Shown: piece by piece, positions 1-64,000 of the stretch
How the letters are laid out: each line of letters opens with the position of its first letter
Position numbering within the stretch: position 1 is the first letter of the stretch
DNA from: Sphingopyxis flava
GTDB taxonomy: Bacteria; Pseudomonadota; Alphaproteobacteria; Sphingomonadales; Sphingomonadaceae
DNA: 64,000 bases
Direction: 5' to 3'
Assembly (NCBI RefSeq): GCF_900168005.1
Contig: NZ_FUYP01000010.1
Location: 62,001-126,000 of the forward strand
Position numbers and translations under genes: made by a program
The notes under the pieces: model-generated
Databases searched by the model: none
What the model saw: only the letters and a program-made list of their open reading frames with translations
What the model was told of the DNA's origin: nothing

Positions 1-117
1 CTCTACAGCCATGCAGCAGGCACCGCGCACGGCCTTGTGACCAAGCTGCCCAAGGCCGAGCTCGAGGCGCGCGGCGCTGCCGCCGCCGAAACCGACGCTG
101 CGAACCCCGGTCGCTGA
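1..117 (+). CDS. C-terminal end of an unidentified protein (cut by window edge)
   Basis: An open frame enters from the left edge and ends in TGA at 115-117, leaving 38 visible residues rich in alanine and glutamate (ending AANPGR). The codon choice (GCC, GAG, CTG) matches the surrounding genes, so this is probably a real gene end. A strong hairpin follows about 45 bp downstream. Too little is visible to name a family. Confidence 0.5.
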   Translation, partial: LYSHAAGTAHGLVTKLPKAELEARGAAAAETDAANPGR

Positions 118-160
118 CCGAACGAGCCCCTGCGCGGCCATCCCCCCCCCGGCCGCGCAT

Positions 161-193
161 GAAGGCGCCGGAGCCCAAGGCTCCGGCGCCTTC
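161..193. terminator. Perfect 15-bp hairpin between convergent genes
   Basis: GAAGGCGCCGGAGCC (161-175) pairs perfectly with 179-193 across a 3-nt loop. It lies between the gene ending at 117 and the minus-strand gene ending at 192, and its right arm overlaps that gene's stop codon. There is no T-tract on either side, so it could be a bidirectional or Rho-assisted terminator. Confidence 0.6.
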
Positions 194-1775
194 ACTTCAT
201 GCCGGGAAAGCGCTTTCCAGCGTGCACCTCAACCTCGTCGCCGGCCCTGAGCGGAATCACCGCACGGCCGAACCAGACGTAGCGCGCGCTGGGCTGCGTC
301 AGATCATTGTCGTAGCGCGCCGCAGCGAGCGCCTTGTCATAGCCCATCCATCCAAGCGTTGCGGGCAGGATCTGGCTTGCCGAATGTCCCTTGCGCGGCG
401 CCTGGGCATAGGCCTCGGCAAAACGCGCGGGCAGAAACGCAAGCAGCGGCACGCGAAATTCGTCGGCCACGGGCTCGCGGCTGCAGTGCGGCAAGGCGCC
501 AGGCGTCAGATTCTGCCCGTGGTCCGACGTATAGACAATGGCAACGTCCCGGCGGTCGACCCCTGCGAGCAAGCGCGCGAAGAAGCGCCGCTTCGACCAG
601 GCGAGCGCGGTCGCATATTGCCGAGCGGCGGGCGCGTCGGCGGGAATTGTCCCGAGCGGATAATGGTCGCGGTACTGGAAATGTACCCCGCGCAGCACCG
701 CATAGCTGAACGTTCGCCCCGGGCGCTTGATCTCGGCGTTCAGCCGATCGGCAATCTGAAGGTCGGTGTCGATCCCCCCTTTCATCGAGAGGACGGTGTC
801 AATCAGGGCGCGTTCGGGCGGGAGAAGCAGATTTTGCGGTGCCCCGCTCGTCTGCCCGTCGATCAGCAGCGTGCGGTAGCCCGCCGCGCGCGCATAGCCC
901 CAGATAGAGGGCGTGCGCCGCAAATCGGTTTGGGGGCCGGCGCGGCGCACATCGACGCCCGATCGCAGCGCGACATGGGCCGGGGCGGAGCAATTGGCCA
1001 TGGAAGCTGCCACCCCGAAATCGAGGTGCGGAATATCGGCGATAAGCGGCGCGATGATGCGCTCGAACGGCGCCTGCGCAACGCTCTCGTCGACCACCCA
1101 GACGATATGGCGCGGCGCGAGCGCAGCTCCCTCGCGCGTCGGCCTGAGCGCCGGCGCGGCGCGCGGCGGCGGCGCTTCGGCCGTCACAACCTCCCAGCCA
1201 AGGCCGTAAAGATTGCGCTCGGCGCTTTCGGGCCAGAGGCCAAGAAGGCGCGCTGCAAGACTGGGGGCGATGAGCAGGATCAGGAGCGGCGGCAGCGCGC
1301 GCGGCCAGGCCGGGAGCCATCCGCTCTGCCGCGCGAGCACCCGCGCGGCAGCAAGCAGAGCCAGCGCCAGTGCCGTCTGCACGACGGCAAAAAGCAGCGG
1401 CGCACCGAATTCGCCTGCAGCAGCCCCTGCCTGCCGCGCTTCGGCCAGCATCCAGCCGAGCGTCGCGGCGTCGAGCGGCGCGCCGACCACCTGCCCGTAG
1501 CCGAGGTTGACGAGGATCGATGCGCCGGCGAGCGCGAGGAGCGCGGCACACCAGCGACGGGGCAAGAGGCAGATAAGGGCGAGCAGCACCGCGGCTTGCA
1601 CAGCAAGAAATGCGAAGGCCGCCGCGGCGCTTGCCGGATCGCCGGCGGCGAAACGGTAAAGCACCGAGTGGACGAGCTGAAAGCGGTTGGCGAGCGCAAA
1701 GCCGGCTGCAAAGAGCAGCACAGCCGCCGCCATTTTCACCCCGCCGCCGCGCGTCCTGCGGCGGGCCTCGCTCAT
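192..1775 (-). CDS. Membrane-anchored sulfatase-like / phosphoethanolamine-transferase-like hydrolase
   Basis: About 527 residues. The N-terminal 190 residues hold four to five hydrophobic segments, and the C-terminal part is a periplasmic alkaline-phosphatase-superfamily domain. Seen: HIVWVVDES (first metal acidic residues), NCSAPAHVALRSG (probable nucleophile region) and YTSDHGQNL (metal-binding Asp-His). This architecture matches the EptA/OpgE-type transferases and other inner-membrane sulfatase-fold enzymes that decorate lipid A, glycans or lipids; the substrate cannot be told from sequence. A start at 1790 is possible, but the ATG at 1775 has GAGGGA upstream and is preferred. The terminator-like hairpin at 161-193 overlaps its stop codon. 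Confidence 0.8.
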   Translation of the reverse strand: MSEARRRTRGGGVKMAAAVLLFAAGFALANRFQLVHSVLYRFAAGDPASAAAAFAFLAVQAAVLLALICLLPRRWCAALLALAGASILVNLGYGQVVGAPLDAATLGWMLAEARQAGAAAGEFGAPLLFAVVQTALALALLAAARVLARQSGWLPAWPRALPPLLILLIAPSLAARLLGLWPESAERNLYGLGWEVVTAEAPPPRAAPALRPTREGAALAPRHIVWVVDESVAQAPFERIIAPLIADIPHLDFGVAASMANCSAPAHVALRSGVDVRRAGPQTDLRRTPSIWGYARAAGYRTLLIDGQTSGAPQNLLLPPERALIDTVLSMKGGIDTDLQIADRLNAEIKRPGRTFSYAVLRGVHFQYRDHYPLGTIPADAPAARQYATALAWSKRRFFARLLAGVDRRDVAIVYTSDHGQNLTPGALPHCSREPVADEFRVPLLAFLPARFAEAYAQAPRKGHSASQILPATLGWMGYDKALAAARYDNDLTQPSARYVWFGRAVIPLRAGDEVEVHAGKRFPGMK

Positions 1776-1865
1776 CCCCGCGTCCCTCATCGCCGACAGT
1801 CATAACGGGCAAGCGTTGAAAAAGCACGAAGCGATCGCAAGCAGCCGCGTTCGTGCCAAAGGAAA

Positions 1866-1892
1866 TGGCCCGCCCCAGGGGAGGACGGGCCA
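1866..1892 (-). terminator. Putative hairpin terminator after the DUF2171 gene
   Basis: TGGCCCG (1866-1872) pairs with CGGGCCA (1886-1892). On the minus strand the stem is followed by ATTTCCTTT. It separates the DUF2171 gene (ends 1954) from the sulfatase-like gene downstream. Moderate stem and weak T-tract. Confidence 0.4.
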
Positions 1893-1953
1893 GTTTCAGT
1901 GCCGGAGCGCCGGATTGCGGCTCCAGCCCTCTGATTATCTCGTCAAACTCTCG

Positions 1954-2211
1954 TCAGCCCTCTTCCTCGAAGAGATCGGCAGCGTTCGCAGCGCTTGCCG
2001 AGAGCCGCACCGTGTCACCATCCACCGAGGCGACAAGACCAGCGGGGAGATAGTGATGCCGCGCACCTTCCCCGTCCCCGGCCTGCGGGCTGTCGCTCTT
2101 GGTGAGCTTGATCCGCTCGCCCTCGAGGTGATCGACGGTGCCAATATGAACGCCGTCCGCGCCCACCACCTTCATATTCTCCTTGATCGCGCTGTGGTCA
2201 TGCTCGGCCAT
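1954..2211 (-). CDS. DUF2171 family protein
   Basis: 85 residues, no signal peptide. The sequence VVGADGVHIGTVDHLEGERIK is the typical PRC-barrel-like opening of DUF2171 proteins, followed by HHYLPAGLVASVDGDTVRLS. These small soluble proteins are common in alphaproteobacteria, often near stress genes; the biochemical role is unknown. The open frame extends to 2262, but the ATG at 2211 has AAGGAGAGAG directly upstream and begins the conserved part, so it is chosen as the start. The neighbour upstream is an acidic stress-type protein transcribed in the same direction. Confidence 0.8.
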   Translation of the reverse strand: MAEHDHSAIKENMKVVGADGVHIGTVDHLEGERIKLTKSDSPQAGDGEGARHHYLPAGLVASVDGDTVRLSASAANAADLFEEEG

Positions 2212-2347
2212 CGTCTCTCTCCTTGCCGCCCGCGCAACCCGCCGCGCGAGCCTCTTCGTCATACGCGCCGGATCCCATTATGCTCCCACCTTCCCCGACG
2301 AGCCGGGCGAAATTGTCGCCAGCCTCCATCGCCGCATCGATCCCGGA

Positions 2348-2677
2348 TCAGGGCGCGCCGCGGGGTTCATCGTCGTCGATCCCGCCCGGACCGAGTTCGC
2401 CTTCCTCGTCGTCATCGCTGCGCTCGCCCCGATAGGCATCCATGTCGATCCGTCCCGACCGCTCCATCTGGCGCATATGGTCGACAAGATCCTGGCTATC
2501 GTCGTCCGGGCCCTGCGAGGGCGTCTTGTCGCTGTCGGCGAGCCTGCGGCCGCTTTGCGCGTCCTCGGCGACGCTTTGCGCCTGAGCCTCGTCGTCGCGC
2601 TGCTCGCGGTTGACCGCTTCGGGCGCGCCGGGATCGCGGGCATCGCGCGCGGGGAATGGAGTGCTTGTCTCGTTCAT
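2348..2677 (-). CDS. Small acidic hydrophilic protein, probably stress-induced
   Basis: 109 residues, strongly acidic (DDDSQD, SDDDEEGE), without hydrophobic segments or cysteines and probably disordered. No family recognised. The start at 2677 is well supported by GAAGGAG about 8 bases upstream. A GGAAC-N17-CGTT sequence (2708-2733) ends about 30 bp upstream of the ATG and matches the EcfG general-stress promoter consensus of alphaproteobacteria, so membership of the general stress regulon is inferred. It lies between a FrnE-like gene and the DUF2171 gene, all on the same strand. Confidence 0.65.
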   Translation of the reverse strand: MNETSTPFPARDARDPGAPEAVNREQRDDEAQAQSVAEDAQSGRRLADSDKTPSQGPDDDSQDLVDHMRQMERSGRIDMDAYRGERSDDDEEGELGPGGIDDDEPRGAP

Positions 2678-2707
2678 GGCCGGCTCCTTCAGGATGGATA
2701 CCGGTTC

Positions 2708-2733
2708 AACGCGCAGCCTCGCTTCGCTGTTCC
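2708..2733 (-). promoter_or_regulatory. EcfG-type (general stress) sigma-factor promoter
   Basis: On the minus strand GGAAC (2733-2729) and CGTT (2711-2708) are separated by exactly 17 bases, matching the alphaproteobacterial EcfG consensus GGAAC-N16/17-CGTT. The expected transcription start is near 2700, giving a short leader that contains the GAAGGAG ribosome site of the acidic protein starting at 2677. The -35 element begins 2 bp past the frnE-like stop codon. Confidence 0.7.
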
Positions 2734-2734
2734 T

Positions 2735-3427
2735 TCAGGCGGCGTCGGCGAGCACCTTGCGCTCGATCACGCGAATGAAGGCCTCGGGTTCCTGCGCCCC
2801 CGGTATCAGCATCCGCCCGCCCAGAATGAAGGCGGGAACGCCGCTAATATTCCGGTCAGCCCAATAAGCCTCTTCGGTGCGCACCATTTCGGCATAGTCG
2901 CCGGAGGCGAGTATCGCCGCCGCGCGGTCGGCGGGGAGCCCCACTGACGCTGCGATGTCAGCAAGAACGCCATGGTCGCTCACATCGCGATTGTCAGTGA
3001 AATGGGCGCGAAAGAGCGCAAGCTTGAGCGCGGTCTGCACGCCGGTCGGACCTGCCTGGTCCGGCTCTTCGAGCGCTCCTGCCCAGGTCAGCAGGCGATG
3101 CGCATCAAAGCTGTTGCGCATTCGAAAACCCGGCCCGCGGTTGAAGCTGAAATCAAGATCGGCGGCGATTCCCGCCAGGCGGTCGCGGTTCGCCCGGCTC
3201 TGATCCGGCGTGATGCCATATTTGCGGATCACATGTTCCACCGAATCTTCGCCTTCGGGCGGCATGTCGGGATTGAGTTCGAAAGGATGCCACTGGACCC
3301 GAAAATCGAGCCGCCCCGCAAAATGCGCGATGACCTTTTCAAACTTCAGCCAGCCGATGATGCACCATGGGCACATCACGTCGGACACAATGTCGACGGC
3401 GAGCAAGGGACGAGGCGATAGGGTCAC
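2735..3427 (-). CDS. FrnE-like DsbA-family oxidoreductase
   Basis: 230 residues of the DsbA/thioredoxin-fold FrnE group. Near the N-terminus is the redox motif in VSDVMCPWCIIG (CxxC), then an alpha-helical insertion with FRMRNSFDAHRL, and the C-terminal cis-Pro loop region ISGVPAFILGGR. There is no signal peptide, so it is cytosolic, as expected for FrnE-type proteins implicated in oxidative and disulfide stress. The start is a GTG at 3427 with AGGAG 7-8 bases upstream; the longer open frame to 3619 overlaps the Arg-rich small gene and has no family resemblance. It lies 37 bp downstream of that small gene and could be co-transcribed. Confidence 0.85.
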   Translation of the reverse strand: MTLSPRPLLAVDIVSDVMCPWCIIGWLKFEKVIAHFAGRLDFRVQWHPFELNPDMPPEGEDSVEHVIRKYGITPDQSRANRDRLAGIAADLDFSFNRGPGFRMRNSFDAHRLLTWAGALEEPDQAGPTGVQTALKLALFRAHFTDNRDVSDHGVLADIAASVGLPADRAAAILASGDYAEMVRTEEAYWADRNISGVPAFILGGRMLIPGAQEPEAFIRVIERKVLADAA

Positions 3428-3464
3428 GGCAATTCTCCTTCGTGCGCGGCGCCCGGCTATCGCA

Positions 3465-3599
3465 TCAGCGCGTGCGACGATCCTTGCCGCTGCGCCGCTC
3501 GCCTTTGCGGCGCTCGGTCCCTTCGTAATCGGGAGCGTCGCTGGCACGGCGGTCGCCCGACCGCCGATCGGGACTGCTGCGCTTCTCTTCGTCGGACAT
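3465..3599 (-). CDS. Small Arg-rich charged protein (44 aa)
   Basis: An ATG at 3599 with AAAGGAA upstream opens a 44-residue frame beginning MSDEEKRSSPDRRSGDRR and ending GERRSGKDRRTR. It is almost entirely charged, with repeated RRSGDRR-like units. The composition suggests binding to nucleic acid or another polyanion, but this is inference. Similar short RRSGDRR-type proteins are familiar from sphingomonad genomes. It precedes the frnE-like gene by 37 bp on the same strand. Confidence 0.6.
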   Translation of the reverse strand: MSDEEKRSSPDRRSGDRRASDAPDYEGTERRKGERRSGKDRRTR

Positions 3600-3846
3600 C
3601 CATGGTTCCTTTCCACCACAAAGAAACGGGAAGCGACCTTGCAGGCGAGTTACTCACATAATTGGCAAAAGCACAAGCAATGGCGCGTGAAAATTCAGCG
3701 CCGCCGGCGCGAAGCATCGCCCAGCGGTGACCCAGCAAGGGCACATCCTGTTTTTCTCTCGGTTCAGCCGCGCGAAAGCCAGGGGCGGCTATGGGCGTCA
3801 TTGCGGGGCGGGGTGCCCGCCGCCCGCCCATGGAGTCATTTCAAAG

Positions 3847-4368
3847 ATGCGCAGATTGACTGGCCTCTCAACCGCCGCCGCGGTTCTCGTCACCACCATC
3901 GGCGCGAGCTCCACACCCGCCGAAGCGCGCGGCCGCCATGGCGGCTGGGGTCACCGCCATCATGACCGGATCGATGCCGGCGACGTGATCGGCGGTCTGT
4001 TCGTGATCGGCGCGATCGCTGCGATTGCAAGCGCTGCGAGCAAGCAGAAGCGCGACCGCGATGGCCGCTATGAACCGCCCTATCGCGATGACCCGCGCAG
4101 AGATGCTGATTACGAGCCGCGTGACGCGCGCCCCTATGAGGACGGCGCCTATGGTACGGGCGAAGCCGAAGCGCGCGCGAGCGACGCGTGCAGCTGGGCG
4201 GCCGAAGGCGAACTTGGCGATGGCGCGCGCGTCGAAAGCATCACCGATGTTCGTCCCGGCGCCCGCGGTCTCTCGGTCACCGGCACGGTGTCGCAGCCCG
4301 ATGGCGAGGTGCGCAGCTTTGCCTGCAGCTATCGCGGCGGCCGCGTGATCGACGTCAGCTTTGGCTGA
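3847..4368 (+). CDS. Exported protein with glycine-rich hydrophobic segment, paralogue of the next gene
   Basis: 173 residues. It has an N-terminal signal peptide (MRRLTGLSTAAAVLVTTIGA, then SSTPAEA), a His/Arg stretch, a glycine- and alanine-rich hydrophobic segment DAGDVIGGLFVIGAIAAIAS (residues about 40-60), a Tyr/Asp/Arg-rich linker, and a C-terminal domain with two cysteines (DACSWAAE and SFACSYRGGRV). The order is the same as in the gene at 4580-5089, so the two are probably diverged duplicates. The cysteines may form a periplasmic disulfide. The ATG at 3847 is chosen because it starts the signal peptide; the frame is open upstream to 3727. Function unknown. Confidence 0.75.
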   Translation: MRRLTGLSTAAAVLVTTIGASSTPAEARGRHGGWGHRHHDRIDAGDVIGGLFVIGAIAAIASAASKQKRDRDGRYEPPYRDDPRRDADYEPRDARPYEDGAYGTGEAEARASDACSWAAEGELGDGARVESITDVRPGARGLSVTGTVSQPDGEVRSFACSYRGGRVIDVSFG

Positions 4369-4579
4369 AGCGGGCGCGACCCCTGCTTGATCGCAGCGCT
4401 TCGCGCGCGGCGGCCTGGTTGCGGCTGGCCAGTGGACATGGGGCCTCAAGATGAACGCCAGCCAACGACGGCTGAACCTCAGATAAGCAAGGGGTTCAGC
4501 ACCCCGTCACTCCCGCGCTGGTAAATCGTCTTCAACAGGCTGCGAGTTCGCGCTGCCTGACGGTGAAGGAGACCGAACC

Positions 4580-5089
4580 ATGGCTGAGATGATCAAAACG
4601 TCTTTGACCAAGGCCGCAATTGGTGTGGCCACCGCCGGCGCGTTGATGAGCGCCACACCTGCAATGGCGCGCGACCGTTATGACCGCGACGGCATCAGCG
4701 CAGGCGAGATCATCGCCGGCGCGGTGGTGCTCGGCGGGCTCGCAGCGATCCTGTCCTCGAACAACGACCGTTACGACTATCGCGACCGCTATAACGACCC
4801 GCGCTACGGCTATGGCTATGATTATGGTCGCTATGGCAACAGCCGCACCGCGGTCGACCAGTGCGTCCGCGCCGCCCAGCGCAGCGCAAGCCGATATGGC
4901 CGCGCCGACGTCACCCAGGTGACGAGCGTTGACCGCAAGCGCGACGGGTACAAGGTCAAGGGCCGCGTCGTGGTCCGCGATGGGTACGGCGGGCGCTGGG
5001 GCCGCGGCGGCTATTATGACAAGGGCAAGTTCAGCTGCAGCATCCGTTACGGCCGCATCCATGATCTGAAGCTCTCGGGTCTGCGCTAA
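4580..5089 (+). CDS. Exported Tyr-rich protein, paralogue of the preceding gene
   Basis: 169 residues: a signal peptide ending near TPAMA-RDRYD, a hydrophobic segment SAGEIIAGAVVLGGLAAILS (about 40-60), a Tyr/Arg/Asp-rich stretch (residues about 61-85), and a C-terminal domain with cysteines in DQCVRAAQ and KFSCSIRYGRI. The C-terminal layout (Cys-x2-Ala-Ala, V-x-G-x-V, F-x-Cys-Ser) matches the preceding gene. Probably periplasmic or envelope-associated; function unknown. A terminator hairpin follows at 5110-5137. Confidence 0.8.
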   Translation: MAEMIKTSLTKAAIGVATAGALMSATPAMARDRYDRDGISAGEIIAGAVVLGGLAAILSSNNDRYDYRDRYNDPRYGYGYDYGRYGNSRTAVDQCVRAAQRSASRYGRADVTQVTSVDRKRDGYKVKGRVVVRDGYGGRWGRGGYYDKGKFSCSIRYGRIHDLKLSGLR

Positions 5090-5109
5090 GCAGCCAAGAG
5101 GTGCAAGGG

Positions 5110-5145
5110 AGCCCGCCTGCCAATCGGCCGGTGGGCTTCTTGCCT
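5110..5145 (+). terminator. Hairpin terminator after the exported Tyr-rich protein
   Basis: AGCCCGCC (5110-5117) pairs with GGTGGGCT (5130-5137) with one G-U pair, and TGCC/GGCC can extend it inward. TCTTGCCTTT follows, a weak T-tract. Confidence 0.55.
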
Positions 5146-5255
5146 TTGGATCGCGGCGGATGATGACCGAATATTTACCTTCCTTGTTTATAACCGTCCA
5201 TGGACAATAATCGCCATCCGGACGTGGGGGACCGGACGGCAGCTATGGGTTGCGC

Positions 5256-5690
5256 ATGTCTGATTTCGAGACCGGATCCGAGTCCGCAGGCGCGGACGAA
5301 AAGCGCCAGCCGCGCCAGTCGCGCCTGGTAAAGGCCGCGCTCGCCTGTTCGCGCTTCGGACAATTTGACGTGACGATCCGCAACGTGTCGCAGAGGGGGA
5401 TCGGCGGCAAGGCGCCGCACACCCTCAATCTTGGCGAGCGGGTCACGCTGTTCCTCCCCGGGCACGACCCGATGATGGGCACCGTCCGCTGGGTCGTCGA
5501 CCACCGGTTCGGGCTCGAGACCGATGCGGAGATTTTTCCCGGCCGGCTCCGTTCCGCGCATTCCGACACGCTGGTGACCGCGGACAGCCACGCCGACTTC
5601 CAGATCATGCCGCCGCCCAGGGTTTCGGCCTGGCGGCCGGGTCTGACGCAAACCCAGCCGCTCCCCGGCCACTACGGCCGCAAGCGCTAG
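5256..5690 (+). CDS. PilZ domain protein
   Basis: 144 residues. A PilZ-like barrel is visible: an N-terminal basic stretch EKRQPRQSR (candidate for the RxxxR c-di-GMP contact), then FDVTIRNVSQRGIGGKA, which corresponds to the (D/N)xSxxG motif (here NVSQRG), and GTVRWVVDHRFGLE. It has no other domain, so it is probably a single-domain c-di-GMP receptor whose partner is unknown. A TTG at 5250 is in frame, but the ATG at 5256 is the natural start. It converges on ctrA across a bidirectional terminator. Confidence 0.8.
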   Translation: MSDFETGSESAGADEKRQPRQSRLVKAALACSRFGQFDVTIRNVSQRGIGGKAPHTLNLGERVTLFLPGHDPMMGTVRWVVDHRFGLETDAEIFPGRLRSAHSDTLVTADSHADFQIMPPPRVSAWRPGLTQTQPLPGHYGRKR

Positions 5691-5711
5691 GAACGTCCCC
5701 CATGCATAAGA

Positions 5712-5743
5712 AAAGCCGGCGCGGACGCTCCCGCACCGGCTTT
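5712..5743. terminator. Bidirectional terminator between the PilZ gene and ctrA
   Basis: AAAGCCGG (5712-5719) pairs with CCGGCTTT (5736-5743) with an internal GCGG/CCGC extension. In the minus (ctrA) direction the stem runs into TTTTCTT; in the plus direction it ends in TTTA. It lies between two convergent genes. Confidence 0.8.
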
Positions 5744-5765
5744 ACACGACCAGACAGTAGAGGCG

Positions 5766-6473
5766 TCAGGCGACGCGGCGTACTTCGTTGCCGTCGTCGT
5801 CGATGTCGCGCAGCACATAGCCGCGGCCCCAGACCGTTTCGATATAATTTTCGCCCCCGCAGGCCAGCGCGAGTTTCTTGCGCAATTTGCAGATGAAGAC
5901 GTCGATGATCTTGAGTTCCGGCTCGTCCATCCCGCCATAGAGATGATTGAGGAACATTTCCTTCGTCAGCGTTGTGCCCTTGCGAAGGCTCAGAAGTTCC
6001 AGCATCTGATATTCCTTGCCGGTCAGATGCACGCGCACGCCGTCGACCTCGACCGTCTTGGTATCGAGATTGACCGCAAGCTTGCCGGTCTTGATCACGC
6101 TCTGGCTGTGCCCCTTCGAGCGGCGGACAACCGCATGGATGCGCGCAACCAGCTCGTCGCGGTGGAACGGCTTGGTGACATAGTCATCGGCGCCAAAGCC
6201 AAAGGAGCGCACCTTGGAATCCATTTCGGAGATACCCGAGAGGATCAGCACCGGCGTCTGAACTTTTGCGGTGCGCAGCTTTTTCAGCACATCATAGCCG
6301 TGCATGTCCGGCAGATTAAGGTCGAGCAATATGATGTCGTAATCATAGAGCTTGCCGAGATCCAGGCCTTCTTCGCCCAGATCCGTTGTATAGACGTTGA
6401 AGCCCTCTGTGGTGAGCATCGTGTCGATCGCCTTCGCGGTCGTCGGCTCGTCCTCGATCAGCAATACACGCAT
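5766..6473 (-). CDS. ctrA: Cell-cycle response regulator CtrA
   Basis: 235 residues: a receiver domain (1-120) with acidic pocket E7-D8 and phospho-acceptor D51 in [17 protein letters not shown], and Lys in VTKPF, followed by an OmpR-type winged-helix domain (about 125-230) with [12 protein letters not shown] and [10 protein letters not shown]. The length and sequence are those of alphaproteobacterial CtrA, the transcription factor that binds TTAA-N7-TTAA and controls motility, division and polarity genes. Its upstream region contains a perfect CtrA box and two GANTC methylation sites, consistent with autoregulation and cell-cycle timing. In sphingomonads CtrA is usually non-essential and mainly controls motility-type functions (family knowledge). 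Confidence 0.96.
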
Positions 6474-6607
6474 TGGGCACCCCTTCGACTGTTTCCCACG
6501 AGAGCCCCGCGAACCGATCGCCGGGCCATCGTAATCGTCCGCGGCGGATCGGTCCCCTGTTGCGGGACTGCCGGACCATTAACCACGAAACTAATGAAGG
6601 GAAAAGG

Positions 6608-6642
6608 TTAATTTTGGCTTAACCCGCAGGAATCCACGAGTC
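6608..6642 (-). promoter_or_regulatory. CtrA box plus two GANTC (CcrM) sites upstream of ctrA
   Basis: TTAA (6608-6611), seven bases, TTAA (6619-6622): a perfect CtrA recognition sequence within the longer palindrome GGTTAA-N7-TTAACC, about 135 bp upstream of the ctrA start. GAATC at 6630-6634 and GAGTC at 6638-6642 both fit GANTC, the target of the cell-cycle methylase CcrM. This clustering resembles the Caulobacter ctrA P1 region, where GANTC and CtrA sites time transcription. Confidence 0.75.
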
Positions 6643-6675
6643 GCAACGAATTGCGAGGCCTCAGGCGCTGCAGGT

Positions 6676-7617
6676 TCATGCCTCTTTATCCGCCGCCGCG
6701 AGCTCTCCCACGCGGCCGCAGGAGCGTTTCAAGGCATCGACCAGATAGTCCGAAAGGGCGCGCACACGCGCCGGACGCAGCCGTGACGGGGGCGAGAGAA
6801 GGTGCAGATGCGCCTGCGGAAGCGACCAGTCGCTCAGGATGCGCACGAGCCTTCCCGCCGCGAGTTCCTCTTCGACAATGAAATCGGGGAGCATGGCGAT
6901 CCCGCCCCCCGCGAGGAGCCACGGCACCGCGATGTCGCCATTGTTCACGAACAAGGGGCCGCTCGGCACCACGGCTGCCTCCTCGGTGCCGCGGTGGAAG
7001 CGCAGCGGGGCCGCGCGTTCGCGGTGCCCATAGCCCACGAGCCGGTGACGCGCGAGTTCGAGCGGGTGGCGGGGCGTCCCGTTCCTTTCAAGATATGCAG
7101 GGCTTGCCATCACTGACGCTGCGACCGGCGCAATGGTGCGTGCGAGCAGAGCGGAATCATCAAGGCTCGCGATCCGCAGCGCGAGGTCGATTCCCTCGGC
7201 GACAAGATCGTTGCGCGCATCGTTCAAAATCACCTCGACCTCCACCGCCGGGTGCTGCTCGAGAAAGGCGGCGAGCGGTGGACCGAGCACCTTGATGCCA
7301 AAGCTCATCGGTGCTGCAAGGCGGATCGGACCTGCAAGGTCGACGCGGTCGCCGCGCGCCGCCTCGGTTGCAGCGGTCGCCGCCGCCACCATCGCACGCG
7401 CCTCATCGAGCAGTCCCGCGCCCGCGGTCGACACGGCGACGACGCGGGAGCTGCGATGGAGCAAAGTGATGCCGAGCGACGCCTCGAGCCGCGTGACCGC
7501 CTTCGAAACGCTCGCCTTTGATATTCCAAGCTGAGCCGCAGCAGCAGTAAAGCTGCCGCCGTCGGCAACGGCGACGAAACAGGCCCAGCCTTCATAATCG
7601 GGAAGCGCCACGAACAC
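6676..7617 (-). CDS. LysR-family transcriptional regulator
   Basis: 313 residues. The N-terminal winged helix-turn-helix is at about 8-65 (FVAVADGGSFTAAAAQLGIS followed by KASVSKAVTRLEASLG), and the substrate-binding domain at about 90-300 (LAGPIRLAAPMSFG, DLVAEGIDLALRI). It is transcribed divergently from the pirin-azoR-wrbA-dioxygenase cluster across an AT-rich 133-bp gap containing a dyad at 7639-7662, so it most likely controls that cluster in response to a quinone or other electrophile. That role is inferred from neighbourhood; the effector is unknown. Confidence 0.9.
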   Translation of the reverse strand: MFVALPDYEGWACFVAVADGGSFTAAAAQLGISKASVSKAVTRLEASLGITLLHRSSRVVAVSTAGAGLLDEARAMVAAATAATEAARGDRVDLAGPIRLAAPMSFGIKVLGPPLAAFLEQHPAVEVEVILNDARNDLVAEGIDLALRIASLDDSALLARTIAPVAASVMASPAYLERNGTPRHPLELARHRLVGYGHRERAAPLRFHRGTEEAAVVPSGPLFVNNGDIAVPWLLAGGGIAMLPDFIVEEELAAGRLVRILSDWSLPQAHLHLLSPPSRLRPARVRALSDYLVDALKRSCGRVGELAAADKEA

Positions 7618-7638
7618 CCTCCAAATGGAAACGATAGT

Positions 7639-7662
7639 TTTCTATATATGCTATTTTAGAAA
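7639..7662. promoter_or_regulatory. AT-rich dyad between the LysR gene and the pirin gene
   Basis: TTTCTA (7639-7644) and TAGAAA (7657-7662) form an inverted repeat with a 12-base spacer in an unusually AT-rich intergenic stretch. It is a candidate LysR operator and divergent promoter region. Confidence 0.45.
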
Positions 7663-7750
7663 CAATCCCAATCGCTATGTTGGCCCCAACGGAAAAAAAG
7701 GCCGCAGCCGCAATCGCGGCACAAGCCTCCCCAAGTGAAAGGATTGCCCC

Positions 7751-8446
7751 ATGATCGACATTCGCAAATTCGAGACGCTGGGCCACGCGAACCACGGGTG
7801 GCTCGATGCCCGTCACCATTTTTCCTTCGCCAATTATCATGACGAAAGCCGCATGGGCTGGGGTGCGCTGCGCGTCTGGAACGACGATGCCATCGCGGCT
7901 CAGTCGGGCTTTCCTCCCCACCCGCACCGCGACATGGAAATCATCACCTATGTCCGCACCGGGGCGATCACCCATCGCGACTCGATGGGCAACAGCGGCC
8001 GCACCGCGGCGGGCGATGTCCAGGTGATGAGCGCGGGCACCGGCGTCACCCACAGCGAGTTCAACCTCGAAGATGAAGAAACCACGCTGTTCCAGATCTG
8101 GATCCTCCCCGATCAGGCGGGCGGCAATCCCGGCTGGGGTCAGCGCGATTTTCCAAAAGCCGACCGTTCGGGCAGCTTCGTGACGCTCGCAAGCGGGATT
8201 GATGGAGACGACGCCTTGCCGATCCGCGCCAACGCCCGCGTCGCAGCGGCGACGGTGAACGCCGGCGAGACGGTCGCCTACGACCTCGACGCCGGTCGCC
8301 ACGCCTATCTGGTCGCCGCCAAAGGCCGCATCCGCGTCAATGGCGAGGATGCAAGCCCTCGCGACGGCATTGCGATCCGCGACGTCGGCACCATCACCGT
8401 CGAAGCGCTCGACGATGCCGAACTCGTCCTGGTCGACAGCCTCTGA
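7751..8446 (+). CDS. Pirin family protein (YhhW-type)
   Basis: 231 residues, bicupin. The N-terminal cupin carries the pirin metal ligands H57 and H59 (FPPHPHRDMEIITYV) and H101 and E103 (GTGVTHSEFN). Bacterial YhhW-type pirins are Fe/metal cupins, some with quercetin 2,3-dioxygenase activity in vitro. It is the first gene of a same-strand set with an azoreductase, WrbA and a DODA-type dioxygenase, and sits divergent to a LysR regulator, pointing to handling of quinones or aromatic electrophiles. Confidence 0.92.
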   Translation: MIDIRKFETLGHANHGWLDARHHFSFANYHDESRMGWGALRVWNDDAIAAQSGFPPHPHRDMEIITYVRTGAITHRDSMGNSGRTAAGDVQVMSAGTGVTHSEFNLEDEETTLFQIWILPDQAGGNPGWGQRDFPKADRSGSFVTLASGIDGDDALPIRANARVAAATVNAGETVAYDLDAGRHAYLVAAKGRIRVNGEDASPRDGIAIRDVGTITVEALDDAELVLVDSL

Positions 8447-8454
8447 CACCCCCC

Positions 8455-8491
8455 GGGCCGCCGCCCCGCCCCTCCCTCGCGGCGGCGGCCC
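8455..8491 (+). terminator. GC-rich intergenic hairpin between the pirin gene and azoR
   Basis: GGGCCGCCGCC (8455-8465) pairs perfectly with GGCGGCGGCCC (8481-8491), followed by ACCCTTTTC. A closely similar hairpin follows azoR at 9142-9172. It may attenuate or stabilise parts of a polycistronic transcript. Confidence 0.5.
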
Positions 8492-8535
8492 ACCCTTTTC
8501 GCGATCCTTTCCAAGCTGCCCACGGAGTCTTTGCC

Positions 8536-9132
8536 ATGACCCACATTCTTCGCATCGATGCGAGCGCCCGCACCCAGGGTTCGACGACGCGTGCGCTCGC
8601 CGACCAGCTCGAAGCCCGCCTCGTCGAGCAGAGTTATGGCGCGACCGTCACTCGCCGCGATCTCCATGCGGCCCCGCCTGCGATGCTCACCGAAGCCTGG
8701 GTCGGCGCAAACTTTACCGACGAAGCCGAGCGCAGCGACGAACAAAGAAATGTGCTGGCCGCGTCCGACGAGCTGATCGGTGAGCTCGAGCGGGCCGACA
8801 CCATCGTGATCACCGCCCCCATCTACAATTTCTCGATTCCCGCCGCGCTCAAGGCATGGATCGACCAGGTGACTCGCGCGCGCCGCACCTTCCGCTACAC
8901 CGCAGCCGGACCCGAAGGGCTGCTGAAGGACAAGCGCGCCTTTGTCGTCTTCGCCTCGGGCGGCGTTGCGCTCGGCAGCCAGGTCGATTTTGCGAGCGCC
9001 TATCTTAAACATATCCTCGGCTTCATCGGCATTCGCGACGTCGAGTTCATCGCCGCCGACGGCCATCAGACCGACAGCGCGGCCATGGCCCGCGCGGCAA
9101 CTGCGATCGACGCGGTGAAAGAGGCCGCCTGA
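8536..9132 (+). CDS. azoR: FMN-dependent NADH-azoreductase
   Basis: 198 residues, the usual length for AzoR/AcpD. Flavodoxin-like fold: [20 protein letters not shown] forms the FMN phosphate loop, and [17 protein letters not shown] is the diagnostic isoalloxazine-contact motif, followed by the GPEGLLKDK region. These enzymes reduce azo bonds and quinones by two electrons using NADH, limiting semiquinone formation. It sits between the pirin and wrbA genes, with GC-rich hairpins on both sides. The ATG at 8536 has GGAG about 11 bases upstream. Confidence 0.93.
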
Positions 9133-9141
9133 CACCCCCCG

Positions 9142-9172
9142 GGGTCGCCGCCCCCCTCCCCGGCGGCGGTCC
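9142..9172 (+). terminator. GC-rich intergenic hairpin between azoR and wrbA
   Basis: GGGTCGCCGCC (9142-9152) pairs with GGCGGCGGTCC (9162-9172), with two G-U pairs, followed by ACCTTGTTT. Its sequence and position relative to the preceding stop codon repeat the hairpin at 8455-8491. Confidence 0.5.
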
Positions 9173-9203
9173 ACCTTGTTTCCATCCACGAAAGGACATA
9201 ATC

Positions 9204-9806
9204 ATGACTAAGATTTTGGTGCTCTATTATTCAAGTTACGGGCACATCGAGCAGATGGCCGATGCCGTCGCCGAAGGCGCGCGCACCGCGGGCGCCGAGG
9301 TCGATATTCGCCGCGTTGCCGAAACCGCGCCCGCCGCGGTGGTCGAGGCGGCCGGCTTCAAGACCGACACGGCGCATCCGCAGCTCAGCGACCCGAACGA
9401 ACTTGCCCAATATGATGCGATCGTCGTGGGCACCCCCACCCGCTTCGGCCGCATGGCGAGCCAGATGGCAAGCTTCTGGGACACCGCTGGCGGGGTCTGG
9501 GCGCAGGGCAAGCTCAATGGCAAGGTCGGCGCCGCCTTCACCTCGACTGCCACGCAGCACGGCGGGCAGGAAACGACGCTCTTCTCGGTCCTCACCAACC
9601 TCCTCCATTTCGGCATGACGATCGTCGGCCTCGATTACGGCTTTGCCGGACAGACGGGCGTCGATGAGGTCAAGGGCGGCGCTCCCTATGGCGCGACCAC
9701 GGTCGCCGACGGCGACGGGTCACGCCAGCCAAGCGAGACCGATCTTGCGGGCGCGCGCTATCTCGGCGAGCGCGTCGCGCGCACCGCCGCGAAGCTTGCG
9801 GCGTGA
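9204..9806 (+). CDS. wrbA: NAD(P)H:quinone oxidoreductase WrbA
   Basis: 200 residues, full length for WrbA. Flavodoxin-like fold with an FMN loop in [20 protein letters not shown], then [18 protein letters not shown] and the characteristic [17 protein letters not shown]. It catalyses two-electron reduction of benzoquinones using FMN and NAD(P)H. An AAGG ribosome site precedes the ATG. The dioxygenase gene overlaps or directly follows its stop codon, so the two are likely translationally coupled. Confidence 0.95.
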
Positions 9807-9814
9807 GAACAGCG

Positions 9815-10621
9815 ATGCACCGGCTTCCCGCTCTGTTCCTTTCGCATGGGTCGCCAATGCTGTCGCTGGAGCCCAGCCCGGCGCGGGATTTCCTCGCCGG
9901 GCTGGGCGACCAGCTGCCGCGGCCGCGCGCAGTTCTGATCGTCTCGGCGCATCACGATGCAGCCCATGAGGCCGGGCGCGTCACGGTCACCGCTTCGCCC
10001 GCCCCGGCCACGATTCACGACTTCGGCGGATTTCCGGACGAACTTTATGCCATGGAGTATCCGGCGCCCGGCGATCCCGCGCTCGCCGCGCGCATTGCAG
10101 CGCTGCTCGGCGCGCAGGGCTTCAATGTCACACGCGACCCGGCGCGCGGTCTCGACCATGGCGCCTGGGTCCCGCTCTCGCTCATCTACCCGGACGCGGA
10201 CATTCCAGTCGTCCAGCTTTCGATCGCCTCGCACGCGGCGCCCGAATGGCATTATGCGCTCGGGCAAGCGCTCGCACCGCTTCGCGACGTAGGCGTGCTG
10301 ATCGCTGGATCGGGCAGCATGACGCACAATCTGCGCGCCCTTTTCGCAGAGCGCCCGGCCGTCGATGCGCCCGCACCCCCCTGGGTCACCGGCTTTGCCG
10401 ACTGGGTGGCTCAGCGCCTGGCCGCAGGCGCCGTCGACGACGTCCTTCACGCGGTCGAGCGCGCGCCGCACGGCAAGGACAATCACCCGTCGATGGACCA
10501 TATCCTGCCCTTGTTCGTCGCGATGGGTGCGGGCGGCACCCCGCTTGAGGCGCGGCGGCTCCACGCCAGCACGACCTATGGCCTGCTCGCAATGGACGTC
10601 TACAGCTTTGGCGCTCAATAG
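9815..10621 (+). CDS. ygiD: DODA-type extradiol aromatic ring-opening dioxygenase
   Basis: About 268 residues of the class III (LigB-like) 4,5-DOPA dioxygenase family. Seen: PALFLSHGSPML at the N-terminus (first metal His), VLIVSAHHDA, GLDHGAWVPLSLIYPDADIP (catalytic His) and IAGSGSMTHNLR (metal region). The family cleaves catecholic substrates with Fe(II) or Zn(II). A GTG at 9803 overlapping the wrbA TGA is an alternative start four residues longer. Being last in the pirin-azoR-wrbA set, it may open catechols produced by quinone reduction; the substrate is inferred, not shown. Confidence 0.9.
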   Translation: MHRLPALFLSHGSPMLSLEPSPARDFLAGLGDQLPRPRAVLIVSAHHDAAHEAGRVTVTASPAPATIHDFGGFPDELYAMEYPAPGDPALAARIAALLGAQGFNVTRDPARGLDHGAWVPLSLIYPDADIPVVQLSIASHAAPEWHYALGQALAPLRDVGVLIAGSGSMTHNLRALFAERPAVDAPAPPWVTGFADWVAQRLAAGAVDDVLHAVERAPHGKDNHPSMDHILPLFVAMGAGGTPLEARRLHASTTYGLLAMDVYSFGAQ

Positions 10622-10782
10622 GGCGGCGGGTCGACAGCGCCTCTCGAGCATCATCCCGGTCTCATCCTGCATCTGCTGCGAGCCAGGATCTTGGATCCGG
10701 CGCGCCGCCCATTCCCGCGCCAGACCGCTCAATATCCTCTTTTGCGCTTTCGGCGACCGGGCGGCCCGCCTATAGCGCGGCG

Positions 10783-11478
10783 ATGCTCCTTTCTGACCGC
10801 ATCCTTTTCCTCGACGGCGAGGCGATCGTACTCGACAAGCCGGCAGGGCTGCCGGTCGACCCGCCGCGCGACGGGAGCCTCAGCCTCGAGAACCATCTCG
10901 ATTCGCTGCGCTTCGGCTTCAAGCGCTGGCCGCTCGCGGTGCACCGGCTCGACCGCGACACCTCCGGCTGCCTCCTGCTCGCGCGCAATCCCAAGGCCCA
11001 CGGGCGCTTCACCCGCGCCTTCGAAGAGCGCGCCGTCGACAAGCAATATCTCGCGATACTCGACGGGGTGCCCGAAAGCGACGGCGGCACGATCGATTTG
11101 CCGCTCGCCAAGATTTCGTCGGCCGAGGCGGGCTGGCGGATGGTCGGCGACCCGCATGGCACGCAAAGGGGCAAGGCAGCGGTGTCGCATTGGGAAAAGC
11201 TGGCCACAGTCGAAGGCCGCAGCCTGCTGCGCTTTCGCCCCGAGACGGGGCGCACCCACCAGCTTCGCGTTCATGCGCTCGAAGGGCTCGGCTTCCCGCT
11301 CGTCGGCGACCCCGTCTATGGGCTCGGTAACTCCGCAACGCGCACTTTGCTCCACGCCGAACGGCTGGTGGTGAAGCGCGACCCCAAGCCGCCGATCATC
11401 GCCGAGGCGCCCTTCCCCGATGCCTTCGTCGCGCTCGGCTTTACCGAACCCGCAGGAGCCGCGCCGACCCGCGGCTGA
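10783..11478 (+). CDS. RluA-family RNA pseudouridine synthase
   Basis: 231 residues, without an S4 domain. The catalytic motif HRLDRDTSGCLLLAR (residues about 47-61, Asp of RLD) and RPETGRTHQLRVH are those of RluA/RluC/RluD-type enzymes converting uridine to pseudouridine in rRNA or tRNA. The short length resembles TruC/RluA-type synthases; the target base cannot be assigned. It stands alone between the dioxygenase and a convergent hypothetical gene. Confidence 0.92.
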   Translation: MLLSDRILFLDGEAIVLDKPAGLPVDPPRDGSLSLENHLDSLRFGFKRWPLAVHRLDRDTSGCLLLARNPKAHGRFTRAFEERAVDKQYLAILDGVPESDGGTIDLPLAKISSAEAGWRMVGDPHGTQRGKAAVSHWEKLATVEGRSLLRFRPETGRTHQLRVHALEGLGFPLVGDPVYGLGNSATRTLLHAERLVVKRDPKPPIIAEAPFPDAFVALGFTEPAGAAPTRG

Positions 11479-11569
11479 CCTCCCGCGCGAGCGCAATCAT
11501 CGAGACGTTTTCTGGAAGCGCCGCGGCCGGGCAGGCAGATGTGCGCGTGCGTGTTTCGCCCCGCGCGCC

Positions 11570-12238
11570 CTATTGCCAATTCAGCCCTTCGGTTTTGAAG
11601 GTGAATTGCTGATTGCCTTTCTGGAAGAACTCGCCTTCGATGATGACCTTTTTCGACTTCTTGAGACTGGCCAGGAACGAGCGCTCATTGAGGATGAAGG
11701 CGAGATCGGAAGAGCCATCGCTTGCGCCGGTGCAGCTGAACCGCCTGATCGGCTGATCGTCGAATTTGACCGAGACATAGCCGTCGCTGAAGGAATGGCA
11801 GAGAATCTGTCCCTTATCGACCGAGAAGATGATGCTCAAACCGTCCTTCTTCTGCTGGCGTACCGTCAGATAGCCGTTCACGACGCCATAGGGGAAATCG
11901 AGGTCCACTTCATTTGCGCTGACAACGCGGGCAAACTTCGTCGTGGTGCCGCGCATCTCGTCGGTGCTTTCGCTATAGTCCCAATTGCTTTCATCGGCGC
12001 GCGCAGCGGCGGCCGCCTCGACTTTTCCGCCAGTGGGCGCGGCAGCGGCAGACTGGCCCTTCTCGCTGGTTTCCGCCTCGCGCAGGGATGCGGCGTCCGG
12101 TTCCGGGGCAAATATCCCGACCAGGATAAAGGACGCAAATGCGGCAAGGCCGAAATGCCACCGCTTCCAGCCACCAAGATAGGGCTTGAAGACACCCACA
12201 ATGGCGGCGAGGAACAGAAAAAGGAACAGAAACGACAC
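11570..12238 (-). CDS. Hypothetical membrane-anchored protein
   Basis: 222 residues. Two N-terminal hydrophobic segments (about 2-16 and 28-44) are followed by an Ala-rich linker and a soluble C-terminal domain (about 85-222) with two cysteines (ILCHSF, RFSCTG) and a likely beta-sandwich pattern (KKVIIEGEFFQKG). No family recognised. Probably the C-terminal domain faces the periplasm. The start at 12238 is the only one keeping the first hydrophobic segment. Confidence 0.75.
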   Translation of the reverse strand: MSFLFLFLFLAAIVGVFKPYLGGWKRWHFGLAAFASFILVGIFAPEPDAASLREAETSEKGQSAAAAPTGGKVEAAAAARADESNWDYSESTDEMRGTTTKFARVVSANEVDLDFPYGVVNGYLTVRQQKKDGLSIIFSVDKGQILCHSFSDGYVSVKFDDQPIRRFSCTGASDGSSDLAFILNERSFLASLKKSKKVIIEGEFFQKGNQQFTFKTEGLNWQ

Positions 12239-12553
12239 GGAAAGCCCCCCTCGCGTAAATAACTGCGGCGATATGCCGGCTTGGCGTAAACACCGGCTTA
12301 ATCATCCGTCACCGCCCTCGGCCCATGGTCCCCGCAATGTCTCGGGCAGAGGGCTTATGCCCAGTGTATGATGTTTCTCTTCGGCGTTTTGCGAAGATAT
12401 TTTGCGCCTTCCGGCGGGAACAGCGGAAGAGCTCGAAAGTCGCTCGCCGCTCCTCGGCGTCGCCGCCCCAGGCCGGTCGGGCCGGAGTTCACCTGCTGCG
12501 GGCCGCCACTACCAAGGAGTTGCGCGGCCGATAGAGCCTGCATATCGAGAGCT
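12239..12553. other. Intergenic region, 315 bp, nothing firmly recognised
   Basis: Lies between the divergent hypothetical membrane gene and arfB. It is less GC-rich around 12255-12400. An open frame continuous with arfB runs upstream to 12368, but its residues (Arg/Pro-rich) resemble no ArfB extension. No tRNA or clear terminator was seen. It presumably holds two divergent promoters. Confidence 0.5.
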
Positions 12554-12982
12554 ATGGTTCTCGTTCCGATCACACGCAGCATCGCCATTGACAGCGATGA
12601 GCTTGACGAAAGCTTCGCGCGTTCAGGCGGCGCGGGAGGCCAGCATGTCAACACGACCGATAGCGCGGTCATGCTCCGCTTCGACGTGGTCAACTCCCCT
12701 ACCCTGCCCGAGGCCGTGAAGACACGACTTGCCGCCCTGGCGGGGTCGAGGCTGACCAAGGACGGGGTTCTGATCCTTCGCAGCGAAGGGAGCCGATCAC
12801 AGGCTCTCAACAGGCAGGAAGTGCGCGAGCGACTCTTCGCCCTGATACGCGAGGCGACCTTCGTCCCCAAAAAGCGCAAACCAACCAAGCCGAGCGCGTC
12901 GTCGAAGAGGCAGCGCGTCGAGAGCAAGCAGCGTCGGGGCGCGATCAAGGCGGGGCGCGGGCGGGTGCGCGGGACCGACTGA
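12554..12982 (+). CDS. arfB: Alternative ribosome-rescue factor / peptidyl-tRNA hydrolase ArfB
   Basis: 142 residues, the usual ArfB (YaeJ) length. The catalytic GGQ is at residues 28-30 in SGGAGGQHVNTTDSA, followed by the RF-1 domain and a basic C-terminal tail (KKRKPTKPSASSKRQR) that enters the empty mRNA channel. It hydrolyses peptidyl-tRNA on stalled ribosomes. The ATG at 12554 is chosen over the in-frame 12368 because family members begin shortly before the domain. A degenerate SRAP gene starts 12 bp downstream. Confidence 0.92.
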   Translation: MVLVPITRSIAIDSDELDESFARSGGAGGQHVNTTDSAVMLRFDVVNSPTLPEAVKTRLAALAGSRLTKDGVLILRSEGSRSQALNRQEVRERLFALIREATFVPKKRKPTKPSASSKRQRVESKQRRGAIKAGRGRVRGTD

Positions 12983-12994
12983 AGCGCACCGCGG

Positions 12995-13591
12995 GTGACC
13001 CGCCTCTACCGCCTCGATGCGCCTGCCAGCGCGATCGCCGCCGCCTTCGGCATCGAGGCGGGCGATGATCCCTGGACCGGTGATTATGTCGCCCCCGGCC
13101 GCCCGGCGCCGGTGATCGTCGGCGACGGCCGCACCGGATCGCGCCGCTTTCTGCGTCCGCGGCTCTGGGGCGTCGCGCCGCCGCCCATGGGCGCGCACCC
13201 CGTTACCACGGTCCGCAACCTTCAAAGCCCTTTCTGGATCGGCACGCTGCGGCATCCCGAACTGCGCTGCCTCGTGCCCGCGACCGCCTTTGCCCTGTGG
13301 TCGGGTCCTGCGGGCGCTAAGCGTCAGCGCTGGTTTTCGCTCGCATCGCGCCCCGTCTTCGCCTTTGCCGCGATCCAGCGGCAGATCGAGGATTGGCCGG
13401 GGTTTGCCATTCTGACGACCGATCCGAACCGGCTGGTCGCGCATTACCATGAGGGCGCGATGCCGCTCATCCTCCATGCCGAGGATCACGATCGCTGGCT
13501 GACCGCCGACTGGCGCGACGCAGCGTCGCTGGTTGCACCCTATCCCGGCCAGTCGATGCGGGTCGGCGATCGGCCGCCGCCCGCGCTTTAA
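12995..13591 (+). CDS. Degenerate SRAP (SOS-response-associated peptidase) family protein
   Basis: 198 residues with the fold landmarks of the SRAP/YedK/HMCES family: TVRNLQSPFW, RCLVPATAFALW, ILTTDPNRLVAHYHEGAMPLIL. Active members need Cys2, which forms a thiazolidine with abasic sites after Met removal, plus a Glu in the RCLVPxxxFxE region and a His. Here the GTG start is followed by Thr-Arg-Leu-Tyr, so Cys2 is absent, and the Glu position is Leu101; a His (150 or 152) is retained. It may be a non-catalytic DNA binder. Its stop overlaps the convergent EVE gene by 4 bp. Confidence 0.8.
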   Translation: MTRLYRLDAPASAIAAAFGIEAGDDPWTGDYVAPGRPAPVIVGDGRTGSRRFLRPRLWGVAPPPMGAHPVTTVRNLQSPFWIGTLRHPELRCLVPATAFALWSGPAGAKRQRWFSLASRPVFAFAAIQRQIEDWPGFAILTTDPNRLVAHYHEGAMPLILHAEDHDRWLTADWRDAASLVAPYPGQSMRVGDRPPPAL

Positions 13592-14013
13592 GCCCCGGGC
13601 TTTTCCGACTTTTTGAGGATATGCTTCCACTCCTCCGCTGTCACCCGCCCGACCGACAGGCGCGAGAGGCGGATGAGGTCCATTCCCGCAAGCTTGGGGT
13701 CGGCCTTGATCGCCGCGAGCGTCACCGGATGGGCAAGCGGCCGCACGGGCTCGACGCGTACGACGACCCAGGGCGAGCCTTCCTCGGCGGTCGGGTCGGG
13801 AAAGGCGGACTCGGTGATCTTCATGATCCCGACGCATTCCTTGCCGATATTGCTGTGATAGAAAAGCGCCTCGTCGCCGACTTTCATCGCCTGCATGTTG
13901 AGTTTCGCCGTGTGGTTGCGCACACCGTCCCAGATGCCGCTGCCATCCTGGACGAGCGTGTCCCAGCTGTAGACGTCGGGTTCGGATTTCATCAGCCAAT
14001 ATTGCTTTGCCAT
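13588..14013 (-). CDS. EVE domain-containing protein
   Basis: 141 residues covering a complete EVE (PUA-like) domain: YWLMKSEPDVYSWDTL at the N-terminus, WDGVRNHTAKLNMQAMKVGD and FYHSNIGKECVGIMKI. Such proteins bind modified bases in RNA or DNA and are widespread single-domain proteins in Proteobacteria. It ends convergently, overlapping the SRAP-like gene by 4 bp. Function beyond modified-base recognition is unknown. Confidence 0.92.
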   Translation of the reverse strand: MAKQYWLMKSEPDVYSWDTLVQDGSGIWDGVRNHTAKLNMQAMKVGDEALFYHSNIGKECVGIMKITESAFPDPTAEEGSPWVVVRVEPVRPLAHPVTLAAIKADPKLAGMDLIRLSRLSVGRVTAEEWKHILKKSEKPGA

Positions 14014-14128
14014 GGGCCGCGCTTAGCCGAGCAGGCTGCGCGACGGAACCGCCTTTTTCCCTTTCACCCTCCCGCCGGAACGCCTAAATCGCAGCTATGA
14101 CGCGCCCCGGGGCGCAAACCCCTTACAG

Positions 14129-15073
14129 ATGGATTCCACTCGCATGACCGCCGCCGTCCCCGTTATTTCCCTGTCGCTTCCCGCCGAGCAGTTTGCGCAT
14201 GATTTCGGCGCTTCGTTCGAGCGCTTCGGCTTTGCCATGATTACCGATCACGGCATCGAGCCGGCGCTGATCGACGATGCCTGGACAAAGGCGAAGCAGT
14301 TCTTCGCGCTGCCCGAGGAGCAGAAGCGGGCTTATCATATTGCTGGCGGCGGCGGTGCGCGCGGCTACACGCCGTTCGGAACCGAGATCGCGAAGGGCGC
14401 AAAAGAAGTCGACCTTAAGGAATTCTGGCACGTCGGCCGCGACCTGCCCGAGGGCCACCCGCTCGCTGCGCAGCAGCCGAACAATGTGTGGCCCGCCGAG
14501 ATCGCAGGGTTTCGGGACACCTATGAAAAGCTGTTCGCCGAATTCGACCGCGTGGGCGGCCGTTTGCTTTCGGGCATCGCCCGCTACCTCGGGCTTTCTC
14601 CCGATTTCTTCGACGAGACGGTAAAGGACGGCAACAGCGTGATGCGCCTTCTCCACTATCCGCCCGTCGACGGCCCGGCGAAGGGCATCCGCGCCGAGGC
14701 GCACGAGGATATCAACACGATCACCCTGCTGCTTGGCGCCGAGGAGGCAGGGCTCGAGATTCTCGACAAGGACGGCAGCTGGCTTCCCGTCAGTCCGCCC
14801 GCCGGGGCGATGGCGGTCAATGTCGGCGACATGCTGCAGCGGCTCACCAACAACCGCCTGCCATCGACCACCCACCGCGTTCGCAACCCCGATGCAGGGC
14901 GCGCCAGCATCGCGCGCTATTCGATGCCCTTCTTCCTCCATTTCCGCTCGGACTATGTCATCGAAACGCTCGATGACTGCATCGATGCCGAGCACCCGAA
15001 CCTCTATCCGACGCCGATCACCGCTGATGAATATCTGCAGGAACGGCTGCGCGAGATTGGACTCAAAAGATAG
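14129..15073 (+). CDS. Isopenicillin-N-synthase-like 2-oxoglutarate/Fe(II) oxygenase
   Basis: 314 residues. The N-terminal DIOX_N region (FGFAMITDHGIEPALI) is followed by the catalytic double-stranded beta-helix with AHEDINTITLLL (HxD metal ligands), STTHRVRNP (third His) and ARYSMPFFLHF (2OG-binding Arg-x-Ser). The full set of iron ligands is present, so it should be an active oxygenase; the substrate is not predictable. A second ATG 15 bases downstream (MTAAV) is an alternative start. Confidence 0.9.
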   Translation: MDSTRMTAAVPVISLSLPAEQFAHDFGASFERFGFAMITDHGIEPALIDDAWTKAKQFFALPEEQKRAYHIAGGGGARGYTPFGTEIAKGAKEVDLKEFWHVGRDLPEGHPLAAQQPNNVWPAEIAGFRDTYEKLFAEFDRVGGRLLSGIARYLGLSPDFFDETVKDGNSVMRLLHYPPVDGPAKGIRAEAHEDINTITLLLGAEEAGLEILDKDGSWLPVSPPAGAMAVNVGDMLQRLTNNRLPSTTHRVRNPDAGRASIARYSMPFFLHFRSDYVIETLDDCIDAEHPNLYPTPITADEYLQERLREIGLKR

Positions 15074-15118
15074 GCGCAATGGCGCTATCATCTCCTTCTT
15101 CTCACGAAGGAGGCGGCC

Positions 15119-15541
15119 ATGACTTACGAAGGCGAATGCTTCTGCGGCGCCGTGAAGATCGAGGTGTCCGGCCAACCCGAGGCGATGGGCTATTGCCATT
15201 GCCGCTCATGCCGCTCGTGGTCGGGCGGCCCCGTCAATGGCTTCACTTTGTGGAAGCCCGAAAATGTGCAGATTACCGAAGGTGCGACCAATGTCGCGAC
15301 CTTCAACAAGACGCCCGGCAGCAGCCGCAAATATTGCGCCGCTTGCGGCGGCCATCTCATGACCGATCATCCGGGGCTAGGCGTCGTCGATGTCTTTTCC
15401 GCGACCTTGCCGGCGCTGGCGTTCGCGCCGGGTCTGCACATCCATTATGCCGAGACGGTCCTCCCGATGCGGGACGGGCTTCCCAAGTACAGGGACGTGC
15501 CAGGCGCCTTCGGCGGGTCGGATGAGCAGATAACAGAATAG
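15119..15541 (+). CDS. GFA family (glutathione-dependent formaldehyde-activating-like) zinc protein
   Basis: 140 residues with the Mss4-like zinc fold: GECFCGAVKIEV, YCHCRSCRSWSG and KYCAACGGHL give the seven cysteines that bind two zinc ions in this family. Despite the family name, most members have no proven enzymatic role. AAGGAGGC upstream supports the ATG at 15119. It follows the oxygenase by 45 bp on the same strand. Confidence 0.9.
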   Translation: MTYEGECFCGAVKIEVSGQPEAMGYCHCRSCRSWSGGPVNGFTLWKPENVQITEGATNVATFNKTPGSSRKYCAACGGHLMTDHPGLGVVDVFSATLPALAFAPGLHIHYAETVLPMRDGLPKYRDVPGAFGGSDEQITE

Positions 15542-15550
15542 CGCCCGCGC

Positions 15551-15955
15551 TTACCGCCCCTCCCAATAGTCGAATACCGCTTGCTGCTGCTCGCGGATGA
15601 AGCGCGCCGCGCTAGCGCCCTCCCAGGGTCCGTCATATCCCAGTAGCAGCGCAGTGCCGCCGACCCACCAGCCCTGCCCGGGCAGGCGGTCGCTTTCGCG
15701 CACGACGAGCACCGCAAGGTCGGGCTCGCCGTCGAGCGCGCAGAGGCGGTCGACCTCGGTAAGCGTCTTGCATAGCGCGCGCATCTTGGGGCGGGTGAAA
15801 CGGAAACCGAGATCGCCAAGCAGTTCCGAGTAGCTCACGCTCCGTCCCTCGCGCGCAGCCTCGGTCAGGATCGCACGGATCCGCGGCGCGTCGCCGAGCG
15901 CGCCGACGTCGGCCGCGGTCTCTTGGTCGCCTAAGCCTTGGTCTTTGGCGGCCAT
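15551..15955 (-). CDS. Conserved hypothetical protein, probably winged-helix-like
   Basis: 134 residues, soluble. [20 protein letters not shown] and [13 protein letters not shown] suggest helices of a DNA-binding-type fold, followed by [18 protein letters not shown]. Similar sphingomonad proteins are sometimes labelled ribose-phosphate pyrophosphokinase, but none of that enzyme's motifs is visible. Its start overlaps the 3' end of the DUF1295 gene by 25 bp, so the two are translated from one message. Confidence 0.75.
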
Positions 15956-16749
15956 GGGATGAATCCGGAGGTGCGATCGACATAGTCGGCGTAGCCCTCA
16001 CGCGACTTGTGAAGCCCCTTTTCGAGCAGCGGCTTGCCCGACCAGCGGGTCAGCGTGAAGGTAAGGAAAAGCGGGCCGATGATGCTTGCGAGTGCGACCC
16101 ACAGCCCCGCGTCGGCGGCGACCAGCCAGATGCCCCACCAGCTGAGCGTGTCGCCGAAATAATTGGGGTGGCGCGTATAGCGCCAGAGGCCGGTGTCGAG
16201 CACCTTTCCGCGGTTTTCGGGGTCCTTGCGGAAGGCGTGGAGCTGCGCGTCGCCGATGCTCTCGAAAGCAATGCCGGCGAGCGCGGCGAAGGTGCCGAGC
16301 GCCGCCAGCCAGCCCGCGGTCGCGGGCGGCGTCGTCGCGCTCGCCCAGATGCCAATCTGTGCCGGAAGCGAGGTGAGAAAAAGCAAGGGCGCCTGGGTCA
16401 GGAACACCGCGACCAGGGCGGCCGTGCCCCAGCTCCAGCCGCGCTGCTCCATAACGCTGCCCAGGATCTTGCGGTAGCGCGGATCCTCGCCATTAGCGCG
16501 CCAGCGCAGGAAGAGGTGCCCAGCAAGGCGCAGACCCCACAGCGTGACAAGAAGCAGCAAGAGCTGGGTGCGCACACCATCAAAGCCTGCCTGAAGCGCG
16601 GCTCCCCATGCGAGCAGCACGATGCCAAACGCCCAGAAGGCGTCGATGAAAGAGACATCGCGGATTGTCCGCGCCGCGATCCAAAGGGCCAGAATCACGA
16701 CCAGGAGGCCCGTGAAATTGATCGCCAGAACTGACCCGAGCCCTGTCAT
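15931..16749 (-). CDS. DUF1295 family membrane protein (steroid 5-alpha-reductase-like)
   Basis: 272 residues with six to seven predicted membrane segments. The C-terminal signature [22 protein letters not shown] is the NADPH-binding/ICMT-like motif shared by DUF1295 proteins and steroid reductases. Substrate unknown; an isoprenoid or fatty lipid would be typical. It overlaps the upstream acyltransferase gene by 4 bp (ATGA) and the downstream hypothetical gene by 25 bp, forming a three-gene operon. Confidence 0.9.
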
Positions 16750-17372
16750 GCCGCCGCTCCTTCGCTCCCTTCTCCTATTATATCAGCAAGCGAGCGCACA
16801 GCCCGGTCGGGATATTTTGGGGTGCAGTCGCGGTAGATGGCGAACAGCTTCTCCATATCGGCTCGAAAATCGCCCGTGGGCCAGATTGCGGGCCCAAGCC
16901 CGCCAGTCTTTCGGCCATAATCCATCAAGCCGACCACCATCGGTACCTTCGCCGCCATCGCGATGTGGTAGAAGCCGGTGCGCCATTTCCTCGTCCGGGC
17001 GCGGGTGCCCTCGGGCGCGACCGTCAGCATGAACGCGTCGCGGCGCGCGAATTCGGCCACCATCGCATCGACATAATTCTTCCCGCCGCTGCGATCGACG
17101 GGAATACCCCCCATCTGCCGCATGAAGCCGCCGATCGGCCATCGAAACAGCGAAAGCTTGCCCATGAAGTGTGGGCGGATGCCAAGGTCAGCCGTCAGAC
17201 CGAGATAATAAAGAAAATCCCAATTGCTCGTGTGCGGCGCGGCGATGATCAGAAAACGCCGAGGCTCGGGCACTTCGCCCGCTGCCGTCCAACCCTGGCG
17301 GCGGTAGAACCAAAGCATCGCAGCGCGCACGAAGCGCGCCAGCGGACCCGGCGCGTCATCCCCGACAGCCAT
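16746..17372 (-). CDS. PlsC-like acyltransferase (1-acylglycerol-3-phosphate type)
   Basis: 208 residues. The acyltransferase motifs are clear: [10 protein letters not shown] (HX4D catalytic motif), [25 protein letters not shown], and [21 protein letters not shown] (the PEGTR substrate-binding block). The length fits the small YihG/PlsC-type subgroup lacking an N-terminal membrane anchor. The start at 17372 has GGGAGGGG upstream; the frame continues to 17483, but that stretch reaches the divergent parC start. First gene of the operon with DUF1295. Confidence 0.88.
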
Positions 17373-17482
17373 CACGCCCCTCCCCTCTTTCTCGCCCGGA
17401 TTGCGCGAATGCGCGCGGCAACGCAAGCGGCGAGAGCTTTGCCCTTTGCCTGAGGGCCCGGCCTTGCTATCGGCACCGGACA

Positions 17483-19786
17483 ATGGCGAATACCACCGAC
17501 GATCCCGACCATAGCGAACCCGTCCCCGGCCAGATCGATACCCCGTTCGACAGTGCGCTGTCGGAACGCTATCTCGTCTATGCGCTCTCGACGATCACCG
17601 CGCGCTCGCTGCCCGATCTGCGCGACGGGCTGAAGCCCGTTCACCGCCGCCTTCTCTGGGCGATGCGCGCGATGCGGCTCGATCCGAGCCAGGGCTACAA
17701 GAAGTCGGCGCGCGTCGTCGGCGACGTCATCGGCAAATTCCATCCCCACGGCGACACGGCGGTCTATGACGCGATGGTCCGTCTCGCGCAGGACTTCTCG
17801 CTCCGCTATCCGCTCGTCGACGGCCAGGGCAATTTCGGCAATATCGACGGCGATAACGCGGCCGCCTATCGTTACACCGAGACGCGGCTGACGCGCGTTG
17901 CGATCGACCTCATGCAGGGGCTCGACGAGGGCACCGTCGACTTCAGACCCACCTATAATGGCGAGGACGAAGAGCCCGAGATCATGCCGGGTCTCTTCCC
18001 CAACCTGCTCGCCAACGGGGCGAGCGGGATCGCGGTCGGCATGGCGACGAACATCCCGCCGCACAATGCCGCGGAGGTGATCGACGCCGCACTCCTTCTC
18101 ATCGACAATCCCAAGGCCGAGCTTTCGCAGCTTCTCGAGCATGTCAAAGGCCCCGATTTTCCGACCGGCGGCATCGTCGTCGACAGCCCAGAGGCGATCG
18201 CGCAGGCCTATGAAACGGGCCGCGGCGGATTTCGCGTTCGCGCGCGCTTTTCGACCGGCAAGGATGCCAATGGTGCCTGGGAAGAAAGCGGGATCGAAAA
18301 GCTCGCTGGCGGAACCTGGCAGCTCGTCATCAGCGAAATTCCTTATGGCGTCGCCAAGGGCAAGCTGATCGAGGCGATCGCGCAGCTCATCGCCGACAAG
18401 AAGCTCCCGATCCTTGAGGATGTGCGCGATGAAAGCGCCGAGGACATCCGCATCGTCCTCGTTCCCAAGAGCCGCAACATCGATCCCGATGTGCTCAAGG
18501 AGAGCCTCTTCCGGTTGACGGAACTTGAAAGCCGCTTCGCGCTCAACCTCAATGTCCTCGACGCGACGCGCACGCCAAAGGTCATGGGCCTGCACCAGCT
18601 GCTGACCGAGTGGCTGCAGCATCAGATCATCGTCCTCGTCCGCCGCGCCGAGCACCGGATCGGCAAGATCGACGACCGGCTGGAACTGGTCGGCGGCTAT
18701 CTGATCGCCTTCCTGAACCTCGACCGCGTGATCGAGATCATCCGCACCGAGGATGAACCCAAGGCGGTGATGATCGCCGAGTTCGAGCTCACTGACCGGC
18801 AGGCCGAAGCGATTTTGAACATGCGTTTGAGGTCGCTGCGCAAACTGGAGGAAATGGAGCTCAAGCGCGAGCAGTCCGGCCTGATCGCCGAGCGCGAAGA
18901 ACTGGTAAAGCTGGTCGAAAGCCCGGCGCGCCAGCGCACGCGGCTGAAACGCGATCTCGCTGCCTTGCGCGCGGTCTACGGCCCCGATACCGCGCTCGGC
19001 GCGCGGCGCACGACGCTTGCAGAGGCGGCACCAGCGCGCGACATCCCCCTCGACGCGATGATCGAGAAAGAGCCGGTGACGGTCATCCTGTCGAAGCGCG
19101 GCTGGATCCGCGCTCAGCGCGGACATGTCGCTCCTGAACAATGGGGCGAGTTCAAGTTCAAGGAAGGGGACGAGCTCGCCTTCGCCGCCCATGCGCAGAC
19201 CACCGACAAGCTGCTCATCGCCGCGAGCGACGGCCGCTTCTTCACGGTGGGCGCGGACAAGCTGCCCGGCGGGCGCGGCTTTGGCGAGCCGCTCCGGCTG
19301 ATGGTCGATATCGATCCCGAAGCGCGGATTGTCGCGCTGATCCCGGCGAGCGCCGAGGGCCGCCTGCTTCTCGCCTCGACGAGCGGACACGGCTTCATCG
19401 TCCAGATGGGCGAAGTGATCGCGGAAACGCGCAAAGGCCGCGGCGTTGTCAATTTGAAACCCAAAGCGCAGCTCGCCGTGGTGCGTCCGATCGCGCCGGG
19501 CGACGACAGCGTCGCGGCGGTCGGCGAGAACCGCAAACTTGTCGTCTTCCCGATCCATGAAGTGCCCGTCATGGCGCGCGGCCAGGGCGTGATGCTGCAA
19601 CGATATCGCGACGGCGGCCTCTCCGATGCGACGAGCTTCGTCTTTGCCGAGGGGCTGAGCTGGGCGATGGGCGGCGACAGCGGCCGCATCCGGACCGAGA
19701 CCGACCTCATTCCCTGGCGCGTTGCGCGCGGCGCGGCCGGGCGAATGCCGCCGACGGGTTTCCCGCGAAACAACCGTTTCAATTGA
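17483..19786 (+). CDS. parC: DNA topoisomerase IV subunit A
   Basis: 767 residues. An N-terminal breakage-reunion domain (about 25-460) with active-site Tyr131 in AYRYTETRL, then a C-terminal beta-propeller (about 490-760). ParC rather than GyrA is indicated by the length and the absence of a strict GyrA box. With ParE it decatenates daughter chromosomes. The quinolone-resistance region reads [13 protein letters not shown], so the positions equal to E. coli Ser80 and Glu84 are Thr92 and Asp96, probably natural for the lineage. The stop codon lies inside a palindrome at 19774-19791. It shares a 110-bp divergent promoter region with the acyltransferase gene. Confidence 0.96.
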
Positions 19787-19791
19787 AACGG
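19758..19791. promoter_or_regulatory. Double GTTTC/GAAAC dyad at the parC stop, upstream of the GGDEF-EAL gene
   Basis: GTTTC-N4-GAAAC (19758-19771) is followed by the palindrome CCGTTTCA-AT-TGAAACGG (19774-19791), which contains the parC TGA. The core GTTTCA-N2-TGAAAC equals the sites upstream of ald and phhA in this window. It lies about 55 bp before the GGDEF-EAL start, so it may be an operator or a weak terminator. Confidence 0.5.
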
Positions 19792-19846
19792 AATGTCCCT
19801 TTGCCGTAAATAGCTTTTTTACTTCCCGTGACATAGTCATGGGAAC

Positions 19847-21559
19847 ATGGGGAAAGGTCGCACAAAACCCTTCGTTATGCCTATCGATCAGACCGGCGAA
19901 GACCGGCCCTTGCTTTACGTCGGCTGGATCGACGCTCTGCCGGTTCCCGCTGCGCTGATCCGGCCGATGGCGCGCGGCAATTTCAGCCTCCACGCGAGCA
20001 ATGCGGCGTTCGACCGGCTCGGCCTCGCACCCGCCAGTACCAAGGCGCCGATCAAAATGCGCCGCGCGATCGAGCGCGCGGCAGCGGGAGCGGCCGACGA
20101 CACGCAGGAATTCTCATGCCGTCTCGGCGAGGGCGTGGGTGCGCGCGACTTGCGCGGCGCGATCGGCCGGCTGTCGGCCGAATACGGCGACGAAGCGCTG
20201 TTCCTGCTCACGTTGATCGACCGGACGCAGGAAATGATGACCGAGCGCAACCTGCGCCGCGAGCTTGTGTCGGACAGCCTCACCGGTCTTCCCAATCGCG
20301 CAGGTTTTCAGGAACTGGTCGAGCAGCGCTCGCGCGGCGATGAACCCGCCGACAATGCGATCCTGCTGCTCGATCTTGCGCGCTTCAGCCGCATCAATGA
20401 ACATATCGGACCGCTTGCCGGCGACGAATTGATCATCACCGTGGCGCGCCGCCTCAAATCGAGCCTGCGCAGCGGCGATATATTGGCCCGCAGCGGGGGC
20501 GACGAATTTGCCATCTTCACCCGCATTACCGGCGGCCGCGCCGATGTGCGCGAACTTGCGCGGCGTATCCGCGGCTGTTTCGACCATCCCTTCCGGATCG
20601 GGGAGTTGAAGGTCAGCGTCGATTGCGCGCTCGGCTGCGCCATTCAGCCCGGGAATGACACCGATATCGGCGACCAGATCCGTCACGCGCAGATCGCCTT
20701 GAAACGCGCGAAGCAGACCGACCGCATCGAAATATACGAGCCTGAAGCGGCCATGCTCTCGGACAATCGCTTTGGCCTCGAGACCGCGCTCAGGAGTGCG
20801 ATCGAGGAAGACCGGCTGAAGCTTGCCTTCCAGCCGCTCGTCGAGCTGGGCAGCGGCCGGGTCGCAGGCTTCGAGGCGCTTGCGCGCTGGGACGATAAGG
20901 ACGGGAGCCCGGTCTCTCCGGCCGAGTTTATTCCGGTCGCCGAGGATTCAGGGCTCATCGTACCGCTCGGCCAATGGGTGATTGCAAAGGCGGCAAAGGT
21001 GCTTGCCGCCTGGGACAGCGACAATGGCGCAGCCCCGGTGGAATGTTATTTCTCGGTCAATGTCTCGGCCATCCAGCTGGTCCGGGACGATATCGCGGCC
21101 GTGGTTCGCCAGGCGCTGGAGACCAATGCCATCGGCGGCGAGCGGCTGATGATCGAGCTGACCGAAAGCGCGATCATCGGCGATCCCGATCTTGCCCTCT
21201 CGGTGCTGAGCGAACTCAAGGCGCTCGACGCGCGGATCGCGATGGACGATTTCGGCACCGGCTATTCCAACCTCGCCTATCTCCAGCGCCTGCCGATCGA
21301 CGTGCTCAAGATCGATCGCAGCTTCGTCGACCATATGGTCGAGGACCGCGACAAGGCGGCCATCGTGCGCACGATCCAGAGCCTTGCCGAGGTGCTGGGA
21401 ATGAAGACGACGGCCGAAGGCGTCGAGACCGCCGACCAGGCCCGGCTCTTGTCCGCCCTCGGCTGCGATTTTGGGCAAGGCTATCTCTTCGCTCGCCCGA
21501 TGGACGGTCCTGAAGCCTTTGCCTATTGGCGCGAATCGCTCTTGCGGCCGATCATCTGA
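19847..21559 (+). CDS. GGDEF-EAL bifunctional c-di-GMP protein
   Basis: 570 residues without membrane segments. A PAS-like N-terminal region (about 20-125) precedes a GGDEF domain (about 135-300) with intact GGDEF (about 218-222) and an RxxD inhibitory site exactly five residues before it (RSGD-ILARS-GGDEF). An EAL domain (about 320-565) has intact GFEALARW and the DDFGTGYSNLAYL metal loop plus KIDRSFV. Both synthesis and degradation of c-di-GMP are therefore possible. An alternative start is the ATG at 19877. It follows parC closely, and its 3' end overlaps the convergent cca gene by 37 bp. Confidence 0.92.
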   Translation: MGKGRTKPFVMPIDQTGEDRPLLYVGWIDALPVPAALIRPMARGNFSLHASNAAFDRLGLAPASTKAPIKMRRAIERAAAGAADDTQEFSCRLGEGVGARDLRGAIGRLSAEYGDEALFLLTLIDRTQEMMTERNLRRELVSDSLTGLPNRAGFQELVEQRSRGDEPADNAILLLDLARFSRINEHIGPLAGDELIITVARRLKSSLRSGDILARSGGDEFAIFTRITGGRADVRELARRIRGCFDHPFRIGELKVSVDCALGCAIQPGNDTDIGDQIRHAQIALKRAKQTDRIEIYEPEAAMLSDNRFGLETALRSAIEEDRLKLAFQPLVELGSGRVAGFEALARWDDKDGSPVSPAEFIPVAEDSGLIVPLGQWVIAKAAKVLAAWDSDNGAAPVECYFSVNVSAIQLVRDDIAAVVRQALETNAIGGERLMIELTESAIIGDPDLALSVLSELKALDARIAMDDFGTGYSNLAYLQRLPIDVLKIDRSFVDHMVEDRDKAAIVRTIQSLAEVLGMKTTAEGVETADQARLLSALGCDFGQGYLFARPMDGPEAFAYWRESLLRPII

Positions 21560-22740
21560 TCAGCAAGTTCGCGCGCGCGCGCCGCACCGGGAAAATCTTC
21601 CGCGACCCAGGCCGCCTCGACCGCGCGGAGGACGCGCGCGACCTCGGGCCCCGCGGTCACCCCGCGCGCGATGATGTCACCGCCCTTGATCGGCAGCACG
21701 GGAGGCGCCCAGCCTTCAAGGCTTTGCACCTCGGCGACGTCCGAGCCGCCGAGGAGATGGACATCGCGCGCGGCGTCCACGCCGATCGCGTAGGCAAGAC
21801 GGCGCGCTGGACGCGCCCGATCGTGGCGGTGCGCTGCGACCGAGGCTAAATGCTTGCGCTGGCGCGTCGAGAGGCGCAGCCGGCTCGCCACGGTCTCGGC
21901 AGTTGCCGCGTCCGCCGGGAGAAGCGCCGACAGGCGGCGAAGCGGGGCGGGCGTGGTGCAGCTTGCGGTCTCGCTCGCGATCAACCGGTCGAGGGCAGCC
22001 GCGAAGGCGGGATCGAGTTCGGGCACAATCACCGCGAAAATACCATCTTCCGCCATCCGGCCGACAATGGAACGCGGATCGCGAAGCGCGAGGATCTTGA
22101 GGAGCTCATCGGCGACGCGCTCGCGTGAGAGGCTCTTGAGCGAGTGGCGCGCGGCCACCGCCGCGGCGTGGCTCGCGGGGTCGAGGTCGCCGGTCCCGAA
22201 GCGCGCGGCGAAGCGGTAAAAGCGCAGGATGCGAAGATGATCCTCGGCGATCCGGGTCGCCGCATCGCCGATGAAGACGACGCGCCCCGCCTCAAGGTCC
22301 GCAAGACCGCCAAACCAGTCGTCCACCTCGCCCGTCGCGGGGTCAGCGTAGAGCGCGTTGATGGTGAAGTCGCGGCGCGCCGCGTCCTCCCGCCAGTCGT
22401 CGGCGAAAGCGACCGTCGCGCGCCGCCCGTCGGTCGCGACGTCGCGGCGCAGCGTCGTGATCTCGTGCCGGTCGCCGCTCGCGATCGCGGTCACGGTTCC
22501 GTGCGCAATGCCGGTCGGGATGACTTTGATGTTAGCGGCCGTCAGCCGCGCTGTGACCTCGTCGGGACGCAGCGGGGTCGCAAGATCGATATCGGTCACC
22601 GGAAGGCCAAGCAGCGTATCGCGCACCGCGCCGCCGACGATCTTCACCGCGCCTCCGTCCGCCGCGAGCGCAGCCACGATTCGCGCAAGGCCGGGTCTTT
22701 GCCGCCACTCGGCATCGGGCAGCCGCGTCACCGGTGCCAT
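21523..22740 (-). CDS. cca: CCA-adding tRNA nucleotidyltransferase family protein
   Basis: 405 residues of the class II nucleotidyltransferase/poly(A) polymerase family. Seen: KIVGGAVRDTLLGLPVTDIDLAT (GG-x-VRD and metal-binding DxD, quoted in two pieces in the family), RRDFTINAL, and FGGLADLEAGRV and RILRFYRFAARF. It adds or repairs the 3' CCA end of tRNA; a poly(A)-polymerase role cannot be excluded from motifs alone. It ends the DUF1285-NUDIX-cca operon (13 bp overlap with the NUDIX gene), a combination familiar from alphaproteobacteria. Confidence 0.9.
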   Translation of the reverse strand: MAPVTRLPDAEWRQRPGLARIVAALAADGGAVKIVGGAVRDTLLGLPVTDIDLATPLRPDEVTARLTAANIKVIPTGIAHGTVTAIASGDRHEITTLRRDVATDGRRATVAFADDWREDAARRDFTINALYADPATGEVDDWFGGLADLEAGRVVFIGDAATRIAEDHLRILRFYRFAARFGTGDLDPASHAAAVAARHSLKSLSRERVADELLKILALRDPRSIVGRMAEDGIFAVIVPELDPAFAAALDRLIASETASCTTPAPLRRLSALLPADAATAETVASRLRLSTRQRKHLASVAAHRHDRARPARRLAYAIGVDAARDVHLLGGSDVAEVQSLEGWAPPVLPIKGGDIIARGVTAGPEVARVLRAVEAAWVAEDFPGAARARELADQMIGRKSDSRQ

Positions 22741-23318
22741 CCCGCGGGCATTCGCCGCGCCAGATTGATGATGATGCCCGCCGTCACCCCCCAGATCCGC
22801 CGTCCCTGCCAGTGCATGTCATAATAGTGACGATCATGCCCCTGCCAATGCGCCTGCTGGCGATGGTAGCTAGCGGGATTGAAGAGGATGTCGAGCGGCA
22901 CCTCGAACCAGTCTTCCACCTCGTCGGGGTTCGGGTCGAGCGGCAGGTCGGGCGGAATGACGCCAAGCACAGGCGTGATGTGATAGCCGCTCCCCGAACG
23001 ATAGGCGTCGGTCATACCCGCGATCGTCACGTCGCGGCGGTCCAGCCCGATCTCTTCTTCTGCCTCGCGAAGCGCAGCGTCGACTGCGTCGCGGTCACCA
23101 GGATCGATCTTCCCGCCCGGGAAGGCGACCTGGCCTGCGTGACTGCGCAGCCATTGCGGCCGCTGGGTGAGAATGACGCCGGGCTCGGCGCGGTCGGTAA
23201 AGGCAATGAGTACCGCCGCGTCGCGAAGGCTCGGGGCGCTGTCGAGCAGATAGGTCTCATCCTCTCCCGGATGGGGAAGCAGATTGCCCAGCGCCTCGCG
23301 CAGCTTTTCCGATAGCAT
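22728..23318 (-). CDS. NUDIX hydrolase, CoA pyrophosphatase type
   Basis: 196 residues. The Nudix box is GGKIDPGDRDAVDAAL followed by REAEEEIGL, with Asp at the first acidic position, and the CoA-diphosphatase subgroup feature LTQRPQWLRSHAGQVAFPGG precedes it. It probably hydrolyses CoA and its derivatives to phosphopantetheine and ADP. The ATG at 23318 overlaps the upstream DUF1285 stop (TGATG), indicating coupled translation. Confidence 0.9.
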   Translation of the reverse strand: MLSEKLREALGNLLPHPGEDETYLLDSAPSLRDAAVLIAFTDRAEPGVILTQRPQWLRSHAGQVAFPGGKIDPGDRDAVDAALREAEEEIGLDRRDVTIAGMTDAYRSGSGYHITPVLGVIPPDLPLDPNPDEVEDWFEVPLDILFNPASYHRQQAHWQGHDRHYYDMHWQGRRIWGVTAGIIINLARRMPAGWHR

Positions 23319-23902
23319 CAGACGTCCACCAGCGCGAAACGGACCCCGTCGGACCATATGGCGGGCGCGGACGCATTCTCGCCAAGCGCCATCTCGACGA
23401 TCTCGTAATAGAGCGCGCGCTCGATGCGCGCCTCAAGTCCGCACCCGATCGCGCCGCGGACATGAAGCCGGGGGTCGGGATTATCGGGGTCACGGCCGAA
23501 GAAAAGCGGGTGATCGCCCCCCGCGAGCACCAGATCGTCGGTGTCGAGGCGAAAAATCAGCTTGCGCGCCGCCCCCTCGCCTTCGCTCTTCATCTCGACC
23601 GCGCGAAAGGGCGTATCCTCGACTGCGATCGCAAGCTTCTCGGCGGGGGTGACGAGAACATATCTCCCGTCGGGCTCGCGCCGCAGAATGGTCGAGAATA
23701 GACGGACCATAGCGGGTCGGTCGATCCGCCCGCCTTCATGATACCAGCTGCCGTCGGCGCGAATCTCCATCGCGCTGTCGCCGCTGCGCTCGGGGTGCCA
23801 CGTCTCAACCGGAGGCAGCTTGCGCGCCGCAAGCATCTCGGCCGCCTCGGTAAGCGAAAGCTGCGAAAAGGGTTTGGGAAGCGACGGCGCGGGCGTGACC
23901 AT
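23318..23902 (-). CDS. DUF1285 family protein
   Basis: 194 residues, soluble. The typical DUF1285 elements are ETWHPERSGDSAMEIRADGS, WYHEGGRIDRPAMVRLFSTI and YVLVTPAEKLAIAVEDTPF. The family has a two-domain beta structure of unknown function and often precedes NUDIX and cca genes, as here. The start at 23902 opens a three-gene operon. Confidence 0.9.
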   Translation of the reverse strand: MVTPAPSLPKPFSQLSLTEAAEMLAARKLPPVETWHPERSGDSAMEIRADGSWYHEGGRIDRPAMVRLFSTILRREPDGRYVLVTPAEKLAIAVEDTPFRAVEMKSEGEGAARKLIFRLDTDDLVLAGGDHPLFFGRDPDNPDPRLHVRGAIGCGLEARIERALYYEIVEMALGENASAPAIWSDGVRFALVDV

Positions 23903-23948
23903 GGATCTGACATAGGCGGGCGGGCGCGCCGTGCAACCCCGCCTGTCG

Positions 23949-24452
23949 TCAGCGCGGGGAGATCATCCCCGCATCGCTGGGCACAGCGTGGCCGTTCGCG
24001 GCGCGCGCAAGGAGACGATGCTTCTCGAAGGGGCCCGGCAGATCCCATGCTCCCGTCGCATCGGCCGCGAATCCAAAGAATCGGCCATAATATTCAGGAT
24101 CGCCAATCATCATCAAAGCACCGTCGGCAATCGCTTCGGCCGCCTCGAGCATATGCGCCATCAGCGTGCGGCCGTGACCGCCGCGCTGCACGTCGGGGCG
24201 CACCGCGACGGGTCCGACCATGACGAGCGGATAGGCGGCGCCCTCTTTTGTCCGCAGGGCGACGGGCCAGCACTGGATCGTCCCGATGAGGGCCCCCTCC
24301 TCGATGAGCGCAAAACTCAGCTCAGCGATCGCCGCCGTGCCTTCACGGATGCGGTAGGCGGTTCGTCCGAAGCGGTCGGGCCCGAAAGCGGCGTCGAGCA
24401 GATGCTCGACCGTCTGCGGCTCGATATTCGCCAGTGGAAGTAACTCGACCAA
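23949..24452 (-). CDS. GNAT family N-acetyltransferase
   Basis: 167 residues. The acetyl-CoA site is in VGPVAVRPDVQRGGHGRTLM (motif A, Q/RxxGxG/A), followed by ALMMIGDPEYYGRFFGF, a pattern typical of the YhbS-like GNAT subgroup. Substrate unknown. It is divergent from folB with about 90 bp between. Confidence 0.88.
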   Translation of the reverse strand: MVELLPLANIEPQTVEHLLDAAFGPDRFGRTAYRIREGTAAIAELSFALIEEGALIGTIQCWPVALRTKEGAAYPLVMVGPVAVRPDVQRGGHGRTLMAHMLEAAEAIADGALMMIGDPEYYGRFFGFAADATGAWDLPGPFEKHRLLARAANGHAVPSDAGMISPR

Positions 24453-24542
24453 TGCACGCCCTTTCGCTAATGCGGCGGCGCTTTAGGGTCGCGGCACCGC
24501 ATTGGAAAGCCGAATGTCGCGCCCCGCAGACAGGATTTTCTT

Positions 24543-24914
24543 GTGACCGACCAACTCTGGCTCGAAGTCGACGGGCTGACCGTCCAGGTGCTGACCGGCA
24601 TCTATTCGGAGGAGACCCACCTTCCCCAGCCCTTGCGCATCTCGGTGCGCGCACGGCTCGCGATGGCGGAGCATTATGACCCCGCCACCCCCTTGAGCGC
24701 ATCGAAGAATTACATGCACCTCAAGTTCGCGGCGACCGAGGCGATCCCGAAAGACGTGCATTTCGTGCTGATTGAAAGCGTCGCGGATCATATCATCGAC
24801 ACGCTGTTCCTTCAGGACGACCGGGTCCTCGAGGTGGAGGTGAAAATTGTGAAGCTCGCGATCGCCGAGGACGGGGAAGATATCGGGATCACGATGCGGC
24901 GCATGCGAAAATGA
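24543..24914 (+). CDS. folB: Dihydroneopterin aldolase/epimerase family protein
   Basis: 123 residues. VDGLTVQVLTGIYSEETHLP and LRISVRARL are the FolB/FolX N-terminal strands, and YMHLKF and LIESVADHI carry the usual Tyr and Glu pterin contacts. The GTG start at 24543 has AGGA 7-8 bases upstream. The gene overlaps a pteridine-reductase-like SDR by 4 bp. This pairing resembles the folX-folM pair that makes tetrahydromonapterin, so an epimerase-like role is as likely as the folate-pathway aldolase. Confidence 0.85.
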   Translation: MTDQLWLEVDGLTVQVLTGIYSEETHLPQPLRISVRARLAMAEHYDPATPLSASKNYMHLKFAATEAIPKDVHFVLIESVADHIIDTLFLQDDRVLEVEVKIVKLAIAEDGEDIGITMRRMRK

Positions 24915-25675
24915 CGCAGAAGCTTGCTCTCGTTACCGGCGGGCTCCACCGCGTCGGGGCCGCGATTGCAGCGCGGCTCGCGCGCGAGGGCTATGTGCTG
25001 GCGCTTCACAAGCACAGCCTCGCCGACCCTGACCCGATTCTGAGCGACGCCCTTGCCGAGACGGGCGCCGAAAGCCGGCATTTCATCGCTGACCTCTCGG
25101 AGGCGAGTGAGGTCGACGCTCTCGTCCCGGCGGTTGCCGACGCCTTCGGGCGGACGCCCGACCTCCTTGTCAACAATGCGGCGCTGTTCGCCGAAGGCGA
25201 ATGGCCTGAGCTCACGCAAGCGGGCCTGGCCGCCATGATGCAGCTTAATCATCATGCGCCCGTCATGCTCGCCAAGGCGCTTGTTGCCCGGGCGGGCGAA
25301 GGCCAGCGCCCCGCGATCGTCAACATCGTCGATCAGCGCGTTGCGCAGCCGGTGCCCGACCAGATCGCCTACAGCCTTTCAAAATCCGCGCTGTGGCAGG
25401 CGACGGCGATATTGGCGGTGGCTTTCGGGAGCCGCGCGCGGGTCAATGCCGTGGCCCCGGGGCTCACCCTTCCGACCGACGACTATGTGCCGGGACAGAT
25501 GGAGCGGCTTGCGCAGCGCATGCCGCTGGGCGCGCTCCCGACCCCGGCGCAAATCGCCGACGCGGTCGCCTATCTTGCACGCGCCGAGGCGGTAACGGGG
25601 CAAACGATCTTCGTCGACGGCGGCGCGCATCTTGCGCCGATGGGACGCGATTTCGTGGCGCTCGAGCGCGATTGA
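24911..25675 (+). CDS. SDR oxidoreductase, pteridine-reductase/FolM-like
   Basis: 254 residues of the short-chain dehydrogenase family: nucleotide loop VTGGLHRVGAAIAARLA (TGxxxRxG as in pteridine reductases), NNAALF, and the catalytic Ser-Tyr-Lys region NIVDQRVAQP...YSLSKSAL with Asp in place of the usual Ser, a hallmark of PTR1/FolM-type enzymes. The 4-bp overlap with folB supports a role in reducing dihydropterins to tetrahydro forms, possibly the cofactor for the phenylalanine hydroxylase encoded at 50.8 kb. Confidence 0.85.
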   Translation: MTQKLALVTGGLHRVGAAIAARLAREGYVLALHKHSLADPDPILSDALAETGAESRHFIADLSEASEVDALVPAVADAFGRTPDLLVNNAALFAEGEWPELTQAGLAAMMQLNHHAPVMLAKALVARAGEGQRPAIVNIVDQRVAQPVPDQIAYSLSKSALWQATAILAVAFGSRARVNAVAPGLTLPTDDYVPGQMERLAQRMPLGALPTPAQIADAVAYLARAEAVTGQTIFVDGGAHLAPMGRDFVALERD

Positions 25676-25712
25676 GGCGCATCGCTCGAGCGGCCCCTGG
25701 AGCGGCGGACCC

Positions 25713-27152
25713 TCAATAGATATGGACCGCCTTGGTCACCAGATAGGAGTCGAGGCCTTCAGGACCGCTCTCGCTGCCGAAGCCCGATTCCTTGATGCCG
25801 CCAAAGGGCGCATCGATTGCTGAAATCACGAAACTATTGATCCCGACCATGCCGCTCTCGATGCCGTCGGCGATGCGGTTGATGCGGCGGCCATTCTCGG
25901 TGAAGGCGAAAGCGGCAAGACCATAGGGCAGTCGGTTGGCTTGCTCGAGCGCATCCTCTTCACTCGCAAATGGGCGTATCAATGCCAACGGACCGAAAGG
26001 CTCGTGATTCATTGCATCAGCGTCGAGCGGCACGTCGGCGATCGCGGTGGGCAAAAAGAAATTGCCCTCGCCCGTCGCTTCCCCGCCCGCGACGACGCGC
26101 GCGCCCTTGGCCTTTGCATCCTCGATCATCGCCTCGAGCGCGGGCGCGCGGCGCGCATTGGCGAGCGGCCCCATCTGCGTGTCGGGATCGAGCCCGCTGC
26201 CGATCTTCACCTTCGCGGTGCGCTCGGCAAAGCCTTTGACGAAGGCCTCGTAAATTCCCTCCTGAACATAGAAACGCGTGGGTGAGATGCACACCTGGCC
26301 CGCGTTACGGAACTTTTGTGCAACGACGCGGTCGAGCGTTGTGTCTAGGTCGCAATCATCGAAGATGAGCACCGGCGCATGGCCGCCAAGCTCCATTGTG
26401 ATCCGCTTTACCCCGTCGGCAGCAAGCCGCATCAGATGCTTGCCGACCGCCGTCGATCCGGTGAAGCTGACCTTGCGGATCACCGGCCTTGCGAGCAGGT
26501 GACGGCTGATCATGTCGGGAACGCCGTAAACAAGCTGAGCGACGCCCGCAGGGATGCCTGCGTCGTCGAGGCAGCGCATGATCGCGCTGGTACAGCCCGG
26601 CGTTTCCTCGGGCGCTTTCGCGATCACGGTACAGCCGGCGGCAAGCGCGGGCGCAATCTTCTTCACCATCAGATTGACCGGGAAATTCCACGGGCTGAAC
26701 CCCGCTGCCGGGCCGACGGGCTGCTTCAGCACCATCGCGCGCTGCCCGGCGGGGCGCGGCAGCACGCGGCCCGTCACGCGCTTGCCTTCTTCCGCAAAAT
26801 AGGCAAGCAGCCCCGCCGCTGACGCAACCTCGCCGCGGGCCTCGGCGATCGGCTTGCCCTGTTCAAGCGTCAGCAGCGTCGCAATCGGCTCGATGCGCTC
26901 GCGGATGATCTGGGCTGCCTTGTGCATGAGCGCCGCGCGCTCGTCGGGGGTCTTGGCGCGCCAGCGCGGCCACGCCTTCTCGGCAGCAGCGAGCGCCTCA
27001 TCGAGGTCGGCGGCGGTGGCGATTGGCAGCTCGGCGATCGGTGCACCCGTCGCGGGATTGTAGACCGGCGCGACGTCGCGTCCCTCTCCGCTCCGCCACG
27101 CGCCCGCGATAAAGAGTTGCAGGTCGGCGTTATAATCGGCGGTCGCGGTCAT
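25713..27152 (-). CDS. gabD: NAD(P)-dependent succinate-semialdehyde dehydrogenase family protein
   Basis: 479 residues, full-length aldehyde dehydrogenase. Seen: GFSPWNFPVNLMVKK, the NAD loop FTGSTAVGKHL, general base Glu in TMELGGHAP, and the catalytic Cys in NAGQVCISPTRFYV. The sequence is closest to the GabD/succinate-semialdehyde group (KQPVGPAAGFSPWNFP). It would oxidise succinate semialdehyde to succinate. It stands alone, converging on the folB operon. Confidence 0.88.
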   Translation of the reverse strand: MTATADYNADLQLFIAGAWRSGEGRDVAPVYNPATGAPIAELPIATAADLDEALAAAEKAWPRWRAKTPDERAALMHKAAQIIRERIEPIATLLTLEQGKPIAEARGEVASAAGLLAYFAEEGKRVTGRVLPRPAGQRAMVLKQPVGPAAGFSPWNFPVNLMVKKIAPALAAGCTVIAKAPEETPGCTSAIMRCLDDAGIPAGVAQLVYGVPDMISRHLLARPVIRKVSFTGSTAVGKHLMRLAADGVKRITMELGGHAPVLIFDDCDLDTTLDRVVAQKFRNAGQVCISPTRFYVQEGIYEAFVKGFAERTAKVKIGSGLDPDTQMGPLANARRAPALEAMIEDAKAKGARVVAGGEATGEGNFFLPTAIADVPLDADAMNHEPFGPLALIRPFASEEDALEQANRLPYGLAAFAFTENGRRINRIADGIESGMVGINSFVISAIDAPFGGIKESGFGSESGPEGLDSYLVTKAVHIY

Positions 27153-27304
27153 CGAAGAGCTCCTTCTAGGCGCCTCCCGTCTCCACCCGCTCCAAGCAAA
27201 GGCTAAGACCCGATCGGCGCTGATGCTCGAGGGAGCGCATCGATTTTGCAGGGCACGAAGAAGATGAGGGGACGGTCAGCAGATGCGCCCCATATAGGAA
27301 GGGC

Positions 27305-27904
27305 TCAGGAGTAGTTAAAGCTGATACTGATCCGCTCGTGCTTGCCGGCATTGACCATCACCTCGTGCCTCAGCCAGCTTTCCCAAAGGAAGATGCGCCC
27401 GGGCGCAGGCTCGGCATAGATGAAAGGGTGGAGATGCTCGGGCGCATCGTCGGTGCGGCCGGGGGCCGCCATCAACATCGGCAGCCGCGGGTCTTCAAGC
27501 TTCAGCGCGCCCGAGCCTGCTGGCACCGTGACATAGAAGGTACCCGAGACGATGCTGTGCGGATGAATATGGCCGCTATGCGTGCCGCCCGGTTTCATCA
27601 GATTGACCCAGAGGCTGTCGAGCCGGAGCGGCTTTGCCAGATCGAAACAGGAGGCCTTGGCAAAGGCCCTCACCTCGCGGTCGAGCAGGCGCTTGAGATC
27701 GGCAAAGGCGGGGTCGCGCTGCGGCAGGTCGTTGAGACTCGCATAGCTGGTGTAGCCGCGATGGCCGTGAGTGCGGCTCCAGCTGCGGCCCGCGCTATCT
27801 TCCTCGGCGAGCAGCCGGCAGCTTTGCTCGAGCTCCTCAAGCAGATCGGGCGTGCCAATGTCGGCCTCATAGAAATTTGTGGCGAAGAGCGTGCGAACGG
27901 GCAT
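27305..27904 (-). CDS. Putative 2OG-Fe(II) oxygenase (TIGR02466-like)
   Basis: 199 residues. LDSLWVNLMKPGGTHSGHIH then PHSIVSGTFYVTVP gives the HxH metal region, followed by the PGRIFLWESWLRHEV third-His segment and ERISISFNYS (2OG-binding Arg-x-Ser). This order matches the small bacterial 2OG-Fe(II) family often called TIGR02466. Target unknown. A start 12 codons upstream (27940) is possible. It is divergent from the SMP-30 gene. Confidence 0.82.
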   Translation of the reverse strand: MPVRTLFATNFYEADIGTPDLLEELEQSCRLLAEEDSAGRSWSRTHGHRGYTSYASLNDLPQRDPAFADLKRLLDREVRAFAKASCFDLAKPLRLDSLWVNLMKPGGTHSGHIHPHSIVSGTFYVTVPAGSGALKLEDPRLPMLMAAPGRTDDAPEHLHPFIYAEPAPGRIFLWESWLRHEVMVNAGKHERISISFNYS

Positions 27905-27951
27905 GATGGGCGGGAAAGCACAGCAGACGAACGAGGGCAAGGGAGACGAGG

Positions 27952-28869
27952 ATGGAATTCGAACTGATCGCGGACGGTTTGCGCTTCCCCGAGGCGCCGG
28001 TGGTGATGGACGATGGCAGCGTAATCGTGGTCGAGATCGAGCAGGGCCGCATCACCCGCTGTTGGCCCGGCGGCCGAAAAGAGGTGATCGCAGCGCCTGG
28101 CGGCGGTCCGAACGGGCTCGCTTTCGGTCCCGACGGCAAGCTTTATTGCTGCAACAACGGGGGTTTTCACTATCTCGAATCCAACGGCTATCTCGCCCCC
28201 CACGGGATCGCGAGCGACTATTCGGGCGGGCGCATTGAACGCATCGACATCGAAACCGGCGCGGTCGAGATCCTATACAAGTCGGGCGATCACGGCATCA
28301 CGCTGCGCGGCCCCAACGACATCATGTTCGACGCGCACGGCGGCTTCTGGTTCACCGATCACGGCAAGGTCGATTATGAAAAACGCTGTCACGACATCGT
28401 CGGCATCTTCTATGCGAAGGCCGACGGGAGCTTCGTCGAAGAGGTGATTTTTCCGAGCTACAACCCCAATGGTATCGGCCTCTCTCCCGACGGTAAGAAG
28501 CTCTATGCCGCGGAAACCTACACATGCCGGCTGACCCAGTTCAACATTGTCGCGCCGGGAAAGGTCGACGATGCCGCAGGACCCGGCGGACCCGGCATCC
28601 CGCTTTACCGCCCGGCGGGCTATAAATTCTTCGACAGTCTCGCGATGGAGGCGAACGGCAATATCTGCGTCGCGACGATCGGCGAATGCGGGATCAGCGT
28701 CGTCTCGCCCGAGGGCGAACTCGTCGAATTCGTTGCGACCGACGATATCTTCACCACCAATATCGCGTTCGGGGGCGATGATATGCGCGACGCCTATCTG
28801 ACGCTCTCGGGGAGCGGGCGGCTCGTCAAGACGCGCTGGGCGCGGCCGGGACTGAAGCTGCAATATTGA
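27952..28869 (+). CDS. SMP-30/gluconolactonase-like hydrolase
   Basis: 305 residues forming a six-bladed propeller. Metal-site elements: RFPEAPVV (Glu), GGPNGLAFGPDGKLY, LRGPNDIMFDAHGGFWFTDH (Asn) and NPNGIGLSPDGKKLYAAET (Asn/Asp). The family hydrolyses sugar lactones or related esters with a divalent cation. No sugar catabolic genes adjoin it, so the substrate is open. It starts 47 bp from the divergent oxygenase. Confidence 0.88.
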   Translation: MEFELIADGLRFPEAPVVMDDGSVIVVEIEQGRITRCWPGGRKEVIAAPGGGPNGLAFGPDGKLYCCNNGGFHYLESNGYLAPHGIASDYSGGRIERIDIETGAVEILYKSGDHGITLRGPNDIMFDAHGGFWFTDHGKVDYEKRCHDIVGIFYAKADGSFVEEVIFPSYNPNGIGLSPDGKKLYAAETYTCRLTQFNIVAPGKVDDAAGPGGPGIPLYRPAGYKFFDSLAMEANGNICVATIGECGISVVSPEGELVEFVATDDIFTTNIAFGGDDMRDAYLTLSGSGRLVKTRWARPGLKLQY

Positions 28870-28888
28870 AGAAGAGACGGGGAAAGCC

Positions 28889-29581
28889 ATGCACCGCGAA
28901 TCCCATACGGTCGAGCGGATCGGCTGGCTACGCGCCGCGATCCTGGGCGCCAATGACGGCATCGTCTCGACCGCGAGCCTGATAGCGGGAGTAGCAGCAG
29001 CGGGCGCTGCCCAAGCATCGATCCTCGTCACGGGCGTTGCAGGGCTCGTTGCGGGCGCGATGTCGATGGCGGCGGGCGAATTTGTGTCGGTGAGCTCGCA
29101 GGGCGATGCCGAAAAGGCCGACATCGCGCGCGAAAAATTCGAGCTCAAGACGCAGCCCGAGTTCGAGCTTGAGGAACTGACGCAGATCTATGAGGGGCGC
29201 GGACTCGACCGGCGCCTTGCCGAAGAGGTCGCCGAGGCGCTCACCGCGCACAATGCGCTCGACAGCCATTTGCGCGACGAGCTTGGCCTCAGCCGCGAAA
29301 TGCGCGCGAGGCCGGTGCAGGCCGCGGCCGCGTCGGCTGCGAGCTTTTCGGTGGGCGCAGCGCTCCCGCTCCTCATCGTGCTGCTCGATGCCGGCCCTTC
29401 GCTCCCCTGGACCGTCTCGGCCGCGTCGCTCCTCTTCCTGGCGTTGCTCGGCGCGCTCGGCGCCTGGGCGGGTAGCGCCCCGATCGCGCGCGCGGTTCTG
29501 CGGGTCAGCTTCTGGGGCGCGTTCGCGATGGCGGCAACCATCGCGATCGGATCGCTGTTCGCAGCGACGGGAGGGCCCTAG
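28889..29581 (+). CDS. VIT1/CCC1 family iron/manganese transporter
   Basis: 230 residues. The N-terminal segment RAAILGANDGIVSTASLIAG is the diagnostic VIT signature, with helix 2 ending AGAMSMAAGEFVSVSSQ (metal-gating region), a cytosolic metal-binding helical insert (about 70-140, Glu-rich), and three C-terminal membrane helices. Five transmembrane segments in all. It should export Fe(II)/Mn(II) from the cytosol. An AAGAGACGGGGAAAG stretch precedes the ATG. Confidence 0.92.
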   Translation: MHRESHTVERIGWLRAAILGANDGIVSTASLIAGVAAAGAAQASILVTGVAGLVAGAMSMAAGEFVSVSSQGDAEKADIAREKFELKTQPEFELEELTQIYEGRGLDRRLAEEVAEALTAHNALDSHLRDELGLSREMRARPVQAAAASAASFSVGAALPLLIVLLDAGPSLPWTVSAASLLFLALLGALGAWAGSAPIARAVLRVSFWGAFAMAATIAIGSLFAATGGP

Positions 29582-29961
29582 CGCCTTTCCAGCCACTCGC
29601 GCAGTGCGACCGCATTGTTTCGCTTTTCGTCTTTCGCCGCATAGAGCAGCGTGACGGGCCCCGCATTTCGGGCCGCCTCGAGCTCTGCGAGCGCCGCTGC
29701 AATGTCCTCGCCCCCGGCGCCGAGTGCCGCGAAATAGGCGCTGCGAAATGCGTCCCAGGCCGCATCGTTGCCCGCCGCGGCATTGTGGAATGCATCGCGC
29801 ATCGCGTCGGTGGGCGACAGCGCTTTCAGCCACACAGCGATATTGGCCTTTTCCTTCGAAATGCCGCGGGGCCAAAGCCGGTCGACCAGAAAGCGCGTGC
29901 CGTCCCCGGGCTCTGCCGGCGCATAGATGCGCTTCACTGCGATTGTATGGGGAGGCGTCAT
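29578..29961 (-). CDS. DUF488 family protein
   Basis: 127 residues: VKRIYAPAEPGDGTRFLVDR then LWPRGISKEKA and LLYAAKDEKRNNAVALREWL are the typical DUF488 (YeaO-like) blocks. Function unknown. The start at 29961 begins the conserved domain; the open frame runs further to 30036. It converges on the VIT gene with 4 bp overlap and is divergent from the DUF2855 gene. Confidence 0.9.
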   Translation of the reverse strand: MTPPHTIAVKRIYAPAEPGDGTRFLVDRLWPRGISKEKANIAVWLKALSPTDAMRDAFHNAAAGNDAAWDAFRSAYFAALGAGGEDIAAALAELEAARNAGPVTLLYAAKDEKRNNAVALREWLERR

Positions 29962-30017
29962 CTGTATGACTATCCCCCATCCTGCGGTGGTGGGCAAGAG
30001 AATCGGAAAGGGTTTGC

Positions 30018-31121
30018 ATGCAGAACGGCTGGGCAATCGACATTGATCGCGATGACATTACGAAAGCGGCGCTGATCGAGGAGGCCCATGCGTCGCTCGC
30101 GCCAGGGCAGGTCCGCGTGGCGATCGACCTCTACGCGATGACCGCCAACAACGTCACCTATGCCGTGTTCGGAAAGCCGTCGGGGCTGTTCGGAAACGAC
30201 CAGGGCTATTGGGATTTTTTCGCCGAGCGGGATGCCCCCGGCCGCCTCCCCGTGTGGGGATTTGCAACTGTCACCGAAAGCGCGGCGAAGGGCATCGCCG
30301 CCGGCGATCGCTTCTACGGCTATTATCCGATGGCAAGCCACGCCGTGCTGACCCCCGACAAGGCAGGGCCCAGCGGCTTTACGGACATCACGCCGCGCCG
30401 GACCGCCCTGCCCCCCGTTTATAACCAGTACCAGCGTCTCGAGGCGCTGCCCGACTATCGCGCCGGACACCATGACTATTGGCCGATCTTTCGCCCGCTT
30501 TTCCTGACCGGCTGGCTGATCGCCGACCAGTTCGACGATGAGGGCGACTATGGTGTGGATCAGATCTTGATCGCGAGTGCGTCGAGCAAGACCGCGATCG
30601 GCCTTGCTTATTCGCTCGCACGGCGCGGCGGCGAGAGACCCCAGACGATCGGTCTCACCAGCCGCCCGCATGTCGCCGACCTCGCCGCCCAGGGCATATA
30701 TGACCGCGTCATCGCCTATGAGGAGGTCATGACGCTGCCTGCTTCGATTTCGGCTGCACTCGTCGACATGGCAGGCAATGGCGCAGTTACGCGAATGGTG
30801 CACAGCCATTTCGGGAACAATCTCAAAGCCTCGATCATCGTCGGCAAATCGCACTGGGACGCGCAGGCCGATAACGCCGGGCTTCCGGGTCCCGAGCGCC
30901 TGGGCTTCTTCGCCCCGGGCCGAGTCCAGAAGCGGATCGGCGACTGGGGGGGCGGCGCCTTTGCGCAGAAAATGGGTGAGGCATGGCTCGGCTTCATGGA
31001 TGTCGCGCCCCGGCTCGCGCGCCCCGATACGCGCGCGGGCGGCGCAGCGGCGCTTGACGCTTACCGCGAAATGCTGTCGGGCGCGGCGGACCCCAAGACA
31101 GGATTATTGATCGCGCCATGA
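30018..31121 (+). CDS. DUF2855 family protein
   Basis: 367 residues. The N-terminal part has a GroES/MDR-like opening (GQVRVAIDLYAMTANNVTYA, GLFGNDQGYWDFF) and the middle part a nucleotide-binding-like segment ILIASASSKTAIGLAY. DUF2855 proteins are thought to be divergent medium-chain reductase relatives, but no reaction is established. The 4-bp overlap with the following HAD gene indicates one operon. Confidence 0.9.
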   Translation: MQNGWAIDIDRDDITKAALIEEAHASLAPGQVRVAIDLYAMTANNVTYAVFGKPSGLFGNDQGYWDFFAERDAPGRLPVWGFATVTESAAKGIAAGDRFYGYYPMASHAVLTPDKAGPSGFTDITPRRTALPPVYNQYQRLEALPDYRAGHHDYWPIFRPLFLTGWLIADQFDDEGDYGVDQILIASASSKTAIGLAYSLARRGGERPQTIGLTSRPHVADLAAQGIYDRVIAYEEVMTLPASISAALVDMAGNGAVTRMVHSHFGNNLKASIIVGKSHWDAQADNAGLPGPERLGFFAPGRVQKRIGDWGGGAFAQKMGEAWLGFMDVAPRLARPDTRAGGAAALDAYREMLSGAADPKTGLLIAP

Positions 31122-31765
31122 GCTTCACCACGGTTATTTTCGACTTCGGCGGCGTCATCACCGCCTCACCCTTCGAGGCGTTCAACAGGTTGGAAGAAGC
31201 GCGCGGCCTGCCGCGCGACTTCGTGCGCCAGGTCAATGCGCGCGACCCCGACATCAACGCCTGGGCAAGGTTCGAGCGCGCCGAGATCGACGCTGCGGCC
31301 TTCGATCGCGCCTTCGCGGCCGAGGCCCGCGCGCTGGGGCACGAACTTGAGGGCGAGGCCGTGCTCGCGGTGCTCGCCGGTGCCGTACGCCCGGCGATGG
31401 TTTCAGCACTCGATACACTGAAGTCGAGCGGGTTCGCGATCGGCTGCATCACCAACAATGTCCCGTCGGGCAAAGGCGCGGGGATGGCACGCAGCGACAG
31501 TGCCGCGGCCGAGATTGCAGCGATCATGGGGCGCTTCGATCATGTCATCGAGTCGAGCAAGGTCGGGGTGCGCAAACCCGACCCTGCGATCTACCGGATG
31601 ATGTGCGACGCGCTTGGCGTTGCAGCGGCCGACTGCATCTATCTCGACGACCTCGGCATCAACTGCAAACCCGCTGCCATGCTCGGCATGCACGCGATCA
31701 AAGTGACGAGCGGCGAGCAGGCGCTCGCCGATCTCTCCGCGGCGCTGGGGATGCCGCTGCCCTAG
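31118..31765 (+). CDS. HAD-IA family hydrolase
   Basis: 215 residues. Motif I FDFGGVIT has Asp at the nucleophile and Gly where classical HAD phosphatases have the second Asp, as in the epoxide-hydrolase-N/ACAD10/YihX group. Motif II Asn-Asn in CITNNVPSG, motif III KVGVRKPDPAIY, motif IV YLDDLGIN. Probably a small-molecule phosphatase; substrate unknown. Overlaps DUF2855 by 4 bp. Confidence 0.9.
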   Translation: MSFTTVIFDFGGVITASPFEAFNRLEEARGLPRDFVRQVNARDPDINAWARFERAEIDAAAFDRAFAAEARALGHELEGEAVLAVLAGAVRPAMVSALDTLKSSGFAIGCITNNVPSGKGAGMARSDSAAAEIAAIMGRFDHVIESSKVGVRKPDPAIYRMMCDALGVAAADCIYLDDLGINCKPAAMLGMHAIKVTSGEQALADLSAALGMPLP

Positions 31766-31768
31766 ACT

Positions 31769-32587
31769 TTAGTGCGCAAGGAGCAGCGGCATCCGGCTGT
31801 GCGACAGGAGGTGCCGCGTCACGCCCCCGAAGAGCGTCTCGCGCAAGCGGCTGCGGCCAAATGCTCCCGTGACGATGAGCCCCGCGCCGAGGGCCCCCGC
31901 CTCGGCGAGAAGCTGCTCGCCGACGCTTTCGGCGCTGCGGGCGACGGGCTTGAGCTCCCCGTGGATGTCGTGGCGCGACAGGTAACGGAGCGCATCGGTC
32001 GCGGGAAAGCCGTCTTTAGCGCTCTCCTCCTCCTCGACCGTCACCAGGGTCACCGCGCGCTCTTGAAGAAGGGGAAGCGCCGCGCGGAGAGCGCGGGCTG
32101 ATTGCGTACTGCCATTCCAGGCGACCATCACGGGCCCTTCCAAAGCGAACGTCTTTGTCTCGCGCGGCAAGGCGAGAACGGGCACCGATGCCGCGAGCGC
32201 CACATCGCCCGCGAGCAGCGGCAGGTCGCCCCGCCCCTCGCCTTCTCCCGCCGGCAGGCTGACGATGGCGAGATCAGCAAAGGTCGCAGCGCCGGCGAGC
32301 GCGCCCGCGACGTCGCCATCGGCCATTGCGATGTCCCAGGGCACATCCTCGTCCGCAAGGCGCTCGGCAAGGCGGCTTTCGAGGGCCAGATCCTCCGCCT
32401 GCGCCGCGGCGAGCGCCTCGGCAGCAAAATAGGTGCCGCCAAAAGGATCGAAACTGACGAACTGGCGCAGCGGCGTTGCGATCAGCAGCGTAGCATGCCC
32501 CTCGAATTTTCGGGCGAGATCGAGCGCGGTCTGGAGCCGTCCCTCGAAAGCGGCGTCCTTATCGGCATGAACGAGAATCGAGCGCAT
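31769..32587 (-). CDS. Tandem universal stress protein
   Basis: 272 residues consisting of two Usp-like domains (about 1-140 and 148-272). The second has the nucleotide motif VTGAFGRSRLRETLFGG (GxxG-9-10x-GS/T-like) with VTRHLLSHSRMPLLLAH; the first is more diverged. An exact AAGGAGG Shine-Dalgarno sits before the ATG at 32587; the frame continues upstream to 32803 but crosses the LysR gene. Likely cytosolic and stress-related. Confidence 0.88.
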   Translation of the reverse strand: MRSILVHADKDAAFEGRLQTALDLARKFEGHATLLIATPLRQFVSFDPFGGTYFAAEALAAAQAEDLALESRLAERLADEDVPWDIAMADGDVAGALAGAATFADLAIVSLPAGEGEGRGDLPLLAGDVALAASVPVLALPRETKTFALEGPVMVAWNGSTQSARALRAALPLLQERAVTLVTVEEEESAKDGFPATDALRYLSRHDIHGELKPVARSAESVGEQLLAEAGALGAGLIVTGAFGRSRLRETLFGGVTRHLLSHSRMPLLLAH

Positions 32588-32642
32588 GCGTGCCTCCTTT
32601 GTCATTTGGTGGGCGAAAGACTGTACCTTAGATCGCGGCGAT

Positions 32643-33551
32643 TCATTGACCAGCGTCAATGGCGGGCGCGATACTGAGCTGCGCAGCCTCCTCGAAGATG
32701 CGCACCAAAACCGGTTCGGTATCGGCGACGCGCATCGCGACATGGAATTCGACGGGCGCGGGCGGCGGCATGCCGGCGAGCTCGACGAGCGCGCCGCGCG
32801 CAACTTCGGCGCGGACCATCGGCTCGGGGAAAATGCCGATCCCGCCGCCCGCGAGCGCGATGTCGATCATCATCCGGGCATTGTTGCAAAGATTCAACGA
32901 GCGCGGCGCGATGCGCGAGGCGTCGATTGCGTCGCGCATCCGGCCGTGGATCGGCGAATGGCTCGCGAGCGACCAGACCGAGACGGGCGCTGCCTCGCCG
33001 CCCGCATCGAAGGCCGCTGCCACCGGGGGACTGGCGAGCCAGAGGAGCGCCACCCGGCCGATGGGCCGCGATGTGAGCGCGGGATGCGCAACGGGACCCG
33101 CGGCGAAGGCCATATCGGTGCGCCCCGTGAGCAATTGCTGGATGAGGTTCGCGGTGAGGTCGATCTCGATCTCGAGCCCGACCCCCGGCATCTCCTCCTT
33201 CAGGGCGGCAACGAAAGGCGGAAGACAGCTTGCCGCTGCAATTTCTCCAGCGCCGATCCGGACCACCCCGCTCGCTTCGGCGAAACCGCCGCTCCCAAGA
33301 AGCGCGCTCTCCATGTCGCGAAGCAGCGGCGCGCAGTCGCGCACGAGCTTTCGCCCCGCCGGAGTGAGCGACATCGTGCGCCCGTCGCGGCGAAAGAGCG
33401 TGGTGCCGAGCCGCTGCTCAAGCTCGCGCATTCGCGCCGACACGGCCGGCTGGGTCGTGTTGAGGCGCTCGGCGGCGGCCGAGAAGGTCCCGAGCCGGTC
33501 GATCCACAGCAGCGTTTCGAGATGATAGAGCGCGATTCGATTAATCGACAT
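32643..33551 (-). CDS. LysR-family transcriptional regulator
   Basis: 302 residues. HTH at about 10-65 (LETLLWIDRLGTFSAAAERL, TTQPAVSARMRELEQRLG) and effector domain 90-295 (GVVRIGAGEIAAASCLPPFV). Divergent to scoA with an 87-bp AT-rich gap containing ATAG-N10-CTAT (33561-33578), so it probably regulates the CoA-transferase operon and itself. Effector unknown. Confidence 0.92.
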   Translation of the reverse strand: MSINRIALYHLETLLWIDRLGTFSAAAERLNTTQPAVSARMRELEQRLGTTLFRRDGRTMSLTPAGRKLVRDCAPLLRDMESALLGSGGFAEASGVVRIGAGEIAAASCLPPFVAALKEEMPGVGLEIEIDLTANLIQQLLTGRTDMAFAAGPVAHPALTSRPIGRVALLWLASPPVAAAFDAGGEAAPVSVWSLASHSPIHGRMRDAIDASRIAPRSLNLCNNARMMIDIALAGGGIGIFPEPMVRAEVARGALVELAGMPPPAPVEFHVAMRVADTEPVLVRIFEEAAQLSIAPAIDAGQ

Positions 33552-33560
33552 TATTTATCG

Positions 33561-33578
33561 ATAGTCTAAAATCACTAT
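33561..33578. promoter_or_regulatory. ATAG-N10-CTAT dyad between the LysR gene and scoA
   Basis: Inverted repeat ATAG (33561-33564) / CTAT (33575-33578) in the only AT-rich stretch nearby, about 60-75 bp before scoA and 10 bp before the LysR start. The layout matches a LysR operator overlapping its own promoter. Confidence 0.45.
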
Positions 33579-33638
33579 GATTAGAATTGATATGTCGGAT
33601 CGGCCAATGTCAGCGCATCAGCAGCAGGAGGCCGAGTC

Positions 33639-34349
33639 ATGGCGAACAAGCGATATCCCGACGCAGCGACAGCTCTTGAGGGTCTCCTCTTTGACGGAAT
33701 GCACATTTGCGCAGGCGGCTTTGGTCTTTGCGGCATACCCGAGCGGCTGATCGACGCGATCCGGGATTCCGGGGTCAAGGACCTCACCATTGCGAGCAAC
33801 AATGCCGGCGTCGATGGCGAAGGGCTCGGCAAGCTGCTGCGCACGCGCCAGATCAAGAAGATGATTTCCTCCTATGTCGGCGAGAACAAAGAGTTCGAGC
33901 GGCAATATCTTGCAGGCGAACTCGAAGTCGAATTCTGCCCGCAGGGAACGCTCGCGGAGCGCTGCCGCGCTGGCGGCGCGGGCATTCCGGGCTTTTACAC
34001 CAGGACCGGCGTCGGCACCGCGGTCGCCGAGGGTAAGGAAGTCCGCTCGTTTGACGGCGAGGACTATATCCTCGAACGCGGCATCTTTGCCGACCTTGCA
34101 ATCATCAAGGGATGGAAAGCCGACGAGAGCGGGAACCTCATTTTCCGCAAGACCGCGCGCAACTTCAACCAGCCGATGGCGACCGCAGCGAAGATCTGCG
34201 TCGCAGAGGTCGAAGAGATTGTTCCCGTGGGGAGCCTCGACCCCGACGCCATTCATTTGCCTGGCATCTATGTGAAGCGGCTCCTTCTCGGCGCGCCCTA
34301 TGACAAGAAGATCGAGTTCCGCACCGTGCGGCCGCGGGAAGCCGCGTGA
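33639..34349 (+). CDS. scoA: 3-oxoacid CoA-transferase subunit A
   Basis: 236 residues: the alpha-subunit glycine loop [27 protein letters not shown]-type segment ([16 protein letters not shown]) and [18 protein letters not shown] are typical of SCOT/AtoD-type subunits. With the beta subunit it moves CoA from succinyl-CoA to acetoacetate, linking ketone bodies or polyhydroxybutyrate breakdown to the TCA cycle. Unusually, a phosphatase gene separates it from scoB; all three overlap, so co-translation is likely. Confidence 0.95.
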
Positions 34350-35215
34350 AGCGCGCCATCGCCCTGTCGCTTGGCCTCCTTCTTGCCGGCTGCGCGAGCA
34401 CGGGAGGAAACTCCATCGCGTCCGCGCCCGTCGCCCCTGGCAAACCGGCGACGCCGGCTACCGCGCTTCAATATCTTTATGGCTCGGCCGAGGCCGAAAT
34501 CGCCGTGCGTGCGGTCAATGTGCGGATCGCTGACTATGTGGAGGAGCGCGTCAAGCAGCGGCCGCAGGACAGCGTCATCCTCGCGCCCGGTGCGCGCATC
34601 GATGCGCCGCGCTTTGAGCCTTGCAGCGACAAGCCCTTCGCCGCGGTGTTCGATGCCGACGAGACGTTGATCTGGAACCTCGGCGCGACGCGCTACATGG
34701 CCGAGCGCGGTATCGCTTTCGATCCCAAGATCTGGGACAGCTGGGAGAAGACGGGCGCCGGCGCTGCGAGGGCGATGCCGGGGACGGCCGAGATGGTGAA
34801 CGCGCTTCGCGCGGTGGGCGTCACCGTGGTTGCCAATAGCAACCGCCTCGCCGCCAATGCCGCGGGCTCCGAAGCGACGCTGCGGGCGGCGGGCCTCGGC
34901 GACTTCAAACATGGCGAGACCTTGTTCCTCGCGGGCGACGATGCCGGCGGGTCGAGCAAGGATGGGCGCCGCGCCGCGATCGCCTCGAAATATTGCGTGA
35001 TCGCAATGGCGGGCGACCAGCTCGGCGACTTCAGCCAGCAGTTCAACGAGAAGACGCTGTCACCGGAGGCGCGCATCGCGCTCGCGACCTCTCCTGCTGC
35101 CTCCGCGCTCTGGAACCAGGGCTGGTTTCTCTTTCCCAACCCCGTCTATGGTCCGTGGGACCGGCTGGGCTGGGATGATCTTTTCCCCTCCGACACCCAT
35201 TGGGAGCCGAAATAA
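34346..35215 (+). CDS. Lipoprotein acid phosphatase, e(P4)/HAD class B-like
   Basis: 289 residues. A lipoprotein signal peptide ends LLLAGC, placing it at the outer membrane or periplasm. The HAD phosphatase motif [16 protein letters not shown] (DxDxT, here DADET) and [10 protein letters not shown] and [12 protein letters not shown] correspond to motifs I, II and IV of the 5'-nucleotidase e(P4) family. The GTG start overlaps the scoA TGA, and its stop overlaps the scoB ATG (TAATG), so it is embedded within the CoA-transferase operon. Confidence 0.9.
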
Positions 35216-35880
35216 TGGCCGACGAAAAAAAGGGCTGGACCCGCGACGACATGGCGGCGCGCGCCGCCAAAGAGCTGGAAGACGGCTATTATGTCAACCT
35301 TGGTATCGGTATTCCGACGCTGGTCGCCAACCATGTGCCCGCGGGCATGACGGTGACGCTCCAGTCCGAAAACGGCATGCTCGGCATCGGCCCCTTCCCC
35401 TATGAGGGCGAGGAGGATCCCGACCTCATCAATGCCGGCAAACAGACGATCAGCGAACTGCCCCAGACCGCCTATTTCGGGTCGGAGCAGAGCTTCGCGA
35501 TGATCCGCGGCGGGCACATCGACCTTGCGGTGCTCGGCGGCATGGAAGTCGCCGAGACTGGCGACCTTGCCAACTGGATGGTGCCCGGCAAGATGATCAA
35601 GGGCATGGGCGGCGCGATGGACCTCGTTGCGGGGGTGAAGAAGATCATCGTGGTAATGGAGCATGTGTCGAAAGACGGAAGCCCCAAATTCATTCCTGAA
35701 TGCACGCTGCCGCTCACCGGGAAAAATGTCGTCGACATGATCGTCACCGACCTTGCAGTCTTCAAGCGCGACGATCATGCAAGCCCTTTCAAGCTCATCG
35801 AGCTGGCGCCCGGCGTGACGGCCGAGGAGGTCGCGGCGAAGACGACCGCCCGATTTGAGACGGCGATCGAGACAGCGTGA
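35215..35880 (+). CDS. scoB: 3-oxoacid CoA-transferase subunit B
   Basis: 221 residues: [16 protein letters not shown], the catalytic Glu in [12 protein letters not shown], and [19 protein letters not shown] are beta-subunit hallmarks; Glu forms the glutamyl-CoA thioester intermediate. The ATG at 35215 overlaps the phosphatase stop codon with GGGAG upstream, preferred over 35200. Confidence 0.95.
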
Positions 35881-36008
35881 GGCGGGCGCCTGCGCGCGCG
35901 AGACCCGATCGCCCTGCGGCGAAGGGGCCCTGTTTGACCCGTTCATCCATCCTGCCGTCTCCTTGGGGGTGACGGCGAGGAAAGGGAGAGCTAAGAGGGC
36001 GACCAAAT

Positions 36009-37307
36009 ATGAGGTCGCGATCACCCCGAAAGTCCGCTCTGCGGCTCCTCCTCGCTCCCGTTGCGCTCGCCGCACTGGGTCTTGGCTGGTTTGGTCTTCA
36101 CGCCTCGGGCGGCAGCCAGCCGCTCGCGAGCATCGCGATCCCGATGAATGCGCCCGAGGATCTGCCCGACACGCCGACCGAATGGCGCGGCCGGGTCGAT
36201 TACGAGGCGATCGACCGGCAATTGACCGATCTCTCGCGCCGTCCCGAAATGGCGGGACTGGCGGTCGCGGTGGTGGAGGACGGCAAATTGCGCTTCGTGC
36301 GCACCTACGGCGTCGCCGACCGCTCGACCGGGGCGCCGGTCACGCCGCAAACCCTCTTTCGCTGGGCCTCGGTCTCCAAGACCGCGACCGGCGTTCTCGC
36401 CGCCGCGATGGCGCGCGACGGGACGATCGACCTCGACCGCCCCATCACCCAGTGGCGCACGTCGCTGCATCTCCCGGGCGGCGCCGAGGCGCGTGTCACG
36501 CTCGATCAGTTGCTCGCCCAGCGTACAGGCCTCACCAAAAATGCCTACGACGACCGGCTCGAAAGCGGGCAGAATCCCGCGCTCCTGCGCGCAAACCTGG
36601 TCGATGCACCGCTGCAGTGCGAACCGGGTACCTGCCACACCTACCAGAATATCGCTTTCGATGCGGCGAGCGAAATATTGGGCGAGGCAGCCCAAAAGAC
36701 CTTTCCCGATGCAGTGAGCGACCGCCTCTTCCTCCCGCTCGGCATGGTGAGCGCCGGCTTCGGAATGGAGCGGCTGACGGGCGCGAGAGACTGGGCGAAA
36801 CCGCATCGCGGGCGGATGATCCTGCCGCTCAAGGAATCCTACTGGCGCGTTCCCGCCGCCGCAGGGGTCGAAAGCGATATTGTCGATTTTGCGCGCTGGA
36901 TGCAGGCGATGATGGGCACGCGCCCCGAGGTGCTGCCGAAAGCTGTGCTGGAAATCGCTCACCGCCCGCGGGTCAACACCGGGCGCCTCTACGGGGGCGC
37001 CCTGCGTCAGGCGACGAGCGATGCAGGCTATGGTCTCGGCTGGCGGAGCTTCAGCTATGACGGGCGCAGGGTCGAGGGCCATTCGGGGGCGGTTTCAGGC
37101 TACCGCGCGACCATGATGTTCGAACCGGCGACCCGTACCGGCGTGGTGGCAATGTGGAACAGCGACTGGGGCTTCCCGTTCCGCATCCCCTTCGCCGTGC
37201 TCGACAGCTATCACAAGCGCGGCGATGCGCGCTGGCTCGACCTTCGGGAATTGCCGAAGGTCAAAGCGGACGTGGCTGCAAGGCCCGCGAGGGCATCGGC
37301 GGGCTGA
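36009..37307 (+). CDS. Serine hydrolase of the beta-lactamase class C / penicillin-binding family
   Basis: 432 residues with an N-terminal membrane anchor or signal segment (about 10-32). Catalytic motifs: SVSK (SxxK) in RWASVSKTATGVLAA, Tyr-x-Asn in TCHTYQNIAFDA, and HSG in VEGHSGAVSGYR as the KTG equivalent. The YxN/HSG combination is typical of family VIII esterases, D-aminopeptidases and AmpC-like proteins; true beta-lactamase activity cannot be inferred. Preceded by 128 bp after scoB without other features. Confidence 0.88.
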   Translation: MRSRSPRKSALRLLLAPVALAALGLGWFGLHASGGSQPLASIAIPMNAPEDLPDTPTEWRGRVDYEAIDRQLTDLSRRPEMAGLAVAVVEDGKLRFVRTYGVADRSTGAPVTPQTLFRWASVSKTATGVLAAAMARDGTIDLDRPITQWRTSLHLPGGAEARVTLDQLLAQRTGLTKNAYDDRLESGQNPALLRANLVDAPLQCEPGTCHTYQNIAFDAASEILGEAAQKTFPDAVSDRLFLPLGMVSAGFGMERLTGARDWAKPHRGRMILPLKESYWRVPAAAGVESDIVDFARWMQAMMGTRPEVLPKAVLEIAHRPRVNTGRLYGGALRQATSDAGYGLGWRSFSYDGRRVEGHSGAVSGYRATMMFEPATRTGVVAMWNSDWGFPFRIPFAVLDSYHKRGDARWLDLRELPKVKADVAARPARASAG

Positions 37308-37331
37308 AAACAAGGCGAAGGGGGCCCCTGC

Positions 37332-38012
37332 ATGTACGAGCTGATCACCGCCAACCGCAACTATTCAAGCTGGTCGCTGCGACCCTGGATGCTGATGAAA
37401 GGGCTCGAAATCGCGTTCGAGGACCGGATCGAGCCTTTCGCGCAGCCCATTAATTATGACGCATTCCGTAGCTTTTCTCCGACTGGACAAGTGCCCGCGC
37501 TGATCGACGGCGACCGGACAATTTACGATTCGCTCGGTATCACCCTCTATCTCGCCGACCGGCACGACGGCGTTTGGCCGAGCGATCCCGGCGCACGCGC
37601 CTTTGCGCAATGCGCAGTCTGCGAGATGCACAGCGGATTTGGCGCACTGAGGAACGATTGCACGATGAACGTCGGCGTTCGCGTGCAGCCCAAACCGATG
37701 TCGGACGCCTTGAAGGCCGACATCGGACGGATCCGCGAGCTGTTCGAGGACGGGCTTGCGCGTTTCGGGGGGCCATGGCTTGCGGGCGCGGCCTTCGGTG
37801 CCCTCGATGCCTTCTTTGCGCCCGTGGCCTTCCGCATCCGCACCTACGGTCTCGACGTCGGCGCCGGTGAGGCCTGGGTCGCGGCGATGCTCGCCCATCC
37901 CGCGATGCAGCAGTGGGAAGCACAGGCCCTCGCCGAAAGCTGGCGCGAGGAAAGCCACGAAGCCGAGTTGGCGGCGGCGGGCGTGATCACTGCGGACTAC
38001 CGTAAAAGCTGA
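37332..38012 (+). CDS. Glutathione S-transferase family protein
   Basis: 226 residues. Thioredoxin-like N-terminal domain with TANRNYSSWSLRPWMLMKGL (Ser-rich catalytic loop as in the YfcF/maleylacetoacetate-isomerase-like group), SPTGQVPALIDG (cis-Pro glutathione contact) and YDSLGITLYL (Asp-Ser), followed by an all-helical domain. Substrate unknown. It ends 6 bp from the convergent crtZ. Confidence 0.9.
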   Translation: MYELITANRNYSSWSLRPWMLMKGLEIAFEDRIEPFAQPINYDAFRSFSPTGQVPALIDGDRTIYDSLGITLYLADRHDGVWPSDPGARAFAQCAVCEMHSGFGALRNDCTMNVGVRVQPKPMSDALKADIGRIRELFEDGLARFGGPWLAGAAFGALDAFFAPVAFRIRTYGLDVGAGEAWVAAMLAHPAMQQWEAQALAESWREESHEAELAAAGVITADYRKS

Positions 38013-38018
38013 CCGCCG

Positions 38019-38537
38019 CTATTCCGCAAGGGCTTCGCGCACGGCGGCAACCCCCGCCTCACGCTGCGCCTTGAGCTCGGCTTTCAGTGCCGCAGGATCG
38101 CGCGCGAAGAGGAAGCCGAAGCTCACCCCGCCTTCCTTGCCGAAAGTCGCATGGTGGAGCTTGTGCGCCTGGACAAGCCGCTTTGCGTAGCCGCGCCGCG
38201 GCACCCAGCGAAACCAGCGCTGATGGACGAGCCCGTCATGCGCGAGCGTGTAGAGGATGCCGTAAAGGAGAATTCCGAGCCCGATCCACGTCCCCGGCTC
38301 CCACGCCCGGGCGCCCATGATCATCGGGCTGCCCAGAGCGAACATCGAAATGCTCATCGCGGCGCCCACAAGCGCGAAGCGGTCATTTTTCTCCAGCACG
38401 CCATCGTGCGGCTCGTGGTGATCGCGGTGCCATGCCCAGCCGAAGCCGTGCATGACATATTTGTGGCTCGCCCAGGCGACGCCCTCCATCGCTGCGACGG
38501 TGGCAAGAACAAGGAGAATAGGGGCAAGGCTCGACAT
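38019..38537 (-). CDS. crtZ: Beta-carotene hydroxylase
   Basis: 172 residues, membrane diiron hydroxylase with the four CrtZ histidine clusters: HKYVMH, HRDHH, HDGLVH and HKLHH, and three to four membrane segments. It hydroxylates beta-ionone rings to make zeaxanthin-type xanthophylls such as the nostoxanthin of sphingomonads. No other carotenoid genes adjoin, so it is isolated from the crt cluster. The start at 38537 begins the first membrane segment; the longer open frame to 39308 overlaps leuC antisense. Confidence 0.93.
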   Translation of the reverse strand: MSSLAPILLVLATVAAMEGVAWASHKYVMHGFGWAWHRDHHEPHDGVLEKNDRFALVGAAMSISMFALGSPMIMGARAWEPGTWIGLGILLYGILYTLAHDGLVHQRWFRWVPRRGYAKRLVQAHKLHHATFGKEGGVSFGFLFARDPAALKAELKAQREAGVAAVREALAE

Positions 38538-38653
38538 GGCGAGAGTATAGACCTCTCCCCTCGCCCGCGCACCCTCCTTCCGCAATCCCGCGCGACGAAA
38601 TCGAAATCGCGCCGGAGCGGCGACCGAAAATTTCACTTCCTTCCGCCCCCGGC

Positions 38654-38669
38654 TTGCATTGTTATGCAA
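38654..38669. promoter_or_regulatory. TTGCAT-N4-ATGCAA dyad upstream of leuC
   Basis: A perfect 6-bp inverted repeat with a TGTT spacer, 18 bp before the leuC ATG and within the 150-bp gap to the divergent crtZ. Candidate operator or transcription-start region. Confidence 0.4.
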
Positions 38670-38687
38670 CCGGCTTAATTGGACCGC

Positions 38688-40118
38688 ATGACTCAGCCCC
38701 GCACTCTCTATGAAAAAATCTGGGACGCGCACGTCGTCGAGCGGCGCTCCGATGGAACCTGCCTGATCTTCATCGACCGGCACCTCGTCCATGAAGTGAC
38801 GAGCCCGCAGGCGTTTGCAGGTCTTCGCGCGACCGGTCGCACGGTGCGCCGGCCCGATCTCACGCTTGCGGTGCCCGATCATAATGTGCCGACCACAGCG
38901 CGGCTCGATGCGGCGGGGAACAAGCTGCCAATCACCGATCCCGAGAGTGCGGCGCAGCTTGCAGCGCTCGAGACGAACGCGCCCGATTTCGGCATTCGCT
39001 ATATCGACGCAGTCGCGCCCGAACAGGGCATCGTTCACGTGGTCGGGCCCGAGCAGGGCTTTTCGCTGCCCGGCGCGACGATCGTCTGCGGCGACAGCCA
39101 CACCGCCTGCCACGGCGGCATCGGCGCGCTCGCCTTCGGCATCGGGACGAGCGAGGTCGAGCATGTGCTCGCGACGCAGACGCTGTTGCTCCAGCCTGCA
39201 AAGACGATGGAAGTCCGCGTCGAGGGCGAGGTCGGCCCCGGTGTCAGCGCGAAGGACATCATCCTCCACATCACCGGCACGATCGGCGCCGCGGGCGGCA
39301 CGGGCCACGTCATCGAATATACGGGCAGCGCCATCCGCGCGCTGTCGATCGAGGGACGCCTCACGATCAGCAACATGGCGATCGAGGGCGGCGCGCGCGC
39401 CGGGCTGATTGCGCCCGACGAGACGACCTTTGCCTATCTCAAGGGCCGGCCCTACGCGCCCAAGGGTGCCGACTGGGATGCCGCGGTCGCTTATTGGAAA
39501 AGCCTCGCGACCGATCCCGGCTCAACCTACGACAAGGTAGTCGTGATCGACGCTGCGGACATCGCGCCGAGCGTGACATGGGGCACGAGCCCCGAGGATG
39601 TCGTGCCGATCACCGGCGTCGTCCCCGATCCTGCAAGCTTCGCCGACCCGTCGAAACAGACCGCCGCCGCCAAGAGCCTTGCCTATATGGGCCTTGAACC
39701 GGGCATGCGGATGCAGGACGTTTCGGTTGAGAATATCTTCATCGGCAGCTGCACCAACAGCCGCATCGAGGACATGCGCGCCGCCGCTGCGGTCATCAAG
39801 GGCCGCAAGAAGGCCGCGAACGTCAAATGGGCGATCGTCGTCCCCGGCTCGGGTCTCGTGAAGCGGCAGGCTGAGGCTGAAGGGCTCGACCGCATCTTTA
39901 TCGAGGCGGGACTTGAATGGCGCGAGCCGGGCTGTTCGGCGTGCCTTGCGATGAACCCCGACAAGGTGCCCGCGGGCGAGCGCTGTGCATCGACGAGCAA
40001 CCGCAATTTCGTAGGCCGCCAGGGACCCGGCGCGCGTACCCACCTCGTCAGCCCCGCGATGGCCGCGGCGGCAGCGGTGACCGGCAAGCTCACTGACGTG
40101 CGGGAGCTGATGCTATGA
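38688..40118 (+). CDS. leuC: 3-isopropylmalate dehydratase large subunit
   Basis: 476 residues, aconitase superfamily. [20 protein letters not shown] and the cluster cysteines in [13 protein letters not shown] and [11 protein letters not shown] bind the [4Fe-4S] cluster, and [14 protein letters not shown] is the substrate loop. With LeuD it isomerises 2- to 3-isopropylmalate in leucine synthesis. The ATG at 38688 is chosen over an in-frame TTG at 38679. leuD overlaps by 4 bp. Confidence 0.96.
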
Positions 40119-40705
40119 CCCCCCTTGAAAAGGTCGCGGGCCGCGCGATTCCGCTGGGACTCAAGAATGTCGACACCGACGTCATCATCCCTGCGCACTG
40201 GCTGAAGACGACGAGCCGCGAGGGCATGGGACGCGGCGCGTTCGAGAGCCTGCGCGCCGACCCCGACAATCTCTTCGACAGGCCCGAATATAAGGGCGCG
40301 CCGATCCTGATCGCGGGCGACAATTTCGGCTGCGGCTCGAGCCGCGAGCACGCTGCATGGGCGCTCGGCGATCTCGGCATCCGCGTCGTGATCGCGCCGA
40401 GCTATTCCGACATTTTCTCGGGCAATGCGGTCAAGAACGGCATCCTCCCGGTCGTGCTTCCGCAGGCGGCGATCGACCGATTGATGGAAGTCGCAGCGAC
40501 CGATCCCATCCATGTCGATCTCGACACGCAGACCGTAACAACGCCCTTCCAGGACCGTTTCACCTTCGAAATCGACCCGTTTCGCAAGATGTGCCTGCTC
40601 GAAGGGCTCGACGAGATTTCGCTGACCGAGAAAAGCGGCGCGGCCATAGACGCCTATGAAAAGACCCTCGATGCCGAGCGGCCGTGGATGCGGCCTGCCG
40701 TCTGA
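40115..40705 (+). CDS. leuD: 3-isopropylmalate dehydratase small subunit
   Basis: 196 residues. [15 protein letters not shown] at the N-terminus and [18 protein letters not shown] (the swivel-domain substrate loop) are diagnostic. Forms the LeuCD heterodimer. The ATGA overlap with leuC indicates coupled translation. Confidence 0.96.
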
Positions 40706-40726
40706 TAATCTGAATAAAGGGAGACG

Positions 40727-41725
40727 ATGATGAAGGCTCTTCTGTCGACCGCGACCGGCGGCCCCGAGACGCTGACGCTCGGCGAACTGCCGCGCCCGAC
40801 CGCGGGCAAGGGGCAGATCGTCATCGACGTCAAGGCCTGCGCGGTCAACTTCCCTGACGTGCTGATCATCGAGGACAAATATCAGTTTCGCCCCGAGCGC
40901 CCCTTCGCGCCGGGCGGCGAGGTGGCAGGGCTCGTCGCCGAGATCGGTGAAGGCGTCACCGAGTTCAAGGTCGGCGACCGCGTGATTGCGGGCTGCGGCA
41001 ACGGCGGCATGTCGGAGGCCGTCGCCGTCGGCGTGCACAATGCCTATCACCTGCCCGAGGGCCATGATTTTGCCGAAGGCGCATCGCTCCTGATGACCTA
41101 TGGCACCTCCATTCACGCGCTGGTCGATCGCGGTCATATCAAGGAGGGCGATACGCTGCTCGTTCTTGGCGCATCGGGCGGCGTCGGTATCGCGGCGGTC
41201 GAACTCGGCAAGGCGTTTGGCGCGAGGGTCGTCGCGGGCGTTTCGAGCGAGGAAAAGGCCCAGATCGCGCGCGCGGCAGGCGCCGACGAGGTGGTCGTCT
41301 ATGGCCGCCAGCCGTTCGACAAGGACCAGTCGAAAGACCTTGCGAACAAGTTCAAGGAAGCGGTGGGGCCGAACGGCGCCAACCTCGTCTACGACGCCGT
41401 CGGCGGCGATTATGCCGAACCCGCACTGCGCTCGATCGCATGGGAGGGTCGCTATCTTGTCGTCGGCTTCCCCGCGGGTATCCCGCGCCTGCCGCTCAAC
41501 CTGACGCTCCTCAAGAGCTGCGATGTCGCGGGTGTCTTCTGGGGCGCCTTCGTCGCGCGTGAGCCGGTGCGCAACCGCGCCAATATCGCGCGCCTGTTCC
41601 AGCTTTGGGAACAGGGCAAGATCAGCCCGCGGGTCACCGAAACCTTCGCGCTCGAGGACGGCGGGAAGGCGATCGCGAAGCTCGGCGATCGCACCGCGGT
41701 CGGCAAGCTGGTCATCACCCTCTGA
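40727..41725 (+). CDS. Zinc-free NADPH:quinone oxidoreductase (MDR family)
   Basis: 332 residues, medium-chain reductase without the catalytic zinc cysteines. VNFPDVLIIEDKYQFRPERP is the QOR-type motif, and LLVLGASGGVGIAAVELGKA is the NADPH loop (xGxxGxxG). Reduces quinones or enones. It follows leuD by 21 bp, with GGGAGACG before the ATG. Its stop codon overlaps the apparent CTG start of DUF167. Confidence 0.92.
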   Translation: MMKALLSTATGGPETLTLGELPRPTAGKGQIVIDVKACAVNFPDVLIIEDKYQFRPERPFAPGGEVAGLVAEIGEGVTEFKVGDRVIAGCGNGGMSEAVAVGVHNAYHLPEGHDFAEGASLLMTYGTSIHALVDRGHIKEGDTLLVLGASGGVGIAAVELGKAFGARVVAGVSSEEKAQIARAAGADEVVVYGRQPFDKDQSKDLANKFKEAVGPNGANLVYDAVGGDYAEPALRSIAWEGRYLVVGFPAGIPRLPLNLTLLKSCDVAGVFWGAFVAREPVRNRANIARLFQLWEQGKISPRVTETFALEDGGKAIAKLGDRTAVGKLVITL

Positions 41726-42012
41726 AATACCGGCCCGACCCGGCGCTGACCGAGGCGCTGCGCGCACTCGCCGCATCATCGGGGAAGCTTGAACTGCGCG
41801 TCACGCCGGGCGCGAGCCGCGATGCTGTCGCCATCGCGGACGGGATTGTGCAGGTGCGCGTGACCGCCCCTCCAGCCGATGGCGCTGCAAATGAGGCGGT
41901 GCTGAAACTTCTCGCCGCGGCGCTCGGCTGCGCGCGCCGCGACCTGACGCTCCTGCGCGGAGCCACCGGGCGCACAAAGCTTGTCGGGGTCGATCTTCCG
42001 GGCGGCAATTAA
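41722..42012 (+). CDS. DUF167 (YggU-like) protein with apparent CTG start
   Basis: 96 residues: LELRVTPGASRDAVAIADGI, VQVRVTAPPADGAANEAVLK and LRGATGRTKLVGV cover the whole DUF167 domain. No ATG, GTG or TTG lies near the domain; the nearest in-frame ATG is 117 bp further up, inside the quinone reductase. A CTG at 41722 gives a CTGA overlap with the upstream stop, analogous to the common ATGA, and a normal length. The start is therefore uncertain; reinitiation at CTG is the simplest reading. Confidence 0.8.
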   Translation: MKYRPDPALTEALRALAASSGKLELRVTPGASRDAVAIADGIVQVRVTAPPADGAANEAVLKLLAAALGCARRDLTLLRGATGRTKLVGVDLPGGN

Positions 42013-42078
42013 CGCTTTGTCAGGGGCTTTTCCCTATTGTGCGAAGGACGACAGAACCGGGCGCAAGGGTGGGATTTC

Positions 42079-42372
42079 ATGGCGACTCGCCGTTCGATAG
42101 GGGAACCAGGTGCCGCGGGCGTGGCGAATATCTCGCGCACCCGCCGCGCGCAGCTCGTTGCCGAGTTCGAAGGCGAACTGGGCATTGATCACCAGGCACG
42201 CGCCCGCGCCGCCTATGAAGCGCGGCGCTGGCAGATCATCAAGACGGTGATCGTCTGGACGATCGCGATCATGTTCTTCCTGATCGCGTGCCAGAAATTA
42301 TGGCTCATGGGCCTCGAAGTCGATCAGCCTTTTTCCGATCTCGATCCGATGAAGAGCCTTTTCGGCGATTAG
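42079..42372 (+). CDS. Small hypothetical protein with one membrane segment
   Basis: 97 residues: a polar N-terminus with RRAQLVAEFEGELGIDHQARARAAYEARR, predicted helical (shown here only by its key charged residues), then one membrane helix VIVWTIAIMFFLIACQ near residues 58-73 and a short acidic tail. No family recognised. The ATG at 42079 begins the conserved-looking part; an upstream in-frame ATG at 42037 is possible. It converges on sdhA. Confidence 0.65.
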   Translation: MATRRSIGEPGAAGVANISRTRRAQLVAEFEGELGIDHQARARAAYEARRWQIIKTVIVWTIAIMFFLIACQKLWLMGLEVDQPFSDLDPMKSLFGD

Positions 42373-42455
42373 CCCCACGCGCCGCGTCAAAGCCGCAAGG
42401 CTTTGCATCAGCCCGCAGCCTTCATCCCCGCATCGCCGAAAGAAGAGCCGCCCAA

Positions 42456-42484
42456 AAGGCGCGGGATCAGTAGACCCGCGCCTT
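42456..42484 (-). terminator. Intrinsic terminator around the sdhA stop codon
   Basis: AAGGCGCGGG (42456-42465) pairs perfectly with CCCGCGCCTT (42475-42484); the 9-nt loop contains most of the sdhA TGA (42467-42469). On the minus strand the stem runs into TTTT. A compact stop-plus-terminator for the sdhCDA transcript. Confidence 0.85.
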
Positions 42485-44269
42485 CGGCTTGATATATTCG
42501 ACGTCGTCCGAGAGCGTATATTCGTGGACCGGGCGGTAATCGAGCGTTACGCCGCCGCCCTTGCCGCCCCAGCCGTCGAACCAGCTCACCGTGTGCTTCA
42601 TCCAGTTCGCATCGTCGCGGTTCGGGAAATTCTCGTGCGCGTGAGCGCCGCGACTTTCCTTGCGGTTGAACGCCGAGTGCATCGTCACCGTCGCCTGCGC
42701 GATCAGATTGTCGAGTTCGAGCGTTTCGACAAGGTCGGTGTTCCAGATGAGGCCGCGGTCGGTAACGTGAATGTCCTCCATCCGCGCGTAGGTCTTGGCG
42801 AGCTTTTCCTTGCCCTCGGCCATCAGTTCGTCGGTGCGGAACACCGCTGCGTGCTGCGACATGGCGCGCTGCATCTCGGTGCGGATCTCCGCGGTCGGCG
42901 AACCGCCATTGGCATTGCGGAAATGGTCGAGGCGGCCGAGCGCAAGGTCGGCGCTGTCCTTCGGCAGCGGCGCCAGCGCCGCGCCGGGCTTCAGCAGCTC
43001 CTTGAGGCGATGCCCGGTCGCGCGGCCGAAGACGACAAGGTCAATGAGGCTGTTCGAGCCGAGGCGATTGGCGCCGTGGACCGACACGCACGCCGCCTCG
43101 CCGACGGCGAAGAGGCCGGGCACCACATGCTCGGGGTTGCCGTCCTTGAGCGTCACAACTTCGCCATGATAGTTGGTCGGGATGCCGCCCATATTGTAAT
43201 GGACCGTCGGCACCACGGGGAGCGGCGCGCGGGTGAGGTCGACACCGGCGAAGATCTTGCCGCTTTCGGTGATGCCCGGCAGGCGTTCCGCAAGCACCTT
43301 GGGATCGATGTGATCGAGGTGGAGGTAGATATGATCCTTGTGCGGACCGACGCCGCGGCCCTCGCGGATCTCGAGCGCCATCGAGCGCGACACGACGTCG
43401 CGTGAGGCAAGGTCCTTCGCCGAAGGAGCGTAGCGTTCCATGAATCGCTCGCCTTCGGAGTTAGTGAGATAGCCGCCCTCGCCGCGCGCGCCCTCGGTGA
43501 TGAGAACGCCCGCGCCGTAGATACCGGTCGGGTGGAACTGGACGAACTCCATGTCCTGCAGCGGCAGCCCTGCGCGCAGCACCATGCCGCCGCCATCGCC
43601 CGTGCAGGTATGCGCCGAGGTTGCGGTAAAATAGCAGCGGCCATAGCCGCCGGTCGCAAGCACGACCGCTTGCGAACGGAAACGGTGAACGCTGCCATCC
43701 TCGAGGCAGAGCGCGACCACGCCGCGGCACACGCCATTTTCCATGATCAGGTCGAGCGCGAAATATTCGATGAAGAAGTCCGCGTCATATTTGAGGCTCT
43801 GCTGGTAGAGCGCGTGGAGCATCGCATGCCCGGTGCGGTCTGCCGCGGCGCAGGTGCGCTGCACCGGCGGGCCTTCGCCCATATTCTGCATATGGCCGCC
43901 GAAGGGACGCTGATAGATGGTGCCGTCCGCGTTGCGGCTGAACGGCACGCCTGCATGTTCCAGCTCGTAGACCGCCGCGGGCGCCTCGCGCACCATATAT
44001 TCGATCGCGTCCTGGTCACCGAGCCAGTCGGAGCCCTTGACGGTGTCGTACATGTGCCACTGCCAGTGGTCGGGTGTGTTGTTGCAAAGACTCGCCGCGA
44101 TACCGCCCTGGGCCGCGACCGTGTGGCTGCGGGTGGGAAACACCTTGGTAATGCAGGCGGTCTTGAGGCCGGCCTCGGCGCTGCCCATGGTGGCGCGCAG
44201 CCCTGAGCCCCCCGCCCCCACGACGACGGTGTCGTAAACATGGTCGATAATCTTGTAGGCTTCACTCAT
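42467..44269 (-). CDS. sdhA: Succinate dehydrogenase flavoprotein subunit
   Basis: 600 residues. FAD loop [14 protein letters not shown], the covalent-FAD His in [30 protein letters not shown] and the catalytic/substrate region [13 protein letters not shown], with HENFPNRDD near the C-terminus. Oxidises succinate in complex II. sdhD lies 1 bp upstream and sdhC before it, but no sdhB follows: the transcript ends in a terminator at the stop codon. Confidence 0.97.
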
Positions 44270-44270
44270 C

Positions 44271-44675
44271 TCACATGCCCCCCGGGCCGAGCGCAGCGGG
44301 CGCCAGCGCGATGCGCACGATCGCGAAGATCCCGAAGGCCGCGCCGCCGATCGCGTAGAAATTCAGAATGACAAGCGCCAGCAACCGCGTCGCTTCGCCA
44401 TGGACATAATCTTCGATCATCACCTGAAGCCCGAGGCGGAAGTGCCAGAAAACGCTGATGATGAGCAGGATCAGGCCGAGCGCGACGGTCGGGTTCGACG
44501 CCCAGCGCGCGACGGCGCCATGATCGGCGAGCGGTAGCCGAAGGAGCGAGACGAGGAACCAGGTGACGAGCAGCAGATTGCCCAGCGCGGTCAGCCGCTG
44601 TTGCAGCCAGTGACCGGTGCCATGGTGCGACGAGCCGAGCCCGCGCACCCGGCCGAGACGCGTTCCGTTACCCAT
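44271..44675 (-). CDS. sdhD: Succinate dehydrogenase membrane anchor subunit
   Basis: 134 residues with three membrane helices. [20 protein letters not shown] precedes helix 1, [18 protein letters not shown] holds the quinone/heme-region His and Asp-Tyr typical of SdhD. Its start overlaps sdhC by 8 bp. It anchors SdhAB to the membrane and helps form the ubiquinone site. Confidence 0.93.
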
Positions 44676-45111
44676 GAAGCGCCTCCTTCGCGATGTAGAG
44701 CCAGACCGCCGCGGTCGAAAGGATCGCGCCGACAAAGACGAGGATCGACCAGAGCCTGTTGATCTTGAGCTCGTAGCCCGCGCCCGTGTCGAGAACGAGG
44801 TGGCGAAGGCCCGAGAAAAGATGCTGGAAGAACGCCCAGGTCAAACCGACGAGGACGATCTTTCCAAGAATATTGGTGACCTGATGGAAGGTCCCCGCGT
44901 CCGGATCGTGCCAGACGCAGGCGACAAAGGCGGCATAGGCCTCTGGTCCCGCGGCAATCGCGCAAAGCCACCATAGGAAAAGGAGCACCCCGGCAATCGC
45001 GAGTCCGTCGCCCGTTATGCGATGGAAGATCGAGACCGCCATCGACGGCGCCCATTTATATATTCCAAGGTGCGGTGAGAGCGGTCGCCCGCCCGGTTCC
45101 CTTTCAGCCAT
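44668..45111 (-). CDS. sdhC: Succinate dehydrogenase cytochrome b556 subunit
   Basis: 147 residues: RPLSPHLGIYKW and SIFHRITGDGLA are the SdhC N-terminal signature (Ser and Arg of the quinone site), and FSGLRHLVLDTGAGYEL carries the heme-ligand His. Three membrane helices. First gene of sdhCDA. Confidence 0.95.
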   Translation of the reverse strand: MAEREPGGRPLSPHLGIYKWAPSMAVSIFHRITGDGLAIAGVLLFLWWLCAIAAGPEAYAAFVACVWHDPDAGTFHQVTNILGKIVLVGLTWAFFQHLFSGLRHLVLDTGAGYELKINRLWSILVFVGAILSTAAVWLYIAKEALHG

Positions 45112-45242
45112 ATCAGCCCCGTATCTTCCTGACTCTATCCGGTCGATGGGGGCCGGTTAAGCCTTCCTGCCGCGATATGCAATTGCCTTGGCAAATGAAG
45201 ATGAAGATTTCAGGCCGGCAGGCAAGGCCGCGCCCCGAGGCG

Positions 45243-45485
45243 CTACTTGCTCTTGTCGCGGTTCACGTAGAGCAGCGCTGCCAGAACGGCAGCCGAGCCG
45301 ATCCCGATCCCGGCGGCTGCGGTTTTCCAGCCGCGCTTCCGGTCGATCTTCGCCGCAGCCTCCTTGTCGGCCGCTTCGGCCCTGTCGGCGGCTTCCTTCT
45401 GCGCCTGGAGCTCGCGCGCGGCGCGGAGGACCTCATTCTCTTCTTCTTCGGGGAGGGGAGGGTTCGGCTGGCCTTGGTCCGTCAT
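45243..45485 (-). CDS. Small single-span membrane protein
   Basis: 80 residues: an acidic/proline N-terminus (PPLPEEEENEVL), a charged Ala/Glu/Lys helix of coiled-coil character, and a C-terminal membrane helix TAAAGIGIGSAAVLAALLYV followed by NRDKSK. Resembles small stress or envelope proteins; no family recognised. The ATG at 45485 has AGAGAAG upstream. It lies 20 bp downstream of ald on the same strand. Confidence 0.6.
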   Translation of the reverse strand: MTDQGQPNPPLPEEEENEVLRAARELQAQKEAADRAEAADKEAAAKIDRKRGWKTAAAGIGIGSAAVLAALLYVNRDKSK

Positions 45486-45505
45486 CGGTCTTCTCTGTTC
45501 CTTGC

Positions 45506-46621
45506 TCAACGTAACGCCTGGTCGACAGGCACATAGTCGGTTCCGGTCGCTTCGGCTACCGCCTCGAACGTCACCTTCCCATTCCAAACGTTCAAGCCCT
45601 GCGCAAGATGCACATCGCGGCTGAGTGCCTCCTTCCAACCAAGGTCGGCGATACGCAGCGCGTGCGGCAGCGTGACATTGTTGAGCGCATAAGTGCTCGT
45701 TCGCGCGACCGCACCCGGCATGTTGGCGACCGCATAATGGACGATGCCATCGACGACATAGGTGGGATCATCGTGCGTCGTCGCGTGGCTCGTCTCGAAG
45801 CAGCCGCCCTGATCGATCGCGACGTCGACGAGCACCGATCCGGGGCGCATCGTCTTCAGCATGTCGCGGGTGACAAGCTTGGGCGCCTCGGCGCCCGGGA
45901 TCAGCACTGCGCCGATGACGAGATCGGCCTCGGCGACGCATTCGGCGAGATTTGCGCGGTTCGAGAAGCGGGTCTTCGCCCGCGATTCGAAAAATGTGCC
46001 GACGCGTTCGAGCACCTCAGGATCACGATCGAGGATGGTGACGTCTGCCCCGAGCCCGGCTGCCATCTGCGCCGCATTGAAGCCCACCACCCCGCCGCCG
46101 ATGATGCACACTTTCCCCGGCGCCACGCCCGGGACGCCGCCGAGCAGCACCCCGCGCCCGCCATGCGCCTTTTCCAGCGCCGTCGCCCCCGCCTGGATCG
46201 ACATGCGCCCCGCAACCTGGCTCATCGGCTTTAGAAGCGGCAGCCCGCCGTGCGGGCTCGTGACCGTTTCATAGGCGATGCACACGGCGCCCGATGCCAT
46301 CAGGTCGCGCGTCTGCTCAGGGTCGGGGGCGAGATGAAGATAGGTGTAGAGGATCTGGCCGGCGCTGAGCATCGCGCGTTCCGCCGGCTGCGGTTCCTTC
46401 ACCTTCACCACCATCTCGGCGGAACCGAAAATCTCCGCGCCGCTCGCGACAATTTCGGCCCCTGCATCCTCATAGGTGCGATCGCGCGCGCCGATACCCT
46501 CGCCCGCCCCCGTTTCCACCAGCACGCGGTGACCGTGCACGACGAGCTCGCGCGCGCTTTCAGGGGTCAGCCCGACGCGATATTCGTGATTCTTGATTTC
46601 CTTCGGCGTACCGATGATCAT
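45506..46621 (-). CDS. ald: Alanine dehydrogenase
   Basis: 371 residues, the usual length. [20 protein letters not shown] at the N-terminus (substrate Arg), HLAPDPEQT, the NAD loop [20 protein letters not shown] and [20 protein letters not shown] are diagnostic. It catalyses reversible L-alanine deamination to pyruvate and ammonia. The start at 46621 begins the conserved MIIG; an in-frame ATG at 46645 is upstream. A perfect 16-bp palindrome at 46638-46653 lies just before the start and probably controls the gene. Confidence 0.96.
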
Positions 46622-46637
46622 GACCCTGTCTCCAACC

Positions 46638-46653
46638 GGTTTCACCTGAAACC
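46638..46653. promoter_or_regulatory. GGTTTCA-CC-TGAAACC palindrome upstream of ald
   Basis: Perfect inverted repeat centred about 25 bp upstream of the ald start. The core GTTTCA-N2-TGAAAC recurs before phhA (51687-51700) at nearly the same distance, suggesting a shared amino-acid-responsive regulator, for example of the Lrp/AsnC type (inference). Confidence 0.65.
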
Positions 46654-46725
46654 AATAGCCGCCCCCAAACCCCGATGTATAGCGCTCACGGGTCTGCCGC
46701 GCTCACCAAATTCGCGCGCGCCGGG

Positions 46726-46740
46726 TTAACGCGCAATTTA
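46726..46740 (+). promoter_or_regulatory. Near-consensus CtrA box upstream of the globin-coupled chemoreceptor
   Basis: TTAA (46726-46729), seven bases, TTTA (46737-46740): one mismatch from TTAA-N7-TTAA, about 90 bp before the chemoreceptor start. CtrA of sphingomonads is known to control motility and chemotaxis genes, so the position is plausible. Confidence 0.4.
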
Positions 46741-46830
46741 CCCATTTTGCAGCATATTCCGTTCACCAGCTTCGCGGACGAAAAGGCGGCAGCCGCCGCG
46801 CGTCGAAAACATGGCTTCGGGGGACGGGAT

Positions 46831-48180
46831 ATGGTGAAGGAAAATCCGATTCATAAGCAGCAGATTGATCCGGTGCTGATGGCCGATCGCTTCTTCTATT
46901 ACGACCTCGACGGCCGCCTCGTCGCTGACGCGGAAGAAATTGCCGCGATCGTGGCGGGCCATGAGGAAGAAATGGGGCGTGCCTATTGGGACGCGTTCAA
47001 CGCCCTTCCCCATGTCCGCAAGGTCGAGGGCGAGCTCCTTGAAACCTATGTGCGCGGCAGCGCGCGGCATATGCTCATCAAATATTCCGATCCCGCAGGC
47101 CAGGAATCGGCGACGATCGCCTGCCAGAACACGCATATGGCGCGGCGCGTCAATGTTCCCCTTGCCTCGGTGCTGTCGTGCCTTGGCGCGTGCCACCGCC
47201 TCACCATCGAGCATGTCGTCCGGGCCTGCGAAGGCGATGCTGAGCGCATCGTCCGGCTGACGAGCGCGGTCAACCGCCTCGCGCTGCTCGAGATCGACAT
47301 CATGCAGACCTATGCCGAGAAACTGGAGCGCGCGGCGGTCTCGAGCGAGCGGCAGGCGCTCGCAGGCGATTTCGACCGCTCGATCGCGACGCTCGCCCAG
47401 GACACCGACGGGGTGCGCCAGCAACTCGCCGTCCAGGCCGAATCGGCCGACCTTGCCGCCAAGGGCATGATCGCAAAGACTAGCGAGGTCGCCGCAGCCT
47501 CCGAGCAATCGGCGATCGCGATGCGCGAAGCGGCGTCGACTGCCGCCGGGCTGATCCGCGCCATCGAGGACGCACGCAGCGAAGTCGAGGCCTCGGCCGC
47601 GGTCGCGACGCGCGCCTCTGAACAGGCGGGCGAAGCGGTGGCGATGTCCGAGGCGCTGTCGCGCCACGCTGAATCGATCGAGTCGATCCTCGGGCTGATC
47701 CGCGAGATCGCCGGCCAGACCAACCTTCTCGCCCTCAACGCGACGATCGAGGCGGCGCGCGCGGGCGAATCGGGCCGCGGATTTGCGGTGGTTGCGCAGG
47801 AGGTAAAGAGCCTTGCCAATGAAACCGCTCGCGCGACCGACGACATCGCGGGCAAGATCGCCGCGATCCAGCAGGCGACGAAGGGCGCGGTGAGCGCCAA
47901 TCAGTCGATCCAGACGACGATCGTCGAGGTCCAGCAGTCGGCCGAGCGGATTCGCGACGCGATGGATGCACAGGCTCAGACCGTCACCTCGATCACCGCC
48001 GCGGTCGACGAAACCGCGCTTGCCGCCGACTCCATGTCGTCAACGATCGCAAGCATCCGCAACGATTCAGGTATGGTCGCGGGCGAGATCAGTGTGCTGA
48101 GCGAAAAATTCGCCAAGATGGGCGAGCGGCTCCAGTCGCTCGAGCAGGCAGCGAGCGAGTTCAGCCGCCGGGTCGCCTAG
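46831..48180 (+). CDS. Globin-coupled methyl-accepting chemotaxis protein
   Basis: 449 residues, no membrane segment. The N-terminal globin-like sensor domain (about 15-180) has a candidate proximal heme His102 in [19 protein letters not shown] helical linker leads to the MCP signalling domain (about 200-445), whose hairpin tip contains [20 protein letters not shown] and [15 protein letters not shown]. This is the HemAT-like architecture for oxygen or gas sensing through CheA. The ATG at 46831 with GGGGGACGGG upstream is preferred; the frame is open to 46675. Confidence 0.9.
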
Positions 48181-48230
48181 CGCCACTTACGCCCTTGGCA
48201 CGGCGCCCCGCCCGCCGCTAAACGCGGCGG

Positions 48231-48923
48231 ATGAGCAGGCATATCCTCATCACGGGCGCAAGCCGCGGCATCGGTGCCGCGATCGCGGCGGCGCTGCAAT
48301 CCCCCGATCACCGCATCGTCGCGCTGTCGAGCGCCGATGGCGACCTTGCCGACCCGGCCGTGCCGCCTCGGCTCTGGACCGCGGGCCTCGACCGGCTCGG
48401 CGGCCGTATCGATGTGCTGATCAACAACGCCGGGGTGTTCGAGGCAAATCCGATCGACAAGAGCGACGCCGATTGGCTTGCGGGATGGAACCGCACGCTT
48501 GAGATCAACCTCACCGCGAGCGCCCAGCTTGGCCGCCTCGCCGTGCGGCATTGGCTCGAAGGCGGTGAGGGCGGGCGCCTCGTCAACATTGCAAGCCGCG
48601 CCGCGCACCGCGGCGACAGCCCCGCGCACTGGCACTATGCAGCGTCAAAGGCGGGGATGGTCGCTATGACCAAGACGATCGCGCGCGGCTACGCCCGCGA
48701 CAAGATTCTCGCCTTTGCGATCTGTCCGGGTTTCACCATGACCGGCATGGCCGACGATTATCTTGCGAGCCGTGGCGGCGACAAATTGCTCGCCGATATC
48801 CCGCTCGGCCGGGTCGCCCAGCCGGAGGAAATCGCCGAGATGGCGCGCTGGTGCGCCCTTAAGGCGCCGCCTTCGATGACCGGCGCGGTGCTCGATGTGA
48901 ACGGGGCAAGCTATGTCCGCTAA
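48231..48923 (+). CDS. SDR family oxidoreductase
   Basis: 230 residues: ILITGASRGIGAAIAAAL (cofactor loop), INNAGVFE, catalytic Ser in NIASRAAHRG and Tyr/Lys in WHYAASKAGMVAMTK, and CPGFTMTGM. Classical short-chain dehydrogenase; substrate unknown. Its stop overlaps the metallo-beta-lactamase start by 11 bp, so they share a transcript. Confidence 0.92.
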   Translation: MSRHILITGASRGIGAAIAAALQSPDHRIVALSSADGDLADPAVPPRLWTAGLDRLGGRIDVLINNAGVFEANPIDKSDADWLAGWNRTLEINLTASAQLGRLAVRHWLEGGEGGRLVNIASRAAHRGDSPAHWHYAASKAGMVAMTKTIARGYARDKILAFAICPGFTMTGMADDYLASRGGDKLLADIPLGRVAQPEEIAEMARWCALKAPPSMTGAVLDVNGASYVR

Positions 48924-49818
48924 GCCGCTGCTCCTCGCCGCGCTGCTGCTGCTCGCAGGCTGCGCGGCGCCGGCCGGGAAAGTCTCTTTCCCCTCCCCTG
49001 CTGCCAATGGCGAGGCGCTCGCCGCCGCGTGCGAGGACCGCGACGGCTGGAGCGACCCCGCGCCGCCCGCGAAAATTTTCGGCACCAGCTATTATGTCGG
49101 CACCTGCGGCATTTCCGCGGTGCTGATCGACGCACCGGGCGGCCTCGTGCTGATCGACGCGGCGACCGAGACCGCCGCGCCGCAGATTCTCGCCAATATC
49201 CGTACGCTGGGTTTTGACCCCAACAAGGTCCGCATGCTGCTCGCGAGCCACGAGCATCTCGACCATGTGGGCGGCCTTCGGGCGCTGCAGGATGCGACCG
49301 GCGCCAAAATCTATACGCGACGCGAAGCCATCGAGGCTCTGACGAGCGGCGAGCCCGATCCACGCGATCCGCAGCGCGGCGCGATCGCCCCTTTTCGCGG
49401 CGTGGTCATCGCCGGCGAACTTCAGGACGGCGAGACAGTGCCGATTGCAGGGCTTGAACTCACGCTTCACGCAACGCCCGGCCACACGCCGGGGAGCACG
49501 AGCTGGACATGGAAGTCGTGCGAAGGCGCCGACTGCCGGACCATCGCCTATATCGACAGCCTGAGCGCCGTATCGGCCGATGATTATCGCTTCGCCGATC
49601 ACCCCGACTATGTCGCCATGCTGCGCGCCACCTTCGCCAAGCTGTCCGCCTTGCCTTGCGATATATTGGTCACCCCGCATCCTGCTGTAAGCAACCTTTT
49701 CGCGCGCCTATCGGGGGCCGCCGCGCTCGTTGATACCGACGCTTGCCGCGTCTATGCCGCGGGCGCCGCGGAGCGTCTCGACGCGCGGCTCGCCAAGGAG
49801 GCCGAAAACAAGTCATGA
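48913..49818 (+). CDS. Subclass B3 metallo-beta-lactamase family lipoprotein
   Basis: 301 residues. Lipoprotein signal peptide with Cys17 in LLLLAGC. The metallo-hydrolase site is complete for subclass B3: HEHLDH (H113, H115, D117, H118), H191 in ATPGHTPGST and H256 in VTPHP; IDSLSAVSADDYRF follows the B3 pattern. Such chromosomal enzymes often hydrolyse carbapenems, but activity here is inference. It is sandwiched between an SDR gene and prmA with overlapping frames, showing no sign of recent mobility. Confidence 0.9.
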   Translation: MSAKPLLLAALLLLAGCAAPAGKVSFPSPAANGEALAAACEDRDGWSDPAPPAKIFGTSYYVGTCGISAVLIDAPGGLVLIDAATETAAPQILANIRTLGFDPNKVRMLLASHEHLDHVGGLRALQDATGAKIYTRREAIEALTSGEPDPRDPQRGAIAPFRGVVIAGELQDGETVPIAGLELTLHATPGHTPGSTSWTWKSCEGADCRTIAYIDSLSAVSADDYRFADHPDYVAMLRATFAKLSALPCDILVTPHPAVSNLFARLSGAAALVDTDACRVYAAGAAERLDARLAKEAENKS

Positions 49819-50786
49819 GCTGGCTCGTCTCGCTCCCCTGCACCCGCGATGAAGCCGAGGCGCTTTCGGGCGAAGTGCCTGCGCTCGACGCGCTTCCCGA
49901 TGCGCCGGTGGTGGCAACACGCGAGATCGACGAAGCGGCGGGCCAGTGGCAGCTCGATGCCTATGTCGAGACGCCGCCTAGCGCCGCGCTCGTTGAAACC
50001 TTGCGCGCGCTGATCCCGAGCGCGAGAAGTGCCGCGCCGACGGTCGAGGAGCTCCCCGAAGAGGATTGGGTGACGCTGAGCCAGCAGGGACTCCGGCCCG
50101 TTCAGGCCGGCCGCTTCTTCGTCCATACAAGCAGCCATGCCGACCATGTGCCGTCCGGCGTCGTCGCGTTTCAGATCGACGCGAGCCAAGCCTTCGGAAC
50201 GGGCGGGCACGACACCACCGCGGGGTGCCTTGCGATGCTCGACCGGCTGGCGCGCAGAGGCGCCGCGCCGCGCAACATCGCCGACATCGGCACCGGCACG
50301 GGGCTCCTCGCCTTCGCGGCCCTTCACCTGTGGCCCCGCGCGCGCGTGATTGCCTCCGACATCGACCCTGCGAGCATTTTCGTCACGCGCGACAATGCCG
50401 TGATCAACGCCGTGCCGCTCGGCCGCGGCGGCGGGCAGCTCGCGCTTGCGGTTGCAGCCGGAACCGATCATCCTGCGATCCGCCACCGCGCGCCTTTCGA
50501 TCTCGTGATCGCCAATATTCTCGCGGGTCCGCTGATCACCCTCGCTCCCGACATTGCCGCTTCCACCGCGCCGGGCGGTCATGCCATTCTTGCCGGACTG
50601 ATCGCGCGCCAGATGGAGGCGGTGCTCGCCGCCTATCGCGCGCAGGGCTTCCGCCTTGCAGCGCGCGGGGGGAGCGCCGATTGGCCATGCCTGCTCCTCG
50701 CCAAGCGCCGGCGCTATGGCTTTCGGCGCAAGGAACGCGCCTTCCACCGGTCGGACCCGGCGGACGCCAGTTTCGGGAGCTGGTAG
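49815..50786 (+). CDS. prmA: Ribosomal protein L11 methyltransferase
   Basis: 323 residues. N-terminal substrate domain, linker, and a Rossmann methyltransferase domain with AFGTGGHDTTAGCL (PrmA signature), IADIGTGTGLLAFAAL (SAM motif I) and LVIANILAGPLI (NxL/I motif). It trimethylates L11 lysines. The ATG overlaps the beta-lactamase gene's TGA by 4 bp. Confidence 0.93.
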   Translation: MSWLVSLPCTRDEAEALSGEVPALDALPDAPVVATREIDEAAGQWQLDAYVETPPSAALVETLRALIPSARSAAPTVEELPEEDWVTLSQQGLRPVQAGRFFVHTSSHADHVPSGVVAFQIDASQAFGTGGHDTTAGCLAMLDRLARRGAAPRNIADIGTGTGLLAFAALHLWPRARVIASDIDPASIFVTRDNAVINAVPLGRGGGQLALAVAAGTDHPAIRHRAPFDLVIANILAGPLITLAPDIAASTAPGGHAILAGLIARQMEAVLAAYRAQGFRLAARGGSADWPCLLLAKRRRYGFRRKERAFHRSDPADASFGSW

Positions 50787-50789
50787 GCG

Positions 50790-51668
50790 CTACGAGCTCT
50801 TGGCGAGCGCGTAATCCTGCGTACCGCGCGTGATCACCTCGTCGCCCGGCAGGATGTCGGCGATCGGGATCGGCGGCAATGCAGCGTTCGAAGCGTAAAG
50901 CGGCGCGAAGTCGGTATTGACCGTTACATCGAGGAGCTGGTCGAGGCTGTCGATGACAAAATAATTCTGCTGGAAATCGTCGATCCGATAGTCGGTGCGC
51001 ATCACGCGCGCGAGATCGAAGCCGATGCGGTTCGGACTGTCTGAATCGAGCGCAAATAGGCTCTCGGCGTAGGAAGACACAATGCCCGCGCCATAGATGC
51101 GCAGCCCCCCCGCTTCCCGGATCAGGCCGAATTCGACCGTGTACCAGTAGAGCCGGGCGAGCTGCTTGAGCGCATCGAATTTCTGGCTGCGTAGCCCGCC
51201 CTCGCCATAGGCCTGCATATAATCGGCAAACACGGGGTCAGCGAGCATCGGGACGTGGCCGAAGACGTCGTGGAAGACGTCGGGCTCCTGCAAATAGTCG
51301 AGCTGCTCGGGCGTGCGGATGAAATTGCCCGCCGGAAAGCGCCTGTTGGCGAGATGATCGAAAAAGACATCGTCGGGAACGAGACCCGGCACCGCGACGA
51401 CCTGCCACCCCGTCGCCGCCATCAAGCGCGAATTGAGCTCACGATAATCCGGAATGCCAGGATTTTCGAGCTTGAGCACGTCGATACCGCGCAAAAAGGC
51501 TTCCGATGCGCGGCCGGGAAGCATCGCAGACTGGCGCGCAAAAAGGCGGTCCCACATCGCATGCTCGGCGGCGGTAAACGCCTCCCAGTTCTGCGCAATC
51601 GTCCAGTCGGGCGCGGCGGCTGGCGGCGGCGTGTCGTGGACATGGGTTTCGGGATTCGCCATAGGCAT
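50790..51668 (-). CDS. phhA: Phenylalanine 4-monooxygenase
   Basis: 292 residues, bacterial phenylalanine hydroxylase. Iron ligands H133 and H138 in EPDVFHDVFGHVPML and E179 in YWYTVEFGL; PGLVPDDVFFDHLANRRFP is the pterin loop. Converts phenylalanine to tyrosine using a tetrahydropterin. No phhB (dehydratase) adjoins. The start could be residue 3 (MANPET). A palindromic operator at 51686-51701 lies 18 bp before it. Confidence 0.96.
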   Translation of the reverse strand: MPMANPETHVHDTPPPAAAPDWTIAQNWEAFTAAEHAMWDRLFARQSAMLPGRASEAFLRGIDVLKLENPGIPDYRELNSRLMAATGWQVVAVPGLVPDDVFFDHLANRRFPAGNFIRTPEQLDYLQEPDVFHDVFGHVPMLADPVFADYMQAYGEGGLRSQKFDALKQLARLYWYTVEFGLIREAGGLRIYGAGIVSSYAESLFALDSDSPNRIGFDLARVMRTDYRIDDFQQNYFVIDSLDQLLDVTVNTDFAPLYASNAALPPIPIADILPGDEVITRGTQDYALAKSS

Positions 51669-51685
51669 CGCGTTACCACAAAACT

Positions 51686-51701
51686 GGTTTCAGGTGAAAC
51701 T
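51686..51701. promoter_or_regulatory. GTTTCA-GG-TGAAAC palindrome upstream of phhA
   Basis: GTTTCA (51687-51692), GG, TGAAAC (51695-51700), centred about 25 bp before the phhA start, at the same distance as the ald copy. It also lies just downstream of the modC stop (51713). Confidence 0.65.
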
Positions 51702-51712
51702 TTAACTCGGTC

Positions 51713-52333
51713 TCAGCCATCGAGCGCGATCACTTTGGTCGCGAGCCGGTCGACCTCGTCGCGGTCGTGGCTCACGTAGAGAATCGGAAGCTTCAGGTCA
51801 TCGCGAATACGCTCGATCACCGTCATGATATCGCCGCGCCGCGCGGCATCGAGCGAAGAAAGCGGCTCGTCCATCAGCAGTATCTCGGGTCCGGCAAGCA
51901 GCGCGCGGCCGATCGCGATGCGCTGCGCCTCGCCCCCCGACAGGCTCCCTGGCCAGCGATCGAGCAGATGGCCAATGCCGAGGAAGGACGTCGCCTCGTC
52001 AAGGCTCATCCAGCGGCTCGCTGGTGGTGCAAGCTTGACCCCGTAAAGAAGATTGGCCCGCACCCGCCGGTGCGGGAAAAGACGACCGTCCTGAAAGACA
52101 TAGCCGACCCGACGGGCCTCGGGCGGCAGGTCGATGCCATCTCCAAAGAGCGTGCGTGTGCTGACGCGGATATGCCCCCGGTCGGGCCGCAGGAGCCCCG
52201 CGACCATATCGAGAAGACTGGTCTTGCCGGCGCCTGAAGGACCAAAGAGGGCGGTCAGCCCCGGCCCTGCCGTAAAGCGCGCGGCGATGAGCCGATCGCC
52301 GCGCCGCTTCGCAACATCGATATCAATCGTCAT
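51713..52333 (-). CDS. modC: Molybdate ABC transporter ATPase, short form
   Basis: 206 residues: Walker A FGPSGAGKTSLLD, Q-loop YVFQDGRLFPH, signature LSGGEAQRIAIGRAL, Walker B ILLMDEPLSSLD and H-loop VSHDRDE. The sequence is ModC-like, but the usual C-terminal TOBE/MOP domain (about 130 residues) is absent, ending right after the ATPase core. It overlaps modB by 11 bp. The start at 52333 is taken because it begins the first strand. Confidence 0.9.
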   Translation of the reverse strand: MTIDIDVAKRRGDRLIAARFTAGPGLTALFGPSGAGKTSLLDMVAGLLRPDRGHIRVSTRTLFGDGIDLPPEARRVGYVFQDGRLFPHRRVRANLLYGVKLAPPASRWMSLDEATSFLGIGHLLDRWPGSLSGGEAQRIAIGRALLAGPEILLMDEPLSSLDAARRGDIMTVIERIRDDLKLPILYVSHDRDEVDRLATKVIALDG

Positions 52334-53018
52334 GCTGCTGCCTTCCGGCCGGCGTGCGGCGAACGAGCCATTCGGAAAGAAGGAGCGCGCCGAGCGACAG
52401 CGCGACCGAAAAGAGCGCAAGCCTCGTCACCATCGTCTCGGACCCCGGGATCTGAAGCGCGGAATAGATGGCGAGCGGGAGCGTGCGCGTCTCGCCCGGA
52501 ATGTTCGACACAAAGCTGATCGTTGCGCCAAACTCGCCGATCGAGCGCGCAAAGCCGAGCACGAGCGCGGCGAGCACGCCGGGAAAGGCAAGCGGCAGGC
52601 TGATCGTCCAGAAAGCATGCCACGAGCTTGCCCCGAGCGTCCGCGCCGCCCCTTCAAGCCGCCGGTCCACCGCCTCGATCGAAAGCCGCATCGCGCGCAC
52701 CATCAGCGGCAGCGCCATGATCGCCGCCGCGAGCGCCGCGCCGGTCCAGCGGAACATCAGGCTCACGCCGAACCAGCTTTCAAGCCAGCGTCCCGCCGGA
52801 CCCAGCGGCCCGAACGCGAGCAGCAGCAGCCAGCCCGTGACGACCGGGGGCAGCACGAGCGGCAGGTGGACGAGGCCATCGAGCAGGAGACGCCCCGGAA
52901 ATCGGTAGCGCGCAAGCACCCAGGCGAGCGCAAACGCCAGTGGCAGCGCTGCGAGCACCGCGGCGCCGCCGACCTTCAGCGACAGCGTAACGATGCCCCA
53001 TTCGGCCGGCGTGAGCAT
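52323..53018 (-). CDS. modB: Molybdate ABC transporter permease
   Basis: 231 residues with five to six membrane helices. PLVLPPVVTGWLLLLAFG is typical ModB, and the EAA loop is AARTLGASSWHAFWTISLPL. Overlaps modA by 1 bp and modC by 11 bp. Confidence 0.94.
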   Translation of the reverse strand: MLTPAEWGIVTLSLKVGGAAVLAALPLAFALAWVLARYRFPGRLLLDGLVHLPLVLPPVVTGWLLLLAFGPLGPAGRWLESWFGVSLMFRWTGAALAAAIMALPLMVRAMRLSIEAVDRRLEGAARTLGASSWHAFWTISLPLAFPGVLAALVLGFARSIGEFGATISFVSNIPGETRTLPLAIYSALQIPGSETMVTRLALFSVALSLGALLLSEWLVRRTPAGRQQHDD

Positions 53019-53782
53019 CAGGGCGCCGAAAAGCCGTGGCGCGCGAAGATCGCGCGCGCCTGCTGCGAGAGGAGAAAGGAGCGAAATGCGGCCGCATCCT
53101 TGTGCCGCGACGCCTTCAGCACGGCGAGCGGATAACGGATGGGCGCGTGGCTCGAGGCAGGAAAGACGCCCACGACGCGGACGCCGCGCGACGCCTTCGC
53201 GTCGGTTTCATAAACGATGCCGAGCGGCGCGGCTCTCCGCTCGACCAGCGCCATCGCGGCGCGGACATTCTCAGCCGGAGCGAGCTGCCGTCTAAGCGCG
53301 CTCCACACGCCAAGCGACGTCAGCGCGGCCTTTGCATATTTGCCCGCCGGCACCGCATCGGGATCGGCAAGTGCAAGCCGCCCGCCGCCAAGCACCCGGG
53401 CGAGCGGGAAACCATGCGCGATCGTCAGCCGCACCTTGCTCGCCGCAGGCGCGACCAATACCAGCCGGTTCCCGAGCAAGGTCGCGCGGCTTCCTGCGCG
53501 CAGGCGCCCCGCCTTTCCGACCCTGTCCATCCAGGGCTCGTCGGCAGAGATGAAAAGGTCGGCAGGCGCGCCCGCGATGATCTGCCGGGCGAGCGCAGAT
53601 GAGGCGGCAAAGGAGACGACGGGCCGAGCATGTCCCTTTGCCGCCCATGCGTCGGCGACTTCGCCTAAGGATTCCTGGAGGCTCGCCGCAGCAAGCACCA
53701 ATGGTCCGCGCTCGGCAGCGCTTAAAGCCGGCGCGAGAAAGAGCGCGGCAAGGAGAAGACCAAGGGAGCGGACAAACGCCAT
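53018..53782 (-). CDS. modA: Molybdate-binding periplasmic protein
   Basis: 254 residues. Signal peptide ends near LAPALSAAE. LVLAAASLQESLGEVADAWA and VSFAASSALARQI (anion-binding serines), and GAPADLFISADEPWMD are ModA signatures. It captures molybdate or tungstate for ModBC. Six bases separate it from the upstream Crp/Fnr gene. Confidence 0.93.
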   Translation of the reverse strand: MAFVRSLGLLLAALFLAPALSAAERGPLVLAAASLQESLGEVADAWAAKGHARPVVSFAASSALARQIIAGAPADLFISADEPWMDRVGKAGRLRAGSRATLLGNRLVLVAPAASKVRLTIAHGFPLARVLGGGRLALADPDAVPAGKYAKAALTSLGVWSALRRQLAPAENVRAAMALVERRAAPLGIVYETDAKASRGVRVVGVFPASSHAPIRYPLAVLKASRHKDAAAFRSFLLSQQARAIFARHGFSAP

Positions 53783-53788
53783 ATCGTC

Positions 53789-54454
53789 TCAGCTATATAG
53801 AGCGCCGCTGCCCGGCGAAAGCGAGGCTGCGACGCGGATGTGGCCATAGCCTGGCTCGACCAGCCCGCGCGCGGTGAGCTCGCGAAGCGCGGCCCCCAGG
53901 GTCACGCGCGAGACCCCGAGCAGGTCCGCGAGCTGCTGCTGCGTTGCGCGGACCGTGCTGCGATCGGGCGCGTCTGCCGCCATCGCAGCGAGCAGCCGCA
54001 CAAGCCGGTCGGCGGCCGGCAGACGCCGTTCGGCATCGATGATGTCGAGCGTGACAGCAAGCTGGCGCGACAGGCTGCGAAGCAGGAGTTCGGCCCACCC
54101 GATATCCTCCGCCATCAGCCGGCGCAGCAGCGGCCGGCCGATTGCGATCAGCCGCGCAGGTCCGCTCGCGATCGCGTCGGCCTGGCGCGGAACGCCTGCA
54201 AAAAAGGCAAGTTCGCCGAACATGTCGCCCGGCCCCAGCACCGCAAAGGCGGTGAAGCGTCCGTCCTCGGCATGGCGCCCTGCGAGGACATGCCCCTCGC
54301 AAACCACCCAGAAGGTGTCGCCAGGGTCGCCCTGGTGCTGCACAAATTGCCCATCGGCGAGGCTGCGCACCGGCGCGATCGCTGCAAGCCGCTCGCGCTC
54401 GGCGCGCGCGAGCCTGGTCCGCTCGGCAAGCGCAAAGTGATAACTTCTTTGCAT
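53789..54454 (-). CDS. Crp/Fnr-family transcriptional regulator
   Basis: 221 residues: an N-terminal cyclic-nucleotide-type beta-roll (about 20-130, FVQHQGDPGDTFWVVCEGHV, GDMFGELAFF) and a C-terminal winged helix (about 150-215, ATQQQLADLLGVSRVTLGAA). It has no Fnr-type cysteine set. AGGAG 4 bases upstream supports the ATG at 54454. As first gene of the modABC operon it may control molybdate uptake or molybdoenzyme genes, in place of ModE (inference). Confidence 0.9.
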   Translation of the reverse strand: MQRSYHFALAERTRLARAERERLAAIAPVRSLADGQFVQHQGDPGDTFWVVCEGHVLAGRHAEDGRFTAFAVLGPGDMFGELAFFAGVPRQADAIASGPARLIAIGRPLLRRLMAEDIGWAELLLRSLSRQLAVTLDIIDAERRLPAADRLVRLLAAMAADAPDRSTVRATQQQLADLLGVSRVTLGAALRELTARGLVEPGYGHIRVAASLSPGSGALYS

Positions 54455-54555
54455 TGCGCTCCTGGACCTGGGCCAGCGAGCGGCAAAAGGCAAGCCGCCC
54501 GAAGCGGTGGACGGCCCCCCGCATGCGGCGTCAGCCGCGACCCGGCGGCCGGGCC

Positions 54556-54584
54556 TTCTCCCGCCCGCGCCCCGGGCGGGAGAA
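54556..54584. terminator. Hairpin after secA
   Basis: TTCTCCCGCCCG (54556-54567) pairs perfectly with CGGGCGGGAGAA (54573-54584), a 12-bp stem with a 5-nt loop, 6 bp past the secA stop. No T-tract follows on the minus strand; the plus strand continues ATATATT. Confidence 0.65.
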
Positions 54585-54589
54585 ATATA

Positions 54590-57325
<2,736 letters not shown>

Positions 57326-57433
57326 GCTGGATTTCCTTGGATTATCGCTAGGGATAGCGGCGACGCTGTGCGTCGCCCGTTCGCCGCGGGGGCGGCGTGA
57401 AAAAGTCTCAGGCGGATTGCCCGCGAAGCGGCA

Positions 57434-57700
57434 CTATTCGAGTGCGCGATCCGAACGGCTGAGAACGCCGGGCAGATAGGGCGGAGCCGTGCGCACCGGC
57501 TTGCGGCACGCGCAGGAGGCGCGGCGCGAGGGCACCGGATCGGCAGGCCGGCGCGCCTTGTCGGACGCATCGGATTGGCCTGCGGTTTCGGCGAGAAGAA
57601 TGAGCGACCCCATCGCCGCCGGCATCGCCGGCGCCGCCTGCGCGCGGTCCGCGCCGGCAAGACCGGTCAGCAACGCGAGCAAGGTCAATAAAAGTCGCAA
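57434..57700 (-). CDS. Small exported protein with TTG start
   Basis: 88 residues if translation begins at the TTG at 57700, which has GAGGGG about 8 bases upstream and gives a clean signal peptide (MRLLLTLLALLTGLAGADRA, cleavage near AQA-AP). The mature part is short, Pro/Arg-rich, with two cysteines in SCACRK. The frame is open to a GTG at 57739, which would put a charged stretch before the signal. No family recognised. It precedes secA by about 110 bp. Confidence 0.5.
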   Translation of the reverse strand: MRLLLTLLALLTGLAGADRAQAAPAMPAAMGSLILLAETAGQSDASDKARRPADPVPSRRASCACRKPVRTAPPYLPGVLSRSDRALE

Positions 57701-57813
57701 TCGGGGCCCCTCTTTGGTCCAGCGCACAAAATAGTGCACGCTGAAGGCTGAACATAGGGTGAAAAGGGCGCCGCGTCCAGAGACTGATCAACGGCAAGGC
57801 CTTGCCGCACGCA

Positions 57814-58326
57814 TCAGGAAAGCTGGGGGTTCAGCTCCTTCACTTCCCGAAGGAAACTCTTGGGTTTCTTGAAAAACTTGCTCTTGCGGTTGACCTTCAG
57901 CCCGACCAACTCGGCGAGCTCCATCACGAAATGGACGCAATTATGCTTGCCGAGGTTGTAGCTTGGCTGTTTGCGCTCCTGCCATTCGCGGATCTTGGCG
58001 GTCAGCCGGGCATAGGTCGCATCATCGAGTGTCAGGCTGAACTGCTTGTCGCTCTTTGCCACATAATCGGGCTTCGAGGTCTGCACATAGCCCTTTACCG
58101 ATCCCAGCAGGATCGCCGGGCTCACCGTTCGGGCGGTGAAGCCATAATTGGTGTCGACCAGCTCACCGGTCGCGTCGAGGCGCCCCTTCAGCGTCACAAA
58201 GGCGTGGGGGAAGCGGTCGCCGAAATCATGGCTGTAAAAGCTCACCACCACCGCGGCACGCGCCGGAAGCGCTGCGCAGAGGAAAAAAACCAAGAGGGAG
58301 AGGAGCATCGGCCGCAAAAAGGTCAT
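57814..58326 (-). CDS. Exported protein, possible permuted papain-like (NlpC/DUF4105-type) fold
   Basis: 170 residues. Signal peptide (about 1-24, ending ALPARA). The mature part has FGDRFPHAFVTLKGRL and a later NLGKHNCVHFVMELAELVG. A histidine followed in sequence by a Cys in an HNC motif is the order of circularly permuted NlpC/P60-like hydrolases, so a periplasmic thiol hydrolase acting on peptidoglycan or lipid is possible but unproven. The start at 58326 begins the signal peptide; the frame opens to 58362. Confidence 0.7.
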   Translation of the reverse strand: MTFLRPMLLSLLVFFLCAALPARAAVVVSFYSHDFGDRFPHAFVTLKGRLDATGELVDTNYGFTARTVSPAILLGSVKGYVQTSKPDYVAKSDKQFSLTLDDATYARLTAKIREWQERKQPSYNLGKHNCVHFVMELAELVGLKVNRKSKFFKKPKSFLREVKELNPQLS

Positions 58327-58434
58327 CGCGCCGTGATAACCAGCCCGCCTCCCCATGGCCACCCCCCGTTATTGCCGCTTGACCTCTGTCGCTCGTAGCG
58401 CGGACAAGCATGTGAGCACGAGGGGAGGACAAAC

Positions 58435-59238
58435 ATGGCACGCAGGGCGATCTTCATCACCGGCGGCGGGTCGGGCATCGGGCGCGCAGCCGCGCGCCAT
58501 TTCGCAGATCGGGGCTGGTTCGTCGGGCTCGCCGACGTCAATGCCCAAGGGATCGACGAGACCGCCGCGCATCTCCCCGAGGGCGCCGTCTCGCGCCACA
58601 TCATGGACGTTCGCGACCGCGATCAGTGGCAAAAGGCACTCGCCGATTTTGCCGCAGCGAGCGAAGGCCGGCTCGATGTTCTTTTCAACAACGCCGGAAT
58701 TGGCACGGGCGGCCAGTTCATCGACATGCCGCCTGCCGAGACCGACCGGCTGATCGCGATCAATTTCGGCGGCGTCGTCAACGGAATCTACAGCGCGCTG
58801 CCGCTGCTTCGCGCGACGCCGGGGTCGACCATCCTCAACACGGGCTCGGCGTCAGGATTTTACGGCGTCGCGGGGCTTGCCGTCTATTCGGCGACGAAAT
58901 TCGCGGTGCGCGGCCTCACCGAAGCCCTCGAGATCGAATTTGGTAAATATGGCATCAAGGTTTGCTCGCTGATGCCGGGCTTCATCGACACGCCGCTCCT
59001 CGACCAGGTGAGCGCCGACAGCAACGAGCCCGCGCGCATCCGCCTTGCGGCGAGCGGATTCGAGATCGTGCCCGTCGAACGCGTTGCCGAGGCGGCGTGG
59101 GAGGCGGTGCATGGCAGCCGTGTGCATGTGACCGTCGGCAAGATGGCGAGGCGCCTGTCGCGCCTCGCGCGTTTCTTTCCGGGGCTGATCGCGCGGCAGT
59201 CGAAAAAGATGGACGGCCTCGGCGCCGCGCAAACTTGA
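58435..59238 (+). CDS. SDR family oxidoreductase
   Basis: 267 residues: IFITGGGSGIGRAAARHFAD, FNNAGIGTGG, catalytic LNTGSASGFYGVAGLAVYSA with TKFAVRGLTEALEIE, and a C-terminal basic extension (ARRLSRLARFFPG). Classical SDR with NAD(P); substrate unknown. AGGGGAGG upstream of the ATG supports the start. Confidence 0.92.
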   Translation: MARRAIFITGGGSGIGRAAARHFADRGWFVGLADVNAQGIDETAAHLPEGAVSRHIMDVRDRDQWQKALADFAAASEGRLDVLFNNAGIGTGGQFIDMPPAETDRLIAINFGGVVNGIYSALPLLRATPGSTILNTGSASGFYGVAGLAVYSATKFAVRGLTEALEIEFGKYGIKVCSLMPGFIDTPLLDQVSADSNEPARIRLAASGFEIVPVERVAEAAWEAVHGSRVHVTVGKMARRLSRLARFFPGLIARQSKKMDGLGAAQT

Positions 59239-59271
59239 CGGGAATAGCGCGGCCGCGCCGCCTGCCGCGCG

Positions 59272-59694
59272 TCAGTGGACCGTGTCGGCCGCCGCCTCGC
59301 CGGGTGAGGGCCGGGTCCGCGACAAAATCCACCAGCTTGCGATCATCAGCCCCGCCGACAGCGCCTCGATGATCATCGCCTGGATGATTGCGGGGTCGAT
59401 CGCGTCGCCGCTTGCCGCCCCGATCAGCCGCCCGATCAGCGCGGTGCCGTAGAGCGCCGCGGGGACCAGCAATGCGCGGGGCCATGCGGGGAGCAAGGCA
59501 CCTACGGCCGCTCCGCCGGCTGCAACGAGGAAGAAGGCCGAGAGGTCAGCGCGCACCGTGTTCGCCGCCGGCCCCTCGGCGATGATCCCGAACAAGTCGG
59601 CGAAACTTGCCGGATCGATGATTCCCCGCAAACCGACAATGGCAAAAAACAGCGCCCATAAGAGGACGGCGCCGCGCAGCACCCAATTGATCAT
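59272..59694 (-). CDS. Small four-helix membrane protein (DUF4345-like)
   Basis: 140 residues with four hydrophobic helices. FFAIVGLRGIIDPASFADLF and VRADLSAFFLVAAGGAAVGA resemble DUF4345-type proteins. Function unknown. The start at 59694 follows GAGAGACGAG; the frame is open to 59730. Confidence 0.7.
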   Translation of the reverse strand: MINWVLRGAVLLWALFFAIVGLRGIIDPASFADLFGIIAEGPAANTVRADLSAFFLVAAGGAAVGALLPAWPRALLVPAALYGTALIGRLIGAASGDAIDPAIIQAMIIEALSAGLMIASWWILSRTRPSPGEAAADTVH

Positions 59695-59748
59695 CTCGTC
59701 TCTCCCTTGTCTGCCGCAAGGCTGCGACATCGGGGAAAAAACTTCAAT

Positions 59749-60897
59749 CTATTCCGCAAGGTCCGGCGCGAGCGTTTCCTCGATCCAGCCGCCGCCGAGC
59801 ACCCGGCTCTCGTCGGCAGCGTCGTAAAGCACGGCCGCCTGCCCCGGCGCGACGCCATATTCTGGCGCGGCAAAGCGAAGGCAATCGCCCTCGACCCGCG
59901 CCGGCGCGGGCCTTGCCATGCTGCGCACCTTGGCGAGCACGTCGCGCCCCTCGACATCGGCCAGCCAGTTTGCCTCGCCGAGCCGCGCGCCCGTGACGGC
60001 GAGCGCGCGCCGCGGTCCGACCACCACGCGCTTTGTCTCGGCATCGAGCCGGACGACATAAAGCGGCTCCGCCTGTCCGCCGATCTCGATCCCGCGCCGC
60101 TGCCCGACCGTATAGTGGATGAAGCCCCGGTGCGTGCCGAGGACAGTGCCGTCGATATGGACGATCTCGCCCCGGTCATCGGCCTCGGGGCGAAGCTTGC
60201 GGACAAGACTTGCATAATCCCCGTCGGGAACGAAGCAGATGTCCTGGCTGTCGGGCTTGCCGGCAACGCCAAGGCCAAGTTCGCGCGCAATTTCACGCAC
60301 GACGCTCTTTTCGAGCCCGCCCAAGGGAAAGCGCAGGAAGTCGAGCTGCGCCTGGGTTGTGGCAAAGAGGAAATAGCTCTGGTCGCGCGCGGGGTCGAGT
60401 GCGCGGTGGAGCTCTGCGCCATGAGAGCCCATCACGCGGCGGACATAATGGCCGGTTGCAAGGCAGTCCGCGCCGAGATCCTTCGCCAGCGCGAAAAGGT
60501 CGGTGAATTTGACCCCCATGTTGCAGCGCACGCAGGGAATGGGCGTGCGCCCGGCGAGATATTCGTCAGCGAACTGGTCGATCACCGTGTCGCGAAACCG
60601 GCTTTCATGGTCGTGGACATGGTGAACGAAGCCCAGGCGGTCGGCGACCGCGCGCGCGTCGCGGATATCCTGTCCCGCGCAGCAGGCCCCCACGCGCTTC
60701 GCCTTCGCGCCATGATCATAAAGCTGCAGCGTCACCCCGATGACCTCTGCGCCCGAGCGGGCAGCGAGCGCTGCAACGACGCTCGAATCGACGCCGCCCG
60801 ACATCGCGACGACGATTCGCCGGTCCTTCAGCGGTTCGGCGAGCTGGAAATCGCCGAGTCGGTCGGGGGTGAGCACAGGAGCCATGATCGCGGGCAT
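59749..60897 (-). CDS. mnmA: tRNA-specific 2-thiouridylase MnmA
   Basis: 382 residues. P-loop [17 protein letters not shown], catalytic Cys pair in [14 protein letters not shown] and [18 protein letters not shown] and DQSYFLF. It forms s2U34 in tRNA Lys, Glu and Gln. A start at residue 5 (MAPVL, 60885) is possible. A perfect palindrome (60938-60957) lies about 40 bp upstream. Confidence 0.96.
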
Positions 60898-61029
60898 CTA
60901 GGGACGGCAGCGTCAAAATGCCAGCTTTTCCGCGCATCGCGTCAAAATATTGACGCGGATTAAGCTTCGCTAACAAGCGCTGAAACGGGCATTTACCGGG
61001 CTTTAGCGCCTCGACGCTAGACGGGGGGC
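60898..61029. other. mnmA upstream region with palindrome and direct repeat
   Basis: Part of a 512-bp stretch between mnmA and sciP that holds no firmly supported gene. It contains GCGTCAAAAT twice (60910-60919, 60939-60948) and the palindrome at 60938-60957. The rest of the stretch (61030-61409) holds one doubtful reading frame and a small dyad. Confidence 0.5.
60938..60957. promoter_or_regulatory. CGCGTCAA-N4-TTGACGCG palindrome upstream of mnmA
   Basis: Perfect 8-bp inverted repeat with an AATA spacer, 41 bp before the mnmA start and also upstream of the sciP region. Candidate operator; regulator unknown. Confidence 0.45.
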
Positions 61030-61413
61030 ATGAACCTTGCCCCGTCCGACCTTCCGCGCCTTGGCGGTGCTGCCAGCCTGTCGAAGCCCGGCTTCGACAT
61101 CATATTGGCCGTCTCCGCCGCGCGGCAGGCCGCCTTGCCGACCGTGCGCCTGCTCCGCGCCCGGTCGCGTCGCGAATCGCGGCAGGCCAAGGTGAATGCT
61201 CTGCGTGCCATGTTCGGCGGACCGGCGGGCGCCGACCCGAGTAGCGCCCCCCGGCCCGCGCGCTTCTTCGATCTGTCCGATCAGAAAAACGCCTTGCCCG
61301 AAACCATGAACAGCCCGTTTACCAGAGGGTTTCAGCCGATGTTGAACCTCGCTTGTGTAGGCAGACCTTTGTCGGTTGAACCGATCCCCCCCGCTCAAGA
61401 CGTTATGGAATGA
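61030..61413 (+). CDS. Doubtful hypothetical protein upstream of sciP
   Basis: 127 codons. The first two-thirds have coding-like third-position GC, but the last 35 codons do not, and the frame overlaps the likely sciP promoter and the first bases of sciP. GGGGGGC precedes the ATG. No family recognised (LRARSRRESRQAKVNALRAM is the most ordered segment). It may be a genuine small gene with a drifted end, or chance. Confidence 0.3.
   Translation: MNLAPSDLPRLGGAASLSKPGFDIILAVSAARQAALPTVRLLRARSRRESRQAKVNALRAMFGGPAGADPSSAPRPARFFDLSDQKNALPETMNSPFTRGFQPMLNLACVGRPLSVEPIPPAQDVME
61079..61099. repeat. Small REP-like dyad
   Basis: TGTCGAAGCC-C-GGCTTCGACA, a perfect 10-bp inverted repeat with a one-base centre. 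The GCCTGTCGAAGCC arm resembles dispersed intergenic repeats of sphingomonads, but only one copy was found here. Confidence 0.35.
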
Positions 61414-61715
61414 TCATGATCGAGAATCAGAAAATCCGCCCGGCCCAGGTCATCGGCCCCTTGGGGGAACCGCTGACGCTGGACACGCTGCCGCCGCCGA
61501 ACACGACGCGCTGGGTGGTGCGGCGCAAGGCCGAAGTCGTTGCGGCGGTCAATGGCGGCCTGCTGACGGTCGACGAGGCGTGCGAGCGCTACGGGCTGAC
61601 GATCGAGGAATTCGCCAGCTGGCAGCGCTCGATCGATCGCAGCGGCATGCCGGGCCTGCGCGTGACGCGGATTCAGCATTATCGCGACCTGTACGAGCGC
61701 CAGCAGCGCTTTTGA
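61410..61715 (+). CDS. sciP: SciP-like CtrA-inhibitory protein (DUF1153)
   Basis: 101 residues (99 if started at 61416). VIGPLGEPLTLDTLPPPNTT followed by RWVVRRKAEVVAAVNGGLL, VDEACERYGLTIEEFASWQR and GLRVTRIQHYRD are the DUF1153 helix-turn-helix signature of Caulobacter SciP, which binds CtrA or its promoters and blocks activation of CtrA targets in G1. Its presence with ctrA in one window makes an intact CtrA-SciP module likely. A textbook terminator follows. Confidence 0.92.
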   Translation: MIMIENQKIRPAQVIGPLGEPLTLDTLPPPNTTRWVVRRKAEVVAAVNGGLLTVDEACERYGLTIEEFASWQRSIDRSGMPGLRVTRIQHYRDLYERQQRF

Positions 61716-61739
61716 AAAGCGACGAAAAGTCGCGGCAGG

Positions 61740-61765
61740 GGGCGCCCCGGGGCGCCCTCTTTTTT
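61740..61765 (+). terminator. Rho-independent terminator after sciP
   Basis: GGGCGCC (61740-61746), CCGG loop, GGCGCCC (61751-61757), then TCTTTTTT. Strong stem plus T-run, 25 bp past the sciP stop. Confidence 0.92.
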
Positions 61766-61838
61766 GTCCGAACACCGCTCGTATCCGACATTTTCGACAG
61801 AAAAATGCGTGGCTTTCCCGATATTTGATAATTTGCGT

Positions 61839-61863
61839 GCAACCCCTGCGTTCACTCAGCGTT
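61839..61863 (+). promoter_or_regulatory. Possible EcfG-type promoter variant before the lipoprotein gene
   Basis: GCAAC (61839-61843), 16 bases, CGTT (61860-61863): one mismatch from GGAAC-N16-CGTT. The predicted transcription start near 61870 gives a short leader with AGGAG before the ATG at 61895. Confidence 0.35.
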
Positions 61864-61894
61864 AAGGCTCGGAGTCAATCAGGAGATCACTCAT

Positions 61895-62167
61895 ATGCGC
61901 AAGTTTGCAATCACCCTCACCGCCGCGTCGGCGCTCGCGCTCGGCGCTTGCCAGAGCCCCGAAGCCGACAGGGTCGAGGATCAGGCAGAAGCCCAGGCTG
62001 AAGCGATCGACTCTCAGGCCGACGCCATGCCCGAAGGCGCAGCCAAGGAAGCGTTGGAAAAGAAGGCCGACATCGTCGAAGAACAGGGCGAGGAAAAGGC
62101 CAACGCGATGGACGACAATGGCGAAATCGCTCCGTCGGAAACCGGCGTCGGCGACACGCAACAGTAA
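61895..62167 (+). CDS. Small acidic lipoprotein
   Basis: 90 residues. Lipobox LALGAC gives Cys19; the mature part is Ala/Glu/Asp-rich with heptad-like repeats (AEAQAEAIDSQADAMPEGAA), probably a coiled coil like small envelope lipoproteins. AGGAGATCACTCAT precedes the ATG. A possible EcfG-like promoter lies upstream and a terminator downstream. Function unknown. Confidence 0.75.
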   Translation: MRKFAITLTAASALALGACQSPEADRVEDQAEAQAEAIDSQADAMPEGAAKEALEKKADIVEEQGEEKANAMDDNGEIAPSETGVGDTQQ

Positions 62168-62200
62168 AGCCTGCCTTCCCTTTACGGGAGGCAGCAGGAA

Positions 62201-62230
62201 GGGCGTCCGGCATCGCCGCGGCGCCCTTTT
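62201..62230. terminator. Terminator after the lipoprotein gene
   Basis: GGGCGTC (62201-62207) pairs with GGCGCCC (62220-62226), one G-U pair, followed by TTTTC on the plus strand. Its 3' edge meets the stop of the convergent GNAT gene (62231). Confidence 0.7.
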
Positions 62231-62845
62231 CTATGCGCTTGAGAGAGTGTGAAAGACGTCCTGCACACCGCGTGCCGCGGTGTCGCGTCGTAATAGATCG
62301 AGCGCGTCGGCGACATCGAGCCGATATTCGGACACGCCTGCGGCTGCGCGCTCCCACTTGGCGCCGAGCGATCCCACCAGCCGCACAGCGGCGCGGTTTT
62401 CGGACAAGATGTGAACGTCGAGCTCGGTCAGCCCTTCCGCGAGGCACTGGATCAAGAGCGCCGTGGTCATCATCCGCGCGAGCCCTTTGCCATGAAATGC
62501 GTCGATCACCGCGACCGAATATTCGCCAATGCGGCCGCCATGCGCATAGCGCACCGCGTGCACCGCGCCGATTGCGGGCGTCCCTTCGCATCCGGTGCAG
62601 AGTGCCCCCCATGCGATATGATCACGCCCGTCGACGTCGACCAGGCTCTCGACCACGCTATCGGGCGGCATCGGCGCGGGCGAGAAGAAGCGCAGATAGC
62701 GCGCCTCGGCCGAGAGCCTCGTAATCCCCTCGCGCAGCAACGGCTCGTCCGCAGGCGTGATGGCACGAAGGCAGACGGCGGTGCCGTCGGCGAGCACGCT
62801 ATGTACTTCGATGCCGCCCAGGGACATCCCGGCCCTTGCTGCCAT
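62231..62845 (-). CDS. GNAT family N-acetyltransferase
   Basis: 204 residues. LRAITPADEPLLREGITRLS and YLRFFSP open the domain; the acetyl-CoA motif is SVAVIDAFHGKGLARMMTTA (Q/HGKGLA), with ENRAAVRLVGSLGAKWE after it. This is the arrangement of the Pat/YfiQ-related single-domain GNATs; substrate unknown. A start at residue 7 (MSLGG, 62827) is possible. Confidence 0.88.
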   Translation of the reverse strand: MAARAGMSLGGIEVHSVLADGTAVCLRAITPADEPLLREGITRLSAEARYLRFFSPAPMPPDSVVESLVDVDGRDHIAWGALCTGCEGTPAIGAVHAVRYAHGGRIGEYSVAVIDAFHGKGLARMMTTALLIQCLAEGLTELDVHILSENRAAVRLVGSLGAKWERAAAGVSEYRLDVADALDLLRRDTAARGVQDVFHTLSSA

Positions 62846-62936
62846 CCCGATCTCCCGGCCGCGCGCAATGGCCAGACGATAGGGCGGCGGCGCGCGTGCG
62901 GCAAGGGAGCAGCCTCCCCTGCCCTAATCGGAAGGA

Positions 62937-64000
62937 TCAGGCATCATCCCCCATGCGAAGCGCGGCGATGAACGCCTCCTGGGGAATGTTGACATTCCCA
63001 TATTCGCGCATCCGCTTCTTGCCCTCTTTCTGCTTTTCGAGGAGCTTCTTCTTGCGGGTGGCATCGCCGCCATAGCATTTGGCGGTCACGTCCTTGCGCA
63101 GCGCCGCGATCGTCTCGCGGGCGATCACCTTGCCGCCGATCGCCGCCTGGATCGGAATCTTGAACATGTGGCGGGGGATGAGGTCCTTCAGCCGCTCGCA
63201 CATGCCGCGGCCACGGCTTTCCGCCGAGCCGCGGTGAACGATCATCGAGAGCGCATCGACAGGCTCATTGTTGACGAGGATGCTCATCTTGACGAGGTCG
63301 CCCGGGCGGTGGCCGATCTGGTGATAGTCAAACGAGGCGTAGCCTCGCGAAATGCTCTTAAGCCGGTCGTAGAAGTCGAACACCACTTCGTTGAGGGGCA
63401 GCTCGTAAGTGATCTGCGCGCGGCCGCCGACATAGGTGAGGTTCTTCTGGATACCGCGGCGGTCCTGGCAGAGCTTCAGGATGGAGCCCAGATATTCATC
63501 GGGAACATAGATCACCGCCTCGATCCACGGTTCCTCTATCTCCTCGATCCGGTTGGGGTCGGGCATGTCGGCGGGGTTGTGGAGCTCCATTTCGGTCGGC
63601 CCGCCATCCTTCGAGCGGGTGAGCTTGAGCTTGTAGACCACCGAGGGCGCGGTGGTGATGAGGTCGAGATCATATTCGCGGGTGAGCCGCTCCTGGATGA
63701 TCTCGAGGTGGAGGAGCCCCAAAAATCCGCAGCGGAAGCCAAAACCCAGCGCCGCGCTCGTCTCCATCTCGAAACTGAACGAGGCGTCGTTGAGACGAAG
63801 CTTCTGGATGCTCTCGCGCAGCTTTTCAAAGTCGTTGGCATCGGTCGGGAAGAGGCCGCAGAAGACGACCGGCTGGACCTCCTTGAACCCAGGCAGCGGG
63901 GCTGCGGCGGGCCTCTTCGCGTCGGTGACCGTGTCGCCGACACGCGCCTGCGCAACATCCTTGATCTGCGCGGTGATGAAGCCGATCTCGCCCGGGCCGA
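62937..64000 (-). CDS. lepA: Elongation factor 4 (LepA), 3' part
   Basis: The C-terminal 354 codons are present; the N-terminal GTPase domain lies beyond the right edge. Visible: [60 protein letters not shown] and the LepA-specific C-terminal [19 protein letters not shown] followed by [18 protein letters not shown]. LepA/EF4 is a ribosome-associated GTPase. The frame is open from 64000 without interruption. Confidence 0.96.

Follow-up and report, generated by a model that had tools for sequence, protein, structure and literature searches.

What remains for a SRAP domain to do when the residue that joins it to abasic DNA is gone? PMC3765255 describes the cysteine at position 2 of SRAP proteins as absolutely conserved, its place in the domain being always that of the second residue. 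The gene at 12995-13591 of the window (the whole 64-kb stretch of Sphingopyxis flava DNA analysed) encodes a member of the family with threonine in its place. Natural Cys2-less SRAPs are separation-of-function variants through which one can ask whether crosslinking is the domain's only useful activity, and they could show whether AP lyase activity of the kind reported for YedK when Cys2 is mutated or blocked was ever naturally selected. Among the open-access literature matches listed, a set with most subscription papers outside its scope, we recognised no description of such proteins. The gene, its key codons and its neighbours are as follows.

12554-12982, + strand: ArfB-like gene, RF-1 domain; stop 12 bases ahead of the SRAP start
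12995-13591, + strand: SRAP-fold protein without equivalents of Cys2, Asn75 and Glu105; 198 aa, GTG start
12998-13000, + strand: Thr2 codon (Cys2 in canonical SRAP), from alignment with YedK
13208-13210, + strand: Thr72 codon (YedK Asn75), from alignment with YedK
13214-13216, + strand: Arg74 codon (YedK Arg77); Arg in 129/129 clade sequences
13295-13297, + strand: Leu101 codon (YedK Glu105), from alignment with YedK
13298-13300, + strand: Trp102 codon (YedK Trp106), retained, from alignment with YedK
13448-13450, + strand: His152 codon (YedK His160), retained here, gone from most orthologues
13588-14013, - strand: EVE-domain protein gene, convergent; 4-base overlap with the SRAP stop

The window protein keeps the SRAP fold and lacks the crosslinking residues

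An earlier note, made from the DNA letters alone, had assigned this protein to the SRAP family and described an intact frame with its fold motifs in place, Thr at residue 2 and Leu at the catalytic Glu. These assignments hold. Pfam SRAP (PF02586) matches the 198-residue product with 63.7 bits (E 2.3e-17, cut-off 27.1, profile positions 5-204 of 214), while NCBIfam gives no match for it. Alignment with the canonical E. coli YedK shows that Cys2, Asn75 and Glu105 are gone and that His160, Arg77, Trp106 and Pro40 (Pro34 of the window protein) are retained; the loss of Asn75, here Thr72, adds to the earlier description. Leu101 lies within RCLVPATAFALW, where canonical members carry Glu (YedK E105). 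Arg77, Trp106 and Pro40 (YedK numbering) are residues that we take to contact DNA in the ssDNA groove. Net charge is low, +4 for the window protein and a median of +2 for its Sphingopyxis orthologues. Judged by the residues that define a catalytic SRAP, of which it has His160 and lacks Cys2, Asn75 and Glu105, the protein is a SRAP homologue predicted not to be a catalytic one, and it is kept in most Sphingopyxis searched.

An AlphaFold2 model built on 47 sequences (pLDDT 93.1, pTM 0.90) has the SRAP fold. Foldseek gave 21 matches at E 0.001 or better, every one of them a SRAP structure, and so is each of the 15 entries listed by VIA-align (Z 20.0-23.4), which include 2f20 (23.4), 2aeg (23.3), the YedK-ssDNA complex 6nuh (21.4) and the HMCES-DNA complex 6oeb (20.6), over 187-191 residues. 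E. coli YedK and human HMCES have the same fold as the window protein (Z ~21) at ~20% identity and share with it the equivalents of Arg77, Trp106 and His160, whereas the window protein lacks those of Cys2, Asn75 and Glu105. A modelled fold held in common with SRAP does not itself show DNA binding; a term search of PMC8041192 found no DNA-binding mutants.

The reading that we prefer, and whose chances we judge to be about even, is that the window protein has lost its crosslinking centre and kept its fold. The thiazolidine-forming centre of Cys2, Asn75 and Glu105 would have been dismantled while the fold, Arg77, Trp106 and Pro40 were kept, and because the thiazolidine crosslink needs Cys2, the protein should no longer crosslink abasic sites. 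It would bind reversibly, and with no covalent bond, to ssDNA or to ssDNA/dsDNA junctions that carry abasic or other lesions, in the role of a reader or shield that is not under SOS control. Since the fold and Arg77 stay conserved, non-covalent binding of DNA or of its lesions would be the likeliest remaining function. The sequence GTTC-N7-GTTC, which we assume to be the LexA-type box pattern, has no exact match in the 64-kb window (1.8 expected by chance), and SOS control of the window gene was set aside as unsupported.

The Cys2-less state is shared across Sphingopyxis

The missing cysteine might have reflected a sequencing error or a wrong start in this genome, and the earlier note had itself named an upstream start supplying Cys2, or Cys2 in close orthologues, as signs of a mistake. 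This explanation is refuted, and we leave it practically no probability. An in-frame TGA at 12980-12982, 12 bases upstream, leaves just four codons (S A P R) ahead of the GTG at 12995, so no alternative start can supply the residue. Searching the window protein against 99 genomes (its own included, 60 of them Sphingopyxis, the genus of its closest named relatives) gave matches at E 1.7e-69 or better in 53 of the 60; all 53 loci were examined, and because 52 of them share the Cys2-less state, an error is excluded. The one exception, locus L043 of genome G015, also has Asn75, Glu105 and His160. All 52 Cys2-less loci have frames of 190-204 codons, each ended by a stop.

The same search found no such orthologue in seven of the 60 genus genomes (G002, G009, G017, G018, G037, G042 and G056), three of which are less than 90% complete, and G355 and G456, also of this genus, had no match at E 1e-30 when searched with a profile of orthologues. 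At L030, L072, L077 and L080 there is no ATG, GTG or TTG where the Cys2-less SRAP should begin; these genes may use an odd initiation codon, or their starts may be misplaced.

Six PF02586 matches were found in the window's own genome, four of them with Cys2 (L001, L002, L003 and L005), the other two being the window gene and a different Cys2-less SRAP divergent from L003. Even so, the Cys2-less SRAP seems able to do without a canonical partner, because in some genomes it stands alone: among the matches listed, it is the sole PF02586 match at E 1e-5 in six of the 60 genus genomes (G007, G045, G046, G048, G050 and G058), of which G007 and G050 are single-contig. G055 too has a single PF02586 match, which lies beyond the rows listed. 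An obligate partnership with canonical SRAP was therefore dropped as unsupported.

Selection on the window-type gene

Pairwise comparison of 63 Sphingopyxis window-type sequences gives medians of 0.28 for dN/dS and 0.74 for dS; for the neighbouring genes the median dN/dS is 0.12 (arfB, 54 sequences) and 0.16 (EVE, 53 sequences). Within one set of 12 genomes, the window type has a dN/dS of 0.32, the canonical MCNDY SRAP 0.11 and the Cys2-less divergent neighbour of the latter 0.13. The window-type SRAP is under purifying selection, and this constraint is weaker than that on canonical SRAP, arfB and EVE, as seen from a dN/dS of ~0.3 against 0.11 for canonical SRAP in the same genomes. The proposal in the earlier note that selection may maintain a form predicted to be non-catalytic gains support from these values, well below 1, together with the 52 intact same-genus frames and the fold model.

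Within Sphingopyxis, substitutions cluster at the former catalytic site, for positions 105, 160 and 75 are highly variable (4th, 10th and 21st of 184 columns by variability) and Arg77 and Trp106 show no variation. The pattern is less sharp in the other groups of the clade, described below: in the Sphingomonas-like one, position 75 comes 72nd and position 105 comes 88th among 183 columns, and position 160 is uniform both there and in the Sphingobium-like group.

With a dN/dS about three times that of canonical SRAP, slow decay could account for part of the signal, and the whole gene might be viewed as a slowly decaying, functionless relic. The variable active-site columns are in keeping with this, as are a non-ATG start codon in 10 of the 53 same-genus loci and the absence of the gene from some genomes of the genus; yet a dN/dS of 0.28-0.32, stop-ended frames of 190-204 codons persisting in 52 loci at a median dS of 0.74, and the many non-catalytic columns that are invariant across 30 orthologues make a relic highly unlikely.

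Gene neighbourhood

The window gene does lie between genes for ArfB and an EVE protein, as first described, and this context was seen only in Sphingopyxis. Of the 53 same-genus loci, 44 have arfB upstream in the same orientation as the SRAP gene and 43 have EVE downstream in the opposite orientation; both neighbours are present together in 43. Of the ten exceptions, L022 has ArfB only, L043 is the locus with Cys2, and the other eight are loci of MTRLYRL type (L072-L077, L080 and L081), in which neither ArfB nor EVE was found. Just 12 bases (12979-12995) separate the arfB stop from the SRAP start in the window, and no ribosome-binding site is evident there, an arrangement suggesting that the two genes may be translationally coupled.

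Such proximity invites another reading, in which the domain is a repurposed scaffold that acts in protein-protein contacts or on RNA, has no connection with abasic DNA and possibly works together with ArfB. The recurrence of arfB at 44 of 53 loci and the 12-base gap are what it would lead one to expect, and conserved residues such as D25, W27 and R86, typical of the wider clade to which the protein belongs and non-catalytic, also speak for it. Against it, no ArfB or EVE neighbour was found at 96 loci that lie outside the Cys2-less set of Sphingopyxis (flanks up to 3 kb, some ended by the contig) or at the eight MTRLYRL-type loci, and Arg77 never varies, nor does Trp106 to any extent if Novosphingobium is set apart. 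We regard the scaffold role as possible and on the whole unlikely. Found only in Sphingopyxis, the ArfB/EVE neighbours carry little functional information, and a functional operon with them was rejected as unsupported beyond that genus. Clustering of neighbours at 81 loci was crude (six-frame ORFs were pooled, and the largest of the 25 largest clusters mix SRAP-antisense with other frames), so a shared neighbour is neither shown nor excluded by it.

Catalytic residues in the wider Sphingomonadaceae clade

A profile of 30 orthologues, compared with 397 genomes of the family, matched 143 at E 1e-30 or better. The clade loci examined comprised 30 from this profile search (two already in the set), 40 further loci and 79 named loci. 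Together they delineate a clade within Sphingomonadaceae that is marked by LYRLD and WIGxLR motifs and includes fully canonical members. These canonical 'MCNLYRLD...WIGTLRH' SRAPs, of which that of Chakrabartia godavariana (L182; AlphaFold2 pLDDT 88.0 for this Cys2-bearing sister) is an example, have clade and motifs in common with the window protein and are 55-62% identical to it where named loci are full-length; unlike it, they have Cys2, Asn75 and Glu105 (10/10), with His160 in 8/10.

Of the distinct sequences in the clade, 10 carry Cys2 and 119 lack it, the latter falling in four tree-defined groups; L058 and L108, both Cys2-less, were placed in no group, and a record named Novosphingobium indicum falls in the Sphingomonas-like group. 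As the groups were formed on Cys2 status, presence or absence of Cys2 in each is so by construction, which does not apply to the other sites. Their retention is as follows.

Cys2-bearing, 10 sequences: Glu105 10/10, His160 8/10
Sphingopyxis, 63 sequences: Glu105 10/63, His160 9/63
Sphingobium-like, 9 sequences: Glu105 0/9, His160 0/9 (position 160 uniformly Asn)
Sphingomonas-like, 28 sequences: Glu105 23/28, His160 0/28 (position 160 uniformly Gly, 28/28)
Novosphingobium-like, 19 sequences: Glu105 1/19, His160 0/19, Trp106 0/19

Asn75 is kept in 10/10 Cys2-bearing and lost from 119/119 Cys2-less sequences, Arg77 is present in 129/129, and Trp106 is near-invariant in the clade outside Novosphingobium. 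Loss of Cys2 is thus accompanied by that of Asn75 and of most His160, while Arg77 stays, and the fold too in one modelled Cys2-less member. The Novosphingobium-like proteins (L183-L201, L203 and L204) have a median length of 182 aa, with the Glu105/Trp106 stretch altered or lost; these versions are a further step of divergence.

Could the N-terminal amine have taken over?

Thr at residue 2 permits removal of the initial Met, and Asn, Gln, His or Ile there is expected to retain it; an N-terminal Pro is the type of nucleophile used by Fpg/Nei lyases. The window protein might accordingly be thought a Schiff-base AP lyase, in which the Thr amine, exposed by Met removal, attacks the AP aldehyde and beta-elimination cleaves the strand. 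Its model is YedK, for which PMC9436759 reports that Glu105 comes second to Cys2 in catalytic importance, that H160A slows the reaction by a factor of ten or more and that N75A has only a modest effect. According to the same text, YedK without the Cys2 thiol forms no DPC and cleaves AP-DNA via its N-terminal amine, the lyase of C2A/E105Q being 25-fold slower than that of C2A and that of C2A/H160Q 2.5-fold slower (PMC9436759). Loss of Cys2 alone would not make a SRAP inert, then, since YedK without it is an AP lyase. The window protein is a natural counterpart of the C2A mutant (PDB 8d2m) in having no thiol at residue 2, but C2A keeps the Glu105 needed for efficient lyase activity, where the window protein has Leu; given the slowing by E105Q, it should be a poor lyase.

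Comparison across the groups points the same way for Sphingopyxis. A residue 2 that permits Met removal is found in 44/63 Sphingopyxis sequences and in 8/9 Sphingobium-like, 28/28 Sphingomonas-like and 16/19 Novosphingobium-like ones, which would suit a lyase, yet the other 19/63 Sphingopyxis sequences carry Asn, Gln, His or Ile and are expected to retain Met, so that the genus as a whole does not conserve amine chemistry. Nor is a permissive residue 2 associated with Glu105 among the Sphingopyxis sequences (8/44 vs 2/19, Fisher p 0.71). For the window protein we hold the lyase explanation to be distinctly improbable. It appears to fit the Sphingomonas-like branch better: residue 2 is Thr or Pro in 28/28 (Pro in 5/28) and Glu105 is kept in 23/28, as a natural AP lyase would need, yet position 160 is Gly in 28/28, a site at which C2A/H160Q was 2.5-fold slower. 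By analogy with the YedK C2A set-up, to which it comes close, this branch may be a natural AP lyase. Natural Met-Pro SRAP starts with Glu105 kept were seen at L055, L088, L095, L187 (Sphingomonas sp. IC081) and L189.

Cys2 appears to have been lost repeatedly

Beyond the single gene first described, the wider point is that Cys2 loss recurs within one SRAP clade. Trees were built without the four active-site columns: two quick ones of 110 and 95 rows and a careful one of 45. Before the 110-row tree we dropped L004 and L039, which duplicate the window gene, together with YedK, the fragments L202 and L165, L103 (whose N-terminus could not be placed), L108 and rows at least 86% identical to a kept row; the 95-row tree further omitted L058, L005, L124, L001 and L084, of which three had been marked as long branches, and of the canonical rows it kept just ten outgroups and the nine clade members. 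On each of the three trees the Cys2 state changes four times. Bootstrapping of the 45-row tree gave 4-5 changes, with a single origin in 0/200 bootstrap trees, and forcing the Cys2-less rows into one clade was rejected (p-AU 0.0032), an outcome that depends on the hand-choice of those 45 rows to span the groups and on the omission of the active-site columns. The starred branches of the 45-row tree, taken alone, force just two changes. We read the changes as losses because a joint regain of Cys2, Asn75 and Glu105 would be implausible, and about four parallel losses of Cys2 appear to have occurred in this one Sphingomonadaceae clade.

Other Cys2-less SRAPs beside canonical ones

Combining these branches, one may suggest, tentatively and with more doubt than confidence, that the crosslinker has been repurposed repeatedly: the Thr2/Pro2 branch with Glu105 would be a turnover AP lyase whose nucleophile is the N-terminal amine, as in Fpg/Nei, and the branches without Glu105, that of the window protein among them, would be non-covalent readers of abasic sites. 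If so, Cys2-less SRAPs would form a general class of partners or regulators, a view drawn from three further Cys2-less kinds that sit beside canonical SRAPs with LexA-type boxes. These SOS-paired kinds in Sphingopyxis (the L006 type and two others) adjoin a canonical SRAP with such a box nearby, whereas the window type is solo.

The first kind is represented in the window's own genome (C118, L003:1462-2649), where a canonical MCNDY SRAP and a divergent Cys2-less SRAP of PTPFDP type (the L006 type) share a short intergenic region. At 12/12 loci of this type (L205-L216, L205 being the own-genome pair) a LexA-type box lies 5 bases before the Cys2-less start. The two other kinds are tandem, and together have a box in 11/12 loci, ~0.25-0.6 kb upstream of the Cys2-less gene; as the loci are related, box counts do not represent independent events. 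At L217-L222, L226 and L227, short Cys2-less SRAPs, 7/8 of which begin MDIE, lie just upstream of canonical MCNLVTL/MCNQITL SRAPs, with a box farther upstream in 7/8. At L223, L224, L225 and L228, Cys2-less SRAPs beginning MSRLY or MSRLH precede canonical MCNLYTERxSAAEVAAHFGV SRAPs, with a box upstream in 4/4; the two genes are 0.8 kb apart in L224 and adjacent in the other three.
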